A DNA stretch of 62,826 bases, taken from assembly GCA_031279825.1 (NCBI GenBank), contig JAITHT010000015.1, positions 1 through 62,826 of the forward strand. Direction: 5' to 3'. Origin of the DNA: Desulfovibrio sp. (GTDB taxonomy: Bacteria; Desulfobacterota; Desulfovibrionia; Desulfovibrionales; Desulfovibrionaceae). Under the pieces are notes generated by a model. That model was not told where the DNA came from, did not search any database, and saw only the letters and a list, made by a program, of their open reading frames with translations. The position numbers were made by a program, and so were the translations under genes. Of the stretch, positions 1-62,826 are shown one piece after another (the first letter of the stretch is position 1; each line of letters begins with the position of its first letter).

Positions 1-31
1 ATTCGACGTCGCTGAAGCCGGCATGTTTCAT
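1..31 (-). CDS. 5' end of an unidentified gene (partial)
   Basis: A minus-strand ATG at 29-31 opens a frame reading MKHAGFSDVE before the window ends. A strong ribosome binding site (GGGAGG) lies 6-7 nt upstream on the minus strand, around 38-43, which supports a real start. Ten codons are too few to identify a product. It is divergent from nothing nearby and lies downstream of the minus-strand gene at 136-1068, so it could belong to the same transcript. Confidence 0.45.
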   Translation of the reverse strand, partial: MKHAGFSDVE

Positions 32-135
32 TGGCGCCTCCCGTGGATGGGGAGAGTATAATGAAAATGCGACGTGTCGGCGATCATATACTGGGGATTA
101 AATCAGCGGTTCCTTAAAGTGAACATACTCCAGAC

Positions 136-1068
136 TCACGGCAGAGTAACGGCAAGAACAAGCATCATCGTGCGCCTGTTGCCGGAACCAACGAAGGCCT
201 TTCTGAACGATGCCTGTCCCGCCGGGCTTTTCAGATCGCGACGGTTGGAAACAGCGCCCTTTCCTGTGGTTTGATACAGCCACGCTCTGCCGAGGCTATC
301 CACATGGATAAGCCCGACATGATAGTGTTGCAGTCCGTAGCCTTTGCGCCGCCCTTCCGTGTTCAGGCTGACCAGATACAGATAGCCGGCCTGGAGCCGC
401 CTGGGAAGCTCTTTCCATGTGGAATCCAGCGCAATGTCGTAGCCGCGGGGACTGAATCCGTCGGTTGTGTCCGGATCCATGAATCCGCCGCCGGGCAGTA
501 TCAAACGACGGGGAAGATTATCGGAGATGTTCATAATCAAATCCCAGCCGAAATCCCAGTCCTCTCCGCTCGGGGAGGCCGGGCCGCTGTCCCCCAGCCT
601 GTCTCGTACAGCATATGCCAGGGAAATGTTTTTTTGCAGCAAAAAACGGGAAGCGGCCAGCACAAGGCCGCTGCAATTGAGGCCGGGAGTCGGGAAAATA
701 CGCGCGGGGTCGGCAAAGGCGCTGTATCTGCCGAATTCGTCTATAGCGCCGTCAGCCCGATAAGGGATATTGAGAAAGAGCGGCAGAATCTGTTCCGGCA
801 CATATTCTTTGCCGACGCCGGCCACGAAATTTCGCGGAATGGGGATTACGTCGCGGGCAGAGGCGGCGGCACAACAAGAACCTGCCGGACAGGCGCAAAG
901 GACAATCAGGAAAACACATAGCGCATTTGCCCATAGGCAGTGCCGGGCTCCGTAAAAACATCGGCCGTACGAAATGAGCGATAGACCTCGGCGAGCTTCC
1001 CCGGCAAACGGCATTGCCGTCTTTCGGCAGTTGCGCGCGAGAGCGGCGGGAGTCGGGCGGCAGGTCAT
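136..1068 (-). CDS. Secreted or anchored protein with an NlpC/P60-like Cys/His arrangement
   Basis: This 310-residue protein has a hydrophobic stretch near residues 45-68 (ALCVFLIVLCACPAG) that looks like a signal or anchor, so the mature part is probably outside the inner membrane. A GLNCSGLV motif near residue 130 and a YHVGLI motif near residue 248 have the spacing and context of the Cys and His of NlpC/P60-like cysteine peptidases. It could also belong to the DUF1175/YfaT type of uncharacterised secreted proteins, but I cannot settle that by eye. The ATG at 1068 has a GAGAGG ribosome binding site, although the long N-terminal region before the hydrophobic stretch leaves a later start possible. 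The substrate is unknown. Confidence 0.6.
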   Translation of the reverse strand: MTCRPTPAALARNCRKTAMPFAGEARRGLSLISYGRCFYGARHCLWANALCVFLIVLCACPAGSCCAAASARDVIPIPRNFVAGVGKEYVPEQILPLFLNIPYRADGAIDEFGRYSAFADPARIFPTPGLNCSGLVLAASRFLLQKNISLAYAVRDRLGDSGPASPSGEDWDFGWDLIMNISDNLPRRLILPGGGFMDPDTTDGFSPRGYDIALDSTWKELPRRLQAGYLYLVSLNTEGRRKGYGLQHYHVGLIHVDSLGRAWLYQTTGKGAVSNRRDLKSPAGQASFRKAFVGSGNRRTMMLVLAVTLP

Positions 1069-1134
1069 AAAGCCTCTCTTATTCGATTTTCACGTACGCA
1101 TTACGTGCCGGCCATGAATGGGGTGAGCTATGGA

Positions 1135-1163
1135 TTGCCAAATAAGATACTGTATAGTATTCT
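1135..1163 (+). promoter_or_regulatory. Sigma70-type promoter for pgl
   Basis: TTGCCA (1135-1140) and TATTCT (1158-1163) are separated by exactly 17 bp. This would place the start of transcription near 1170 and leave a leader of about 120 nt before pgl. It is the best -35/-10 pair in the divergent space between the secreted-protein gene and pgl. Confidence 0.5.
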
Positions 1164-1293
1164 TCTGCTCTCTGTAAATCTCTGAGAAGTTTCCCGGCAA
1201 TCCGTCCGATACGCCCGGGAAGCCGGTTCCCTGAACATCCTGACCGTAAAGGCATCTTTTTGTAACCTTGAAGAGAACGAAGCAGGGTCTCCT

Positions 1294-2025
1294 ATGCCCA
1301 CAATGCATCTTTCCTTGTACGTAACCGCCGACGAAGAGGCCATGGCGCATGAAGCCGCTGCAATTATCCGCGATCAGTATTCCGAGGCAATAGCGAAACG
1401 GGGAGTGTTCACCATCGCCTTTTCCGGCGGCAGTACCCCTATACCCTTGTATCGCCTGTTATCCTCCCCGCAATGGGCTAAAACCCTGGATTGGAGTAAA
1501 GTTATCGTGTACTGGACGGATGAACGCTGTCTTGCGCCTGAAAATGAAGCAAGCAACTACCGTCTGGCGAGAACAGAGTTGCTTTCCCGGGTTGAGGCAA
1601 CCCGTTTTTATCGCATGAAAGGAGAAGATGCGCCTCAATCCGCCGCTGAAGCTTACGCCAAACTGCTGGCAGATCATTTCTGCCTGATTCCCGGCGAATT
1701 TCCCCGCTTTGACTGCATATTGCTGGGAGTGGGCACGGATGGGCATACCGCTTCTCTTTTTCCCGGCGATCCGGCGCTTATGGATACGGAGCATCTCGTA
1801 ACGGATGTGTATAACCCCAAACTGACAACAGCCCGCCTCACGCTGACGCTGCCGGTGTTAAACAATGCCCGTTGCTGTATTTTTCTGGCATCCGGCCGAA
1901 TAAAAAACGATGTGCTGTCAACCGCGCTTAACCTCATGGCGGCGCCCATACTACCGGCTCAAATGGTGCGCCCGCATAACGGGAAATTGTGCTGGGTAAT
2001 TGACAGCAACGCCTATCAAGGCTGA
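1294..2025 (+). CDS. pgl: 6-phosphogluconolactonase
   Basis: This 243-residue cytoplasmic enzyme hydrolyses 6-phosphogluconolactone to 6-phosphogluconate in the oxidative pentose phosphate pathway. Family motifs are clear: FSGGSTPIPLYRLL near residue 48, WTDERCLAP near residue 74, and GVGTDGHTASLFPG near residue 144. Length is normal for the family. ATG 1294 is used here; an in-frame ATG at 1303 is an alternative. No zwf or gnd is adjacent, but tkt and rpe of the same pathway lie about 21 kb away. A good sigma70 promoter lies upstream. Confidence 0.93.
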   Translation: MPTMHLSLYVTADEEAMAHEAAAIIRDQYSEAIAKRGVFTIAFSGGSTPIPLYRLLSSPQWAKTLDWSKVIVYWTDERCLAPENEASNYRLARTELLSRVEATRFYRMKGEDAPQSAAEAYAKLLADHFCLIPGEFPRFDCILLGVGTDGHTASLFPGDPALMDTEHLVTDVYNPKLTTARLTLTLPVLNNARCCIFLASGRIKNDVLSTALNLMAAPILPAQMVRPHNGKLCWVIDSNAYQG

Positions 2026-2208
2026 ATAGTTTGCCCCGGCGGCGCGTTTCCGAAAAAAAGTCCGGATAATGCGGGGCATAGTACGCAGCAGCGCCGTAGA
2101 GCATGTTTCGTTCAGGCAATAATGTTCTTTGTACTGTTTTTTTCTCACTCATAGCGAATATCACGTATGGTGTAGGGATTTTCAGCGCGGCTGCATCGGG
2201 GCCAGGAT

Positions 2209-4491
2209 ATGAAGAAATTTTCCCCGGGTTCCATAACAGGCTTGGTCACAGCCATTGTAGCGCTTGCGCTTACACCTTCTCTGGCGTTTATGATCTACTC
2301 CGGATACTCCGGCGCTCAGTCAAATATTGTCGAAGCGAAGGCGACAGCCCTGCGTTCCGTTAGGCATATAGCCCGTCAACAAGCGATCCTGGTGAACAGC
2401 GCGCGCGCCATGATGCTGACCTTGTCGAATCTTGCCGAGATTGAGAGCAAAAAGCCTGAAGAATGCGCTTTTTTGTTGCACGATCTTGCCTTGCGCGATC
2501 CCGTGTATACTGAAATTCGCCTGTGCGATCCGGAGGGCAATACTCTGGCGGCCTCCACGCCTGATGCTGCGGAACTTTCCGCCGAGATGCGCAATCATAT
2601 CCGCGTTGCCGCCGGCGGCAACGCCTTTACCCTCCATGCCTTGTCCCGGGATAACGACGACGCGCCGTCGCTTGCCTGCCTGTATCCTGTGCGCCGACAC
2701 GGGCAAACGACGAGCGTACTGCTGGCGTTGCTGCGTATTTCCGTGCCCGAGCCCGATCTCGCCATGTTACAGGCCAACCATGCAAGTTGTCTGCAAATTG
2801 CGGACAGGCGCGGAAGCCCCGTTTTTTCCCATGCCTTCACTGACTCCGATACTTCACCTGCCTGCGCACAAGGTGACGCGTGGGAGAAGCAGTCGTCATC
2901 CCCTCTCCGCCACGGGCTGCTGCAAAACAACAATGAACACTATGTCGCTTTTGAAAAATTGTTTCTGGAAGAAGAGGATACTCCCAGCCTGAGCGTCTCT
3001 TTGCTCATCCCCACGTCAATCGCCGCTTTCCGCATACGAGATCGGGTAATAACGAATTTTGCGCTGTTATCCGGAGCAATCTGTCTGGCTTTTGCCGTTA
3101 CCTGGAAGCTGTACGACATAGGCGTACGGACGCCGATAGGCAAAATGCTCACTGTTGCCGGCCTGATTAAGGAAGGCCTGCTCGGCGCGTCTTTCGCCAA
3201 AAATGACTTTATAGCTCAGGAACTCAATATCCTGGCTGATGCCTTAAACACGATGGTGCATTCCCTTGAGCAAAGGAATCGTGAGCTTATCGCCGCCAGA
3301 GATGAGGTCTCCGCCGCCGGCAGGATGAAAAGCGAGTTTCTCGCCAATTTGAGCCATGAAATCCGCACCCCCATGAACGCTATTCTGGGCATGTCCTACC
3401 TAGCTAAAAATAGTGAGTTGCAAGAAGAGCAGGTGCGTTACCTTGATGCTATTCAAGAGGAAGCGAACAAATTACTTGCGATGATCAACGATATTCTCGA
3501 TCTGTCAAAGATCGAAGCCGCTGCGGTGAGCATTGAAAACGTGCCGTTCAGCTTGTCGGAAGTGTTACACAAGGTTTTGCGGGAAGCCGAAGGCGAGTCT
3601 CAAAAAAAATCCGTCGTATTCTCCGTTTTTGGAGCGGAGACTGTGCCCGAATCCCTCCTTAACGGCGATCCGCTGCGTCTTTCCCATGTGCTTTCCACGC
3701 TGCTCACTCATGCCGTGACGCACAGCACACAGGTGATACTGCGCATAACTTGCTCCCCGGAAGAAAACGGGAGAGCGACGATAGTGATGCATTTTGCAAT
3801 AAACGTTCATGCCGGAGACGAAGAAGCGAACAAGGGATTTGCCAAATCCTTGAAAAATGGAATTATGGGCCTTCATGAGCAGAGGCAGGGATTGCATTTG
3901 GCGATTGCCCATAATGTGGTGAGTCTGATGCGCGGAAAACTGGAGATTCAAAACACCTCCGGCGTCGGCGTTCTAATCGCCATCCGCCTGCCGTTTTCCC
4001 GGGTGGAGACCAAAAGCCTCGCGCCGTCACGGAGAGAGGAGCCAAAAACAGACGATGCAGGTGATGCCATGCCGGCGGCTGATACAAATTTTTCAATGGA
4101 CATCAAAAATATTCGTGTCCTCCTGGTTGAGGATAATCGAATCAACCAGCAAATAATAAAAGAGGGTCTCACCAACGCCGGAGCATCCGTCCGGACTGCC
4201 TCCAACGGATTTGAAGCTCTGGCCCTGCTGGATGATACGTTTGGAGAAATACCGTATCATGTGGTGCTTATGGATTTACAGATGCCTGAACTTGACGGCG
4301 CCGCCACTACCCGGCGTCTGCGCATGAAGGAGCGTCTCAAAACCCTGCCGGTTATTGCTATGAGCGCGCATGATGTGTCCGGCGAATGGCGACAGTACCG
4401 GGAAGCGGGTATAAACGATTATGTCATCAAGCCCATCCATATGCCTAGCTTGATACACCTTATCGGCAAGTGGACGCGCTCGTCCGGCTAG
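2209..4491 (+). CDS. Hybrid histidine kinase with degenerate ATP-binding domain
   Basis: This 760-residue membrane protein has an N-terminal membrane segment (about residues 8-30), a periplasmic sensor region, a second membrane segment near 275-295, a linker, a HisKA domain with [14 protein letters not shown] (phospho-acceptor His at about residue 383) and a C-terminal receiver (LLVEDNRINQQ, phospho-acceptor Asp near residue 689 in VLMDLQMPELDG). Between them the HATPase region lacks the usual signatures. The N-box reads LLTHAVTHS, no DxGxG box is visible, and the G2 box is reduced to RQGLHLAIA. It may therefore be unable to bind ATP and could act as a phospho-acceptor or partner for the kinase encoded directly downstream, whose core sequence is similar. 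Start ATG 2209 is preceded by GGGGCCAGGAT. Confidence 0.85.
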   Translation: MKKFSPGSITGLVTAIVALALTPSLAFMIYSGYSGAQSNIVEAKATALRSVRHIARQQAILVNSARAMMLTLSNLAEIESKKPEECAFLLHDLALRDPVYTEIRLCDPEGNTLAASTPDAAELSAEMRNHIRVAAGGNAFTLHALSRDNDDAPSLACLYPVRRHGQTTSVLLALLRISVPEPDLAMLQANHASCLQIADRRGSPVFSHAFTDSDTSPACAQGDAWEKQSSSPLRHGLLQNNNEHYVAFEKLFLEEEDTPSLSVSLLIPTSIAAFRIRDRVITNFALLSGAICLAFAVTWKLYDIGVRTPIGKMLTVAGLIKEGLLGASFAKNDFIAQELNILADALNTMVHSLEQRNRELIAARDEVSAAGRMKSEFLANLSHEIRTPMNAILGMSYLAKNSELQEEQVRYLDAIQEEANKLLAMINDILDLSKIEAAAVSIENVPFSLSEVLHKVLREAEGESQKKSVVFSVFGAETVPESLLNGDPLRLSHVLSTLLTHAVTHSTQVILRITCSPEENGRATIVMHFAINVHAGDEEANKGFAKSLKNGIMGLHEQRQGLHLAIAHNVVSLMRGKLEIQNTSGVGVLIAIRLPFSRVETKSLAPSRREEPKTDDAGDAMPAADTNFSMDIKNIRVLLVEDNRINQQIIKEGLTNAGASVRTASNGFEALALLDDTFGEIPYHVVLMDLQMPELDGAATTRRLRMKERLKTLPVIAMSAHDVSGEWRQYREAGINDYVIKPIHMPSLIHLIGKWTRSSG

Positions 4492-4516
4492 AGCATTTTC
4501 AAAGTGAAAATGCTCT
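4490..4516. repeat. Minimal 27-bp palindromic repeat (family A)
   Basis: Perfect 12-bp arms (AGAGCATTTTCA and its complement) surround a 3-nt centre. The repeat begins inside the stop codon of the upstream kinase gene (TAG, 4489-4491). The same 27-bp unit or its variants recur across the window, and it matches the right end of the longer family A elements at 9938-10065 and 51819-51945. It could also fold in the mRNA between the two kinase genes. Confidence 0.85.
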
Positions 4517-4557
4517 GGGGTATTTTGCCTTGATAACCAATATAAAGGCATTGTTTT

Positions 4558-7500
4558 ATGATAAATTTTTTTTCAGGCCATATAACGCGCACGATGTGCG
4601 TCGTCCTGCTGCTGGCGTTTATCCCTTGCCTGCTCACTCTGTTCCGTTTTGAAGCCAAATACAGCGAAGAGGAGCAGGAGATTACGGAGAAACGCATCCA
4701 GGAAATCGTATACGGTATAAGCGCGCACCAGACAGCGGTTATGGAAAGCGCGCGCGGCCTTTTGTCCGCTCTGGCTTTAATGGATGATATCCGCAAGGGA
4801 GATCATGAGAGGACTCGAAAACTGTTTGCCGCAGTGCTTCGGGAAAATCCCTTATTGGAAGATATTTTGCTGACGGATCGGCTGGGGAGGGTAATCGCCT
4901 CCGGCCGAAGCCTGATCGAGGGGCAGGACCTCAACTCGCTGCCCGGCATGCGCGAAACCATGACCTCCCGGCAATTTTTTGTCAGCCGCCATGTACGCGG
5001 CTCCATCTCTGAACTGGCGGCCATGGATTGTTTCTATCCTATCGTGGACCATGCGGGTCTGCATGGAGTCCTCATCGGCGTTATCAATATCGGCGCAAGC
5101 ATTCAGACATTGAATATCCTTGATTTTTTACCCAAAGCGTCTCTGGTGATCGCCGATCCTTCGGGACAAATCATCTTTTCTCTGTCCAAGAGCAGCATCT
5201 ATACGAATGTGGCGACTCTGCCGGAGGAGGAACAGGAGATCATCCTCGCCGCAGAGCAAGATCTGCAAGCGGTGTCGCATCTCGACAAAGGGGGGGGGAC
5301 GATCGCTTTTTCGCTTTTGTCAAATTACGGCTTAACGTCGGCAATCAATGGTTTCTCACCTATATCGTAAGCCAGGACGCAACGACTGCCGACAGCGAGA
5401 TTAAAGATAAATGGCACAGCAGCATGCGGGAACTGCTCCTTTCGCTCGTTGCGGGATTTCTGGCTGCCATGGTAATTTCATTTTTAGTTTTACGCCGCCC
5501 GTTGCATATATTGCTTTCGGCGGTTCATCTTCTGAAAGAGGGACAATACAGCGCGCGCAGCAATCTCCCCGCCTCCGGAGAAATCGGCAAAGTAGCCGCA
5601 GGCTTCGATGCCATGGCTCAGGCCGTGGAAAACACGCACGCCGAACTTATGAAGGCGAAGTATGCCGCTGACGCCGCCAACCAGGCCAAAAGCGAATTTT
5701 TGGCCAATATGAGCCATGAGATCCGCACCCCCATGAACGCCATTATCGGCATGGCGTACCTGGCTCTGAAAACAGATCTCACGCCGCATCAGGAAACCTA
5801 TCTCAACAAAATTTATTTAGCCGCCAATACATTGTTGGGCATCATCAACGATATTCTGGATTTTTCTAAAATTGAGGCCGGCAAGCTGAACATTGAAAAC
5901 GCGCCTTTCTTTCTTGAAGAAGTATTTTCCAACATTACCACGCTCTTAGCGCAAAAAGCCGAAGAAAAGCACCTGGAACTGCTTTTTTCCTTTGCCCCTG
6001 ATGTGCCACGAAACCTTATGGGGGATCCGTTGCGTCTCGGCCAGGTGCTTACCAATCTTATCAGCAACGCTATAAAATTCACCCCTACCGGGGAAATAAC
6101 CGTATCTTGCGTCCTGCAAGAAGAAATGCACACATGGGAAGACGCCAAGGCTCGGCTTTATTTTACGGTGCGAGACACTGGTATAGGAATGACTGATGAG
6201 CAAAAAAGTAAGCTTTTTCGTCCATTTACACAGGCAGATAGCTCCACTACACGTCTGTACGGAGGAACAGGCCTTGGCCTTACCATTACAAAACGGCTCA
6301 TAGAAATGATGGACGGCGAGATCTCCATAGAAAGCGAATTACAGAAAGGCACGACAGTTTCTTTTACGGCCGTTTTTCAAATCAGCCCCCATAACGGGCA
6401 ATCGACAGATACGCTGTCTTTGAGCGGAACCAAGGTGTTGATTGTGGACGACAATGAAACGGCACGGACAGTTTTTCAAGAGATGCTGATCGGCTTTACC
6501 TTTGCCCCTACGGCGGTGAGTTCGGCCTTTGAAGCGTATGAGCAGTTGATGCTCGCCGATCAGGAACGCAAATCCTTCAAATTGGTGCTTCTTGACTGGC
6601 GTATGCCTGAAGTCTCGGGGATTGAAGCCGCGGAACATATCCAGCGAATGGATCTGAAGCGTCGACCGGCGATTATTCTGGTCACTGCCTTCGGGAACAG
6701 CGAGTTGCAAAACAAAGCCGAACAGATAGGCATCCAACATGTCCTCTACAAACCCATCAATCCTTCTCAGTTGTTTAATGCCATGCTTGAAGCGATACAC
6801 ACCGGAGAAAAACTTCCTTTCAGCTCTCAAAACGGTATGGTCGCCAAAGCCCCTCAACAGTTTACCGGTATAAAAGTCCTCCTTGTGGAGGACAATGTCA
6901 TCAATCAGCAGGTGGCGATGGAAATTCTCAATCATGAAGGGGTCCATGTGGAAACAGCGGACAACGGGCAAGATGCCGTGAATATCCTTATGGATAGACC
7001 ATACGATTTTCATCTCGTGTTCATGGATCTGCAGATGCCGGTAATGGACGGCTATTCCGCCACCCGTCTCCTGCGCGATAATGAAAAACTCGTTAATCTG
7101 CCGATAATTGCCATGACCGCGCATGCCATGAGCGGTGAGCGTGACGCCTGTATTGCCGCCGGAATGAATGATCATCTTACCAAGCCCATAGAGGTGGAAA
7201 AGCTCTTTCAGATGCTCAGGCGCTGGACGAGCATAAATAACGATAGCCTTTCAAGGCATGACGCCTCTCAAGCGACGAATGAAGATATGGCCGACCCCGG
7301 GCAAAGTCGCGCCGCTTGCACAGCACAGCCCGATCTTACGGACGCGTCGTCGGGAGATCCCATTGCCGCGCCTTCTGCGGGACAAAGCGCGCAGTCCCCA
7401 TCGCCAGTCGGGCAGGAATCCGGCAATAGCGGGCAGCATCCCGATCTTCCCCCGCTTCCGGGCGTAGACAGCGTCGCTGCCGTGGCCCGCCTTGGCGGGA

Positions 7501-8045
7501 ATGTCCGTTTGTATACAAAAACCTTGTGCATGTTTGTCAAAAGCGCGCCTTCCCACGAACAGGAGCTTGATGCCGCCTTTGCGCAGGCGGACAAACAGCG
7601 GCTGTGTCGGGCGGCGCATACCCTTAAAGGATTGGGAGCCACTGTGGGCGCCTCGGCTTTGGCATCTCTGGCCGCAGGCATGGAGTCGGACATTAACCAT
7701 ACGGATTCTCTGCCGGACTCGGTTGCAGTGGAGGAACTCAAAAAGGCTATGGGGAATCTGAGATACATCATCGCTACCTCAGGGCTTTGCGGGCAGGAGA
7801 CAGTCCCTGCTCTCTCTCCAGGCTCTCCCGGCGGCGATGAAGAACGGGAAAAATTTAAGGAAATAGCGGCTGTCCTGACAGAACTGCTTGAATCCGACGA
7901 TGCCGGAGCGCCGGAATACGCCGCCGGGAATGCGATCGTCCTCGCCGCTGTTTTGCCGGCCGAGGCGCTGACCTCTCTCACAGAGAGTTTGCGTCTGTTT
8001 GATTATGATACAGCCTTGCGCATAATGAAAGACGCGCAGCAATAG
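4558..8045 (+). CDS. Large hybrid histidine kinase, frame-interrupted at a G9 tract
   Basis: The first frame (4558-5370) carries a membrane segment and a Cache-like periplasmic domain, and stops soon after a run of nine G at 5290-5298. Past the run, the other frame (open from before 5300 to 8045) continues the same protein: a second membrane segment ([20 protein letters not shown]), a HAMP-like linker, His[16 protein letters not shown] (His codon 5715-5717), an intact HATPase ([23 protein letters not shown]), two receivers (Asp codons 6595-6597 and 7026-7028) and an HPt domain (AAHTLKGLG, His codon 7617-7619). A tract of seven or ten G would restore one frame of about 1,160 codons. The break is a phase-variable tract, an inactivating mutation or a base-calling error. 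All domains are BarA-like, and with its neighbour this makes a tandem kinase locus. Confidence 0.85.
5290..5298. repeat. Homopolymeric G9 tract at the kinase frameshift
   Basis: Nine consecutive G sit at the exact place where the coding frame of the downstream hybrid kinase changes. Slippage by one base (to ten) or two bases (to seven) would rejoin the frames. Confidence 0.9.
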
Positions 8046-8058
8046 CCGGAGGATGCCT

Positions 8059-9828
8059 GTGTCCCGGACGCGACATTCGATCCTTGTCAAGCTTATGGGC
8101 AAAGAGAGCTTCGACGGAACGGACGCCGCGCTTGCCTCTCCTGTAGAGTATCAAGCCGGGCAAACTCTGGCGCAGGCAATTTATTTATCAGGCCTTTACG
8201 CGCCGCCCGCCTTATGCTCCGGCTTGGCCGCCTGCGGTCGTTGCCGCGTACGCGTGACAAGCGAGCCCGGGCCGGAGCCGGAGCCGGCGGATATGCGATT
8301 GTTTGCCCCTGACGAGCTTGCCCTTGGCTGGCGTTTGGCGTGTAAACATCACGCTTGGCCGGGCATGTGCATCGAACTCCCCGTCGAAACGCGTCTTTTT
8401 GCCGACCTTCTGAGAGAAAGCGGCAAGAAAAGCGCGGCAGACCTTGCCGTTTTACCCGATGCCGCGTCTGATCCCGGCGACACTACCGACAGCGTCTCTT
8501 TTTACCCTCCCACCGCTGGCGATCCCTTGCGGTCAACCAACGGGAAAACAGCTTTTCTGGCCGTCGATCTTGGGACAACCTCCCTGGAGTGGCGCCTTCA
8601 GGCCAATCTTCCTCAAGGGCCTTGCACCCTTTGGCAAGGGAAAGCCGTTAACCCGCAAATGGGCGCGGGCAGCGATCTTGTCTCCCGGCTGTCTTTTGCC
8701 GCCACAGACGCCGGGAGAGAACTGCTGTACCGGCTCACGCAGGATGCCCTGCGGGGTCTCGTAGAGCAAAGCGCGCTTGTGATGCGAGCCAAGGGACTGT
8801 CCGGCGGTCCCTCCGCCCTGTGTCTGGCCGCCAACACCGCCATGACGGCCATCTCCCTGGGGGTGGATACGCGAAGCCTGGCAAACGCTCCTTATGCCGT
8901 GCCTTACGCCGGAGGCCAATGGGAGGCTCTGCCGGGTCTGCCGCCCCTCCTGACGCCGCCGCAACCCTCTCCTTTCGTGGGGGGAGATATCGCCGCCGGA
9001 TACGCGGCACTGGCCCTTGACAGAGAGTTCCCTATTCCGGAATATCCTTTTTTATTGGCGGATCTCGGCACCAACGGGGAATTTCTGCTGGCGCTTGCCC
9101 CGGATAACAGTCTGGCGACCAGCGTGGCTCTGGGGCCAGCGCTTGAAGGCATCGGCCTCAGCCACGGGATCGACGCCCAACCGGGAGCTGTATCGAATTT
9201 CTCCTTCAGCCCCTATGGACTTGAAGCCATCTGCGTAAAGCATTCGGCATCACAACGGGCCACGCCATCTTCCGTGCCGGGGATAACGGCCACAGGATAC
9301 CTGGAATTGCTGCATATACTCCTTACAAGCGGCGCCATGGACCGCCAAGGATATTTTACCCCCGACGCCTGTGGCGCTTTGAAACGCTTTTTCACTCCGA
9401 AGAGAGCCCTTGGAACGGAAGAAGCCCGAAACGGAGCATGGCTTCCCCTCCCCCTGGGTTTGCGCCTCAGCGCGCGGGATATTGAAGAAGTGCTTAAAGT
9501 CAAAGCGGCTTTCAGCCTTGGCCTGCGCCGCCTTCTGGACAAGGCCGGGCTCGCGTCGCGAGATTTGAAGCGCGTCTATATCGCCGGTGCCCTTGGTCTC
9601 CATGTAAATAAACGGGCGCTTGAAGAATTGGGGTTCTTCCCTCCGGGTATGGAAAAACGGCTTGAAGCTGTGGGCAACACGTCTCTGGCCGGTGCCTCCC
9701 TGCTCCTGCGTACTCCTCAGGCTCGCCCCTCACTGCTCCGGTGGGCGGAAAAGGTCCATACGCTTGACTTGGCTGCCGACTCTGCGTTTACGCACGACTT
9801 TGCCGAACACATGCGTTTTGTCTGGTGA
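8059..9828 (+). CDS. RACo-like ferredoxin/ASKHA protein (corrinoid activation protein)
   Basis: About 589 residues. The N-terminal part carries a [2Fe-2S] ferredoxin pattern (CSGLAACGRC near residue 53 and a later Cys in RLACKHHA). The rest is an ASKHA-type ATPase domain with AVDLGTTSLEW near residue 170 and LLADLGTNGEF near residue 335, as in the DUF4445 family. Characterised relatives (RACo) use ATP and reduced [2Fe-2S] to return inactive Co(II) corrinoid proteins to Co(I) in methyl-transfer pathways. No corrinoid protein or methyltransferase is adjacent, so the target is inferred. An ATG at 8053 abuts the GGAGG, while GTG at 8059 leaves a normal 6-nt gap, so GTG 8059 is chosen. It starts 13 bp after the kinase stop codon and may be co-transcribed. 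Confidence 0.8.
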   Translation: MSRTRHSILVKLMGKESFDGTDAALASPVEYQAGQTLAQAIYLSGLYAPPALCSGLAACGRCRVRVTSEPGPEPEPADMRLFAPDELALGWRLACKHHAWPGMCIELPVETRLFADLLRESGKKSAADLAVLPDAASDPGDTTDSVSFYPPTAGDPLRSTNGKTAFLAVDLGTTSLEWRLQANLPQGPCTLWQGKAVNPQMGAGSDLVSRLSFAATDAGRELLYRLTQDALRGLVEQSALVMRAKGLSGGPSALCLAANTAMTAISLGVDTRSLANAPYAVPYAGGQWEALPGLPPLLTPPQPSPFVGGDIAAGYAALALDREFPIPEYPFLLADLGTNGEFLLALAPDNSLATSVALGPALEGIGLSHGIDAQPGAVSNFSFSPYGLEAICVKHSASQRATPSSVPGITATGYLELLHILLTSGAMDRQGYFTPDACGALKRFFTPKRALGTEEARNGAWLPLPLGLRLSARDIEEVLKVKAAFSLGLRRLLDKAGLASRDLKRVYIAGALGLHVNKRALEELGFFPPGMEKRLEAVGNTSLAGASLLLRTPQARPSLLRWAEKVHTLDLAADSAFTHDFAEHMRFVW

Positions 9829-9839
9829 CTCTGATAAAA

Positions 9840-9936
9840 ATCGCGGCAACGCCCGCGAGATTGGCGCAGGCCGGGTCTCGAAGGCCGTTAAACGGCAATC
9901 TCATAGCGAAACAGCTCCAGCAACGGGAGCCTCGCC
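9840..9936 (+). repeat. Repeat family B, copy 1
   Basis: Shares about 75 well-conserved bases with 12025-12110 in the same orientation: GCGGCAACGCCCGCGAGATT, then GGCCGTTAAACG and CAATCTCATAG. It directly abuts the full-length family A element at 9938. No coding frame is apparent. Confidence 0.75.
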
Positions 9937-9937
9937 T

Positions 9938-10065
9938 AGAGCAGATTAACTTTGAAACGTTGCACTCGTCGCCCTCGGCGAAAACAGGTTTCGCCTACTC
10001 CTTGTGCACGAGAGCCAGCGCTTACGCTGCCGGTTGACAGAGGATTTTCAAAGTGAAAATGCTCT
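9938..10065 (+). repeat. Full-length family A element, copy left of the acyl-CoA ligase
   Basis: About 128 bp with imperfect inverted ends: AGAGCAGATTAACTTTGAAA at the left, matched by the complement of the right end (AGAGCATTTTCACTTTGAAA). It contains an inner palindrome AGCGCTTACGCTGC. It has no coding capacity and looks like a MITE. The copy at 11866-11992 is in the opposite orientation on the other side of the ligase gene, and 51819-51945 is a third full copy. Confidence 0.8.
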
Positions 10066-10075
10066 AACTGACGGT

Positions 10076-11773
10076 TCACTCGCTCCTTACCCCTTCTCCC
10101 TTTTCTCTCTCCGAGTCGGGAAAAAGTTCCAGAGCCATCTCCCGTAATTTGAACTTCTGGATTTTTCCGCTGCCGGTCATGGGGTAGCTGTCCACAAAAA
10201 CCATATGACGCGGCACCTTGTGCCACGCCAGCCGCCCCTTGCAATAAGCGCGCACATCTTCCGCCCGCAGGCTTGCACCTTCTTTGGGGATGATGAAGGC
10301 CACCACTTCTTCGCCATATTTGCGGTTGGGTACGCTGACGACCTGAACATCCATAACCTGGTCCATACCGGAGATGAATTCTTCAATTTCACGGGGGTAA
10401 ATGTTTTCTCCCCCCCGGATAATCATGTCTTTGATGCGTCCGGTAATAACCAGATACCCCGCTTCATCCATGATGCCCATATCTCCGGAACGCAGCCAAC
10501 CATCGGGAGTAACGGCTGCCGCGGTTTCTCCCGGCAATTTGTAATAGCCTTCCATGACGTTGTATCCCTTGCAAATGACTTCGCCAGGGATTCCGTAAGG
10601 CATCTCCCTCAACTGGTCGGGCAGAGCCTGCGGGTCGGCTACAAGCACCGTTATACCGGGCATGGCTCTACCCACGCTGCTGATGCGGCGTTCGAAATCT
10701 TCATCCGCATGCGTCTGGGTCATGACGGGAGAGGCTTCCGTCATCCCGTAGCAGATGGTGATTTCCCGCATGTGCATCTCTTCCACCACTCGGCGCATCA
10801 GAGGAGCGGGGCATACGGATCCGGCCATTATGCCCGTGCGCAAACTGCTAAGATCGTAGCGCGAAAAATGGCGATGCTCCAGCATGGACAAAAACATGGA
10901 AGGCACGCCATACACTCCCGTGCAGCGCTCTTTTTCAATGGCGTCCATGACGTGCAGGGGATTGAACGCTTCGACGATCACCATGGTTGCGCCGTGATTG
11001 ACCGCGGCCATAACTCCCAGCACACAACCGAAACAATGGAATAAGGGCACGGGCAGGCATATCCTGTCGTTGGACGAAAAATTTTGGTGTCTTCCAATCC
11101 AGTAGCCGTTATTGACGATATTCACATGAGAAAGCATGACCCCTTTGGGAAAGCCGGTTGTCCCCGAAGTATACTGCATATTTATCACGTCATACGGTTT
11201 AATGTCGGCCTTTCTGGCCGCATAGTCAGCCGGAGATGTGTTCTGCGCTAGAGCCGTGACGTCGGACAGACAACGCAGCCCTCTTTTGCTTTTGTCTCCC
11301 ATGAGGAAAATCCGGCGCAGTTCGGGCAGTTGGGGAATATTCAAGCTGTCCGAAGGTTGTTCGCCGATTTGTGGAACAGCGGTTTTGAGAATCTTGATGA
11401 AATCGTGGTCACGGTAACTATCCAACATAAAAAGATTTTCACAATCACTCTGACGAAGGAGAAATTCAAGTTCGCGAGCGTGGTAACTCGTATTTACCGT
11501 GATAAGGATGGCGCCTATACGCGCGCCGGCGAACATCAAAGTTAGCCAGTGCGGAACATTGGTAGCCCATATGGCTATTTTTTCTCCCTTTTGCACTCCG
11601 AGGGCCATAAGTCCCCTTGCGAGATCGTCCACGCTTTTGCCGAATTCCAGCCAGCTTTGGCGCAAGGGGCGTTCATGGTGGATAACGGCGTCATTGTCGG
11701 AGTGCCGGCAAATGGTTTCATCCAAAAGCGCGCCTAAGGTTTTTTCCTGCAACACAAAGGGGTCAATTTGCAT
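10076..11773 (-). CDS. AMP-forming acyl-CoA synthetase (fatty-acid or carboxylic-acid CoA ligase)
   Basis: This 565-residue cytoplasmic enzyme activates a carboxylic acid with ATP to an acyl-AMP and transfers it to CoA. The adenylation P-loop YTSGTTGFPKGVMLSH is near residue 200, the ICYGMTEASP core near residue 340, the GWLRSGDMG hinge region near residue 430, and the C-terminal GSGKIQKFKLRE lysine motif near residue 540. Length and motifs match medium- to long-chain acyl-CoA ligases. The substrate cannot be read from the sequence. The start ATG is at 11773. The gene is alone between inverted family A repeats and direct family B repeats, and has no co-directional neighbour. Confidence 0.88.
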   Translation of the reverse strand: MQIDPFVLQEKTLGALLDETICRHSDNDAVIHHERPLRQSWLEFGKSVDDLARGLMALGVQKGEKIAIWATNVPHWLTLMFAGARIGAILITVNTSYHARELEFLLRQSDCENLFMLDSYRDHDFIKILKTAVPQIGEQPSDSLNIPQLPELRRIFLMGDKSKRGLRCLSDVTALAQNTSPADYAARKADIKPYDVINMQYTSGTTGFPKGVMLSHVNIVNNGYWIGRHQNFSSNDRICLPVPLFHCFGCVLGVMAAVNHGATMVIVEAFNPLHVMDAIEKERCTGVYGVPSMFLSMLEHRHFSRYDLSSLRTGIMAGSVCPAPLMRRVVEEMHMREITICYGMTEASPVMTQTHADEDFERRISSVGRAMPGITVLVADPQALPDQLREMPYGIPGEVICKGYNVMEGYYKLPGETAAAVTPDGWLRSGDMGIMDEAGYLVITGRIKDMIIRGGENIYPREIEEFISGMDQVMDVQVVSVPNRKYGEEVVAFIIPKEGASLRAEDVRAYCKGRLAWHKVPRHMVFVDSYPMTGSGKIQKFKLREMALELFPDSEREKGEGVRSE

Positions 11774-11865
11774 GAATGGAAGCCTTTTGTAAAAATGTGA
11801 CGCTTGGGAAGTTCGGATTTTTATTCCGGGGGCTTCCTCTTTCGTTACGATACGAAGGGGGGATT

Positions 11866-11992
11866 AGAGCATTTTCACGTTGAAAATGCTCGTCAACCGG
11901 CAACGTAAGCGCTGACTTACGTGCACGAGGAGTGGGCGAAATTTGTTTTCGCCGTAAACGACGAGTGCAACGTTTCAAAGTTAATCCGCCCT
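11866..11992 (-). repeat. Full-length family A element, inverted copy right of the ligase
   Basis: The reverse-oriented counterpart of 9938-10065: AGAGCATTTTCA at the left, then the palindromic centre, then a right end GTTTCAAAGTTAATCCGCCC. It is 93 bp upstream of the ligase start codon, so it may also carry or displace that gene's promoter. Confidence 0.8.
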
Positions 11993-12024
11993 GGAACATT
12001 GTATATAGTAATGAGATGCTCAGG

Positions 12025-12110
12025 CGATGCGTGCGGCAACGCCCGCGAGATTGGCGTAGGCCGGGGGGCTTGAAGGCCGTTAAACGACAATCTCATAGGC
12101 GAAACGCTCC
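12025..12110 (+). repeat. Repeat family B, copy 2
   Basis: Matches 9840-9936 in the same orientation with a handful of substitutions (GCGGCAACGCCCGCGAGATT, GGCCGTTAAACGACAATCTC). It lies 33 bp from a family A element, as copy 1 does. The interval 11774-12815 holds no gene I can support. It contains this repeat, the family A element, a promoter and hairpin at 12420-12489, and the interleaved inverted repeats at 12511-12585. Confidence 0.75.
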
Positions 12111-12419
12111 GGCGCGACAGGTAGGTATAGCGCGCCGGCTTCGGGCTCGGGCATAGCCGCCGACCGGGCCTTCATTCAGCATAGCGTGTCGCGCCTCAAT
12201 TGAAAAGAGGCAAACATGAAGGAAGCGGGGCAATCGAATGACGCCGCCGCCATTGACATGGATCATAATAACAATATTGAAATGCAACAGTTTATACAAT
12301 TTGAGAACATTTTAATTTTGAAACGCCCCATTCGGCGTAGCCTGCGAAAATGACGAGTGCGGCATTGCAAGGGCAATCTGTCCTGGAATTGCCGTCGCTT
12401 GATGTCCGGGCTTGATTTT

Positions 12420-12448
12420 TTGACGTGGCGAGAGTATGGAGATATACT
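12420..12448 (+). promoter_or_regulatory. Near-consensus sigma70 promoter in the dksA-like leader
   Basis: TTGACG (12420-12425) and TATACT (12443-12448) are spaced by 17 bp, one of the best pairs in the window. Transcription would begin near 12455, immediately before a terminator-like hairpin, and run towards the zinc-finger gene at 12816. Confidence 0.55.
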
Positions 12449-12457
12449 GAAATGCAA

Positions 12458-12489
12458 CTGCAAAACTCAAGAAGAGTTTTGCAGTTTTT
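12458..12489 (+). terminator. Terminator-like hairpin just after the promoter
   Basis: CTGCAAAACTC (12458-12468) and its exact complement (12474-12484) enclose a 5-nt loop and are followed by TTTTTC. Because it starts only a few bases after the predicted transcription start, it would act as an immediate attenuator or as the 3' end of a very short RNA. Confidence 0.5.
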
Positions 12490-12510
12490 CATTACAGTTC
12501 AAGATCGCTG

Positions 12511-12585
12511 TACCATGTATCGTCCGTTGTCTCAAAAGGGCGGCGACTCTCCTCTCAGAGCATGGTACATGGTAAACTTTGAGAC
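12511..12585 (+). other. Interleaved inverted repeats (pseudoknot-like)
   Basis: TACCATGTA (12511-12519) can pair with 12566-12574, and GTCTCAAA (12529-12536) can pair with 12578-12585. The two pairings cross rather than nest. In RNA this would be an H-type pseudoknot with a long first loop. In DNA they could be two separate operators or mobile-element ends. Confidence 0.4.
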
Positions 12586-12749
12586 GGTTCCATTCGGCAT
12601 AGCCTGCAAAAATAAAACTGATTCGGGGCAATCCTGGCCATCACCCCTTGGTGGAGTGAAAGCGGATGCTTTTACTTCCGATGCCGCTGTCCTGCGAAAG
12701 TAGCGGCCGGTACTTCATGGATGCGCGGCGCGCGGGAGCAATAGCCGCG

Positions 12750-12776
12750 AGAGCAATTGCATTCTGAAATTGCTCT
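12750..12776. repeat. 27-bp palindromic repeat, family A variant
   Basis: AGAGCAATT and its complement AATTGCTCT form arms of a 27-bp unit, the same length and ends as the minimal family A repeats but with AATTTCA-type instead of TTTTCA-type arms. It lies 39 bp upstream of the zinc-finger gene start. A related, longer hairpin is at 51752-51797. Confidence 0.6.
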
Positions 12777-12815
12777 ATATAACAAACTCACAATACAAAA
12801 ATGTTAAGGGATTGT

Positions 12816-13145
12816 ATGACGAGCGCACAAAAAACAGAGGTAAAGCACAAAATGATTGCCGAGTTGAATCGTCTGACTCAAGAAATTGTCACCCTTGAAG
12901 AAGTTACCCGTCCAGTGTCTGCGGAAGACATGGACGAGATTACCCGAATGGATTCCATCGTCCACAAAAGTGTCAATGAAGCCGCTTTGGCTGCTGCAAA
13001 AACGCGCCTGGCAGGTCTTGAATACGCTATCAAGCGCATTGATGAACCGAAGTTCGGTTGCTGTATTGACTGTGGTGAAAAAATCGGTTTTGCTCGTCTT
13101 CTGGCCATGCCGGAAACCGTGAGATGCATAGATTGCGCCAGTTAG
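12816..13145 (+). CDS. DksA/TraR-family zinc-finger protein
   Basis: 109 residues from ATG 12816, which has AAGGG at the right distance; an upstream in-frame ATG at 12801 lacks a site. The N-terminal two-thirds is a predicted coiled coil (residues 5-75). The C-terminus is a C4 zinc finger (CIDCGEKIGF, then RCIDCAS), with the DksA-type MPETVRCIDC ending. DksA/TraR proteins bind the RNA polymerase secondary channel and adjust initiation, often with ppGpp. Full DksA is about 150 residues, so this short form is closer to the TraR/YbiI types. It sits alone behind a long, structured leader. Confidence 0.8.
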   Translation: MTSAQKTEVKHKMIAELNRLTQEIVTLEEVTRPVSAEDMDEITRMDSIVHKSVNEAALAAAKTRLAGLEYAIKRIDEPKFGCCIDCGEKIGFARLLAMPETVRCIDCAS

Positions 13146-13170
13146 AGGACTTTCAAAGTGAAAATGCTCT
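13144..13170. repeat. Minimal 27-bp family A repeat overlapping a stop codon
   Basis: AGAGGACTTTCA and TGAAAATGCTCT form imperfect arms around AAG. Its first two bases are within the stop codon of the zinc-finger gene (TAG, 13143-13145). It could fold as a hairpin at the 3' end of that mRNA. Confidence 0.7.
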
Positions 13171-13288
13171 GGGGCGTGTTAACACTATAGAATTTTTGTT
13201 CTCTGGCAAGGAAGATGAGCCTGCCTTGAGGGAGTATACTCTTATCTTACGGTATTTGACCGGGATGCCAGAGACAATAGGAGGGAAC

Positions 13289-13759
13289 ATGCCGACGCTG
13301 AACACGGAACGTGTCGTACTCGAGCAGGTTGCTGCGCTCTCCCCGCAATACCGTGTGTTTTTCCGCATGGCGGCGGCATGCGCGCTGACCTTATGTTTCG
13401 CTTGTGCCGGCACACGCATGGATCGCCTCATGCCGCATGTTGAGACCTTGCGGCTGGCTGAGCATTACTTCGGCAAACCGACCGGCGTAAGTGAATTGGC
13501 CGGTGGCGATTGCCGCTATGAGTGGTTGCTCGATCAGATGACGCAAATTCCGGGACAGGACGTACGGGAAAAAATTCTTATGGGTTACGACAGGAGCGGC
13601 TTCCCCGTGTATTACATCCGTACTTTTTTCGTGCCTGCCCATATGGCCCGGCAGTATTGCCGGCTGACTATAGTTGCCGACAGAAACGGCAGGACGCTGG
13701 CATCCTCTTGGGAAGGGGACGGTTGTGATGAGATGATGATCGTACCGTCAACGTATTAG
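13289..13759 (+). CDS. Small exported protein, possible lipoprotein
   Basis: 156 residues from ATG 13289, chosen because AGGAGGG lies 5-6 nt upstream. A hydrophobic segment near residues 28-43 (MAAACALTLCFACAG) looks like a signal or anchor, with a Cys in a weak lipobox-like context. The mature part (YIRTFFVPAHMARQYCRLTI) shows no domain I recognise. It may be an envelope protein, and its position next to the minus-strand mltA is convergent. Function unknown. Confidence 0.55.
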   Translation: MPTLNTERVVLEQVAALSPQYRVFFRMAAACALTLCFACAGTRMDRLMPHVETLRLAEHYFGKPTGVSELAGGDCRYEWLLDQMTQIPGQDVREKILMGYDRSGFPVYYIRTFFVPAHMARQYCRLTIVADRNGRTLASSWEGDGCDEMMIVPSTY

Positions 13760-13825
13760 GATGTGATATTTCAATAGCGTGTTCACCATTTCCCCTGTGT
13801 CGTCCGGCGTCCGCAGGAAGACGCT

Positions 13826-15001
13826 CTACTTCTTAATCAGGAGATATACCGCCCCTTTGGCGTCCAAGTATCCGGCTATATGCTCGGCGTGTCCGCCGGC
13901 GCCGCAAAAGAGATCGACACGCCGGTCCTTGATGGCCCCTCCGGTATCCTGCGGCAAGAGTAATCCGTAGAAGGGGATTGCAGGCTTGCCCGTGGCGTCG
14001 GGCAGCGGCAGAATGGAGAATATCAGGCTGCCGTAAGGCAGTGTTTTACGATCCGAGGCCACGCTGACCCAGGGAGTAATGGGATACCCCATGGCGCCGA
14101 CGGGGCCGTAAGCGGCTTCACGAAAAAAAACATAAGCGGGATTGGCGTCAAAGAGCGTAGCGCGTTTATCCGGATGTTCCTGCAGAAAGCGGCGTATACT
14201 CCGCATGTTTACGTCATTCTCGTCAAGCATGGCCTGCTCTCGCATGAGCCGCCCGAGAGACGTGTACGGACGGTTGTTTTTGCCGGCATACAAAATATGG
14301 GAGACGGCACCGTCCGGAAACTGCAGCCGCCCGGAACCCTGGATATGCAGGAAGAACGCGTCGATATCGCTGTCCACCCAGGCTATTTCAAGATTCCTCC
14401 CGGCAAGGGCACCTTTTCGGTCGATGTCTTGCCGGGTATGATAGGGCACGCCGGCATGGAGATCGGGCGGCAGCCCGTATAAAGGATAAGGATAGGCTGT
14501 GTTCGGCGTGCGGCTGGCATGCAGGGTGGGCTCATAATAGCCTGTAAAGCCGAAGTCAGGTCCGATGCGGTGCCAGATAAAGTCTTTCGCCAGCAAGCAG
14601 GGATTGCCGTCAAGCCTGGGGAGGATGCGTTGCAGGTGCCGCAAGGCAGCCGTCAATTGTCCGTAGGAGAGCGTTATCCCCTGCGAAGTTACGGCAACGT
14701 CCGTTTCCGGGCGCGCTGAGGAGTAAGCGAGACTTTGGGCGACGGCAAAGGACATATCCCGCCAACTCTCCATTCCCTGATTACGGACATCCAGTTGCAA
14801 CGCCAGGGATGCAGCCTCTCGTTCGCCGAGGATGATAACGCCGGGATGGGGCAGAGGGGTAAACAGGGCCCGCGCGTCGCTATTTTGTTGCAACGTGCAG
14901 GCTGTCGCGAACAACAACAGGCAGGCGAAAAGCGCAAGAAGAACGCATCGCGCAAAGGCTTGCATCTTTATAGGCAATATATACGGCATGGAGTCACGCA
15001 T
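13826..15001 (-). CDS. mltA: Membrane-bound lytic murein transglycosylase A
   Basis: About 391 residues. MltA cleaves peptidoglycan glycan strands to 1,6-anhydromuropeptides at the outer membrane. Visible family features are GFTGYYEPTLHASR near residue 145, FFLHIQGSGRLQFPDG near residue 215, and the C-terminal DTGGAIKDRRVDLFCGAG, whose second Asp region matches the catalytic block. The N-terminus has a lipoprotein signal (LLALFACLLLFATAC). Three in-frame ATGs (15001, 14989, 14965) are possible starts and none has a strong binding site. The longest overlaps the start codon of the divergent thioesterase gene by 2 bp. Confidence 0.9.
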   Translation of the reverse strand: MRDSMPYILPIKMQAFARCVLLALFACLLLFATACTLQQNSDARALFTPLPHPGVIILGEREAASLALQLDVRNQGMESWRDMSFAVAQSLAYSSARPETDVAVTSQGITLSYGQLTAALRHLQRILPRLDGNPCLLAKDFIWHRIGPDFGFTGYYEPTLHASRTPNTAYPYPLYGLPPDLHAGVPYHTRQDIDRKGALAGRNLEIAWVDSDIDAFFLHIQGSGRLQFPDGAVSHILYAGKNNRPYTSLGRLMREQAMLDENDVNMRSIRRFLQEHPDKRATLFDANPAYVFFREAAYGPVGAMGYPITPWVSVASDRKTLPYGSLIFSILPLPDATGKPAIPFYGLLLPQDTGGAIKDRRVDLFCGAGGHAEHIAGYLDAKGAVYLLIKK

Positions 15002-15434
15002 GGCTGTTTTTTCCGAACAAGAAGTCTGGATGCGGCACAGGGTGTCATACGGGGAGACAGACACCATGGGCGTACTGTATTATGCGGAATATTTTCATAT
15101 TTTCGAACGCGGACGCAATGAATACATCCGCGCCTTTGGTCTTTCATACAAAGAGGTGGAAAAACGCGGACTTTTTCTGCCGGTACGCGAGGCCAAATGT
15201 CGCTATCGTTATCCGGCCCGCTACGATGATCTCCTTATGCTGCGTACCGCGGTTGTTCAATGGAGCAAGGCGTCCCTTAGCTTTAGGTATGCGATATTCG
15301 ATGAGGACCGTATGCGCCTTATGACGGAAGGATTCACCCAACACGCCTGCGTTGACGGCACGGGCAAGCCGATACCCGCGCCTGTCTGGTTTTATGAAAT
15401 ACTGCAACGGCCTTTGGGGGCAAACAAATCATGA
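15000..15434 (+). CDS. ybgC: YbgC/4-hydroxybenzoyl-CoA-type thioesterase
   Basis: 144 residues, a typical hot-dog fold thioesterase. The signature YGETDTMGVLYYAEYFHIFE near residue 17 has the Asp and Tyr seen in YbgC/FcbC enzymes, which hydrolyse acyl-CoA esters. ATG 15000 is used because GGAG at 14990-14993 fits it; ATG 14988 is the alternative. It is divergent from mltA with touching start regions. YbgC often neighbours tol-pal genes, but none is present here, so the acyl-CoA substrate is open. Confidence 0.85.
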   Translation: MAVFSEQEVWMRHRVSYGETDTMGVLYYAEYFHIFERGRNEYIRAFGLSYKEVEKRGLFLPVREAKCRYRYPARYDDLLMLRTAVVQWSKASLSFRYAIFDEDRMRLMTEGFTQHACVDGTGKPIPAPVWFYEILQRPLGANKS

Positions 15435-15582
15435 TGCCACGCCGCCGGAAGGGCGACGGGTTTTGCGCGATGCGAGGGTATGCTCTTCACGTGACCGAAA
15501 ACGAGGTGTCCGGCGAAACGGCATGTTATCTATTTTTCCCTTTACAGGGCAAGTCGTTTCTTCTAAAAGTAATATGCATTAC

Positions 15583-15665
15583 TAGGGGAATCCGTAAGGA
15601 TTGAGAGTGGGGATCGTCCCCAGACCCTTTGAACCTGATGCAGGTCATGCTGCCGTAGGGAAGTT
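15583..15665 (+). promoter_or_regulatory. TPP riboswitch (thi box)
   Basis: The conserved TPP aptamer core is present: a TTGAGAG variant of the CTGAGA element, then ACCCTTTGAACCTGATGCAG, then TGCTGCCGTAGGGAA closing with the 5' TAGGGG strand. Thiamine pyrophosphate binding to such aptamers lowers expression of thiamine biosynthesis genes. It lies upstream of thiC, whose start codon is 320 nt further on, which is longer than usual. Confidence 0.93.
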
Positions 15666-15687
15666 CTCATGCCAGTCCGCGCCGATA

Positions 15688-15731
15688 GCCCTTAATGCCC
15701 GCCGAAAACCGCGGCGCATAGGGGCGTTTTT
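15688..15731 (+). terminator. Intrinsic terminator, likely riboswitch expression platform
   Basis: GCCC...ATGCCCGC and GCGG..GCAT..GGGGC form a long hairpin around CGAAAACC, followed by GTTTTTA. It is placed 22 nt after the TPP aptamer, as expected for transcription control by the riboswitch. Confidence 0.65.
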
Positions 15732-15803
15732 ATTTGCGGACGCTCTTCTCCTCATCCATGTCCTCGTTCCGGGAGTGATTGCAAAATAAACGTGCTCTCG
15801 CGG

Positions 15804-15830
15804 AGAGCATTTTCAAAGTTAATCTGCTCT
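15804..15830. repeat. 27-bp family A repeat built from left and right ends
   Basis: AGAGCATTTTCAAAG followed by TTAATCTGCTCT. Read on the minus strand it begins exactly like the left end of the full family A elements and finishes like the right end, so it looks like the two ends fused after loss of the middle. It sits in the thiC leader between the riboswitch terminator and the start codon. Within 15435-15985, apart from this, the riboswitch and its terminator, I see nothing else. Confidence 0.75.
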
Positions 15831-15985
15831 AGCTCAGTGCGCCGCGCGCCCGCGAGCCACAGGCGGCTGCCTGTCTGCCGGGATAGGCCAGGGCCGGGGG
15901 GATGCCTGAGTCAGCTTTATTCTCGCCGGACAGTACCGAATGGAGCGTCTCAACGTTACAACACTCTAATTGAAGGATACAGACG

Positions 15986-17260
15986 ATGTCTCTTTTTTTA
16001 CGTAACAACGCTTTACAGAAACTTTGCGAGACGCATCTGTCCTCCCTATCCCGTGAGGAGGAACTGCCTGAATCCTTGCTCCGAGCCGCTTTGGAACAGG
16101 GGAGCATGGTGTTGCTGGGTAATCCCGCTCACCCTAGGCTTGAGCCTATTGTGGTGGGTCAGCCGGCCAGAGTAAAGATAAACGCCAATATCGGCAATTC
16201 CGCCATGCGCAATTCGCTTCCCTGCGAATTGCGCAAGCTTGAGACCGCCCTGGCGGCCGGAACCGATACGATTATGGATCTTTCCACGGCCGGAAATCTT
16301 ACCGCCATACGCCGAGCTATGCTTGACGCCTGCCCCAGCCCCTTGGGCACAGTGCCTCTTTATGCGGTGGCCCAAAAATATATTGACGCGGGTAAAGATC
16401 CGGCTTTGTTCGACCCTCGGGAACTGCTTGATGAAGTCGCCGCCCAGGCTGAGCAGGGCGTGGACTTTATGACTCTGCATTGCGGTATTACAGAGCGGGC
16501 CGCTCGCTGGGCTACGGAAGAGAAAGGTCGCGTTATGGGTATCGTTTCCAGGGGAGGCGCCATTCTGGCGCGTTGGATGCGTACGCGGCGCAGGGAAAAC
16601 CCCTTGCTTGAGCATTATGATGAACTGATTGGCATAGCCCGCAGGTATAATGTCACCTTTTCCCTGGGGGATGCCTTGAGACCGGGGGCCGGAGCGGATG
16701 CCGGCGATGCCGCCCAGATTGAAGAAGTCATCGTCTTGGGCCGTCTGGCCCGTCAGGCGTTCAATGAAGGAGTGCAGTGCATGATCGAAGGCCCAGGCCA
16801 TGTTCCCATGCATGAAGTGGCGGGGCAGATCCAAGGTATCAAAAAATTGACGCGGGGAGCCCCTTTGTATGTTCTGGGGCCGCTTGTCGTAGACAGTTGT
16901 CCGGGCTACGATCATCTTGCCGGGGCTATCGGCGGCGCTATAGGGGTGCAGGCCGGAGTGGATTTTCTCTGCTACCTCACCCCCGCCGAACATCTCACCT
17001 TGCCGGACGCTCAGGATGTCAAGGCCGGAGTCATGGCTTCGCGCATTGCCGCGCAAGCGGGAGAAATAGCCCTTGGCCGTCCCCGTGCCTTGCGTCGGGA
17101 AGCGGCCATGGCCGGGGCACGCAAAAATTTAGACTGGACGGGCATGAAATGTGCTGCTTTGGATCCCAACATGATGGACGATCGTCGGGGAGAGCACGCC
17201 GGAGAGGAAGTCTGCGCCATGTGCGGAGACTTCTGCGCCGTAAAAATGGCACGGCCATAA
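15986..17260 (+). CDS. thiC: Phosphomethylpyrimidine synthase
   Basis: This 424-residue radical-SAM enzyme converts aminoimidazole ribotide to the pyrimidine HMP-P in thiamine synthesis. The core is clear (KINANIGNSAMRNS, MDLSTAGN, FMTLHCGITERAARW, EGPGHVPMHEV, LGPLVVDSCPGYDH). The C-terminal CAMCGDFCAVKM matches the CxxCx4C motif that binds the [4Fe-4S] cluster of this non-canonical radical-SAM family. Length equals the short bacterial ThiC type. ATG 15986 has GAAGGA about 8 nt upstream. Control by the TPP riboswitch upstream is expected. No other thi gene is adjacent. Confidence 0.96.
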   Translation: MSLFLRNNALQKLCETHLSSLSREEELPESLLRAALEQGSMVLLGNPAHPRLEPIVVGQPARVKINANIGNSAMRNSLPCELRKLETALAAGTDTIMDLSTAGNLTAIRRAMLDACPSPLGTVPLYAVAQKYIDAGKDPALFDPRELLDEVAAQAEQGVDFMTLHCGITERAARWATEEKGRVMGIVSRGGAILARWMRTRRRENPLLEHYDELIGIARRYNVTFSLGDALRPGAGADAGDAAQIEEVIVLGRLARQAFNEGVQCMIEGPGHVPMHEVAGQIQGIKKLTRGAPLYVLGPLVVDSCPGYDHLAGAIGGAIGVQAGVDFLCYLTPAEHLTLPDAQDVKAGVMASRIAAQAGEIALGRPRALRREAAMAGARKNLDWTGMKCAALDPNMMDDRRGEHAGEEVCAMCGDFCAVKMARP

Positions 17261-17261
17261 A

Positions 17262-17330
17262 GTATTTTCACGTTGAACGTGCTCTGTCAACCGGCGGCGT
17301 AAGCACCGACCTGGGTGCATAAGGAGCATT
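17262..17330 (-). repeat. Degenerate or truncated family A element
   Basis: TATTTTCACGTTGAACGTGCTCTGT... resembles the right end plus inner part (CAACCGGCGGCGTAAGC) of the inverted family A form. It starts right after the thiC stop codon. Its far end is lost. Confidence 0.55.
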
Positions 17331-17536
17331 CCGCTACCTCCGCAGGATAGCGGCTCGATTCGCATTTTTTCGATATGCCGGATGTTTGCCCTGGGCAGCG
17401 CATTTCGTCATTGAAAATGACTCTTCAAAAACAGAAAACACGCTCTGGGGCGCCGACGTGACACTGTTAACGTTATTCCTGCTGCCGGGGCATAATGCGG
17501 ATTTTGAAATCGGATGCGCGCCGTTAAGGAGATCCC

Positions 17537-19036
17537 ATGCCCAGCACCGCCATTGTCGAGTATCCTGCGGGATTTTCCAAAGGAGAATCCGTCCCGGTAT
17601 ATATTCTCGGTCTGGGTCTGCCTTTACCCGTCGAAAATCGTTCCTTTTCCTTCAAACACATGATGAACCATCCCGTATTAGCTTCAGCGGACGTGATTAT
17701 CGGCGGCAAGACGCAATTAGCCGGATTTGTCGATCATCCTGCGGAAAAGCTGTTTATCGGAGCGGACAGCCTTTCTCTTTACGAACGGATCGAGGCTAAT
17801 CGACGCAAGGGCCAAAGGCAGGTGGTGCTATGCGGCGGCGATCCTCTTTTTTTCGGTCTCGGTGCACGTCTGGCGGAACGTTTCGCCCCGGGGACGCTAC
17901 GTATCCTGCCGGGTATCGGCTCTCTCCAGGCCGCCGCGGCCTTTTTGAGTATGGCATGGGAAAATGTGGAAGCCGTCAGCCTGCATGGAAGAAATTCCCG
18001 GTTGCCTTTAGCGCATGCCCTCATTCGAGCCGCATCCGGTGGATGCTCGATCTTTCTGCTTACGGATTCCGCCAGTTCTCCGGCATCCGTAGCCGCATTT
18101 ATGCAGGAACGGGGGCACAGTGGCTATATGATGCATGTGATGGGCAATCTGCATTTTACTCCGGATACTGGGTGTGCGGGAACTGTCTACCCTTCTTCCG
18201 TGCCGGCAGCCCTCCATACCTGCGTCCAGGCGGAATACTACGCCCGACTCACGGTGGAGCAGGCGATATCGCTACCGGCTATAAAGAAAGAAAGTGGACC
18301 TCTGCAACTCGTCATATGGCTTGAGCCGATGCCCCCCGCAGTCCGTGACGGCGGGACGATATCCTGGCCTTTCGGGCTGCAGGATGCTTCACTGGCTGCA
18401 GAAAACGCGCTTTTCACCAAGACGCCGGTGCGGGCTGTCGGACTAGGTGCCCTCGGGATTGAAGCGGGAGATACCGTTTGGGACTTAGGCGCGGGCAGCG
18501 GAGCCATGAGCGTTGAAGCCGCCCGCCTTGCTCATCGCGGCCGTGTCGTCGCCGTAGAAGCGCGGGCTGACCGCATTCCGCTGCTGGAAAAAAACCGGCG
18601 GAGGTTCGGCGCGGCCAATATGGAGATATTGCACGGTAGCCTGCCGGAAGCGCTTGATGATTGCCTTGCCGTATCATCCCCCCCACAGCGTATATTCTGG
18701 GGTGGAGGGCTGAGCGGAAATGGCGGAGAGGCATCCCGTAGCGCCGTTGAAAAAATTTTCCACAAAGCCTGGGATGCCCTTCTGCCCGGAGGCCGCATGG
18801 TGATCCACTGCGTTCTTTTGTCTTCCCTGGAATTCGTCCGGGCGCAGTTCTCCCGGACGGGCGTGGCGGCTGAGGTTTCCTGTATTCAGGCCAGCCTCTC
18901 TGTTCCTCTGGCAGGGGATTATCGTCTCCATGCGCTGAATCCTGTTTTTCTCGTCAGCGCAAGTAAGCCGGAGCATTCTTCTCCATCCGCAAAGGGCCGG
19001 GCATCCTCCGGACGCGAGCACGGAGGAACCCCATAA
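17537..19036 (+). CDS. cobL: Precorrin-6Y methylase/decarboxylase (fused CbiE-CbiT)
   Basis: About 499 residues in two domains. The N-terminal half is a CbiE-type tetrapyrrole methylase (VLCGGDPLFFGLGARLAE near residue 96, LRILPGIGSLQAAAAF). The C-terminal half is a CbiT/Rossmann methyltransferase (DTVWDLGAGSGAMSVEAARL near residue 313). The fused enzyme methylates C5 and C15 and decarboxylates the C12 acetate in corrin ring synthesis. ATG 17537 has AAGGAG 5 nt upstream. A cobalamin need fits the RACo-like protein earlier in the window. It stands alone, convergent with the response-regulator gene. Confidence 0.9.
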   Translation: MPSTAIVEYPAGFSKGESVPVYILGLGLPLPVENRSFSFKHMMNHPVLASADVIIGGKTQLAGFVDHPAEKLFIGADSLSLYERIEANRRKGQRQVVLCGGDPLFFGLGARLAERFAPGTLRILPGIGSLQAAAAFLSMAWENVEAVSLHGRNSRLPLAHALIRAASGGCSIFLLTDSASSPASVAAFMQERGHSGYMMHVMGNLHFTPDTGCAGTVYPSSVPAALHTCVQAEYYARLTVEQAISLPAIKKESGPLQLVIWLEPMPPAVRDGGTISWPFGLQDASLAAENALFTKTPVRAVGLGALGIEAGDTVWDLGAGSGAMSVEAARLAHRGRVVAVEARADRIPLLEKNRRRFGAANMEILHGSLPEALDDCLAVSSPPQRIFWGGGLSGNGGEASRSAVEKIFHKAWDALLPGGRMVIHCVLLSSLEFVRAQFSRTGVAAEVSCIQASLSVPLAGDYRLHALNPVFLVSASKPEHSSPSAKGRASSGREHGGTP

Positions 19037-19118
19037 TGCTTCCCTCCTGATGTTGGAATAGCATACACCATACTCAATGGGACTAAACAGATATAATGTT
19101 CCTATAGGTTGTTCAGCG

Positions 19119-20501
19119 TTAATGCCCGGTAATTCCGTATTTGCGCAGTTTATATTGCAGAAGGCTTTTGGAAATGCCCAGCGCTTCCGCCGCCTTTACT
19201 TGCACGAAATCCGCCCGCACGAGGGCACGACGAATAAGAGCGGCTTCAAGCTTGTCCAAGGTGTCGGCAAGGTTGAGTTCCACAGGGAGGAGGTCAAGTG
19301 CGTTGCGGAGTTGGGAGTCATCGTTCTTGAGTTCCGGAGGCAGATCTCCGGCAGTGATGCTATCGCCCGATGCCATGATCATGCAGCGCTCAAGCACATT
19401 CTCAAGCTGCCGGATATTGCCGGGCCATTCGTATCCGGAGAGGTAGTCAAGGGCCTCCGGGCTGATGTTTTTACGGGGCAAGTGGTTGTCCTCAGCGATT
19501 TTTTTCATAAAATGAGCCAGGAGCAGAGGAATGTCTTCGCGCCGTTCGCGTAGAGGGGGCAAAATTATCTGCACGACATTGAGGCGATAATAGAGATCTT
19601 CCCGAAAAGCGCCCTTCTCCACTTCTTGCTGCAAGTCTTTATTTGTAGCGGTCACAACTCGGATATCCACCTCTATCTCTTCAGTTCCTCCGACGCGTTC
19701 AAATCTGCGTTCCTGAAGAATACGCAGAAGCTTGACTTGCATGTCGGAAGAGAGTTCGCCTATTTCATCCAGAAACAACGTACCTCCGTTGGCCAATTCG
19801 AAGCGGCCGCGGCGCATGGCCACAGCGCCGGTAAAAGAGCCTTTTTCATGGCCGAAAAGTTCGCTTTCCAGTACACCGGGACTTAATGCCATGCAATTAA
19901 CGCTGATAAAGGGACCGTTTTTGCGCGGCGAAGCAAAATGAATTGCCCGGGCTATCAGTTCTTTGCCTGCGCCCGATTCGCCGGTAATGAGCACGTTGCT
20001 TTTTGTAGGGGCGGTTTTATCCACCAGGGCAAGCACAGCGCGAATACTTTTGCTTTTGCCGATAATCTGGTGCAAACCGTAGCGTTCTTCAAGATTTTCA
20101 TGCAACAGGCGATATCGGCGGTGCACCTTGGCCAGTTCCACAGCGTTCTGTACGGACAACAGCAACTCATCATTGGCAAAGGGCTTGGCAATATAGTCAA
20201 AGGCTCCCATTTTCATGATGTCCACAGCGCTTTCAATGGAACCGAAAGCGGTCATCACCAGTACCGGGATATGCGGATAATCCCGCTTGACATGCTCAAG
20301 TACATCCTTTCCCGAAAATTTAGGCATTTTCATATCTGTGATGATGACGTCCACTTCCGATTCATCAACAAAAGCCATGGCTGTTTCCGGATCATTCAGG
20401 GCAATGACGGAATAGCCGGCATCCAGGAGCAGGGCTTCAAGCACCAGCAGATAATTTTTTTCATCATCAATGACGAGCAAATGCGTTTGTTCTTGCGGCA
20501 T
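19119..20501 (-). CDS. NtrC-family sigma54-dependent response regulator
   Basis: 460 residues from ATG 20501. An N-terminal receiver (LLVIDDEKN, phospho-acceptor Asp in VIITDMKMP) is followed by an AAA+ activator domain with Walker A GESGAGKELIARA, the sigma54-contacting GSFTGA loop and Walker B GGTLFLDEIGEL. A Fis-type HTH at the C-terminus (KAAEALGISKSLLQYKLRKYG) follows. Phosphorylation would allow it to activate sigma54 promoters. Upstream in-frame codons exist as far as 20609 but lack receiver homology. It lies after the kinase gene at 20870 and is probably its partner. Target genes are unknown. Confidence 0.9.
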   Translation of the reverse strand: MPQEQTHLLVIDDEKNYLLVLEALLLDAGYSVIALNDPETAMAFVDESEVDVIITDMKMPKFSGKDVLEHVKRDYPHIPVLVMTAFGSIESAVDIMKMGAFDYIAKPFANDELLLSVQNAVELAKVHRRYRLLHENLEERYGLHQIIGKSKSIRAVLALVDKTAPTKSNVLITGESGAGKELIARAIHFASPRKNGPFISVNCMALSPGVLESELFGHEKGSFTGAVAMRRGRFELANGGTLFLDEIGELSSDMQVKLLRILQERRFERVGGTEEIEVDIRVVTATNKDLQQEVEKGAFREDLYYRLNVVQIILPPLRERREDIPLLLAHFMKKIAEDNHLPRKNISPEALDYLSGYEWPGNIRQLENVLERCMIMASGDSITAGDLPPELKNDDSQLRNALDLLPVELNLADTLDKLEAALIRRALVRADFVQVKAAEALGISKSLLQYKLRKYGITGH

Positions 20502-20756
20502 AGACAGGAGCCTCACGGGCATAAGGGGCAAGGATGAAAAATGTAAGAAAACCGCGCACGCCGACTGTACAGAGATTTCCGTATGCTGCCAAGTGATGTG
20601 TTCCGTCACATTCGGATGCCATAATCATGCCGTGTTGGCATACTGTTGCGAGTGCTGCGGCCTGCTGCATTCAGCCTGCGACAGGCAGCGCAAGAGGGCG
20701 AATCATCGCCGATGGGCCGGGAGTCCGCCGACTTTCTTGATTCCCTTTTCGCCGGC

Positions 20757-20873
20757 ATCGACGAGGACGCGGCCGCCAACGAGCGGCGTGAGCAAGCCGA
20801 AAACCGCGTTTTTTCGACGAAGCGATCCTCATAAATAGGCCATTGGCTCATTTATGAAATCACTTATAGTCAG
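20757..20873 (-). repeat. Repeat family C, copy 1
   Basis: Its reverse complement matches 32897-33046 over about 95 bp with roughly 85 percent identity by eye (TAAATAGGCCATTGGC palindrome, GAGGATCGCTTCG, GGCTTGCTCACGCCGC). It fills most of the gap between the kinase and the response regulator and overlaps the kinase stop region by a few bases. Confidence 0.7.
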
Positions 20874-22588
20874 TCCGTGGATTGAGGTACGGTTATGCCT
20901 ACCTGGGCTCCGCCTTCCGGAGCATTCGTCAGGGTGAGCGTTCCGCCGTGGCTGTTAATGATGGAATTCACGATGGGCAGTCCGAGGCCGGTGCCTCCCT
21001 CCTTGGTCGTGAAAAACGGATCAAGCAGCTGGTGTTTGTTTTCTTCAAGAAAACCGGGGCCAGTATCATGGAAGAGAAGATGAATCACAGGAACAGGCAC
21101 ATGAATACATTCGGCGTGGATGGTCAGGATGCCGGAGTTGTTCATGGCCTGTATAGCGTTACTCATAATATTGTAAAAGGCCCTGTACAGCAAATCCTTG
21201 TCCCCATCCATCCATAAAGGGGAGTCAATCTCGCCGGAACGCACTATATCAATGTCCCGTTGTGCGAAATCCGGCGAGAGAAAGGCCAGCACCTGACCTA
21301 TAATCGCACCCGCATCCACGCGTTCCGCCTTGAGTTGCTTGGGACGGGCATAATCAAGAAAATCACTGACAGTACGCGACAAACGTTTTGCCTCGTCATA
21401 AATGGCCTGAAGAATCCGGCTTATTGTAGGCTCAGCCTTAACCGTCCGTTTAATCAGCAATTCCGCGCTGGAAGAAATAATACCGAGAGGATTGCGGATT
21501 TCATGGGCAATACTGGCCACAACCCGCCCCATGCCGGCCAGTTTTTCGTGCTGATGCAGTTCAAGGAGCAAACGCTGCTCTTCGGCCATACGAATAGCCA
21601 GGGCGCGTTCCGCCCGGCGCACCAAGAGCAGAAGTAAGCCCATAAGTATGCCCAATCCCAGCAGCGTAACTCCCAGAATGAGTTGCTGAAAACGAATAGC
21701 GCTTTCAATATCGCTGGTAACATCCTGAGAAAATTCCAATACCCCCATAACAGGCTCCCCATTGGAAAGCGAAAAGCCGAGAAGATCTTCCATGCGTAGC
21801 GGGGTCGTGGTGCGTAAGCGAAACGTGTTCGGCTCAAGAGAAAAGCGGAAAAAAGCCCACCTGTAGGGGATAGCCGCATCCAGATCGAAAATCGGCTGCT
21901 CCGAGGTGACGGCCGCATCAATGGAAGGTGGTGCGTCATCGGCTTTTCCCAAATCCGCATCGTTAGTGGAATAGGTAATCGTGTGGTCCTTGGCGTAGAT
22001 GCGCAGGTTTTCCACGTGTAGCCCCTGAATAATGGACTTGATAATCAAATCAAGCTGCCTGTACTGCTCAGGGTTACGCAGGGCGATGCGTCCGAAGATG
22101 CTGATGGTAGGAAGGGTAAAGCGCCTGTATATCTGATTGTTCAGATAATCCGCCAATAGCGTGGCGAATGTATGGTTTTTGGCAATCAGGGTCTTGCTGG
22201 CCGTATTGCCGAGGTAAATGGACACCGCAATAGAAAGCAGGAGAGTCAGGGTCAGGGCCACCCAGGCCAGAGAACGCACGACTCCGAAACTGCGCACGGA
22301 ATCCGCCTTCTCGTTACCTGGAGGCGATGCCTTGTTGTTTTTATCCGCGCGAACGGGCACTTGGGCAGCGCCGGTGACGGAGGGCGGCGCTGTCTTGCGG
22401 CCATGCCCACCGGAGTCGGTCTGCACGCTTTCTTCTTGCGGACATGACGCGGCTCCAGCGGCCGGCTTACAACTTTTGGAACCGGGAAGAGGCGGAGCTT
22501 CTCGTGAAAGCAAAAGAGCTCTCTTCCCGACAGTGGGATCATCTCCCCCAGATGCGCTGCTCAGGAGTTCTGCTCCTTCTCCGCGCAA
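20870..22588 (-). CDS. Sensor histidine kinase, NtrB-like partner of the adjacent regulator
   Basis: Up to 572 residues. A membrane segment ([17 protein letters not shown]) near residue 110 and a second near residue 305 ([20 protein letters not shown]) bound a periplasmic sensor region. HisKA follows ([20 protein letters not shown]), then an intact HATPase (N-box [26 protein letters not shown]). The first 97 residues are low-complexity. The longest start is a TTG (22588) overlapping tkt by 28 bp without a convincing binding site, while a GTG at 22297 has AGGCGG at the right distance and leads straight into the first membrane segment. I consider GTG 22297 at least as likely. Confidence 0.85.
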
Positions 22589-24585
22589 TCGCGGCGTACA
22601 TTTTTTAGCACGTCAAGCACTTTTTCCACGGTAAAACCAAAGTATTCGTATACGGCTTTGCCGGGACCGGATTCGCCGAAGCCGCGCATGCCCACTACTC
22701 CGCCGTCCAGCCCCACGTATTTGCGCCACCAATCGCAGGATGAGGCTTCAATGGCAATGCGGGCGCGAACCTCGTGAGGCAGAACATGTTCCTTCCAATC
22801 CCGATCTTGGGCGTCAAAAACTTCGGCTGAGGGCATGGATACAACGCGGATGCGGCAATCTTTTTTTTCGCCCGCTTCGGCCACAGCCAGCGCCAAAGCC
22901 ACCTCAGATCCCGTGGCGATCAGGATTAATTCAGGCGCACCTTTACTGTCTTTGAGCACATAGGCGCCGCGGCTTATGTTGGCAATGGACTTGGCGTCGC
23001 GAGAGAGCACCGGCAAATTCTGGCGGGACAGCACCAGACATGAAGGCCCGTCTCTCCGAGCCAGAGCCGCCTTCCACGCCGCGGCGGTCTCCACTGAGTC
23101 GCAAGGCCGCCAGACATGAAGGCCAGGAGTAAGACGCAGCATGCCAAGCTGCTCTATCGGCTGATGCGTGGGGCCATCTTCGCCGATCACGATGGAGTCG
23201 TGCGTGAGCACCCAAATGACGCGCTGTTTCATCATGGCGGAAAGACGGATGGCATTTTTGGCATAATCGACAAAGCTCAAAAAGGTTCCCGCGTAGGGGA
23301 TGAATCCCCCATGCAGAGCAAGACCGTTCATGATGCTGCCCATGCCGAATTCGCGCACCCCATAGGAGATGTAGCGTCCTGAAAAATTATCACGTCTGAC
23401 AGGCTTCGAGCCGTTCCAGGCAGTACCGACAGAACCGGAAAGATCCGCTGAGCCGCCGAGAAGTTCCGGCAGCTTCGGGGCAATGATGTCCAGCGCCTCT
23501 TTGGAAGATATGCGACTGGCCTGGCTGCCCCCGGCCTTTTGGAGGGCGGCCATATGCGCGCAAAGATCGTTTTCCCAGGCTTTGGGCAACTCTCCGCTGA
23601 CGCGGCGCTTGAATTCATCGGCTAACTCGGGATAGGCGGCAGCATAGCGTTCAAATTGTTCCTGCCAGCGTTTTTCAGCGGCCTTGCCTTTCTTGCGGGC
23701 ATCCCAGGCGTTTTTTATCTCAGGGGAAAACTCAAAAGGAGGATGCTTCCAGTTCAAAAGTTTACGGGTAACGCTGATTTCGTCCTCGCCCAGAGGCGAG
23801 CCATGGCTGTTGGCCGAACCGGCCTTAGTGGGCGTGCCTGCGGCAATAACCGTACGGCAGCATATGAGGCTGGGCCGGCTGAGTTCCTTCCTCGCTTTAG
23901 CAATGGCTTTTTTGATTTGCAGCGCATCATGGCCGTCAACATGAGCCTGCACATGCCAGCCGTACGCTTTGAAACGCGACGGAGTATCGTCGGTAAACCA
24001 GCCTTTGACATCACCGTCTATGGAAATGCCGTTGTCATCCCACAGGGCGATAAGCTTGCCCAATCCAAGCGCTCCGGCAAAGGAAGCCGCCTCATGGGAT
24101 ATTCCCTCCATCATGCAGCCGTCGCCCATAAAAACATAGGTATAATGATCGACTATGCGGTGCCCTTCACGATTGAATTCTTCAGCCAGCAGACGCTCTG
24201 CAAGCGCCATGCCGACGGATGCGGCAAAACCTTGCCCCAGAGGGCCGGTAGTGGCCTCGACACCCGGCGTAATGCCGTATTCCGGGTGGCCAGGAGTCTT
24301 GGAATGCAACTGGCGGAACGACTTAATATCTTCAATGCTCAGGGTATATCCGGAAAGGTGCAGGAGAGAATAGAGCAGCATGGAACCATGCCCGTTGGAA
24401 AGCACAAAACGATCCCGGTCGTGCCATGACGGATTTTCCGGGTTATGCTTGAAAAAATCATTCCACAGCACTTCCGCCATGTCAGCCATACCCAAAGGCG
24501 CGCCCGGGTGGCCTGATTTGGCTTTTTCAACGGCATCCATGGAAAGAAAACGGATAGCGTTGGCAAGTTCTTTGTGTGTGGGCAT
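22561..24585 (-). CDS. tkt: Transketolase
   Basis: 674 residues, the normal length. This thiamine-diphosphate enzyme moves two-carbon units between sugar phosphates in the non-oxidative pentose phosphate pathway. Motifs: [18 protein letters not shown] near residue 24, the ThDP-binding [13 protein letters not shown] near residue 152, [16 protein letters not shown] with the catalytic Glu near residue 415, and [20 protein letters not shown] near residue 465. ATG 24585 has AAGGAG. It sits between rpe (upstream on the same strand) and the sensor kinase, so rpe and tkt are likely co-transcribed. Confidence 0.96.
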
Positions 24586-24665
24586 GGGAACTCCTTGAAA
24601 CGCTTATGCAACAGGGTTATCGACGAATTTGCCGCATGTCCGCAACAATACGGATATGGGACAGT

Positions 24666-25334
24666 CTATTGACAGACGAGAGCGCGCCCCGCCGCCTCGT
24701 TGAAAACGCGAAGGCGTTCCGCATAGGGAGGAAAACGGAAAAAAGCCGAGCCGGAAACCAGCACATCCGCGCCGGCCTTAATCAACTGTGGAATATTGTC
24801 CGGTTCAACTCCGCCGTCAACCGCGATATGGGCATGCCCGCCTTCATTGCGCAGAAGATCGGCAACGCGACGTATTTTATCCAGGCTTTTGGGAATAAAC
24901 GATTGTCCTCCGAACCCGGGATTGACGCTCATTATCAAGATAAGATCAAGGGATTCAAGTATATTTTCCAAGACGGCCACGGGCGTAGCCGGATTTAAAG
25001 CCATACCCGCCCGCATGCCCAGACGACGGATTTCATATACGGCTCTGTCAAGATGGGTGGACGCCTCGGCGTGGATGACCAGCAGATCAGCTCCGGCATC
25101 GGCAAATTCTGCAAAATAACGTTCCGGATTATGCACCATGAGATGAACATCGAAAAAAAGATTGCTGATTTTGCGCAATTGTTTGATCACCGGAGGCCCG
25201 AAGGTGATATTCGGCACAAACATGCCGTCCATAACATCCCAATGGACCCAGGAAATTCCCGCCTGTTCGAGGGCCGACAATTCTTTTTCCAAATTCCCGA
25301 AATCCGCGGAAAGAAGAGAGGGTGAAAGAATCAT
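24666..25334 (-). CDS. rpe: Ribulose-phosphate 3-epimerase
   Basis: 222 residues. It interconverts ribulose 5-phosphate and xylulose 5-phosphate. The TIM-barrel signatures are all present: LSPSLLSADFGNLEKEL at the start, HWDVMDGMFVPNITFG with metal-binding His and Asp, FDVHLMVHNPERY, MSVNPGFGGQSFI, and AVDGGVEPDNI with the catalytic Asp. It lies 80 bp upstream of tkt and 57 bp downstream of the MerR gene on the same strand, which fits a small pentose-phosphate operon. Confidence 0.95.
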   Translation of the reverse strand: MILSPSLLSADFGNLEKELSALEQAGISWVHWDVMDGMFVPNITFGPPVIKQLRKISNLFFDVHLMVHNPERYFAEFADAGADLLVIHAEASTHLDRAVYEIRRLGMRAGMALNPATPVAVLENILESLDLILIMSVNPGFGGQSFIPKSLDKIRRVADLLRNEGGHAHIAVDGGVEPDNIPQLIKAGADVLVSGSAFFRFPPYAERLRVFNEAAGRALVCQ

Positions 25335-25391
25335 GTATGCTGTCCCATGCGGCGTCGCACACCGCCTATGGCAGAAAAATCATGCCGGAGT

Positions 25392-26129
25392 TCATTTTAT
25401 GGATTCTGTTTCGCCGTTACGCAATAGTTGGAGAATGGCTTCCAATTCCGTCGTCAATGCGTGGAGCAGGGACTGCGAGACGCCCCCCTGAAGATCGGAC
25501 GGAGAGACTGCCTGAACGGCGTCCGGGAGATAGGAGGGAACTGCTTCGTCCTTCACGTTTCCGTCCGGCGACCCCTCAAGGAGATCCCGGCGCGGCGCGG
25601 ACAGGGGCGTCTCCTTATGCCGATATCTCGGGCGCTCAAGAAACGAACTCTCGTGGATCGGATATGTTTTTTTGATACCGGGAAGATTATACTGCAAAAG
25701 AAGTTTTTTGACAGCATTTTCATCGGCATTCCAAGCGTCATCCGCATCAGCCGGAATACCCGAAGGACTATTCCCGTCTGTGTCGGCGAGGGCGACTTCA
25801 GGCGCTTGCGTTCTTGGCAAGTCAGCTTCGGCATGCTCTGCACCCGCCGTTGCAAAGCCCGTTTGCGAGCCTGCGGTAAAGGCGTACACCGCGCCCTTTT
25901 CTTTATCTTCATGCAGAATTTTGCGCGCGCCTTCAATGGTCAGGCCGCGCTCGTGAAGCAAAAAACGGATGCGTTCCAGCAAGGCGAGATTCTCTTCGGT
26001 GTACAGCCGCTGTCCTTTTTCCGTGCGCAAGGGAACAATCTGCGGGAACTCCGTTTCCCAGAAACGCAGCACATACGTTTTGAGGTTCAGCAAGGTCGCT
26101 GCTTCCCCTATTTTGTATGTTGTCGCCAT
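25392..26129 (-). CDS. MerR-family transcriptional regulator
   Basis: About 245 residues. The N-terminal winged HTH is typical (TYKIGEAATLLNLKTYVLRFWE, followed by YTEENLALLERIRFLLHERG). The rest is long and acidic or Pro-rich, with no effector-binding cysteine pattern. Such MerR proteins in this group often lie beside rpe-like or ihfA-like genes, and their ligands are unknown. Two adjacent ATGs (26132, 26129) occur. The second gives better spacing from AAGGAG. The region 26130-26484 upstream shows no gene and no repeat I recognise, and must hold its promoter and that of the divergent EF-hand gene. Confidence 0.8.
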   Translation of the reverse strand: MATTYKIGEAATLLNLKTYVLRFWETEFPQIVPLRTEKGQRLYTEENLALLERIRFLLHERGLTIEGARKILHEDKEKGAVYAFTAGSQTGFATAGAEHAEADLPRTQAPEVALADTDGNSPSGIPADADDAWNADENAVKKLLLQYNLPGIKKTYPIHESSFLERPRYRHKETPLSAPRRDLLEGSPDGNVKDEAVPSYLPDAVQAVSPSDLQGGVSQSLLHALTTELEAILQLLRNGETESIK

Positions 26130-26484
26130 CATCGCTCCTTGTTGTCAAGCATAGCATAAAGCGCATGTAAACAAAAGAGTGAAGTAGGGCGTGCACAGTT
26201 CCCGCAATTGCGCCCGCCCCATGATATGATAGACGAAACTTGCGGGCATGGACCTTCCCCCTCGAAAGTTTTCGACAGGACTCTCAATTGGAAACCATGT
26301 CCACGTTTTTTGTCAAAAGTACCCTGTAGCCAGATGAAGCAAAAAGAAAGTCTTTGACTGCCTTGACGAGTTGGAGTAAATACTGACATTTTACCGCAGG
26401 ATTCTTTCTTGGTATTGACGGCTGAGGCAACGCGTATGGGGCGTATGGATTTGCGTATGTTACTTAATATAAGGTGCATGAGTT

Positions 26485-26808
26485 ATGAAAATGTTTGTTT
26501 CCGTTCTTGCGGTCATAAGCATCTTGCTGGCCGGAACAACTTTGGCTGTCGGCAAATCGTCCTCTTCGGGGAACAGCACGGAAAACGCCGAGCACTATAA
26601 GGAGAAAAAGAAACATCGCCGGAAATTTGAAGATTGCGATAAAGATAAAAAAGGTCATTTGACATGGGAAGAAGCCAAGCTTTGCTATCCCCGCCTGACC
26701 AGGGACAAGTTTGACGCTATTGACGCCGACAAAGACGGCGGGATCACCAGGGAAGAAATCAAAGCGCATCGCGCCGCCCGTAAAAAGAACAAAAGCCGCA
26801 AGCAATAG
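26485..26808 (+). CDS. Small secreted EF-hand protein
   Basis: 107 residues. A signal peptide (VSVLAVISILLAGTTLAVG) is followed by a charged linker and two EF-hand loops, DKDKKGHLTWEE near residue 52 and DADKDGGITREE near residue 80, with Asp/Asn ligands at the usual positions and Glu at the twelfth. Both suggest calcium binding outside the cytoplasm. The C-terminus is very basic (RAARKKNKSRKQ). It stands alone, convergent with gluQ. The role is unknown, and a calcium buffer or sensor is an inference. Confidence 0.8.
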   Translation: MKMFVSVLAVISILLAGTTLAVGKSSSSGNSTENAEHYKEKKKHRRKFEDCDKDKKGHLTWEEAKLCYPRLTRDKFDAIDADKDGGITREEIKAHRAARKKNKSRKQ

Positions 26809-26865
26809 AGTCATTCTCCACGTTTTCTCGGTATTGCCGAAGCCGATCCGCACAAAGCGGCTCCT

Positions 26866-28005
26866 TCACGGCAGACGGATGCCCGTAATCATACCGGTTG
26901 CGTCCATGTTGACGGTGAGCTTGCATCCTCTGAGCTTGCGTGGAGAAAAACCGACGATCATTCTTTGCAGCAATGCCTGCCTGCTTTCTCCCGGACTCGC
27001 GGGAGAATCCAGGCAAGCGGCCAGATTGCCGAGATACGAAAGCACTTCCTGCGGGCGTAGCCCCGCATGGCGCAACGCGGCAAGTTCGAGGCTTTTATGA
27101 CGTTTGGCAAGGCGCTCCCCTCCAGCGTCATACAGCAGAGGAACATGGACATAGTCTGGCGGTGCCGCACCCATCAGGCGAAAGAGCAATAACTGACGCG
27201 GAGTGGAAGGCAGCAAATCTTCCCCCCGCAGCACTTCGCTGATGTGCATATCCGCATCATCAACCGTCACGGCAAGCTGATAGGCGAAAACTCCGTCAGA
27301 GCGGCGCAGGACAAAATCTCCCCCGCACTCATCCAGGGAAAGGGCTTGCTCGCCTAAGACGGCATCAGTGAAACGCAGGACAAGCGGAGTACCGCGCTTC
27401 TCTCCCAATAGCTCGGCAGCAAGCTCAGTGTTGAGCCGAAGGCTGGAACGGCGCCCTGCTCTTGCCAGAGCGCGCCGCTGACTGTCGGCGAGCGTCCGGC
27501 ATGTGCCCGGATAAGGATGTCCCTCATCGCCGAGGTGAGGCGCCGAGGCCAGGGTATGAAGTTCCTTGCGCGTACAGTAGCAAGGATACAGCAGACCACG
27601 CCCTTGCAGTTGCGAGATGACTTCCTCATAACGGCGCGAGCGCGAACTCTGCGTATACGGACCGAAGGCTCCGGTTTCCCCCTCACCCTTCATGGCTTCC
27701 ACGCCGCCGTCCGGCACCCTTTCGCCGACAGCCGCAGAAGGCCCCTCATCCCAGTCAAGACCGAGCCAGAGCAAATCTTCCATAACGGCCCGGACGAACT
27801 CGGGCCGCGAGCGAACAGGATCAAGGTCCTCCACGCGTAAAACCAAACGCCCCTTCTGCCGGCGTATACTCAGCCAGGCTGCGAGAAACGCGAAGGCGTT
27901 GCCGAGGTGCAGTCTGCCTGTAGGGCTGGGCGCAAGACGTCCGCGCGGCAGGAGGGAAACATACGCGTCAGTGTTCACGGTCACCCGATTGTGCTCTCTT
28001 TTCAC
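26866..28005 (-). CDS. gluQ: Glutamyl-Q tRNA(Asp) synthetase
   Basis: About 379 residues. GluQRS paralogues of glutamyl-tRNA synthetase lack the anticodon-binding domain and attach glutamate to queuosine 34 of tRNA(Asp). Seen here are the HIGH-like APSPTGRLHLGNAF, VLRVEDLDPVRS, a zinc-type YPCYCTRKEL with CRTL further on, RGEDLLPSTPRQLLLFRLM, and KMSKS-like ERLAKRHKSLEL. It is longer than most GluQRS because of insertions near residues 90-110 and in the middle. GTG 28005 with AGGGG is preferred here. Other weak starts lie between 28050 and 27978. Confidence 0.85.
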   Translation of the reverse strand: MKREHNRVTVNTDAYVSLLPRGRLAPSPTGRLHLGNAFAFLAAWLSIRRQKGRLVLRVEDLDPVRSRPEFVRAVMEDLLWLGLDWDEGPSAAVGERVPDGGVEAMKGEGETGAFGPYTQSSRSRRYEEVISQLQGRGLLYPCYCTRKELHTLASAPHLGDEGHPYPGTCRTLADSQRRALARAGRRSSLRLNTELAAELLGEKRGTPLVLRFTDAVLGEQALSLDECGGDFVLRRSDGVFAYQLAVTVDDADMHISEVLRGEDLLPSTPRQLLLFRLMGAAPPDYVHVPLLYDAGGERLAKRHKSLELAALRHAGLRPQEVLSYLGNLAACLDSPASPGESRQALLQRMIVGFSPRKLRGCKLTVNMDATGMITGIRLP

Positions 28006-28060
28006 ATAAAAGCCCCTGTCTCCAGGAAAAACAGGGAATACGCCGTGCAATGGAGCTATG

Positions 28061-28092
28061 CCGCACTCGCCGTTTCAAAGCTAATCCGCTCT
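28061..28092. repeat. Truncated family A end
   Basis: CGCACTCGCCGTTTCAAAGC followed by TAATCCGCTCT matches the left end of the full family A elements (complement of AGAGCAGATTAACTTTGAAA and the following bases). It overlaps the stop codon region of the O-methyltransferase gene. Confidence 0.6.
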
Positions 28093-29119
28093 AAGGCTTG
28101 CGGCCGACAACGACCGCGGCCATGCTTGCGGCCGGAACCGCCAGCGCCACATCGACAAAGCCGGCGGCTTCAAGGTCTTCTTTGACTTCGTCAAAGGTGT
28201 ATACCATGCCGCTCCGGGTCTGGACGAGCATATTGATGCCGAAAAAAACGCCGGATTTGGGCGAAAGCCTGTCGGCGCTCATGATAAAATCCCTGACGGC
28301 CACCGTACCGCCGGGGTTTATGGCCCGCATGGCATTACGGTAGAGTTCCCGACTTTCGGCGCGTCCGTGCTGGTGGATGATGGCGCTGATCCAGACGAAA
28401 TCAAATCCCCGCGGCAGGGGGTCTTGATAAAAATCGCCGGAGACAAGCCGGATGCGCTGTTCGAATTCCGTGCCGGCAAAACGCTTTCTCGCTTCGCCTA
28501 TGCCCACGGGCAGATCGAAAATCGTGCCCCGCGCCTCGGGCAGAGCGCGCAGAAAGGCGAGGGAGTAGGTGCCTGACGCGCCGCCCACGTCAAGAATCTC
28601 CACCTCGTTCCGGGCAAAGGACAAAACTCCCGCCTGGCGCAGGGCCGACACCACGTCATCGACCAGGGTCAGAGCGACGGAATTCATCCCCAGGATAAAA
28701 GAAATTCTGTCTTCTTCTTCGCCGAGTATGCTGGGTTGCCTGGCCGGAGGTTCCCCATGCTTTATCACCGGGGAAAGTTGTGTCCAGGCGCGCTGCACGC
28801 AGGCCATGTGGCGGATGAAGGGAACGGCCGTTGCGGGGTGGCGGCTGTCCAGATAGGCGCGAAAGCGTTCTTTAACGGAGTAACGAGCGTCCTCTCCCAT
28901 GCCGCGTTTTTTCAGGTAGCCCATGGCCGCCAGCGCATCAAGCAGCATGGCGGTGCCGCGCGCGTCGCAGGATATCTTCGCGGCCAGATCATAGGCCGTC
29001 AGTGAGTTGCCGTGTTGCAGAAGAACCGTGCAGCAATCAAGCTCCGCCGCCGCCCCAAGAACGCAGGACTCTTCAAAAGCCGCGGCGGCGCGATACAGTT
29101 CCTCAAAGGGATGTTTCAT
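28091..29119 (-). CDS. SAM-dependent O-methyltransferase
   Basis: 342 residues with a winged-helix dimerisation-type N-terminus and a Rossmann core: EILDVGGASGTYSLAFLRAL near residue 173 (SAM-binding GxG), TIFDLP after it, and DFVWISAIIHQHG with a His in the position of the family's catalytic base region. This is the layout of the PF00891-type methyltransferases acting on small aromatic or polyketide-like molecules. ATG 29119 has AAGGAG. The substrate cannot be told from the sequence. It follows the permease gene on the same strand after 65 bp. Confidence 0.8.
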   Translation of the reverse strand: MKHPFEELYRAAAAFEESCVLGAAAELDCCTVLLQHGNSLTAYDLAAKISCDARGTAMLLDALAAMGYLKKRGMGEDARYSVKERFRAYLDSRHPATAVPFIRHMACVQRAWTQLSPVIKHGEPPARQPSILGEEEDRISFILGMNSVALTLVDDVVSALRQAGVLSFARNEVEILDVGGASGTYSLAFLRALPEARGTIFDLPVGIGEARKRFAGTEFEQRIRLVSGDFYQDPLPRGFDFVWISAIIHQHGRAESRELYRNAMRAINPGGTVAVRDFIMSADRLSPKSGVFFGINMLVQTRSGMVYTFDEVKEDLEAAGFVDVALAVPAASMAAVVVGRKP

Positions 29120-29184
29120 GACATTCTCCTTCTCTTGTTATTAGCGCTTAACGCTTCAATCGGCCGTATAGCCTCCGTAACGGG

Positions 29185-31020
29185 CTACAGCAGCCAGAAC
29201 AGCCACGCCAGAGACACCGAGGCCGACATGCAGAGCAGCAGCAGGGGAAAGCCCGTTGCCGCATAGTCGGCAAGGCGGTATCCTCCCGGCTCGCGCACAA
29301 GCATGGCGACGGGCGATCCCAGAGGAGAAACAAAGGCCGACGAACAGGCGATGGCCGCCACCATGGCGCATGCCTGGGGGGGGATGCCGAGCCTGACGGC
29401 GACGTCTACGGCTACAGGCGCGATCAACACGGCTGTTGCCGTGCTGCTCATGACCATCCCCATCAAGGCCGTAAGCAGAAACAGGCCGGCCAGAGACAGT
29501 ACGGGTCCTGTTTCCCGAAATAACAAAAAAAAAGCCGCGGCCACATGGGAGATGATCCCGGTTTTCTGCATTGCCAGGGCAAGCGGCAGCATGCCGGCAA
29601 TCATGACCAGGCTTTGCCAGTCTATTATTTTGTAAACGGAGCCTATAGGCACGCAGCGGGTGAGCAGCAAGGCGCAGGCGGCGGCAAAAACGCTGATGAC
29701 GGGCGACAGCGGCGTAAAGACCATCATGGAGATCATAGCCGCAAGGATGCCCATGGCGATTTTTTCCTTGTGTTTTGCCTGAATCACTTCCTTGTAATCC
29801 CGAGGCAGGGTGAGCAGCAGGCATTGGTCGCGTATTTCGCTCAAACGGATCAGTTCCTGCCAGGCGCCGCAAACCAGCAGGACGTCACCGGATTTAAGCA
29901 GGATGTCGGAGACGTCTTCCGTCAGTGGCACGCCTTTCCGGCGTATGCCGAGCACTATGCCGTGGTAACTGGATCGGAACTGCGTCTCTTTGAGCGTTTT
30001 GCCGATAAGCGTCGAATCCGGATGAAGCATGAGTTCGGCAATGCCAATTACCTGGAAAAACGCCTGGGTCCGGGTGGCGAAAACGGCATCCCCGACAGCT
30101 TCCAGAGCGAAAATTTCGGCAAAGGCGGCGGCGCGCGCGGGAGAAGCGATAAGCAGCAGAAGATCTCCGGGACGAAACACCATTTCCGGCTGAACCGGGA
30201 GGATGCGTTTTTTCAGATTCTTTCCGGAGGTTTTCACCGCCAAAAGAGTGACATGGTGCCGCGCGCTGAGCTTGGCCGTGGCGACGCTACAGGTCACAAG
30301 CTCTGATTGCGCGGTGACGCGCAGCAGGTATTCATGCTGATCCATCCGGTAATGCCGCAGCAGATCGTTAATGGAAGGCGTCTTTTTCCGTTGCTCGGGT
30401 GCGCGTTTTTTCGCCAGCATATTCTGGCCGAACAGGGTCATGAAAGCGACGGCCAGCCCCAGATTGATCAGGCCGAAAGGCGTAAAGCTGAAAAAAGAAA
30501 GAGAGGCGTACCCCTTAAGTTGCAGCGCCTCGTTGAGGATAAGGTTGGGGGTGGTGGCCACCAGGGTCATCATGCCGCTGATTAAGGAAGCCGCGGCCAA
30601 AGGCATGAGAAGGCGTTTATGGTGCAGGCCGGCTTTTTCCGCCACAGCTAGAGAGATGGGGATGAAAATCGCCGCGGTGGCCGCGGAACTCATCACCGAG
30701 CCGACCAAGGCGGCGGTCAGCATGATCAGGATCATAATTTTTCTTTCGTCCGCGCCGCCGCATCTGACGATAAATTCCCCCGCGCGCTGGGTCACTCCGG
30801 TGTGAATGAGGGATTCCCCCACCACAAACATGCAGGCGATAATAATCACCGCCGTGCTGGAAAAACCGGAAAGCGCCTCGGCAGGCTCCAGCACGCCGCT
30901 GATCGTCAACGCGGGGATAGTGAGAACCGCCGCCAAATCGTTACGCAGAAAACCGCCGGCCAGCAGAGTGACAACACCCGCCAGGGTGAGCAGAGTGACT
31001 AGCTGATGCGCGTTGTCCAT
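29185..31020 (-). CDS. SLC13/DASS-type anion permease with two TrkA-C domains
   Basis: This 611-residue inner-membrane protein has about six membrane segments on each side of a central cytoplasmic region (residues 200-390). That region carries two TrkA-C/RCK_C-like units (VRPGDLL-type strings FRPGDLLLLIAS and LKSGDVLLVCGA). The permease halves contain the SSTATAVLIAPV and ATTPNLILN motifs seen in Na+/dicarboxylate or Na+/sulfate symporters. Relatives move sulfate, thiosulfate, citrate or dicarboxylates. For a sulfate reducer a sulfur anion is attractive but unproven. It starts 6 bp after purA and probably shares its transcript. Confidence 0.85.
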   Translation of the reverse strand: MDNAHQLVTLLTLAGVVTLLAGGFLRNDLAAVLTIPALTISGVLEPAEALSGFSSTAVIIIACMFVVGESLIHTGVTQRAGEFIVRCGGADERKIMILIMLTAALVGSVMSSAATAAIFIPISLAVAEKAGLHHKRLLMPLAAASLISGMMTLVATTPNLILNEALQLKGYASLSFFSFTPFGLINLGLAVAFMTLFGQNMLAKKRAPEQRKKTPSINDLLRHYRMDQHEYLLRVTAQSELVTCSVATAKLSARHHVTLLAVKTSGKNLKKRILPVQPEMVFRPGDLLLLIASPARAAAFAEIFALEAVGDAVFATRTQAFFQVIGIAELMLHPDSTLIGKTLKETQFRSSYHGIVLGIRRKGVPLTEDVSDILLKSGDVLLVCGAWQELIRLSEIRDQCLLLTLPRDYKEVIQAKHKEKIAMGILAAMISMMVFTPLSPVISVFAAACALLLTRCVPIGSVYKIIDWQSLVMIAGMLPLALAMQKTGIISHVAAAFFLLFRETGPVLSLAGLFLLTALMGMVMSSTATAVLIAPVAVDVAVRLGIPPQACAMVAAIACSSAFVSPLGSPVAMLVREPGGYRLADYAATGFPLLLLCMSASVSLAWLFWLL

Positions 31021-31026
31021 CGATCT

Positions 31027-32304
31027 TTATCGCATAATGGTCTGGTCGCGATCCGGACCCACGGAAATAAGGGAAACCGATATCCCGGCCAATTCTTCCA
31101 AACGGCGGACATAGCTCCTGGCAGTTTCCGGCAGATCCTCCCAGGAAGAGGCATTTTCCAAGTCTTCGCTCCAGCCGGGCAGGGTTTCATATACCGGAGT
31201 CACCTTACCCATACCCGATTCCATCTGAGGGGGGAAATCGAGCTTTTTTCCCTGATACATATACGCGGTGCAAATATTAATCTCTTTCAGGCCTGAGAGC
31301 ACGTCCAGCTTGGTCAGGGCTATTTCGCCGATACCGCACAAACGGATGGATTCGCGCACGACCACCATGTCCAGCCAGCCGCAACGGCGGCGGCGGCCGG
31401 TGACCGCGCCGAACTCCACGCCCTGCCGCTGCAGATGCTCGCCGACGCCATCAAATAATTCCGTGGGGAAAGGCCCTGCGCCCACCCTGGTGGAGTAAGC
31501 TTTAACCAGCCCGATAACGCGTCCGAGACGCGAGGGGGAGATGCCGCTCCCGGCGGCGGCACTGCCTACTACAGTGTTTGAAGAGGTGACAAAGGGATAG
31601 GTGCCGTGATCAATATCCAGATGCGCGCCTTGCGCGCCTTCAAACATGATGCTGCCGCCGCGATCTTCCACTTTAGCCAGTTCGGCGCTTACATCCGCGA
31701 GGTAGGGCGTGAGCCTGGCCGCGGCCGGAGCGATTTGCGCCATAATGTCCTCGACATCCAAGGCTTTACCGCCGTAAAGCCCTGCCAACAGAGTATTTTT
31801 TTCCTTCAGGGAATGCGCTATTTTGGCGCGCAGCAGATCCGGGTCTTCCAAATCGCAGGCGCGGACGCCTGTCCGGGCGGCCTTGTCTTCGTAACAAGGG
31901 CCGATGCCCCGGCCGGTGGTGCCGATTTTGTCGGCGTCCTTGCTCTGCTCGCGGGCCTGATCGAGCAGACGGTGGTACGGCATAATCAGATGGGCCTTAC
32001 GCGAAAGTTTCAGGCGATCCGGCGTAATGGCGATGCCCTGTCCGGCAACGTCATCCATTTCCGAACACAGGGCCGAGGGGTCCACCACGACGCCATTGCC
32101 GATAAGACAGATTTTGCCTTCATGCAGGATGCCTGAAGGAATAAGCTTGAGAATATATTTTTTACCGCCCGCAATCACCGTATGCCCGGCGTTGTTGCCG
32201 CCCTGAAAGCGGACAATGGCCGAGATGCCCGAGGAAAGCAGATCAACGACCTTGCCTTTGCCTTCATCTCCCCACTGCGCGCCTATGATGACAATATTCG
32301 ACAT
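31027..32304 (-). CDS. purA: Adenylosuccinate synthetase
   Basis: 425 residues from ATG 32304, set by AAGGAG and the family start [20 protein letters not shown]. It forms adenylosuccinate from IMP, aspartate and GTP, the first committed step to AMP. Family motifs present: [11 protein letters not shown] with the catalytic His, [40 protein letters not shown], and the C-terminal [11 protein letters not shown]-base region. It lies 34 bp downstream of a conserved hypothetical gene and upstream of the anion permease. Confidence 0.96.
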
Positions 32305-32338
32305 GCCTTGTCTCCTTATTGTGGAACGGCGCCGCCCC

Positions 32339-32799
32339 TCAGTTGTCGGCTTCCGGTCTTTCCCCGGGAAGCAAAGATCGACCGCTGTCTTTTCCGGATT
32401 TCGCACCGTTGTCCATGTCCTTTTCAGAGGCGGTTCCATCCCGCTTCGTCCCGGTTCCGCTTTTTTCAGGAAAACGCAATACCGTGGCCCTGGCTCGTGC
32501 GGCACGCGCTTCGGGCTTGGCAGTATCAATACTCCGGGCGCGTTGCGCGGCAAAGATTTCCGGTAAGGGAGGAAGGGAACGTTTATCCACGGGCGTCGCC
32601 GCTACGGCCAGATGGTAGTTGAAGAGTTGGTTTTTCCAATGAATGGCCTGTATGAGACATAGGGCGATGGCGGCTTCCTCCCACCGCCTGGTCGGCTCAA
32701 AATCATGCACCTGCGCGGCATAGCGCTGCCAGAGCTGCATAAGGGAAGCCTCATCATAATTATTAAGCTGTTTCGCCATTTTTTCCAGAACCCGCTGCA
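32339..32799 (-). CDS. Conserved-type hypothetical protein upstream of purA
   Basis: 153 residues from ATG 32799, chosen because AAGGAG lies 8 nt upstream; a longer frame would run into the family C repeat. The first 70 residues are helical and rich in aromatic residues ([40 protein letters not shown]). The remainder is basic, low-complexity and probably disordered. I recognise no domain. It is probably transcribed with purA. Confidence 0.6.
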
Positions 32800-32896
32800 T
32801 GGCGTGAACTCCTTCCCTTGCCTGCAAGGCTACTCCTCCGCGACGAAAGACGCGATTTTCGGCCTCTTTCCAGTCCGCTCGCGACGGCTTTACTAC

Positions 32897-33046
32897 AAGT
32901 GATTTCATAAATAGGCCATTGGCCTATTTATGAGGATCGCTTCGCCGAAAAACGCGATTTTCGGCTTGCTCACGCCGCTTGTGGCAACGCGCCGGACTTT
33001 CGTCCGGCGGAAGTCATTTCTTAGTGAATTATGAAATGACTTCTAT
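32897..33046 (+). repeat. Repeat family C, copy 2
   Basis: Begins with a palindrome ATAAATAGGCCA/TGGCCTATTTAT and continues GAGGATCGCTTCGCCG, GCTTGCTCACGCCGC. It ends with GAAGTCATTTC...GAAATGACTTC, an inverted pair. The copy at 20757-20873 is in the opposite orientation. The stretch 32800-33169 holds only this repeat and the ribosome binding site of the gene above. Confidence 0.7.
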
Positions 33047-33169
33047 ATCATGATAGCGCCAATGCGGTCTTTCTTCAAACAAAAATATGAGCCGGAACGG
33101 GCCGCCTGCGATAGCCTTCAATTGCCTGCACGGTGCAATCGGACGGCTTTTCCCTTTTTCGTAGCATTC

Positions 33170-33970
33170 TTATCCGCGCAACGGATGAATGGCCGCTGCC
33201 TTGCCCGATGCCGCGTCAATGTCAATAATCGCCCCGTTGAGCGACGCCGATCCTTTGGCCAATTTAAAGGACTGGGGCAGGCCCGTGACGAAACGCTTGA
33301 TTATCACTTCCTTGTCCATGCCGATGATGGAATCCTCCTCCACACCGCACATGCCGAGATCGGTCATGCCGGCGGTGCCCAGAGGGCTGACGCGAAAATC
33401 CGCCGTCTGCACGTGGGTGTGCGTGCCCAGCACTGCCGCCGCTCTGCCGTCAAGATAATGAACCATAGCGCGTTTTTCGCTGCTGGCCTCGGCATGAAAA
33501 TCCACCAGGCAAAAATGCGCGCCCTTCCCGGCCAAAGCGCTCAGTGCGGCGTCCGCCGCCTGAAAGGGACAATTAACCGGCTCCATGAAGACGCGGCCGA
33601 TCAGGTTCAATACGCCCGCGTTGATCCCGTCCGGCAGAGAATACAGGCCAAAGCCCTTACCGGGGACGGCGTCACCGTAATTGGCCGGCCGTAACGCCGC
33701 CGCGTGAGTATTGAGACAGGCATGCATCTCCTTATACTTCCAGATATGATTGCCCGACGTGACCACATCGACTCCGGCGGCCAGCAGTTCCTGAAAATTG
33801 GCGGGCGTCAGACCGATGCCGCCGGAAGCGTTTTCTCCGTTGGCGATGACCATATCCGCAGTCAGTTCGGCGCGCAGGCCGGGCAGGCGTTCGCCGATCG
33901 CCCGACGGCCGGGGCCTCCCACCACATCACCGAGGCAGAGTATGCGGCATATGCCCTGCTGTTTCAGCAT
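33170..33970 (-). CDS. ymdB: YmdB-family metallophosphoesterase
   Basis: 267 residues from ATG 33970 (GGAG 8 nt upstream). Calcineurin-like motifs: LCLGDVVGGPGRRA near the start, NGENASGGIGL, SGNHIWKYKE, FCLVDFHAEASSEK, and GTHTHVQTADFRV. These fit the TIGR00282/YmdB family, whose Bacillus member hydrolyses 2',3'-cyclic nucleotides and affects biofilm and motility choices. It starts 5 bp after the ygiC-like gene, so it is the last gene of that cluster. Confidence 0.85.
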   Translation of the reverse strand: MLKQQGICRILCLGDVVGGPGRRAIGERLPGLRAELTADMVIANGENASGGIGLTPANFQELLAAGVDVVTSGNHIWKYKEMHACLNTHAAALRPANYGDAVPGKGFGLYSLPDGINAGVLNLIGRVFMEPVNCPFQAADAALSALAGKGAHFCLVDFHAEASSEKRAMVHYLDGRAAAVLGTHTHVQTADFRVSPLGTAGMTDLGMCGVEEDSIIGMDKEVIIKRFVTGLPQSFKLAKGSASLNGAIIDIDAASGKAAAIHPLRG

Positions 33971-33975
33971 GCCCG

Positions 33976-35133
33976 TTACTCCAGGATGCAATGCGGGATG
34001 AAGCGGGAAAGATTGCTGGTGATGGGGCTTGTATCCTCCCGTATGCCGAGACCGCAGCTTTTGCCGCCCACTATCCAGACGCCGCAAACAGGGCCCTGGC
34101 CGTCCACGAAAGGCGGCGGGCAGAGCGCCTGCCCGATATAGCCCTCACCGCCGTATTCCCCGTCCGAGACGAACACCTGCCTGTGTCCGCGAAAAACATG
34201 GATATTCGCTCCCTCGCGAGAAAGCAGGGGCTTGACGACATAGTCGTTGACGGGCGGAGACTTGGCCATGTCGTGGAACCATGCAGGCAACAGGTTGGGA
34301 TGGCCGGGATGGCGTTCCCACAGCAAGGGAAGGATGCCTTTATTGGACAGGATCATTTTCCAGGCCGGCTCAATAAAGGTAGTGTCGCAGCCGGGCAGCA
34401 GAGGCGCGAACGCGTCCCTCCACATGAACTCCCACGGGTAGAGCTTGAACAGCCGGTGGATGGCCTGCCCGTCCGGATCCATGAACAGGCCGAGGGAATC
34501 GGTGACAATATCCTCCATATACGTCTGCCGCCCGTCAATACCCGCCTGCCGGGCGCAATCCAGCAGGTATTCGACCGTGGCCCTGTCTTCCTCCGATCCC
34601 TTCATAGCGGCGAAGTGCGTAAGCCCGGACACGCGCAGGGACGCAAAGGTCTCGATCAGGCGTTCCTGAATGCTGTTGAACTGATCGGCATGTGGAGGCA
34701 GGCCGCCGTCCCTGATGCGATCCTCAAGCCAGAGCCATTGAAAATAGGCGGCCTCGTAAAGAGCGGTGGGGGTATCGGCGTTGTATTCGTAAAGCTTGGC
34801 CGGTCCGTGGCCGTCGTAAGCGAAATCGAAACGCCCGTACAGACTCGGCTCGTTGCGCCGCCAACTGTCCCGCGCTATGTCCCGGAACAGGGGAGGGATG
34901 GCGAGAAGTTCAAGAATTTCTTCGCTGTTGACCGCGTCGGCGACCAACTCTCGGCACATATCGGCCAATTCCTGGGCGGGGTCTTCGAGGCCGTCTTCGA
35001 TTTCTTTCAGGCTCAAGGCGTAGTAAGCGGATTCGTCCCAATATATCTCGCCGTTAATATGATGAAAGAAAAAACCGTTATTTTCGGCGATCTCACGCCA
35101 CTCCGGACGCGGAGCAAGGGGGACGCGCCTCAC
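33976..35133 (-). CDS. ygiC: YgiC-like glutathionylspermidine synthase-type ATP-grasp ligase
   Basis: 385 residues. The sequence matches the C-terminal synthetase domain of Gsp enzymes throughout (GRFDFAYDGHGPAKLYEYNADTP, LLWERHPGHPNLLPAWF, VVKPLLSREGANIHVF, DGQGPVCGVWIVGG). It lacks the amidase half, as YgiC and YjfC do. Such proteins are ATP-dependent ligases in fold, but the stand-alone forms have not been shown to make glutathionylspermidine. The start overlaps the ygiB-like stop by 4 bp (ATGA), implying translational coupling. Confidence 0.88.
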   Translation of the reverse strand: MRRVPLAPRPEWREIAENNGFFFHHINGEIYWDESAYYALSLKEIEDGLEDPAQELADMCRELVADAVNSEEILELLAIPPLFRDIARDSWRRNEPSLYGRFDFAYDGHGPAKLYEYNADTPTALYEAAYFQWLWLEDRIRDGGLPPHADQFNSIQERLIETFASLRVSGLTHFAAMKGSEEDRATVEYLLDCARQAGIDGRQTYMEDIVTDSLGLFMDPDGQAIHRLFKLYPWEFMWRDAFAPLLPGCDTTFIEPAWKMILSNKGILPLLWERHPGHPNLLPAWFHDMAKSPPVNDYVVKPLLSREGANIHVFRGHRQVFVSDGEYGGEGYIGQALCPPPFVDGQGPVCGVWIVGGKSCGLGIREDTSPITSNLSRFIPHCILE

Positions 35134-35738
35134 GAAGCACTCCCGGAACCGCCGAAAAAGCCGCCCCGCGCGCCGATGCCGGAACGACCCATGACCGGCT
35201 TGGCGTCGTGGCGCATACTTTGCACGATTCCGGGCGAAGGGTTCGCCACGCGGCCTCCCGAATCCGCCCGCACAAGGTCGCCGGAACGAGTGCGAAAAAC
35301 GCGCGCGCCGCCCTGCGGCTGTTTCCGCTCTTCAGGCGAGCGGTACAGCCCCTGGGAATTCTGCATCATTCCGCCTCCGCCCATAAAGCGGCCGAGCATA
35401 AAGCCCGTCATCATGGGCATCCAGGAGGCGCCGCTGCCTTGCCGCACGACGGTGCCGTTACCGCCGGAAACGGCGACAACGTTCTGGGAGGATTCTTCCG
35501 AGCAGGACTCGCCAAAGGCGCGCTCGCATTCTTCCCTGGCAGAGAAACGCGGCGTCTGCGCCAGGGCTTTTGTGTAATATTCAGCGCACTCTTCCTCGGA
35601 AAACAAGCCGCTGACGATGCATTCATCCACCGTCGCAAAGGCATGCATGCCCTCCTCGACCTTGTCACCGCCGCAACCGGCAGGGCCGAGCGCAAGAGAA
35701 CCCATGAGGAGAAGGGAAAGGGATCGGGATCGTTTCAT
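35130..35738 (-). CDS. ygiB: YgiB-like DUF1190 lipoprotein
   Basis: 202 residues with a lipoprotein signal (LLLMGSLALGPAGC). DUF1190 features follow: a Cys-containing repeat (ECIVSGLFSEEECAEYYTKAL, then EECERAFGESC), a Gly- and Met-rich middle (GFMLGRFMGGGGMM) and a Gly-rich tail. The ygiB-ygiC pairing is common in proteobacteria and linked to the cell envelope. Its 4-bp overlap with the ligase gene supports one unit. Confidence 0.85.
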   Translation of the reverse strand: MKRSRSLSLLLMGSLALGPAGCGGDKVEEGMHAFATVDECIVSGLFSEEECAEYYTKALAQTPRFSAREECERAFGESCSEESSQNVVAVSGGNGTVVRQGSGASWMPMMTGFMLGRFMGGGGMMQNSQGLYRSPEERKQPQGGARVFRTRSGDLVRADSGGRVANPSPGIVQSMRHDAKPVMGRSGIGARGGFFGGSGSAS

Positions 35739-35762
35739 CTCTGCTTCCTTATGCGGTGTCGC

Positions 35763-36938
35763 TCACTGCTTTTTCGTTTGTTTGCCGGGCTGTTCCTTCG
35801 CTTTTTTGGCCGCGCCCGGCTTGGCGGCCCGCTTTTTCCCCGCGCCCGCCGCCGCCTTGATTTTGGGGGAGTCGGGCGGCCCGGTCTGCACGATTCCCGT
35901 GCGCAGGGATTCCGCTAGAGCCAGTATGGTGTTGGCGTATATGGCAAGATTATTGTAACGCTTCAGCACAAGACGCTGCGCCGCAACGCCCGCGCCGCTT
36001 TTCCAGCCGTGCTTGCTGAGATAATGGGCGGCGCTGAAAATGGCGTCGCCCGCGGAAAACAGGTTAATCACGCCGTCGCCGTCGCCGTCTTCCGCATACG
36101 GCGCAAGATTTGAAGGCATGAACTGACAAAGTCCGATGGCGCCGTAAACGGAACCGGGAATAGCGTGCGGATCGAGGTTATATAAGGAGCAGAAAGCGAG
36201 CAGAGCGCGCAGTTCCTTATACGCCCAAGCGGATTTGTCCGCCAGTTTGCCCTGCAGCCAAGCATCATGCTGTGCGGTAATGGGAAGGTCTCCCAAGCCG
36301 GCCCGCACCGAGTCGGGCGTGTCGGCGGCCGCTATGCATGCCAGGCTCCAAAAGGCGTTCTCATTGCCCAAAAAAGTGCCGAGGCGGGTTTCCACAAACA
36401 GCAGGGAAACCAGCACCTCGCGGGGTACAGGATGCTTTTTTTCGACCGCGTCAAAAAATAGTTTGTTCGTAGCGAGAAATTCCCGGCATTTATCCATGTT
36501 GGCCTGGGTAACGACGTTACGGTAAATGCGCAACGGCGGCGGCTTTATTCCTTCTGTTGGCGGCTTGGCCTTGCGCATGAAGGCACTGGTGAAGAGTTCC
36601 CGGATTTTAGCACCCATGGGAGAGGGAGAATACTCGGGCAAAAGAGCGAAATAGCGCAGGACGTCAGGGGGCGCGGCCGAATCCTGCTGCAAGCGCTGCA
36701 CCAGGGGCAGCCAGCAGACGGCGGCGCTGCCGGCGGGGACAGGCCGCGCCGCTCCATACGAAGAAGGCGGCGCCCCCTTGTTGTCCTGAAGGCTTGCCGC
36801 GAGTCTCGGACGGGCATTTTCCGCCGCAATGTTCTGGGATGCCGAAGACGCGCCGCAAGCGCTCAGAGACAACACGCACCAGAGGCAGACCGCCGCCGGG
36901 CATTGCCCGGCGTGCAGGAGAAAACGATAAAGGGGCAC
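35763..36938 (-). CDS. mltB: MltB-type lytic murein transglycosylase (lipoprotein)
   Basis: About 391 residues. GTG 36938 is preferred: GGAGG lies 7 nt upstream and the signal peptide with lipobox (LSLSAC) then starts cleanly. The catalytic region shows LLFVETRLGTFLGNENAF (catalytic Glu), YNLDPHAIPGSVYGAIGLCQFMPSN and DGDGDGVINLFSAGDAIFSAAHYL. These are MltB/SLT_2 hallmarks for glycan cleavage. The C-terminus is very Lys/Ala-rich (KKAKEQPGKQTKK). It lies 25 bp upstream of ygiB on the same strand and is divergent from flgI. Confidence 0.85.
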   Translation of the reverse strand: MPLYRFLLHAGQCPAAVCLWCVLSLSACGASSASQNIAAENARPRLAASLQDNKGAPPSSYGAARPVPAGSAAVCWLPLVQRLQQDSAAPPDVLRYFALLPEYSPSPMGAKIRELFTSAFMRKAKPPTEGIKPPPLRIYRNVVTQANMDKCREFLATNKLFFDAVEKKHPVPREVLVSLLFVETRLGTFLGNENAFWSLACIAAADTPDSVRAGLGDLPITAQHDAWLQGKLADKSAWAYKELRALLAFCSLYNLDPHAIPGSVYGAIGLCQFMPSNLAPYAEDGDGDGVINLFSAGDAIFSAAHYLSKHGWKSGAGVAAQRLVLKRYNNLAIYANTILALAESLRTGIVQTGPPDSPKIKAAAGAGKKRAAKPGAAKKAKEQPGKQTKKQ

Positions 36939-37240
36939 TGGTAAACCTCCGGGATTGCGTGCACCATGGTAGTGGCCGAAGAGGAGTTCCTCTCCGAACA
37001 ATCAAAGTCGGGAGTGTCCGGAAGCCGCTTTGCGAAACGGCGGCAGTTCGGCGGAGCGCCCGGCGCATAGAGGTATCTGTATCATGAACAGACCGGAACA
37101 CCAAGAATAAAGAAGCCGCTTTCGAAATGGTCCGCTTTTTGCTTGATATACCCGGGAAAATCCCTTCAGCCGGAATTTTGACGGTGCCTGAAGCATTCAG
37201 GCCCGAATAGTCTATAGCCGCGCAGGTCAAGGAGAATGTC

Positions 37241-38389
37241 ATGGCTTATGAAATCGGCCCTTTTCCGCTCAATCGCTTCCGCCGCATGGTCGCATGCGCC
37301 GCGTCCCGCATTCTGCTGCTGATCCTGGGAACAGCCTGTTTGCCGTATGACGCCGAAGCTGTTCGCCTCAAGGATATCGCCTCCTTCAGCGGGGTAAGGG
37401 ACAATCAGTTGGTGGGGTATGGTCTGGTGGTCGGTCTTTCCGGCACCGGGGACAAAAAGGAGTCCGCCTTTACCATGCGCTCCATGGTGAACATGCTGGA
37501 AAAACAAGGCGTACGGGTGGATATGAAGCAAATGAAACCCAAAAACGTGGCCGCAGTCATGGTAACGACAAAGATGCCCGTATCGTCCAAACCCGGCGGA
37601 AAGCTGGATGTGACGGTATCCTCTCTCGGCGACTGCACCAGCCTGCTGGGCGGGGTGCTGATCCTGACTCCTTTAAAGGGCGTGGACGGCAAGGTGTATG
37701 CACTGGCCCAGGGGTCGCTGACGGTGGGGGGCTTTTCCATTCAGGGCAACCAGGCCCAGGCGCAGAAAAATATTTCCACCGTGGCCCAGGTGCCGGGCGG
37801 AGCGATTGTCGAACGCTCCGTGCCCTTTGATTTCAGTTCCCAGACATCCATACTCATGACCCTGAACGTACCGGATTTTTCCACCACAAACCAGGTGATG
37901 GAACGCATCAATAAAGCGCTGGGCGGCACTTTCGCCAAATCCGTGGACGCGGGCACGCTTACCCTGGATATCCCTTCGGACTTTCAGGGCAATCTCGTTC
38001 CCTTGCTGGCCTCGCTTGAAAATCTTGAAGTCTCTCCGGATGCCGCCGCCAAAGTTGTGGTGGACGAAAAAACCGGCACGATCATCCTCGGCCGGGAGGT
38101 GCGCATTTCCCGCGTGGCCGTCGCCCACGGCAATCTGCACGTCATCGTGCAGGAAGGACAGGACGTCTCCCAACCGGGGCCCTTCAGCGGCGGCACGACA
38201 GTCGTCACCCCCAATACTAATATCGCCACGCGAGAAGAACAGCGCAACCTGAACATCCTCGAAGGCGCGACCCTCCAGGAACTGGTGGATGCCCTGAACT
38301 CCGTGGGGGCAAGCCCACGAGATCTTATCTCCATCCTGCGCAGCATGAAGGCGGCGGGAGCGCTGCACGCGCACCTGGAGGTCATCTGA
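37241..38389 (+). CDS. flgI: Flagellar P-ring protein
   Basis: 382 residues with a signal peptide ([13 protein letters not shown]). FlgI polymerises in the periplasm around the rod to form the P ring. Family sequence is clear ([88 protein letters not shown]). ATG 37241 has AAGGAG at 8 nt. It is the first gene of the block in this window. flgA, flgG and flgH, usual upstream neighbours in this lineage, are not here; the lytic transglycosylase gene lies instead, on the other strand. Confidence 0.96.
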
Positions 38390-38390
38390 C

Positions 38391-39938
38391 ATGAACACCC
38401 CCCCTGTTGATCCCTCCCTGGCCTTGCAGGAAGCCGTCACGCAAAGCGAACTGCTCCGGCGGAAAATGGATATGGACGCTCTGCGCAAGCGCCTTGGCGA
38501 CACCGCCAGCAAACAGGAGAAACTGCGCGAATCCTGCGAGGGATTCGAAGCTATTTTTTTACAGAAAATGTGGGAGCAGATGCGTAAAACCGTCCCCAAG
38601 GAGGGCTATCTGCACAGTAAAGACGAAGAGATGTACCAATCGCTCTTTGATATTGAACTGTGCAAGAAAATGGCGGGAGCGGGAGGCATAGGGCTGGCGG
38701 ACATGCTTTACTCCCAGCTTTCTCAACAGCTTGAAAACACGGGCCGCACCACCATGCCGGGCAGGTACAGGAATCCGCTGAGCGTACCCCCCTCGGAAGC
38801 GCTTTCTCCCCGCCATGCCGCCGCCCTCTCCGCGCAGGCGGCTACCGCCGTAACGGCTGCCGATCTGTATAGCCCCCTGCCGGATCAAAACCACGAGCTT
38901 TCTGAAAATGAGGACGCACAGGCGAAAGAGGCAAGCGCCCGGCGCAGTGCAGTGGAAGAGGCGCTGTATGATTTGCGGAACAGGCTGCCTCCGGGACGGG
39001 ATGGTGAATCAGGCGCGGCCGTTGCCGCATGGGCCGAAAGGCGCGCCTTGCTGACCGGCGGGGAAAGCTCCGCCGCTCCCGCGAAGACAGTCTCAACGCT
39101 CGCATCGCAAAACGCCGGGCAAAGTGAGGAACCCTCCGCTTTTTTATCCGGGGAGCAGACGCCCCGGCACGATATCTCCATACCGGGAGGAACGGGGGAA
39201 GCCTCATCCGGGCACGGAAACCTTGTCCCCTTCGAGGGAGCCCACCCGCGGACAACTACTTCTTCCGCTTCCGGGCGGGCGCGGGAAGACGCCGGCAACC
39301 GCCCCGGCATCGGCAGGGAACAGGCGGGAGCGGAAGCCGTCACGCGGGAAGAATCATCGTCCCGTCCCGTCAATCCCGCCTTGCTGAGTTGGCAAGGCAA
39401 TGGTCCGGTATCGATCAAAGGCAAGCCCTCCGGCGCCTTTGGACGAAATAAGCGCCGGAGCGGAAGCGACGACGTGGGAAAAACGCCATCGGCCATGCCG
39501 GTACGCGGCCTGGCGCCGAGGGAAAGCGTCTGGCCCATGGAAGGCGTGGTAACCAACCGTTTCGGCTGGGAAGACGATGCAAGCACAGGCAAGCGCCGGT
39601 GGAATTCAGGCATAGATATTATTGCCCCGGCGGACAGTCCGGTGCGGGCGGTCCTTGCCGGGCGTGTGGCCTATGCCGGACAGAGAGAAGGGCACGGCTA
39701 CACCATCGTATTGGAACATAGCGGAGGATTCAGAACGTATTACAGCCATTTGCAAGATCCACAACTGAAGATCGGCGAGTTGATTCAACATGGCGCGAAT
39801 TTTGCAAAAATCGCGGCAAAGCCCGCCTCATCGCCTGATGGGGAAAATTCTGCCGTTCTGCATTTTGAAATGAAGAAGGGAGAAATGGCTCTCAACCCGG
39901 AAAACGCGATTCGCCGCATGGCGACGGCAAGCAGATAG
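38391..39938 (+). CDS. flgJ: FlgJ rod-binding domain fused to a degenerate M23 domain
   Basis: 515 residues. The N-terminal 110 residues are a FlgJ rod cap domain (GFEAIFLQKMWEQMRKTVP, MYQSLFDIELCKKMAGAGGIGLADMLY). A long Ser/Ala/Gly-rich linker (about residues 125-365) follows, then a C-terminal peptidase M23-like domain (NRFGWEDDASTGKRRWNSGIDIIAPADSPVRAVL, YYSHLQD, VLHFEMKKG). In active M23 enzymes the first ligand is His in HxGxD and the last motif is HxH. Here these read NSGID and VLH, so one zinc ligand and the general-base His are replaced. It may therefore be a non-catalytic scaffold. It starts one base after flgI stops, with GGAGG in range. Confidence 0.88.
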   Translation: MNTPPVDPSLALQEAVTQSELLRRKMDMDALRKRLGDTASKQEKLRESCEGFEAIFLQKMWEQMRKTVPKEGYLHSKDEEMYQSLFDIELCKKMAGAGGIGLADMLYSQLSQQLENTGRTTMPGRYRNPLSVPPSEALSPRHAAALSAQAATAVTAADLYSPLPDQNHELSENEDAQAKEASARRSAVEEALYDLRNRLPPGRDGESGAAVAAWAERRALLTGGESSAAPAKTVSTLASQNAGQSEEPSAFLSGEQTPRHDISIPGGTGEASSGHGNLVPFEGAHPRTTTSSASGRAREDAGNRPGIGREQAGAEAVTREESSSRPVNPALLSWQGNGPVSIKGKPSGAFGRNKRRSGSDDVGKTPSAMPVRGLAPRESVWPMEGVVTNRFGWEDDASTGKRRWNSGIDIIAPADSPVRAVLAGRVAYAGQREGHGYTIVLEHSGGFRTYYSHLQDPQLKIGELIQHGANFAKIAAKPASSPDGENSAVLHFEMKKGEMALNPENAIRRMATASR

Positions 39939-40017
39939 CACACCGGCCGCGGCCCACGGGCATGACACCGCCCCGCGGATGGCCGGCAACACGTTCAGCA
40001 CAAGGCAGGATACACCT

Positions 40018-40482
40018 ATGTTCGTCCATATTCACGGAAATTTGACGCGGCAGTTTAAGGCGCTTGAATTATTGCATTCTCTTCTTGAAGAAGAGTTGGA
40101 ACTGCTGTGCAGGCGCGACACGGACGCGGTTTCGGCGCTGGAATTTTCCATCCACGAATTGCTGCGGCAGCTTGCCGTCGAACGGACGGAATTGAAAAAC
40201 AGCATGCAGGGCACGGCTCTTCTGGAATATGCCGGCCTTCTGCCCGAGGAGGAAGCCCAGGAGATCCGCCGCCTCTACCATCTGATTGATTCTCTTGAAC
40301 AACATTGCTCCCGCCAGGCAACGCAAAATACTGATCTTTCTCTGGCCCTGCTGGATCAGAGCCAGGTGCTTCTGAACTTTTTGAATGAACAAATCGCCCA
40401 GCAACCTGAGCGCCTGTACAGCTCGGCCGGTCTTATCCGCCAGGACAGGCCCTCGGCGGCCATCTATTCAGGGAGGTTCTAA
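40018..40482 (+). CDS. flgN: FlgN-like flagellar chaperone
   Basis: 154 residues, all helical, from ATG 40018. FlgN proteins bind the hook-junction proteins FlgK and FlgL before export. The sequence is divergent, as usual in this family, and is assigned by helical content (LHSLLEEELELLCRRDTDAVSALEFSIHELLRQL), size and position directly before flgK. The stop codon overlaps the flgK start (TAATG), so translation of the two is probably coupled. Confidence 0.75.
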   Translation: MFVHIHGNLTRQFKALELLHSLLEEELELLCRRDTDAVSALEFSIHELLRQLAVERTELKNSMQGTALLEYAGLLPEEEAQEIRRLYHLIDSLEQHCSRQATQNTDLSLALLDQSQVLLNFLNEQIAQQPERLYSSAGLIRQDRPSAAIYSGRF

Positions 40483-42650
40483 TGGCTATCGGCTGCAACG
40501 CTGTACTGAGTATGGGCAAGGGAGCCCTGTTCGCTTCCCAGGCCGCCATCCAGACGACAGGCAACAATATCTCCAATGTCAACACGCCGGGCTATTCCCG
40601 CCAGGCGGTGATGTTGCAGGAAAATTATTCCATCAACTACAACCCCGGCCAAGTGGGGCAGGGGGTGAAAGCCACGGAGATTTTCCGTTACTTCGACCGC
40701 TTTGTGGAAAACGCCTACCTGAAGCAGCAAAGTTCGGCGGCGCATTCGCAGACGCTCCACAGCCAGCTTCGTTATGTGGAAAATCTGTTTAATGAATCCA
40801 ATATGGAGGGCGTAGGCACGGCCCTGACGGCCATGTTCGACGCATGGAACAAGCTCTCCAAATCGCCCGACAGCCTGGCGACCCGCGAAGATCTGCTTGC
40901 CACGGCCTATACCTTTACCGATCTGATCCGCAGCACCGACACCTCCTTGCGCAATCTTGAAGATCAGATGAACAAACTGATCAGGGAAGACGTGGATACG
41001 GCCAACCGCCTGATGCAGGAAATTGCCGCCCTCAACAGGGAAATCAAGGCCAACTATCTGGCGGGGCGCAACAATCCCAACCAGTTGATGGACGAGCGCG
41101 ACCAGCGCGTGCGCGAGCTTGCGAACATCATTGATATTGATGTGGAAGATCGCGGTCCGGGCGCCGATTACATGCTCTCCATGAAAAACGGCTTCCCCTT
41201 GGTACAGCACGATATTCCCTTTTCCCTGGAATTTCGCGGCCCCAGTTCCGAAAACAACCTGACAGCCGGCTCCCCCTACCTGACGACGCCCCAGGGCAAA
41301 GCCCGATTCAACGGACGGGACAGCCATGAATATACCCTGGAAATGGTTGCGGCGCCATCGGGCGCCGACAATATCGGCGTCAGCGGCGCTAACGGTACGG
41401 CGCAGTTCCGGGTATCCATTGACGGCGGCAGAACCTGGCTTACGGATGACAACGGCCAAGAGCGGCTTTTCAACGCCAATGACGAAGACGGGCGCGTGCG
41501 CGTGGGCAATTTGGAAATCTGGTTCGATGCCGGCGAAGTGGCGGTCGGCGATACATTTGTCCTTTCTCCCAAATCGGATGTGTACTGGATCGAGCCCACG
41601 GTCGGCCCCATCAATATTTCCACACAGGTGTACACCAACGGCACTATGAATGAACGGCGCATTACGGGCGGTTCTCTGGGCGGCTACCTGGAGTTTCGCG
41701 ATTATCGCGTCGGCGAATACCGCGACCGCCTGCAGGCTTTCGCGGACAGCGTCGCCTGGGAAGTCAACCGCCTCCACAGCCAGGGCGGCGGACTGACGCC
41801 GCTGAACACCATACTCAGCACATACAGGGTGGGGCGCGCTACCGTCCCCCTCGGCTCGCCCGAAGCGCTGTTCAAATGGTCCGAACACCTTCAGGCCGGC
41901 AGCATCTCCTTCGCCGTTTACGGCGTGGACGGCAAGCCTCTCATCCCGTACCCCGGTTCGCAGGCGCTTACCTCCATTAACTTTGATCCGACCGTCAACT
42001 CCCTCCAGGATGTGGCGGCGGCCATCAATGCCGTCTCTTTTACCGATAATGACGGCAACGCGCACACGCCCTTTATCGCCACGATCTATGACGGCAAGTT
42101 GCAGATCAGCACCAGTGTGAATCCGCACGCCAGCCCGCCCCAAAACTATACCTTCGCCATGACGGCCGACACTACCGGCGTGGCCGCCGCCCTCGGCATA
42201 AACACCTTCTTCACCGGCGAGAGCTCAAGCCTCTTTGCCGTGCGGGACGGATTGTCCACCAATCTTAACCACATCAACGCCGGCAGACTGAACGGCGCCG
42301 GAGAGATCAACATAGGCGACAATATCACCGCCAGGGAAATCGCGGAATTGGCCTCCAAAGCGGTGAGCATCCGCACGACCTGGAACGCGCCTACCCGGCA
42401 GAGCATCCCCGATTATTACGGAGGGCTTGTGGCGAGAATAGGCGCGGATACGGCCAACGCCGCGTACTCCGCCGCCACGGAAGGCGCCGTGGCCCAGGAC
42501 CTGTACGACCGGCAGGAAGAAATTTCCGGCGTCAACCTGGATGAAGAGATGACCAACCTGATCAAGTTTCAGGCATCATACAAGGCCGCGGCCAAGCTTA
42601 TCACCACTGCCGACGAAATGCTGCAAACCCTGTTGGGCATGAAGCAATAA
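40482..42650 (+). CDS. flgK: Flagellar hook-associated protein 1
   Basis: 722 residues. The N-terminus ALFASQAAIQTTGNNISNVNTPGYSRQAV is the conserved axial-protein motif, and the C-terminus (GVNLDEEMTNLIKFQASYKAAAKLITTADEML) is the matching coiled coil. FlgK forms the hook-filament junction. The central part (residues 270-580) is large, which accounts for the length above the enteric 550. GGGAGG precedes ATG 40482. flgN lies before it and flgL after it. Confidence 0.95.
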   Translation: MAIGCNAVLSMGKGALFASQAAIQTTGNNISNVNTPGYSRQAVMLQENYSINYNPGQVGQGVKATEIFRYFDRFVENAYLKQQSSAAHSQTLHSQLRYVENLFNESNMEGVGTALTAMFDAWNKLSKSPDSLATREDLLATAYTFTDLIRSTDTSLRNLEDQMNKLIREDVDTANRLMQEIAALNREIKANYLAGRNNPNQLMDERDQRVRELANIIDIDVEDRGPGADYMLSMKNGFPLVQHDIPFSLEFRGPSSENNLTAGSPYLTTPQGKARFNGRDSHEYTLEMVAAPSGADNIGVSGANGTAQFRVSIDGGRTWLTDDNGQERLFNANDEDGRVRVGNLEIWFDAGEVAVGDTFVLSPKSDVYWIEPTVGPINISTQVYTNGTMNERRITGGSLGGYLEFRDYRVGEYRDRLQAFADSVAWEVNRLHSQGGGLTPLNTILSTYRVGRATVPLGSPEALFKWSEHLQAGSISFAVYGVDGKPLIPYPGSQALTSINFDPTVNSLQDVAAAINAVSFTDNDGNAHTPFIATIYDGKLQISTSVNPHASPPQNYTFAMTADTTGVAAALGINTFFTGESSSLFAVRDGLSTNLNHINAGRLNGAGEINIGDNITAREIAELASKAVSIRTTWNAPTRQSIPDYYGGLVARIGADTANAAYSAATEGAVAQDLYDRQEEISGVNLDEEMTNLIKFQASYKAAAKLITTADEMLQTLLGMKQ

Positions 42651-42659
42651 GGAGAAACT

Positions 42660-44312
42660 ATGTCACCGTTGCGCGTCACCCAGAGCCTTTTATACGGCTC
42701 ATCCATCAGGGGCATGAACAAAACCCTGGGGGATCTCATGGAGTCCAACCTGCAATCCTCCACGCAAAAACGAATCAACCGGCCTTCGGATGACCCTTCC
42801 GGCACAGGCCGGGTGATCTCTTTCCGTTCCAAACTTAACACCCTTGTCCGCTATCAAAGCAACATCGACCAGGCAAGCGGCTGGCTCAGCGTGGCCGACA
42901 GCACCCTGGCGGGCAGCGAAGGCTCGGTGCAGAACATCCTCACCAGCATCAAGACCCTGGATCTCCAGGGATCTACCGGCACGGTGGGCGAAGAGAACCG
43001 CGAACAGATCAGCTTCGCCCTGCGCGGCTTTTTCGAGCAACTCATCAATCTGGCCAACACGCAATTTGACGGATACCACATCTTCGCCGGGCACAAGACC
43101 GACAAACCCGCGTATACCATGGGCCTCGGCGTGGACTGCATCGACGACGCGGACAGCGGCGCCTCCGACATCAACACGGCCCGGTTTCACGTGGAAGGTT
43201 CGGCCAAAAATACAGTCATTATTCAGGCCGTCGATCCGGGAACCGCCGCCGCCGTCCCCCCGGGCAGCGGTTCCGGCGGCGGAACAAGCGTAGCGGCGGG
43301 AAGCGCGGAATACATTTACAGTGAAGACGGCGGATCGACATGGAAAGCGGCCACGGTTACCGCGGGTCTGCCCGCAAATACGGACGACGGCAGCGGGCCT
43401 ACCCAATGCGTCATTCAGGCGGGCGGGGTCAGCGTCGCGATCAGCGATGAAAACGCGTTGGTCACGACTGTGGATACAGCCAACCCGCATTACAATAATA
43501 ACGGCACATGGCTGTACGTGCGCCCCACGGCCATCTACCAGGGCGACGACAACGACACCCAGGTGAGCACCGTTTACAACCCGCCGGGTTCCACCAATGC
43601 GGGGCTCGGAACGGGATTCCCCGTGGCGGAAGGCTATTTTACCAGGGATGTGGCGGTGCGCATCGACAGCGCCGCCGGCGGACAAATTACCTATTCCTAC
43701 AGCCTGGACGACGGCAATAACTGGACGCAGACCACGGCTCCGGCAGTGCCCAGCGGCACCCCGTCCATATACCATCTGCCGGTGCCCGGCGGCTATCTGA
43801 ATATGGACGCCGTGCCGGCTGATACCTCCCAGTTCATCATCCACCCGCACCGGGCGGACATTAATTTCCAGATTTCAGAAAGTTCTTCCATCACCGTCAA
43901 TATGGTGGGCAAGGACATTTTCGGCGGGTTTTACAACTATCCCGGGGACGGCATCAAAAATCCCGTGCCCGTGACCGGACAGCCCAACCTGTTTGAAGTC
44001 GTCGGCAAGCTGATCTCCGCAGCCGAGACCAACGATCAGCAGGGTTTTCAGGAGGGACTGGATCAGATCACCGAAGTCATGAAACACGTGCTGACCAAAG
44101 CCGCCGTGGCCGGCGGACGGGAAGAACGCCTTCTCGCCACCAAGGCCGCCCTGACCAATCAGATTTACAGTGAGGAAGAAGGCCTGAGCGCAGTGGAAGA
44201 CATAGACGTCACCGAACTCATGACAAAAATAGCGTTGCAACAGGTGGCCTATAACAGCGTGCTCAAATCGTCATCCATGATTATGCAGATGAGCCTGGTC
44301 AACTTCCTGTAA
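42660..44312 (+). CDS. flgL: Flagellar hook-associated protein 3
   Basis: 550 residues, longer than the enteric 317. The N-terminal SSTQKRINRPSDDPSGTGRVISFRS and the C-terminal DVTELMTKIALQQVAYNSVLKSSSMIMQMSLVNFL are the flagellin-like ends that pack in the filament core. The extra 200 or so residues are a surface-exposed middle rich in Gly, Ser, Thr and Asn (about 190-410, with PPGSGSGGGTS). AAGGAG precedes the ATG at 42660, 9 bp after flgK. Confidence 0.95.
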   Translation: MSPLRVTQSLLYGSSIRGMNKTLGDLMESNLQSSTQKRINRPSDDPSGTGRVISFRSKLNTLVRYQSNIDQASGWLSVADSTLAGSEGSVQNILTSIKTLDLQGSTGTVGEENREQISFALRGFFEQLINLANTQFDGYHIFAGHKTDKPAYTMGLGVDCIDDADSGASDINTARFHVEGSAKNTVIIQAVDPGTAAAVPPGSGSGGGTSVAAGSAEYIYSEDGGSTWKAATVTAGLPANTDDGSGPTQCVIQAGGVSVAISDENALVTTVDTANPHYNNNGTWLYVRPTAIYQGDDNDTQVSTVYNPPGSTNAGLGTGFPVAEGYFTRDVAVRIDSAAGGQITYSYSLDDGNNWTQTTAPAVPSGTPSIYHLPVPGGYLNMDAVPADTSQFIIHPHRADINFQISESSSITVNMVGKDIFGGFYNYPGDGIKNPVPVTGQPNLFEVVGKLISAAETNDQQGFQEGLDQITEVMKHVLTKAAVAGGREERLLATKAALTNQIYSEEEGLSAVEDIDVTELMTKIALQQVAYNSVLKSSSMIMQMSLVNFL

Positions 44313-44327
44313 CCTGGAGAATAAACT

Positions 44328-44363
44328 GGGAGATGAATAACGGAACAATCGTTCATCTCTCCC
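44328..44363 (+). promoter_or_regulatory. Hairpin with GGA motifs in the csrA leader
   Basis: GGGAGATGAA (44328-44337) and TTCATCTCTCCC (44352-44363) form a hairpin between flgL and csrA, followed by a pyrimidine-rich run. GGA trinucleotides occur in CTGGAGA (just before), in the hairpin, in CGGAACA in its loop, and again over the csrA ribosome binding site (GTGGAGGCGGTGGAG). CsrA recognises GGA in RNA, so this may be an autoregulatory leader. It could instead terminate the flgL transcript. Confidence 0.45.
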
Positions 44364-44427
44364 CCGGTTTTCCCCTCTCTCTTTTTTTCAGGATGCCAAC
44401 AGCCTCCGTGGAGGCGGTGGAGAAGTG

Positions 44428-44661
44428 ATGCTCATTCTTACCCGGCGGGCCGGAGAAAGCCTGCACATAGGCGATACCATCAAAATCACCGTGCTCGGCA
44501 TCCAGGGCAAACAGGTAAAATTGGGCATCGTCGTGCCTGAAAGTACGGCTGTATACCGGGAAGAAGTCTACCTTCGAGTCAAGGAAGAAAATACCCGGGC
44601 TCTTCTGACGAATGAACAGGATCTTTTTGCAGCGGCGGCATTATGGCAAGCAACGAAGTAG
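44428..44661 (+). CDS. csrA: Carbon storage regulator CsrA
   Basis: 77 residues from ATG 44428 ([16 protein letters not shown]...). CsrA dimers bind GGA-containing mRNA leaders and repress or stabilise messages, including flagellin mRNA. The strand pattern and the VYLRVKEEN end match the family, with a short extra C-terminal tail. GGAG sits 5-6 nt before the ATG. It overlaps fliW by 19 bp, the classic pair in which FliW blocks CsrA allosterically. Confidence 0.95.
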
Positions 44662-45101
44662 TGGCAATACAATCCCGTCTGGGAGAACGCGAAGTGCGTC
44701 TGGACAAGGTGATCCTTTTTCCGTGCGGCATCATCGGCTTTGAGGACGCGCGCGAATTTACTCTGCTGCAAATCCAGGAAAACTCTCCTCTCCTTGTGCT
44801 GCAAAGCATGGAAGAGCCTTCCCTTGGGTTGCTCGTCGCGGATCCCTTCGCCTTTGTCCCCGAGTACAGCCTTGACGTCAGCGATGCGGAGCAGCATATG
44901 CTGCAGGCCCGAGATGTACAGGAACTGGCCGTGCTGGTCACCGCCACCATTCCGCCGGGCAGGCCGGAAGAAACCGTGCTGAATCTGCTCGGACCCATTG
45001 TCGTCAATCACCGGGCGCGTATAGGCTTGCAGATTCCCCAGACGGGCAAAAACATATTGCCCGCACGGCGCCTCATGCCGGAAAAAGATTCGCGCGCGTG
45101 A
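44643..45101 (+). CDS. fliW: Flagellar assembly factor FliW
   Basis: 152 residues. FliW binds flagellin and CsrA in turn, linking filament assembly to translation. The family core is visible ([45 protein letters not shown], then [21 protein letters not shown]). The start lies inside csrA, so the two are translationally linked. It ends the flagellar block. Confidence 0.95.
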
Positions 45102-45132
45102 GCGGAGGCGGCGATAATTTTTATTTTGACGC

Positions 45133-45161
45133 TTGACAGATCCGCCTGAATGGGACATAGT
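45133..45161 (+). promoter_or_regulatory. Promoter of tRNA-Ala
   Basis: TTGACA (45133-45138), a 17-bp spacer, and CATAGT (45156-45161). Transcription would start about 75 bp before the tRNA. Confidence 0.6.
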
Positions 45162-45242
45162 CCACCTCCACAAAGAAGGTTGTCCGGCGGGCCGGGAAAA
45201 GATATTCCCGCTGTGCTGTTATTTTCGCATGTGACGCCGATT

Positions 45243-45318
<76 letters not shown>

Positions 45319-45328
45319 GGATATAATT

Positions 45329-45360
45329 AAGGACTTAGAGTAAATCCTAAGTCCTTTTTT
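45329..45360 (+). terminator. Intrinsic terminator after tRNA-Ala
   Basis: AAGGACTTAG and CTAAGTCCTT form a 10-bp stem around an 8-nt loop and run into a T tract, 10 bp past the tRNA. Confidence 0.85.
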
Positions 45361-45448
45361 ATACTCTTTGATATACAAAACAGATATTTTTAATCATCAG
45401 AACTTCCTTTGTGGTCTGAGACTCCGGCCGAAAGGCCATATAGCCCCG

Positions 45449-45547
45449 ACCCCGCCCTGAAGGGCGGGGTTTCTTTCCGGGGCGGAAAGCTCGGGAGGGG
45501 TTGGAACCCCTCCCGAGCGCGAGACGCGAAGCCATGAAGGGCTTCGC
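45449..45547 (+). other. Three consecutive perfect hairpins upstream of ubiD
   Basis: ACCCCGCCCT/AGGGCGGGGT (45449-45470, then TTTC, a good terminator shape), a 14-bp stem GCTCGGGAGGGGTT/AACCCCTCCCGAGC (45489-45518), and GCGAAGCC/GGCTTCGC (about 45526-45547). A smaller GGCC..GGCC stem sits just before them near 45427. They fill the gap between tRNA-Ala and the decarboxylase gene. Termination, attenuation or remnants of repeats are all possible. I see no coding frame in 45319-45648. Confidence 0.6.
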
Positions 45548-45648
45548 TACCTCATTTGGATCAAGCTGTTTGCGCAACAGCCTCAAGATTGCGCACACAC
45601 ATCGTGCGGCGACGGGACGCTCCCGATTTACCTGGGCAGGAGGACTCC

Positions 45649-47547
45649 ATGAGCTTTCGCAATCTTGCCGCCTGTGTGCGCGATCTTGAAAAAAACGGTC
45701 TTCTTGTGCGCATCCCGCATTTATGCGTTGACCCGTTTCTTGAACTCGCTTCAATACAGCGCCGCGCCTATCGCAAAGGGGCTCCCGCACTTTTATTCCC
45801 GCGGGTCAAAGGCAGCCCTTTCCCTGTGCTGGCCAATCTGTTCGGCACCAGAGAGCGTATCCGGCACATTTTTCGACATACGCTTGGACGAGTGGAAGCG
45901 CTTTTGCGCCTCAAAGCGGATCCTCATGACCTGTTTCGCCATCCAGGGCGTTATGTGGGCGTTCCCCTGGCACTAGCAAATATGCTGCCCAGAAAAGTAA
46001 AAAGAGGGCCGAGCCTGGCGGGGAAAACCCGTCTCGGCGAACTGCCCCAATTGGTCTCCTGGCCGAAAGACGGCGGCGCCTATATCACTCTGCCTCAAGT
46101 GTATACCGAACATCCGGCGCGGCCCGGATTCTTCCAATCCAATCTCGGCATGTACCGGGTACAGATGAGCGGCAATGATTTTGTCAGAGGTGAGGAGGTA
46201 GGCCTGCATTACCAGATTCATCGCGGCATAGGCCCCCACCATATGGATGCCCTGGCGCGTGGCCGGGATTTGAAAGTGAATATTTTTGTGGGAGGCCCCC
46301 CGGCTTTGACCGTGGCGGCCGTTATGCCCCTGCCTGAAGGCGTGCCGGAACTGTGTTTCGCCGGTGCTCTGGCCGGGCACCGTATTCCTATGATTATGAC
46401 GGAAAACGGCGGCCTGCCGGTTCCGGCTGAAGCGGATTTCTGCATTCGGGGGTATCTTCCCGGAAAAAATGGCGTGGCCCCGACAAAAGCCGAGGGGCCC
46501 TTTGGTGATCACCTCGGCTATTACAGTTTGACCCATGATTTTCCTTTGCTCAAAATCGAGTCCGTCCACCATCGGCCGGACGCCATTTGGCCCTTTACTT
46601 CCGTGGGGCGGCCACCCCAGGAGGACACGGTATTCGGCGAATTCATCCATGAACTCACCGCCGGACTTGTGCCTAAAGTGTTTTTCGGCTTGCACGAAAT
46701 CCACGCTGTTGACGCCGCCGGCGTGCACCCGCTGCTCCTGGCCCTGGGCAGTGAACGCTATGTTCCTTTTGCCGGCGCGCGCATGCCGCAGGAACTCCTT
46801 ACCTGCGGCATGTCCCTGCTCGGCTCCACTCAGACCAGTCTGACCAAATATCTACTTATCGCCGCCCGTGAAGATTCCGGCTGCCCCAGCGTCCGTCATA
46901 TTCCGGACTTTTTCTCCCATATGCTCTGCCGCACGGATTTTTCCCGCGATCTGCACTTTATTACCCGCACCACCATGGATACGCTGGACTACAGCGGTAT
47001 CAGCCTGAATCAGGGATCAAAGCTGCTGTGGGCTGCGGCCGGTTCTCCCATACGTCGTTTACGCGAGGAAGTTCCAGCTTGCCTGACCCTGCCCGCCGGT
47101 TTTTTTCATCTTCGCCTGTTCGCCCCCGGCATCCTTGTCTGCCGGGGGCCCAAGCATGTTTTGCCGCGAGACGCTTCGGATCCGGCCATGTCCGCTTTCG
47201 CTGTCCATATTTCCCATGTCCTTTGTTCAGACAGCCGGCGATATCCGGCGGATCGGGAGAAACCGCCCAAAGAGTCGGCGTTGCTCATTGTGGCTGACGA
47301 TGCGGATTTTACCTGCGCTAACTGGGATAATTTTCTTTGGGTGGTCTTTACCCGGTCAGATCCGGCCACGGACATTTATGGCGCGAACGAACGCATTCAC
47401 TGCAAGCATTGGGGGTGCCGCGCCCCTTTGATTATTGACGCGCGTATGAAATCTTTTCACGCTCCGCCTCTGGAAGAGGATCCGGAGACTGAACGCCGCA
47501 TTGATACATGGACAGCCAGAGGCGGACCATTACACGGCCTCGTGTAA
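45649..47547 (+). CDS. UbiD-family decarboxylase
   Basis: 632 residues from ATG 45649 (AGGAGG 6 nt upstream). UbiD enzymes use prenylated FMN to decarboxylate or carboxylate aromatic or unsaturated acids. The N-terminal GAPALLFPRVKGSPFPVLANLFGTRERI and the central NLGMYRVQMSGNDFVRGEEVGLHYQIHRGIGPHH, EGPFGDHLGYYS and RITRTTMD-like stretches match the long UbiD form. The conserved Glu/Arg/Glu region cannot be verified in detail by eye. Some such genes act in menaquinone or ubiquinone synthesis; for this one the substrate is not indicated. No ubiX neighbour is present. Confidence 0.88.
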   Translation: MSFRNLAACVRDLEKNGLLVRIPHLCVDPFLELASIQRRAYRKGAPALLFPRVKGSPFPVLANLFGTRERIRHIFRHTLGRVEALLRLKADPHDLFRHPGRYVGVPLALANMLPRKVKRGPSLAGKTRLGELPQLVSWPKDGGAYITLPQVYTEHPARPGFFQSNLGMYRVQMSGNDFVRGEEVGLHYQIHRGIGPHHMDALARGRDLKVNIFVGGPPALTVAAVMPLPEGVPELCFAGALAGHRIPMIMTENGGLPVPAEADFCIRGYLPGKNGVAPTKAEGPFGDHLGYYSLTHDFPLLKIESVHHRPDAIWPFTSVGRPPQEDTVFGEFIHELTAGLVPKVFFGLHEIHAVDAAGVHPLLLALGSERYVPFAGARMPQELLTCGMSLLGSTQTSLTKYLLIAAREDSGCPSVRHIPDFFSHMLCRTDFSRDLHFITRTTMDTLDYSGISLNQGSKLLWAAAGSPIRRLREEVPACLTLPAGFFHLRLFAPGILVCRGPKHVLPRDASDPAMSAFAVHISHVLCSDSRRYPADREKPPKESALLIVADDADFTCANWDNFLWVVFTRSDPATDIYGANERIHCKHWGCRAPLIIDARMKSFHAPPLEEDPETERRIDTWTARGGPLHGLV

Positions 47548-47652
47548 TGCCTCAGGGCAAGTTGCCTTACAAGATCCGAACAGGTAATTTGAGATAACTT
47601 CCGGCGTGACGCAATTGTGTACGTCCCGTTCAGCAAGTTGTAATCCGTCTAT

Positions 47653-48411
47653 TTATGGACGGCTCCTCCTGAGTATCGCCAGGGCCAGAGCAAACATCCG
47701 CGCCATGCTCACGTTCACGATAGCGCATCCGTCAAGCAGGCGGATGTCGGCAGGTCCGTCTCCCGCCGAAACGACGCCTCGTTCAAGAAGATCTTCCGCC
47801 TTCCGCCAGTGCGCGGCCCATTCTTCTTTGCCTCTCTTTTCAATCGGCAAGTTTTCGGCAAGCTCTCTAATGGCGAAAGCGGCCATGCATCTGACGCCAG
47901 AGTCCGCATCCTCAAGCGCAGAGACAAGATGCGGCAGAGCGGGCTTTACCCCATCCGCATCGGCCGCGGCCAGACGGCCTATGCCCCAGTAGACGCCCCG
48001 GCGTAAAGGGGCATAGTCCACAAAATTATCCTCCTGACCGGTATCGCGCCCGTAAGAGAGGAATATGCGAGCATATTCCCTGGCCAGGGCCGGACTTTGC
48101 GCCAAAATACATCCCATGGCTTCGGGAATACCCCAGCCGAGGTTGCCGGATTCTTCGTTCATACTCCACATGAATCGACGCATAAAATTCCTGGCGCTTT
48201 CCATATTATATTCCGCCATACGGGAGACAGCCAGGCCAAGGCCGTAAGCCGCCTGCCAGGAATATTCATGCCGGGAAAGAATAGCCAGCAGGGGATTGGC
48301 GAATACGGCGGCAATTGCGGCGGAGTTAATGCGTTGATCCAGAAGGCTTTTCCAATCAGCGCCGGCGCACATTCGCACAAGTTCCGCTTTATAGCGGCGA
48401 AAATTCGTCAT
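47653..48411 (-). CDS. HEAT-like repeat protein
   Basis: 252 residues from ATG 48411, with GAGG 7 nt upstream. It is all-helical. Repeats of the kind LPHLVSALEDADSGVRCMAAFAIRELAENL near residue 165 are HEAT-like, and an N-terminal block (WQAAYGLGLAVSRMAEYNMESARNFMRRFMWSMNEESGNLGWGIPEAMG) contains aromatic-rich helices. This suggests a protein-binding scaffold. No catalytic motif is seen. It lies between and opposite to the decarboxylase and polA genes. Confidence 0.7.
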   Translation of the reverse strand: MTNFRRYKAELVRMCAGADWKSLLDQRINSAAIAAVFANPLLAILSRHEYSWQAAYGLGLAVSRMAEYNMESARNFMRRFMWSMNEESGNLGWGIPEAMGCILAQSPALAREYARIFLSYGRDTGQEDNFVDYAPLRRGVYWGIGRLAAADADGVKPALPHLVSALEDADSGVRCMAAFAIRELAENLPIEKRGKEEWAAHWRKAEDLLERGVVSAGDGPADIRLLDGCAIVNVSMARMFALALAILRRSRP

Positions 48412-48471
48412 GAACATCCTCGCTGCAAGAAAATACGCGCCGGAGCGGTGGAGTTTTATGCGCAACCGGCG

Positions 48472-48515
48472 GCGTAAGCGCCGGTCGCGGGAGTATTTTC
48501 ACTTTGAAATGCTCT
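48472..48515 (-). repeat. Degenerate family A element
   Basis: ACCGGCGGCGTAAGCGCC followed by GAGTATTTTCACTTTGAAAT and GCTCT resembles the right half of the family A element. It lies between the HEAT-like gene and polA. Confidence 0.55.
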
Positions 48516-48643
48516 CATGGCCTTTTTCTTAAAAATAACCTATTTTCTTCTTCGGCATACGCTTCTTTACCGGCCGCGACGCTCTTCTTGCCCGTAAGCG
48601 CCCGCCCGTATCCTTCAGACACGACATATCCCCAAGGTGCCCT

Positions 48644-51466
48644 ATGCCGTTACGTTCCCGCCTCGGCTTCACCGCGGAACCACTCTACCTCATGGACGGC
48701 TCCGCCTTTATTTTTCGCAGTTTTTACGCCTTCCGCAATATGAGCCGTTCGGACGGATTTCCCACCAACGTCATGCATATGGTGACGCGATTGATCCTCC
48801 GGCTGCTGCGCGAGGAAAAACCCGTCTATTTCGGCGTCATCATGGACGGCAAGGCGCCCACATTTCGACAGGAGCTTTTTCCTGCTTACAAGGGCAACCG
48901 TTCGGCGACGCCCGAAGATCTTATAGCCCAAATCAACCCATTGCGTGAACTGCTGGGTATGCTCGGCGTGCCCGTCATCGTATCTCACGGGTGCGAAGCC
49001 GACGACTGCATCGCTTCTCTGGCCGGACGCCATCGAGACGGGCAGCCGGTAATCATCCTTGGGGCCGACAAAGATCTGAAACAATGCCTGCATGAAAACG
49101 TCGTCCTCTGGAATCCGGCGGCTAAGGACGAACATCTTGCCACTCTGGCGGATTTTCGCACGGAAACGGGTATGGAACCCTGCTCCTGGCCTGACTGCCA
49201 AGCCCTAATGGGCGATGCCAGCGACAATATACCCGGCATACCCAAGATCGGTCCCAAAACGGCTTTGGAATTGATACGGGAATTTGCAACGCTCGAGGGC
49301 ATCTTTAGCAACCTGTCCGCGATAGATCCTAAGACGCGGGTAAAACTTGAAGGGCAGCGGGAAAAGGCTTTGCTCTACCGCGAATTGACCAGACTGCGGA
49401 ACGACGTCTGTCCGGCCCTTTCGCTTGCGGATATGACGATACGGCCCGTTGCTTTGGAAGCGGCGCTGCGTTTCATGGCCGCGTATGAATTGCGCGCCTT
49501 GGGCAGAGAGTTGGAATCCATGTCCCGCGCCGGGCTTTTACGCCGCCCGCACAATACGCCTATAACGAATGAGGAACCCCCTCCTCTGTCGCCGCCTTCC
49601 CCCTCCGTTGCTGTTTCCCGCGAAACGGCAACGCGCGACGCGCCGCCGGCCGACAGCGACAATACCCCCTCGCGAAAAACTCCCAGTTCAAACGCAAAAG
49701 CGCAACAAGCCGCCGGGCGCAATGTCCAAGAGAGCCTCTTCGCCGACCTGGCGCTTTCCGCCTCCTCTTTTCCAAAAGTCTTTTCCCCGCGCGAACTGCC
49801 GCTGAACCTCTCTGCTGAGTTGGAACCCACCGCCGCTTCGCCAGGCGCCTTGGCCCTGCTCCCTCTGGATCAGGATATGCTGCTGGCCACGCAGGAGCAT
49901 GAAATACGCTACGCGGGAAGCATGGAAAAGCTTGCGCCGATCCTCGCCCGGCTTTGCGCGCCCGGGCGGGATCCCGCCTGCCTTTTGGTCACGCCGGACA
50001 TGAAGGCGCTGTATAAGGATCATATCGCCTTACGCTCTCTGCCTCCATCCAGTTTTTTCGATCTTTCTCTGGCGACCTATCTGCTTAATCCCGAAGATCG
50101 CGCCTATTCATGGGAGCAAGAGGCCGCCCGTTGGGGCGAGCGCGCCGGAAGCACTTATAGCGCCAATGAGCATCCCGGATTTTTAGCACTGGAACTGCGC
50201 CGGTTCATGGCCGAGCAACTCGCCGGCGCCGGACTCGGCAAGATTTTTTCCGAACTGGAACTGCCCCTTGTTCCGGTACTCGCCCGTATGGAAGAACGCG
50301 GCATGGGCATCGATCCTGCCGCGTTCTTCGCCTTTCTCGCGGAAACGCAGCGGGATCTCGAACACCTGACCACGCACATCCACTCACTGGCCGGACGCGT
50401 GTTCAATATCCGTTCTTCACAACAACTTTCCGACGTGCTTTTTTCCGTGCTGAATCTCCCTAAGGCAGGCAAAACCAAAGGCGGCGCCACATCCACTTCT
50501 CAGGAAAATCTTGAGAAGCTTACCGGCAAGCATCCTGTTGTCGACGCCATCCTTGACTACAGAAAGCTGGAAAAACTGCGCTCAACCTACCTGGAGCCCC
50601 TGCCCCGATTGGCGGACCCCTCGGGCCGCATCCACACCACCTTCAATCAAAAGGCCACAGCCACCGGTCGCCTGTCGTCCAGCAATCCCAATCTGCAGAA
50701 TATCCCCGTACGTGGCCCCGTCGGGCAGCGCATGCGCGCCTGTTTTACCGCCGCTCCGGGCATGGCCATAATCAGCGCCGACTATTCCCAGATAGAATTG
50801 CGCGTGCTTGCGCACCTTTCCGGCGATCCGACGCTGACAGATGCCTTTCTCAACAACGAAGACATCCACAGCCGCACCGCCAGTCTGCTCTTTGACGCGC
50901 CTTTGGGCGAAGTGACGCCGGACCAGCGCCGCAGCGCCAAAACCATCAACTTCGGCCTTATCTACGGCATGGGCGCGCAAAAGCTTGCCCAGGAACTGCG
51001 CGTCCCTCTCAAGGAGGCCAAGGAATTCATAGAACGCTATTTCGCCCGCCTTTCCCGGCTCAAAGAGTTTTATGACGCCATAGAAGAGGAAGCGCGCCGG
51101 CATGGTTTTGTCTCCACGATGATCGGACGCCGGCGCCTTATCCCCGACATCCTTTCCGAAAATGCCCAACTACGCGCACACGCTCGCCGCCAGGCCATAA
51201 ACACGCGGATTCAGGGCAGCGCCGCCGATATCATCAAACTGGCCATGCTCGCCGTGGAAAACGATCAGGAACTACACAGCCTCGACGCGCGCCTCCTGCT
51301 GCAAATCCATGACGAACTGCTGCTTGAGGCGCCTCAAGGCAACGCTGAAGCCGCGGGGTTGCGCCTCGTCGGTCTCATGAGCAACGTCAGACCGGGTTCT
51401 TCCTCCCTCACCGTCCCGCTGCTTGTCAATTGGGGAGCGGGTGCCAACTGGGCCGAGGCGCATTAA
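48644..51466 (+). CDS. polA: DNA polymerase I
   Basis: 940 residues. The N-terminal 290 residues form the 5'-3' exonuclease (YLMDGSAFIFRSFYAF, VIMDGKAPTFRQELFPAYKGNR, GCEADDCIASLA, GDASDNIPGIPKIGPKTA). A Pro/Ser/Ala-rich linker (about 300-370) follows. The central region lacks the DxE motif of a working 3'-5' exonuclease, so proofreading is probably absent. The C-terminal polymerase is intact (SADYSQIELRVLAHLSGD, RRSAKTINFGLIYGMG, and LLLQIHDELLLEAP). Functions are Okazaki-fragment processing and repair. ATG 48644 has AAGGTG. It is alone on this strand. Confidence 0.96.
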   Translation: MPLRSRLGFTAEPLYLMDGSAFIFRSFYAFRNMSRSDGFPTNVMHMVTRLILRLLREEKPVYFGVIMDGKAPTFRQELFPAYKGNRSATPEDLIAQINPLRELLGMLGVPVIVSHGCEADDCIASLAGRHRDGQPVIILGADKDLKQCLHENVVLWNPAAKDEHLATLADFRTETGMEPCSWPDCQALMGDASDNIPGIPKIGPKTALELIREFATLEGIFSNLSAIDPKTRVKLEGQREKALLYRELTRLRNDVCPALSLADMTIRPVALEAALRFMAAYELRALGRELESMSRAGLLRRPHNTPITNEEPPPLSPPSPSVAVSRETATRDAPPADSDNTPSRKTPSSNAKAQQAAGRNVQESLFADLALSASSFPKVFSPRELPLNLSAELEPTAASPGALALLPLDQDMLLATQEHEIRYAGSMEKLAPILARLCAPGRDPACLLVTPDMKALYKDHIALRSLPPSSFFDLSLATYLLNPEDRAYSWEQEAARWGERAGSTYSANEHPGFLALELRRFMAEQLAGAGLGKIFSELELPLVPVLARMEERGMGIDPAAFFAFLAETQRDLEHLTTHIHSLAGRVFNIRSSQQLSDVLFSVLNLPKAGKTKGGATSTSQENLEKLTGKHPVVDAILDYRKLEKLRSTYLEPLPRLADPSGRIHTTFNQKATATGRLSSSNPNLQNIPVRGPVGQRMRACFTAAPGMAIISADYSQIELRVLAHLSGDPTLTDAFLNNEDIHSRTASLLFDAPLGEVTPDQRRSAKTINFGLIYGMGAQKLAQELRVPLKEAKEFIERYFARLSRLKEFYDAIEEEARRHGFVSTMIGRRRLIPDILSENAQLRAHARRQAINTRIQGSAADIIKLAMLAVENDQELHSLDARLLLQIHDELLLEAPQGNAEAAGLRLVGLMSNVRPGSSSLTVPLLVNWGAGANWAEAH

Positions 51467-51489
51467 CCGGCGAACACGCTGCACCGTGT

Positions 51490-51666
51490 CATTTCCCTGA
51501 AGACAATTTCGATCTGCCGACCCTCTTTGTAAAGGCCGGCGATGGTTTTGGATATGATCCGGAAGTGATTGGTCATAAACTCGCGGCGGTTGCCGCTTTC
51601 CGGGTCGCGATAGCCGATGCGGCGCAGGCGGTGTACCGCCCGTCTGCAAAAGAGAACTGGCGGCAT
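51490..51666 (-). pseudogene. IS4-type transposase remnant
   Basis: The minus-strand frame reads RRIGYRDPESGNRREFMTNHFR and SKTIAGLYKEGRQIEIVFRE. This is the region of IS4/DDE_Tnp_1 transposases that precedes the last catalytic Glu (family form FLTNHF...IAEIYKDRWQIELFFKWIKQ). Only about 55 codons survive, both ends are lost, and the Trp of the family's RWQIE is a Gly here. It lies directly after polA. In 51467-51943 I otherwise see only the hairpin at 51752 and the family A element. Confidence 0.7.
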
Positions 51667-51751
51667 AGTTTTTACTTCTGAAACCCGCCTAAAATGGGGG
51701 GATTACCTTACAACTCCGCTCAGTTACGCAATACCCTCATATCGGGAAACC

Positions 51752-51797
51752 ATGGCATCCAGGGCAATTTCAGAATGGAAATTGCCCTGGATGCCAT
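51752..51797. repeat. Long perfect inverted repeat
   Basis: A 19-bp arm (starting ATGGCATCCAGGGCAATTT) at 51752-51770 is repeated exactly in inverted form at 51779-51797 around an 8-nt loop. It could be a bidirectional stop for polA, a palindromic mobile unit, or a relic of the nearby transposase. The inner part (GCAATTTCAGAATGGAAATTGC) resembles the family A variant at 12750-12776. Confidence 0.7.
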
Positions 51798-51818
51798 TTC
51801 ATAGAAGACTGCCGCTTT

Positions 51819-51945
51819 GGAGCAGATTAACTTTGAAACGTTGCACTCGTCGTTTACGGCGAAAACAAGTTTTGCTTACTCCTCGTGCACGTAAGGCAGC
51901 GCTTACGCTGCCGGTTGACGGGCATGTTCAAAGTGAACATGCCCT
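51819..51945 (+). repeat. Full-length family A element, copy after hmcF
   Basis: Matches 9938-10065 in the same orientation over its whole length with few changes (GAGCAGATTAACTTTGAAAC at the left, CAGCGCTTACGCTGCCGGTT near the right). Its last bases lie in the stop codon of hmcF (TAG complement at 51944-51946). The right arm has changed in a compensating way (GGCATGTTCA/TGAACATGCC), which keeps the palindrome. Confidence 0.8.
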
Positions 51946-53353
51946 ATTCGGCATCTTCCTCGTCGTTATCCTGCGGCTGTAAATGATCAGGCACGATGGC
52001 CATGCTGATGATCAGGGGTTTGAGAAAGGTCCAACGGATGCCGATTCGATATTCTTCTTCCAAGTCGCGAATGGCGTCCCAACAGTTATGGCAGGGAGCG
52101 ACCACCAGAGTGGCCCCGGTGGCGAGAAGTTGATCGCGTTTGGTCCGCAGGGCGACATTGCGTTGATGGCGGAACAGACCGATGCCGTTGAAGCCGCCGC
52201 CGCCGCCACAGCAGTAATTGCATTCGCGGTTAGGCGTCATTTCCACAAAGTAGCCGTCCTCCACAATATAGCTCATAATTTCCCGAGTGAAGTTGGATAG
52301 TCCGTGATTACGCACATAGTTGCAGGAATCCTGCAACGTGACATTCTCACGGATTTTTTTTGCCGGATCTATTCGTATTTTACCGGCGCGCAATGTTTCG
52401 GCCAGCCATTCCACGTAATGGATATACTCGACAGGCGGTTTGCCGTCAGGGCGCCCGACCCAATACGGCCCCTCGATAACCGTGGCCCGGTGGGCATGAC
52501 CGCATTCCGTGCCGATGACTCGTTTCGGCTTCATGCGTTCAATGGCGGCGTATACTTCCTGCACGTTGCCTTTACAGGCTTCCCAGTCACCGGCGAACAT
52601 GGAAAGGGATGTCTGCTCCCAGCCTGTACTCGGTACGGTCCAGTTTTCGCCCGCCAGATGAAAAAGAATGGCCGCCTGCGCCACGTCTTCAGGGTAATGT
52701 TTGGGTTCGCGGGCATTGAGCGTATACATGATATCCGCATTCGCCCTGTCTACGGGAATTTCCAGGCCGGGCCATTCCTCCTGCTGTTCTTCCGCCATCC
52801 ATTCGCAGGTTTCTACCCAGTCTTCACTGGTAACGTCCATCTGGGCTTTATACACCCGGTGCATACCCGCGCCGATTTTGAGTTCCCATGGAACAAATCC
52901 CTGTGAATACAAAAGGCCGCGCAGATAGCTGAACATGACCCCCATATCGATCCCATGGGGACAGAACTGGCCGCAACGGTTGCAACAGGTGCAACGCGCC
53001 CAAGCGTATTCCATGGCCCGGCGCATAAACGCGTTATCCACTTGGCCTTTACGGCGGATCATCTCTCCCAGCGTGCTCTGGATTTTAAAAGCCGGAACCT
53101 GCTCGGGATCTCGCTCGTTCACCCTGTACAAAAAACAGCTTTCAGCGCACATGCCACAGTGAGCGCAAATCTCAAGCCAAGTTAACGTGCGGGATTTACA
53201 TGTTTTTTGAAGAGATGCCCAAAGCTTTTCCGCGTCAACGTCAAGCCGGCTCATTTCTTCATAATATTGTTTACCGCCCTTGTCGCCAAGCAGAGCTTTG
53301 AGAGCTTCTTCAGTGGTTACCGGCGTTTTGTTGCAAAACTGACCTTCAGGCAT
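51944..53353 (-). CDS. hmcF: HmcF, HdrD-like iron-sulfur subunit of the Hmc complex
   Basis: 469 residues, close to the 461 known for HmcF. It carries two ferredoxin-type Cys clusters ([11 protein letters not shown] near residue 64, [14 protein letters not shown] near residue 128) and a CCG-domain motif of heterodisulfide reductase HdrD ([12 protein letters not shown] near residue 378, with CHNC later). It is predicted to face the cytoplasm and take electrons from HmcE, with an unknown acceptor. ATG 53353 has AAGGAG. It is the last gene of the operon here; the rrf1-rrf2 regulators that follow it in Desulfovibrio vulgaris are absent. Confidence 0.93.
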
Positions 53354-53380
53354 GGCAGGCTCCTTTTGCTGTGTCTTTGC

Positions 53381-54064
53381 TTACCAGGGGAAACAGGGAC
53401 CACGTCTGTGCCCGCCGCGCTTGATGCCGTAATCCGCCCCGAGCTGCCAACGGGAGGCGAAGTACAGAGCTATGTGCGAAAGCTTGGTAAAGGGCGTGAG
53501 AATCAACATGAGTTCCCCGGCGAGAATATGGCAGATCAGCCAGAACTCATACGAGCCTATGTGCAGCCGGGCTATGATCCCGGTGATGAAAGGCAAGGTC
53601 GCCAAGGCAAGAATACAGTAATCGTACGTAGTGGTGAGGATGCGTACCTCAGCTAGGGCGATACGCCGCAAAACGATAAGAATCGCGCCGATGACGGTGG
53701 CGACAGCCAGTATGTCAGCTGGAACTTGCGACATGGAGGGAAAGCTGAAACCGAAACGCTCCTGGAGAATAACGTTGTGCCCGATAAGAAAAACAGGCAC
53801 CAGCACAGCTCCCGTATGAAAGAGAAAAAAACAGAGAGTGAAAAAGGGCTGTGCCCGCCAGCCGTAAGTGCCGTAAGGGATGAGCCATTTATAGGCCGAA
53901 TGAAGGCCGCCTTTCATGCCTTCAGCCAGATAGGGCTTATAGGCCACGCGCTCAAGCCGCCAGTCGAGTCCTTTGAAGTACATGGCCAGCCTGTAAGCCA
54001 AGCCGCCGAAAAATACGATAAGGGAGATAATGAGTCCTGGTCCGGTGAGGAAGGTGTATAGCAT
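53381..54064 (-). CDS. hmcE: HmcE, cytochrome b-like membrane subunit
   Basis: 227 residues, matching the 226 of HmcE. Several membrane segments (FLTGPGLIISLIVFFGGLAYRL at the start, then LCFFLFHTGAVLVPVFLIGHNVIL) place it in the NarI/DsrM-type cytochrome b group, with His residues that could bind haem. It would pass electrons across the membrane to HmcF. ATG 54064 has AAGGAG. Confidence 0.92.
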   Translation of the reverse strand: MLYTFLTGPGLIISLIVFFGGLAYRLAMYFKGLDWRLERVAYKPYLAEGMKGGLHSAYKWLIPYGTYGWRAQPFFTLCFFLFHTGAVLVPVFLIGHNVILQERFGFSFPSMSQVPADILAVATVIGAILIVLRRIALAEVRILTTTYDYCILALATLPFITGIIARLHIGSYEFWLICHILAGELMLILTPFTKLSHIALYFASRWQLGADYGIKRGGHRRGPCFPW

Positions 54065-54097
54065 ATGCGTTCTCCTTAACCCGCAAGCGCCGCGCGG

Positions 54098-54241
54098 CTA
54101 AAATTTCCGGATGGATTCGTCCCTTCCGGTCAGGAAAAGCCAATAGCCGAGCAGGCCGAACAAACCGAGCCCCATAAGAACGTATGTTACCGTCTTGGTG
54201 CAGAGCATGAAATCCTGCAAAGAATAAAAGACTGTTTCCAT
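54098..54241 (-). CDS. hmcD: HmcD, 47-residue membrane subunit
   Basis: This short frame reads METVFYSLQDFMLCTKTVTY, then a membrane helix (VLMGLGLFGLLGYWLFLTG), and ends DESIRKF. Length is exactly the 47 residues of HmcD, and the position between hmcC and hmcE fits. AAGGAG lies 9-10 nt before the ATG at 54241. Its role is unclear even in characterised Hmc complexes. Confidence 0.9.
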   Translation of the reverse strand: METVFYSLQDFMLCTKTVTYVLMGLGLFGLLGYWLFLTGRDESIRKF

Positions 54242-54268
54242 GGGTGATGACTCCTTTTTCCAGCCGGC

Positions 54269-55471
54269 TTAATGGGCTTTGTAGTCGGGATGCTCGCGCA
54301 GCACCGGCATGAAGGTGCAGATGAAGCGGTAAGCCGTAACCATCAGCGTGACTATGAATACGGACAAGGCGATTTCCATCCAGTGAGGGAAGTATTTTTC
54401 GGCTGAGGGCAGATTGTAGTTGAAGGCTACCAGACTGACGTTGAAACGGTTGAGCACCACGCCGAGCACGGTCACGACAGCCGCGAACCGGATAAGGCCG
54501 ATTTTTTTTTCCCGCACGCCGACAGCGTAAAGGAAAGAAGGCAAAGCCACAAAACCGAGCAGTTCCAGCATCAACCATTTGCCGTAAGCCGTTGACAGAA
54601 GGTTCCAGTTATTGTCCATGGCTATGGCGAAAATACGGATGAACAGATAGCCCATCATAACAATGGAGCAGGCCTTGCCAAAGCCGAGAGTAATCTTGTC
54701 GGCGTCGCGCAGGTGGGCTTCATCCATTTGATCGTGCAGGCCTTTATGGGCCAGGGAACCCTCGAAGACAACCATGCTCATACCGGCGAACATGCTGGAG
54801 ATGAAGAAAAATACCGGGATGAAAGGGGAATACCAGAGCGGGTGCATCTTGCTGGGCGCAATCAGATAGAGCGCGCCCAAAGAAGACTGATGCATGGTGG
54901 ACAGGATGACGCCCATAACGGTCAGGGGGATGGTCAGACGGACAATGACGGTGCGGATGCCCTTCCACCCCAACCACTCAAAGGCGGATATGGACCATTC
55001 CACAGCCAGCACTGTCAGGTATAAAAAGACGCACAGCCCCACCTCAAAGAGTACGCTCGTCGTACCCTGCGATACGAAGACAGGATACACCAGACGCAAA
55101 GGCCGCCCCACATCGAAGTGCAGGGCGACGACCACGAACAGATAGCCTAAAAAGGCCGACGTGACGGCCGGGCGCACCGCCGTGTGGAAATCCTTGAGAC
55201 CGAACAGGTAATAAGCCGAGGTAACGGTATAGCCGCCGGCGGCCAGAGCCACTCCGCAGAGCAAGTCGAAGCTGATCCATATGCCCCAGGGATAGTTGTC
55301 GTCAAGATTGCTCACTCCGCCAAGCCCTTGTGTAAATCGGATCACGGTGACGAATAGACCCATTGCTATGAGCAGGGCGGTCAGTTTGTTCTCGCGGATC
55401 AATCTGCCCGGCGAGAATGCGGGTGTTGTTTTGTTATGGATATTGTCAGTGGATGGATGTTGCGCGTTCAT
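54269..55471 (-). CDS. hmcC: HmcC, NrfD/PsrC-type integral membrane subunit
   Basis: About 400 residues with around ten membrane segments. The GVSNLDDNYPWGIWISFDLLCGVALAAGGYT opening is typical of NrfD/HmcC proteins, which exchange electrons with quinone or with their Fe-S partner. Its start codon shares one base with the hmcB stop (TGATG), indicating coupled translation. It is part of hmcABCDEF. Confidence 0.94.
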   Translation of the reverse strand: MNAQHPSTDNIHNKTTPAFSPGRLIRENKLTALLIAMGLFVTVIRFTQGLGGVSNLDDNYPWGIWISFDLLCGVALAAGGYTVTSAYYLFGLKDFHTAVRPAVTSAFLGYLFVVVALHFDVGRPLRLVYPVFVSQGTTSVLFEVGLCVFLYLTVLAVEWSISAFEWLGWKGIRTVIVRLTIPLTVMGVILSTMHQSSLGALYLIAPSKMHPLWYSPFIPVFFFISSMFAGMSMVVFEGSLAHKGLHDQMDEAHLRDADKITLGFGKACSIVMMGYLFIRIFAIAMDNNWNLLSTAYGKWLMLELLGFVALPSFLYAVGVREKKIGLIRFAAVVTVLGVVLNRFNVSLVAFNYNLPSAEKYFPHWMEIALSVFIVTLMVTAYRFICTFMPVLREHPDYKAH

Positions 55472-56592
55472 CAGGCGTCCTCTCCTTTGTCCGAGGCACC
55501 GGAGGTAGTACCGGTATCCCCGTCAACGGCCATTTTCGCTTCCATTTCCTTAATGGCTTCTTCTCTGGCTTTTTTAGTCTCGCGGGCGACGGCGGCGTCC
55601 TTTTCCTGATTGGCTTTGGTCATAGCCGTCTTAAGGGCAACATCGGCTTCGCCCTTTGCGTGCGCAACAGCCTGGATAACAGCCTGTTTTTGTTCTTCAG
55701 CCGCTGTTTTTTCCCGACGTTTGCTGATGGCGTAAACCCCTCCCAACAATACCGGCCATATGCCGGCTACCATGGCCACTGAGCCCAGAGCGCCGGACGT
55801 CAATTCGGGTGCCGAGGTTTTCCCCAACTCCGGCTGTCCCAAATACTTATGGGGCACCGGCGAGAGATACAGCCAGTTGGCACCTCCCATTTCATGCTCG
55901 CCGTAAATGTGATTCACGTATAGACCGGGATTTTTAGCGATGCGCTCACGGGCGACTATAAGCAGTTCCGAACGTTTGCCGAAAGTCAGGGCATCTTTGG
56001 GGCAACTTTCCACGCAGCCGGGGAGCTTGCCTTCGGCGATGCGCGGGGCGCACATGGTACACTTGTATACCAGGGGATTGACGCTATGATAATCATAAGC
56101 GGGCACATAAAACGGGCAGGCGATCATACAATAACGGCAGCCCACACAGAGATCCGGCCTGTACAGCACCGGGCCTTCAGGGGTTTTTACAAAGGCTTTG
56201 ACAAAACAGGCTGAAGCGCAGGCCGGCTCCTGGCAGTGGTTGCACTGGAACTTGCGAAATACCGGAGCGGAACGATCCTCTATGTGATATTTATTGACCA
56301 CGGTATATGCCTGAAAATCCGTCCGGCGTTTCTTGTCAAGCACGCTTAAGTCGTCAAACGGCTTAGCCGGTTTTCTTCGTTTGTCAGGAGGGGGCACCGC
56401 GTCAGCGTTGACTGACTGGCAGCCCGCTTCACAACGACGGCACCCGATACATCGCGCCGAATCATGCAATACCCCCACCGCATCCTGATGACCGGAGAAA
56501 CCGTTGACCGGCGCCGTTTTTCCCTCCCTTACGGGCATCGCCGCCGCAAGACCCGCGGAACTCAATAGAGCAAGGAATTTTCTGCGTTGCAT
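55471..56592 (-). CDS. hmcB: HmcB, Tat-exported four-cluster iron-sulfur subunit
   Basis: 373 residues from ATG 56592 (AAAGGAG), near the 370 of HmcB. A twin-arginine signal ([17 protein letters not shown]) is followed by four Cys clusters: [35 protein letters not shown] and [20 protein letters not shown]. This is the DMSO-reductase FeS type. A C-terminal membrane anchor ([18 protein letters not shown]) and a Lys/Glu/Ala helix follow. It transfers electrons from HmcA to HmcC. An upstream in-frame codon to 56634 overlaps hmcA and is not used here. Confidence 0.94.
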
Positions 56593-56606
56593 ATGAAAGA
56601 CTCCTT

Positions 56607-58370
56607 TTACTTTTTCCCTCGGGGCTTGTGGCAACCCGCGCAGTCATCCTGCGCAGGCTTTTGAGCCATACTCGCATGGCAGCCCATACACTGTTTGTGG
56701 TAGGCGGCGGCAAGAGGCGGGGTACCGTTTATGGCGGTCACGACATTGGTGCCGTGACAGCTCACGCATCCGGGAGGAGTATTTGACGCGGGGCTGTTGT
56801 GGTGGCAGCCGCGGCACACGGTATTGTTCCCCGCATGAAAAACGGCCGCCAGACGACCCTCCTGCTTTTTCAGAAGAGTCGAGACTATTGCGCGATGGGG
56901 AAATTCGGCGGGTTCATAGTCTTTGGACAAGATGCCTATGCGTATTTTTTCCGGAAGGCTGGCCGCATGAAAGGCGGGCATGGCGGATATCCCCATGTTC
57001 CCGCGCCGGGTTGCGGTGGCCTTAGCCAGAGCGGTTTGAGACTGTTTATCCAATTGCAGCAAAGAGGCGTTTTCCGCATCCGTCGGGCTGACTCCTACCG
57101 GTTGAGAATGGCAAGACTCGCATGCGCTTTGAGGCACATGCCGCAAAGGAACGGTGTGGCAGCCGGCGCAGGACGGTTTTTGCGTTTCGGCGGCATGGCA
57201 GCCGACACAGGAGCGTCCTGAAGAAACTGCGTGCATAGCTCCGGCCTGAGTCACGAAGCCTCCTTCACGTTTGCCCTCAAGGCTGTGACAGGAGGAACAG
57301 GGGCCTATCTGCCGATGATGGCAAGAGCGGCAGTCCTTGGCCGAAAGTTCATGAAGCTCATGGTTAAAGCTCACGGGCTTCATGGAAGATTTAAGGTTGT
57401 TTGTTTCTTCCGGCGTGGCCGTCATCAGCGCGGCATCGGGCTGGCCGCGTTCAAGGCGGGGAATGCCGGCGGCAACGCGCGTATTGTTTATCCCTTCATC
57501 CGCCAGCGTTTTTTGCGCTTCCGGGCTGTGGCAGCCGGCGCAGGCAAAGGGGCCGGTTTTCACTCCGGCGTTATTTTCACGGGAAAGGTTCATGTGACAG
57601 TTTACGCAGGCATGATGCGCGGCTTTCTCAAGAGTAGGGCGTTTTTTGAGCGGGCCGTTAGTATCGGCAAGGGCATCCGAGGCACCGGGGGAACCTGCCT
57701 CAGCCGCCGTAAGTTTCGCGGCAAGAACATTGGGTAACAGGTGGCAGGCCCGACAGGAGTCTTCATTTCCTTTTGCCCAGAGTAATTGCCCCGAAGCGGA
57801 ATCATACGCATGGTGACAGGCGCCGCAGTTATGCTTTGCATCTCTCGAAAAATTAATACGGGTAGAGGCGATATGCTTGTAATGCAGCACCTTGTCAAGG
57901 GCAATGCTCTGTCGATTCGACCGTACGGCCGGTTCCGGATTATGGCAGTCGCGACATTGCGCTTCCAGCGGGCCGGATGCGCTCCCGTTTTTGCTCATAT
58001 CCGCATGGCAGCCTATACAGTTGCCGTGATAAAACTCCTTCAGTTTCGCGCTGTTGACCTTGTCAGGATCCATGAAACGAAAGGAATAGGTGGCCGGGTC
58101 ACCCGGCTTGGCGGGTTGATGGCAGCTGCTACAGTCTTTTTTCGCATCGGCCAGAGCTTTTGTGTGCGTGTCGTGCAAAAAGACGGCAGGCGGCATTTCC
58201 AGCTTTCCGTGCCTTGCCATGGCATCGATGACAATAACATCGGCGCGCTTGTCCGTTTTAGCTTCTTCTATCCCTGTACCGGCGTCGGCATTATGTCCGA
58301 AGACGGCAAGGACCAGGAAGGCCAGGCAGAACATGCCCGCTCGGAGCAGCGATGACGACTGGTTCTTCAT
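56607..58370 (-). CDS. hmcA: HmcA, 16-haem high-molecular-weight cytochrome c
   Basis: 587 residues from ATG 58370, with a signal peptide ([17 protein letters not shown]). I count sixteen CxxCH motifs, the number in Desulfovibrio HmcA (e.g. CSSCH, CIGCH, CRDCH, CGACH, CRACH near the start and CRGCH, CVSCH, CMGCH, CAGCH at the end). It is periplasmic, accepts electrons from hydrogenases through cytochrome c3 and feeds the Hmc membrane complex. The mature part is somewhat longer than the vulgaris protein. It heads the operon, behind a promoter and operator-like palindrome. Confidence 0.95.
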
Positions 58371-58617
58371 ATTGGCAGTCCTTTGATGAGGTGAAACAAC
58401 CCACCGTACCATAACGCCGCATTTTCCCGGGTGGAATTTCACAGGTTCCCGACGTGCCTCATCCCAGCCCCGCAAATCCCGCAAGATGCCGGCCTTTGGG
58501 CGTCATTCCGGGAATGGGGAGAAGAAGGCTCCCGACAAATTATGGGCGCAACAAAGCCCCGGTCCAGCGATTCAGACCGGAAAATACATATGGTAAAAAC
58601 CCCGCTGTAATAATGAA

Positions 58618-58673
58618 ATTATGCCGTGTTACGGCATAATGGAAAGACTAGCCTGCTTGACAGGGGGCGTCAA
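58618..58673 (-). promoter_or_regulatory. hmc promoter with operator-like palindrome
   Basis: On the minus strand, TTGACG (58673-58668) and TAGTCT (58650-58645) are spaced 17 bp. Immediately downstream, ATTATGCCGT and its perfect complement ACGGCATAAT (58618-58640, 3-bp centre) would straddle the start of transcription, as a repressor site would. A second pair CTTGAC/GTCAAG overlaps the -35. The leader to hmcA would be about 250 nt. Within 58371-58926 I see no gene. Confidence 0.5.
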
Positions 58674-58926
58674 GATAAAAAGAGCCTGAATTCGCCGGAA
58701 AAATCGTTCGCTATGCGGAGAGAACGGAAGCGAACCGGCTTTTTTGCTTGACTATCAAAGGATAATTCCGTAAGAGGCACCAGATTTAACTTTTCAGCAT
58801 TTTTTAAGACGCTCCCGCATTTTTTATGACACGCATTGTTGTAAAGGTTGTAAAGCACAGTAGCGGCGCATCACGCGACGAGCGCGTTTGCCCTATGGTA
58901 AACAAGACGTCATATACGCCGGAAGC

Positions 58927-59002
58927 GGGCGGTTAGCTCAGTTGGTAGAGCATCGGCCTTACAAGCCGGGGGCCACAGGTTCGACCCCTGTACCGCCCAC
59001 CA
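58927..59002 (+). tRNA. tRNA-Val (TAC)
   Basis: 76 nt with encoded CCA. Acceptor GGGCGGT/ACCGCCC, anticodon loop CTTACAA with TAC, and T loop TTCGACC. The 3' end is 58 bp from the inserted element's target duplication. Confidence 0.95.
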
Positions 59003-59010
59003 TTGGACTT

Positions 59011-59045
59011 AAAGGGTTTTCTCTGAAAAGGGAAAGCCCTTTTTG
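59011..59045 (+). terminator. Terminator after tRNA-Val
   Basis: AAGGGTTTTC and GGAAAGCCCTT pair around TCTGAAAAG and continue into TTTT. It lies 8 nt past the tRNA. Confidence 0.8.
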
Positions 59046-59068
59046 CTTATCCGGGCATTAAATTCGAA

Positions 59069-59098
59069 CGCTCTGTTATACAAACAAGTATACAGACG
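59069..59098 (+). repeat. Left terminal inverted repeat of the IS1595-type element
   Basis: Begins CGCTCTGTTATACAAACAAG. Its inverted partner at 62179-62208 has T for one C. Confidence 0.92.
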
Positions 59099-59197
59099 TA
59101 AATTTAATATGTAACAAATTCAATATATTATGAAATATAAATAATTTCAAATAGTTATCTAACAGATCGAATCTCACCCAAGCTCCCTTAATCATAT

Positions 59198-60260
59198 TTA
59201 CAAATAGTTTCCAGAAATTTTATATGCAGCAAAATACCCATTACCACCTGCAACTGAACTATCTGAAGCCCCTACAACACCACCAGCAACATTTATTGTC
59301 CCATTGTTTATATATTCTTTTTGATAGAAAATATTCACCACACCACCTCCCGAAGCACCACCAGCAGCACCATAACTAGTTCCTGCTTGACCATTAGTAC
59401 CTTGAGAAACAATAGAACCATTATTTATAATTGACTTAGCAATAATTATTAGTAATCCTCCTGTCCCTGTATTTCCTAATACTGAACTATTACCAAATCC
59501 TCTATTCTGTCCACCTTTACCACCTAGATTCCCTGTACCTCCTGCTGATCTAGAAGAACCTGAATTTCCACCGTCAGCAGTACCCCTTCCTCCAGCACCA
59601 CCATTTACTTCACCTCGAACATCTTGTTGTCAACCTGCTTCATTAGATTCCAACATAATACCACCAGTACCACTTCCTCCTGAAAAACTTGTACCATTTC
59701 CAGCAATTCTATTTGTATATGTTCTTCCTGATGCAGACCTAGTTTGACCTCCCAAACCTCCTGATCCACAACATTTATAACCAGAACCATTTCTTATTGT
59801 ATTTGCTGTTAGTGTTCCAGTCGTATTTCCTATTCAATGAAAGAAATCTTTGAATCTGTTCTCAACATCATATCTTATATTTAAATTAGTTCAATTAGTA
59901 TCAATAGTTACAAACCTTCCTTCAGCATTAGCACCTCTTGCAGTCATTGAAATAGTACCATTATTCGTCAATGTTCCATTAATGAACATATATAAACCTT
60001 TACAACGATTAGTTGAAGTGATTGTTGTTCCTGCTTTAACTTCGTAATCACCATTTACAAAGAAAAATAGCATCACCGTCTTCTATAGAAGATAATGATG
60101 TTTTATTAGAATATTCTTTTATATGATAAAGATATTTGTCTAAAATTGTTTTTTTTTGTTCAACAAAATTGAATTGTCTTTCTGAATTTGTACAAATAAT
60201 ATGTTTCTCAAATTCTGTTTGAGAGTTAATTGAGAAATTTTTATATGCTGTATATTTCAT
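59198..60260 (-). pseudogene. Glycine-rich cargo protein, frameshifted, with three in-frame TGA
   Basis: From ATG 60260 the frame reads MKYTAYKNFSINSQTEFEKH and reaches SIEDGDAIFL. There a 1-bp shift in a T run (60062-60067) moves into VNGDYEVKAGTTITSTNRC and GLYMFINGTLTNNGTISMTARG. This frame then continues, rich in Gly/Asn (FSGGSGTGGIMLESNEAG, GAGGRGTADGG), to TAA at 59198-59200. It contains three TGA codons (59891-59893, 59834-59836, 59630-59632) and no TAA or TAG in about 290 codons. The type resembles phage tail or surface proteins with Gly-rich repeats. Either the gene is decaying or its donor read TGA as an amino acid. Confidence 0.65.
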
Positions 60261-60327
60261 ATCTACTATTTATTTGATACAAAAAAGCGCTTATCAAAGC
60301 GCTTTACAAATAATATTGTCATAATTT

Positions 60328-60954
60328 TTATTCTACTATAAATGAAGCAATTCTACCATCAAATCCAGTCTTAGCACGTTCAATATATAATTTATGATCA
60401 TTTTCATTATTACCATGAAGATGTTTTTCGTAATCAACTTCTAGCAAAATAGCATTTGAATTAAAAACAAGATTTGATGTTTGAGAAGCAATTACAGATA
60501 GTTCAGTATCAGCAAAATGTGACTTATATTGATGATGAAATATGAATTTTCCATATATTGTATTTACCCATTGTCTATCTGCTAATCCGAAAACTGCTAT
60601 CTTTCCAAAAAATCTACCATCATTGAAAGCAAGTAAACCACATCTTGATTTCCTTATAGTCTCTAAAGCATAATCTAACCAAAATTCACCTGCAAAAGCA
60701 TCTTGTGCTGTATATACAAAATATCTCGATTCAGTCTTAGCATATACAAGATTTGTAACCATAATAAATCCAAATCTCATATCGTCTTCAATCAATAACA
60801 ATAATCCGTTTTGTTTTGTTCTCCTTTTCATTACTTCACTTGCTTTCATCGCTAATTCAACATCAACCATAGACATTGAAATTATCACCTCATACGAAGA
60901 TGATAATTGAAACTTTTGCAACATCGACGATTTAATAACTTTGATGTCTAACAT
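60328..60954 (-). CDS. Phage-like cargo protein, possible glycosyltransferase-related
   Basis: 208 residues, intact, ending TAA. LLLLIEDDMRFGFIMVTN near residue 52, YFVYTAQDAFAGEFWLDYAL near residue 78, LLAFNDGRFFGKIAVFGL and HHQYKSHFADTELSVIA near residue 140 recall phage-borne GT-A-fold glycosyltransferase-like proteins. I cannot prove that family by eye, so treat the function as a guess. The start ATG follows the transposase end within a TAATAAATG sequence, so both genes are likely on one transcript. Trp codons are TGG. Confidence 0.5.
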   Translation of the reverse strand: MLDIKVIKSSMLQKFQLSSSYEVIISMSMVDVELAMKASEVMKRRTKQNGLLLLIEDDMRFGFIMVTNLVYAKTESRYFVYTAQDAFAGEFWLDYALETIRKSRCGLLAFNDGRFFGKIAVFGLADRQWVNTIYGKFIFHHQYKSHFADTELSVIASQTSNLVFNSNAILLEVDYEKHLHGNNENDHKLYIERAKTGFDGRIASFIVE

Positions 60955-60957
60955 TTA

Positions 60958-62015
60958 TTACGCTGCTTCCTCATACATAACTTGTCTCGAACACACATCT
61001 TTATATAACGTATGTCCTACATTTTGCAACCCTCGACACCATACCTTATCAATCATAAATGACTCACTATTCTGTGAACTATTCTCATTTATCACATTGT
61101 TCCATATCAAATAATTATTCAAATGTTTCGTACTCACTCCATTGAAGTTATCTATAAACTTCTTGAGTCGAGTATGATAACTATTGATATGATTTATATG
61201 ATAAATTCCCTTCTTCGACTTAAACTCTTCAAGTCTAATGTGTTCGAGTTTATTAGACTTTGCAAATTTCAAATATGACTTCTCTTTGTCAGTACAAATA
61301 ACTGACTTTTCTTTGATTTTATTATTCAAAACAGACTTAATAGTCTTGATACTTGTTTTACCTAGTCCACCTATTTTTGAAATAGATTTTTTGTTATCAC
61401 GTTCAATACCACACACTACACAAACTTGTTCAGTTGAAAGTCCACGTTTATGAACTTCACCACCACGTCTACGAGATTTACGTTCTATATTTCTGCTTCC
61501 TTTATATGAAACTCGAAAGAAAGTTTCATCTGCTTCTACGATACCAGACAATTCAGTTTTATCAGACAATCTCAAAGCATCAAGTATTTTATGTCTCCAC
61601 ATAAATGCAGTACGAATGCTTATGTGACATTCACTAGCAGATTTTCTGATGCTATACTTACGAACCATACACTGAATATACTTTTTCCAAGTATCAAGAT
61701 TTTTCTTTGTGAATGAGAGAAATGTATCCGTTGTTGAAGTAAAAATTTTTGAACAATTTTTACAACGATAACGTTGTTTACCATTTACACCTTTACTTGC
61801 TTTGACAATATTCGTAGTACATCCACATCTTGTGCAGAAGAGTCCATTGCTAAATCTTGCTTCTTTGATATCAATAACAGATTTATTATTAGTTAGAATT
61901 TCTGAAAGTAGAATTTTTTGTTCTTCTAATTCAGAATTTTTCTTTTGTTTTAGAATTGATAAGAGTGTAAATTTTTGTTCTTGTGAAAGAGAAGAGATAA
62001 ATTCTCGACGTTCAT
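60958..62015 (-). CDS. IS1595-family transposase, frameshifted near the start
   Basis: An N-terminal zinc ribbon (FCTRCGCTTN, then RYRCKNCSKIF) is followed by an ISXO2-like DDE core: ELSGIVEADETFFRVSYKG, SVICTDKEKSYLKF and the HINSYHTRLKKFIDNFNGVS block with LNNYLIWNN. The frame containing both the zinc ribbon and the core has no start codon. An ATG at 62015 with GGAG 7 nt upstream is in the neighbouring frame, and one inserted base within the first codons would join them (352 codons). The break could be a real mutation or a read error. An internal ATG at 61668 gives only the core (236 residues) without the zinc ribbon. Confidence 0.85.
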
Positions 62016-62178
62016 AATACTTCTCCGTTTGTTAAGAGAAATATATCTTGTAACTCAAGAGATGTACATAAATAATTGATAGAAATCAAGTAAAAAAGAC
62101 AAATAATAATAATAATAACTGTTTGAAATTATTTATTATTGATTAACATATTGATTTTATTTGATTAAATTTTTCGTC

Positions 62179-62208
62179 CGTCTGTATACTTATTTGTATA
62201 ACAGAGCG
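62179..62208 (-). repeat. Right terminal inverted repeat of the IS1595-type element
   Basis: Inverted copy of 59069-59098 with a single mismatch; flanked on the outside by the target duplication AATTCGAA. Confidence 0.92.
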
Positions 62209-62231
62209 AATTCGAATAAATTTGATTTTTT

Positions 62232-62666
62232 GTCACCCTTCATGTATCGGAGCGCAGAACCAAACGCGATTAGGCTTTACGGATTCGGGAACTGCTTGAA
62301 GTACATTACCCAAATGTGTCTAAAGTACGGCTTGTCATGGATAATTTGAATACTCACGCTGTTTCGTCACTTTATGAAACCTTTGCTCCCGATATTGCGC
62401 TGAACTTGGCCAAACGATTGGAAATACACTTCACACCTAAACACGGAAGTTGGCTCAACATAGCAGAAATCGAATTGAGCGCCATGACAAAACAATGCCT
62501 TGGCAGACGCACTGCAACGATAAAGGAACTTCAAACGCAAGTTTCGGCTTGGGAAAGCGAACGCAACGCTGACATGAAATCAGTCGATTGGCAGTTTTCA
62601 ACGGATAATGCCAAGATCAAATTGAAATGGCTCTATCCTACAAATATAACTTTGTCAATGCACTAG
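62232..62666 (+). pseudogene. IS630-type transposase, 3' part only
   Basis: The frame reads VTLHVSERRTKRD, a TAG stop (62271-62273), then RIRELLEVHYPNVSKVRLVM, DNLNTHAVSSL, HFTPKHGSWLNIAEIELSAM and ends at 62666. This is the C-terminal DDE_3 half with the middle Asp (MDNLNTH) and last Glu (WLNIAEIE). The TAG stands where relatives have Trp, so a TGG to TAG change is likely. The N-terminal half is missing. Downstream a second IS630 copy starts. Confidence 0.85.
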
Positions 62667-62719
62667 TGTTGCGTCCTTGAAATAAATACATATAATAGAC
62701 TCCAGAGAAGGAGTTTGTT

Positions 62720-62826
62720 ATGCGGCCATGTATCCGAGTTGCATTGAGCGAAGAGCAGGGATCCACTCTGAAAATGTGGGCAAACTCAGGAAAAACAGAA
62801 CAGCGCCCCGTTCTTCGTGCAAAGCT
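62720..62826 (+). CDS. IS630-type transposase, 5' end (partial)
   Basis: ATG 62720 has AAGGAG at the right distance. The frame MRPCIRVALSEEQGSTLKMW and the following ANSGKTEQRPVLRAK is the N-terminal HTH start of IS630-family transposases. It runs off the window end. Whether it belongs to the same IS type as the remnant just upstream cannot be tested here. Confidence 0.75.
   Translation, partial: MRPCIRVALSEEQGSTLKMWANSGKTEQRPVLRAK

Follow-up and report, generated by a model that had tools for sequence, protein, structure and literature searches.

A tail-fibre-like gene carried by an IS1595-family transposon in a standard-code Desulfovibrio chromosome contains three in-frame TGA codons but neither TAA nor TAG in its main frame, and purifying selection on the protein is seen downstream of the one TGA codon that all three covering copies share. 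This gene (cargo B) may have evolved under a code in which UGA specifies tryptophan, the likeliest setting being TGA-recoded phages of standard-code hosts; we give this reading about an even chance. Of all features of the element, these TGA codons with their signs of selection are of greatest interest; an earlier, sequence-only reading of the same DNA did not mention them.

Architecture, relatives and target site of the element

The window (the whole stretch of DNA analysed, 62,826 nt) is an entire contig of a draft assembly (94 contigs, 2.23 Mb, 83% complete), and also encodes a multihaem class III cytochrome, a gene that suggests a sulfate reducer of Desulfovibrionaceae type as host. An IS1595-family unit was confirmed at 59069 to 62208, consisting of inverted ends, a transposase frame and two cargo frames and flanked by a target duplication. 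The unit and its surroundings comprise the following features.

58927 to 59002, + strand: tRNA-Val gene (TAC), 66 bp before the element
59061 to 59068: left copy of the 8-bp target duplication AATTCGAA, perfect
59069 to 59158, + strand: left terminal inverted repeat, with a 30-nt core at 59069-59098 and weaker gapped homology to 59158
59198 to 60082, - strand: cargo B main frame, glycine-rich, phage tail-fibre-like as judged from homologues and context, with three in-frame TGA codons
60048 to 60260, - strand: N-terminal piece of cargo B in a different frame from the main part, with a homologous piece in genome G113
60328 to 60954, - strand: cargo A, 208 aa, GT2-like glycosyltransferase family as judged from family relatives; Trp codons 2 TGG, 0 TGA
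60958 to 62031, - strand: IS1595-family transposase frame, 357 aa (NF033547, PF12762); Trp codons 4 TGG, 0 TGA
62115 to 62208, - strand: right terminal inverted repeat, with a 30-nt core at 62179-62208 and weaker gapped homology back to 62115
62209 to 62216: right copy of the 8-bp target duplication AATTCGAA, perfect
62316 to 62666, + strand: IS630-family transposase fragment (profile match), in the right flank outside the element

The 30-nt ends are inverted and identical at 29 of 30 positions, and in gapped form their homology extends to about 90-95 nt (80% in one alignment). As rough estimates, ends matching this well would arise by chance at about 6e-15 per placement and the duplication at about 2e-5. 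An 8-bp target duplication and terminal inverted repeats are characteristic of the IS1595 family, and the element has both. The sequence-only reading had described inverted ends with one mismatch, a perfect 8-bp duplication, an adjoining tRNA-Val gene and AT-richness relative to the host, and all four were borne out, the last by a G+C content of 30.9% in the element against 55.9% in window positions 1-58900. Its description of a complete unit holds for the ends, the duplication and the frames; it does not hold for the transposase, whose frame lacks a usual start before 61668, nor for cargo B, which is split over two frames. On the right (62209-62826), beyond the IS630 fragment, repeat DNA lies at the contig end, with 10 matches in the own genome including itself.

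The transposase scored well above the cut-offs of both the NCBIfam IS1595 profile NF033547 (E 2e-57, 194.5 bits, cut-off 75) and PF12762 (E 1.2e-14, 55 bits, cut-off 27), in line with the earlier identification of an IS1595-type transposon with two non-transposase genes. Four cysteines of an N-terminal zinc ribbon (C66, C69, C90 and C93) are invariant in seven aligned transposases, with NF050000 matching at 32 bits against a cut-off of 28 and PF12760 staying under its cut-off. D168, D248, N283 and K290 are likewise invariant and are presumably the DDE/N-type catalytic residues, going by the IS1595 signature. ATG, GTG and TTG are all absent from the window frame before 61668, and the frame is probably broken or shifted near its start. 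The relative in G105, a genome of the same genus, is 83% identical to the window copy in DNA over 708 aligned columns, and its transposase begins with an in-frame ATG, so the window copy is probably not autonomous. The break itself may be an assembly error. With its transposase and cargo B frames both broken, the window copy looks inactive. A 66-aa transposase remnant, 64% identical, lies on another contig of the own genome (C21). Ends like those of the element were found around none of the eight related transposases examined; inverted matches near two related transposases (L097 and L174) covered 51 and 38 columns.

Element DNA was matched in 4 of 15 genomes of the genus, namely the own genome (G000), G105, G113 and G108, and five further genomes of the family, from two genera, contain related pieces (G105, G113, G108, G173 and G184). 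Among 149 family genomes, 4 have the end pattern at one mismatch or less; one of them is G173, from another genus, where ends stand at two contig starts with different flanks. In G105 an end and the transposase lie at one contig end, and an end and cargo B at a different one; as the two flanks agree at only 7 of 8 positions, these could be different copies. Between the end and the transposase gene, the G105 relative also has a stretch of about 330 nt (L220 4022-4350) that is absent from the window copy; inspection by eye shows in it a short frame that starts with ATG and includes a TGA, as well as an inverted repeat. In G113 one end is accompanied by a degraded cargo B, after which other DNA begins, and at a second place an end stands with a transposase fragment containing TAG. 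G108 (L223 3139-3268) harbours a mini-element of 130 bp whose ends resemble those of the window element and which is flanked by a perfect 8-bp duplication, ATATTCAT. A remnant in G184, which belongs to the genus of G173, aligns to window positions 60323-61002; it comprises the final 45 nt of the transposase frame and cargo A in frame-broken form, against which cargo A of the window has a dN/dS of 0.13. The single distant donor that had been suggested for the element is not supported, since related pieces sharing its ends lie both within the genus and in a second genus of the family.

G111, a genome of the same genus with no match to the element, contains GAATAAATTTGAT about 100 bp past its tRNA-Val gene. 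This is identical to window positions 62214-62226, which lie beyond the other end of the element. Shuffling the 411 nt that follow the G111 tRNA 20000 times reproduced it once, and it is absent from three other tRNA neighbourhoods of the genus. An empty site in a related strain had been named beforehand as a check, and G111 appears to provide an approximate one, the DNA between the tRNA and GAATAAATTTGAT being diverged and the insertion point inexact. When the left flank was compared with 59 genomes, the own included, the matches of the others centred on the tRNA and, among the matches listed, reached at most about 50 bp past it.

The two cargo genes

Cargo A lies directly downstream of the transposase gene and is followed by cargo B. 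Relatives of cargo A were found in 14 of 199 family genomes (own included), at identities of 84 to 40% plus one at 22%. PF00535 was matched at E up to 1 by 8 of 14 aligned members (best 9.4e-4) and PHROG glycosyltransferases by a few, the window protein matching neither; a profile of the family had no match in the PDB up to E 1, and a single-sequence structure model reached a mean pLDDT of 34.7. A glycosyltransferase identity had been raised earlier as a possibility; a glycosyltransferase-2-like one is suggested by this family membership rather than proven, and the protein may change surface sugars. In four genomes (G045, G118, G111 and G094) the family sits among genes that by eye are of host type, at 59-62% G+C, and a phage-only origin of cargo A was dropped on these grounds. 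The label "phage-like" given to the cargo in the sequence-only reading thus suits cargo B, and not clearly cargo A, whose family is chromosomal in G+C-rich members of the host family. As single-protein queries, the transposase and cargo A found nothing in viral_contigs. Cargo A also found nothing in phages or plasmids, and was absent from seven named genomes with related transposases in a search run without a positive control. At the end of contig C60 of the own genome (L252 6270-6355), a second, short cargo A-like 5' piece stands beside an apparent other mobile element.

Cargo B, frame-broken in both G000 and G113, has no Pfam or PHROG match itself. Its homologues occur in 12 of 199 family genomes (own included) and in phage contigs, where one is L177 and where, out of 105 candidate stretches, 9 loci on 8 contigs were confirmed. 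In both contexts that were profiled (G230 and G260) the homologue adjoins a tail-collar fibre gene (PF12571); on its other side, the G230 gene has weak tail-fibre or fibre-assembly matches and the G260 gene matches phage families of unknown function. The phage homologue L180 has an F5/8 type C domain and tail-protein matches. These neighbours and homologues make a tail-fibre tip or adhesin, which would act in receptor binding, the best reading of cargo B. Used as queries in phages, neither cargo B nor the L177 protein found anything, and none of 114 candidate stretches was confirmed as a close donor of cargo B; the end pattern of the element was absent from viral_contigs. L178 was rejected as a chance motif match.

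In-frame TGA codons and where they could be read

All three copies that cover positions 59834-59836 (G000, G105 and G113) have TGA there, where the phage homologue L186 has W and L177 has Y. At 59891-59893 both relatives (G105 and G113) have F. At 59630-59632 the aligned residues are Y in G105, W in L177 and, within a low-complexity stretch of L186, P, with a gap in G113. A first guess of code 25, in which TGA encodes glycine, was dropped on account of these residues (W, Y, F, F, Y, W and one P). The natural reading of TGA in cargo B would instead be tryptophan, given tryptophan or other aromatic residues at these few sites and selection downstream of the shared one.

Downstream of the shared TGA, dN/dS between G000 and G105 is 0.30 (bootstrap 0.20-0.46, 210 codons); the shifted frames give 0.88 and 2.01. 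Between G000 and G113 it is 0.31 overall, 0.40 downstream (0.21-0.65, 106 codons) and 0.19 upstream. The low downstream values show that the protein past the TGA was under selection after the copies had split. The divergence of the three copies over this part is considerable (dS 0.61-1.16), and the main frames remain without TAA or TAG, although 91 different single changes in G105 and 116 in G000 would each create a stop. Tryptophan codons are also unevenly divided within the element, with 3 TGA and 0 TGG in cargo B against 0 TGA and 6 TGG in the transposase and cargo A together (Fisher one-sided 0.012). The aligned Trp positions of the transposase and cargo A in G105 and G184 are TGG, and the one TGG of G113 cargo B stands in its degraded end. 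This evidence comprises three sites, three partial copies and pairwise rates, with sequence taken from assemblies.

The host itself apparently does not read UGA as tryptophan. TGA ends 11 of the 36 long ORFs of the window, and the tRNA-Trp anticodon is CCA, with five paired anticodon-stem positions, in all 12 genes scanned (from 12 of 15 genus genomes), so that a UCA anticodon, which would decode UGA, was found in none of them. Host-wide recoding was dropped on these two counts, and a recoded phage becomes the likelier setting in which cargo B was selected. The own tRNA-Trp (L263 1501-1576) has a G.U top pair in its anticodon stem, as have those of G109 and G106; in the nine remaining genes of this comparison, G-C or C-G occupies the position.

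According to PMC10746230, some code-4 phages encode a UGA-Trp suppressor tRNA together with a Trp-tRNA synthetase, and in-frame TGA codons may restrain the production of late proteins. L031, an IMG/VR contig on which phage genes were recognised (IMGVR_UViG_3300029305_005136, 195-10550), carries an IS1595 transposase that is 50% identical to that of the window and has 3 TGG and 0 TGA. The genes around it, one of which encodes a tail-collar protein, have 5, 2, 2, 3 and 4 TGA and 2, 1, 0, 2 and 1 TGG, and the DNA polymerase has 7 TGG and 0 TGA; in some genes of this contig TGA appears to serve as a Trp codon. Neither a suppressor tRNA nor any other tRNA was found in the stretch examined, in which a Thg1-like gene was named by eye. 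Phage stretches with cargo B homologues gave no clear sign of TGA recoding (open-frame coverage gain at most 0.05, equalled by TAG), and cargo B homologues in family genomes outside the host genus have no TGA and no in-frame stop.

These observations can be put together as follows. Working on the long inverted ends, the transposase would create 8-bp duplications; being TGG-only, it and cargo A would be readable under either code. Cargo B would have been shaped where UGA means tryptophan, most likely in recoded phages of standard-code hosts, and in the chromosomes seen here it could not normally be read and would be decaying. A more far-reaching proposal, which we hold to be unlikely as a whole, is that the transposon family is at home mainly in TGA-recoded phages. 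Its TGG-only transposase would then function under both codes and shuttle a late-code tail-fibre gene for host recognition and a sugar-transferase gene back and forth between phages and chromosomes of standard code, in which the UGA codons of the tail gene would silence it.

Cargo B could, with rather low probability, be an ordinary pseudogene in which TGG mutated to TGA in standard-code hosts, its low dN/dS dating from before the decay. TGA is a single step from TGG, the cargo B of G000 and G113 and the window transposase are frame-broken in any case, and the homologues outside the genus have no in-frame stop. Decay of this kind would nevertheless require separate loss at one site in three copies. 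It sits poorly with the same TGA in copies so far diverged in dS, with selection downstream since the split, and with the main frames being free of TAA and TAG despite the many single changes that would create them.

Readthrough in the bacterium, by which a normal tRNA-Trp inserts tryptophan at UGA at a low level and gives a little full-length cargo B, appears quite improbable. PMC7918605 reports prokaryotic in-frame stops with dN/dS below 1, which are commonest in the mobilome category, and describes TGA as leaky; the G000 tRNA-Trp has the weak G.U top pair. The window copy, however, combines three TGA in one frame with a frame break, the CCA anticodon and five paired stem positions hold in 12 of 12 genes, and G105 and G113 are without the G.U pair.

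That the donor was a cell lineage using code 4, and not a phage, is very improbable. It would leave the same marks in the sequence, low G+C included, but 0 TGA among the 6 Trp codons of the transposase and cargo A would be unexpected after long residence in a code-4 genome of low G+C, cargo B resembles a tail-fibre protein, and no such lineage could be recognised by name among the best 80 of 556 relatives in genome_contigs. An assembly chimera, a worry of the sequence-only reading that is now much weakened, would suit an incomplete draft in many contigs with a strong G+C contrast, judged from the assembly alone; it is scarcely credible, because the duplication is perfect at both junctions, related pieces lie in five other genomes and G111 has an approximate empty site. 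The last two findings also make a one-off import unlikely.

Relation to known systems

If the preferred reading of cargo B as a gene selected in recoded phages is right, TGA-recoded phages of this bacterial genus are to be expected, and the element offers a compact example, open to test, of genes that pass from one genetic code to another by transposon. It would also suggest a rule, by which the transposase avoids the recoded codon and the cargo need not, so that an element can cross between codes while part of its cargo works under one only. A tail-fibre-like gene marked by another genetic code within a standard-code chromosome deserves notice in this respect. Literature listings showed nothing on tail-fibre cargo with IS1595, on tail-fibre genes as transposon passengers or on transposases in connection with alternative codes.

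The element is an IS1595-family member, and its combination of cargo was not seen elsewhere in the searches made. Among known relatives are the IS1595 transposases ISSag10 and ISCco2 (named as in plasmid annotation), each 42% identical to that of the window, and a Helicobacter plasmid transposase at 44%. In the plasmid records lnu(C) starts about 24 bp after the ISSag10 transposase gene, and genes for an AAA ATPase and an aminoglycoside phosphotransferase follow that of ISCco2; these genes are candidate cargo. Cargo in itself thus appears not to be unusual for IS1595 elements, since lnu(C) adjoins the transposase gene of ISSag10, and the earlier view of the cargo as unusual is not supported. 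The difference lies in its nature: resistance genes at ISSag10 and ISCco2, and in the window one gene that is GT2-like and another that is tail-fibre-like and contains TGA in frame.

The tail-fibre loci of G230 and G260 resemble cargo B in context, a homologue adjoining a PF12571 gene in each, but these homologues have no in-frame stop and a G+C content of 58-59%. TGA-recoded (code 4) phages likewise have in-frame TGA in a tail-type gene and TGG in other genes, as L031 does around its IS1595 transposase. No phage carrying cargo B itself was found, and what sets the window gene apart from those of code-4 phages is that it travels as transposon cargo in a standard-code chromosome.
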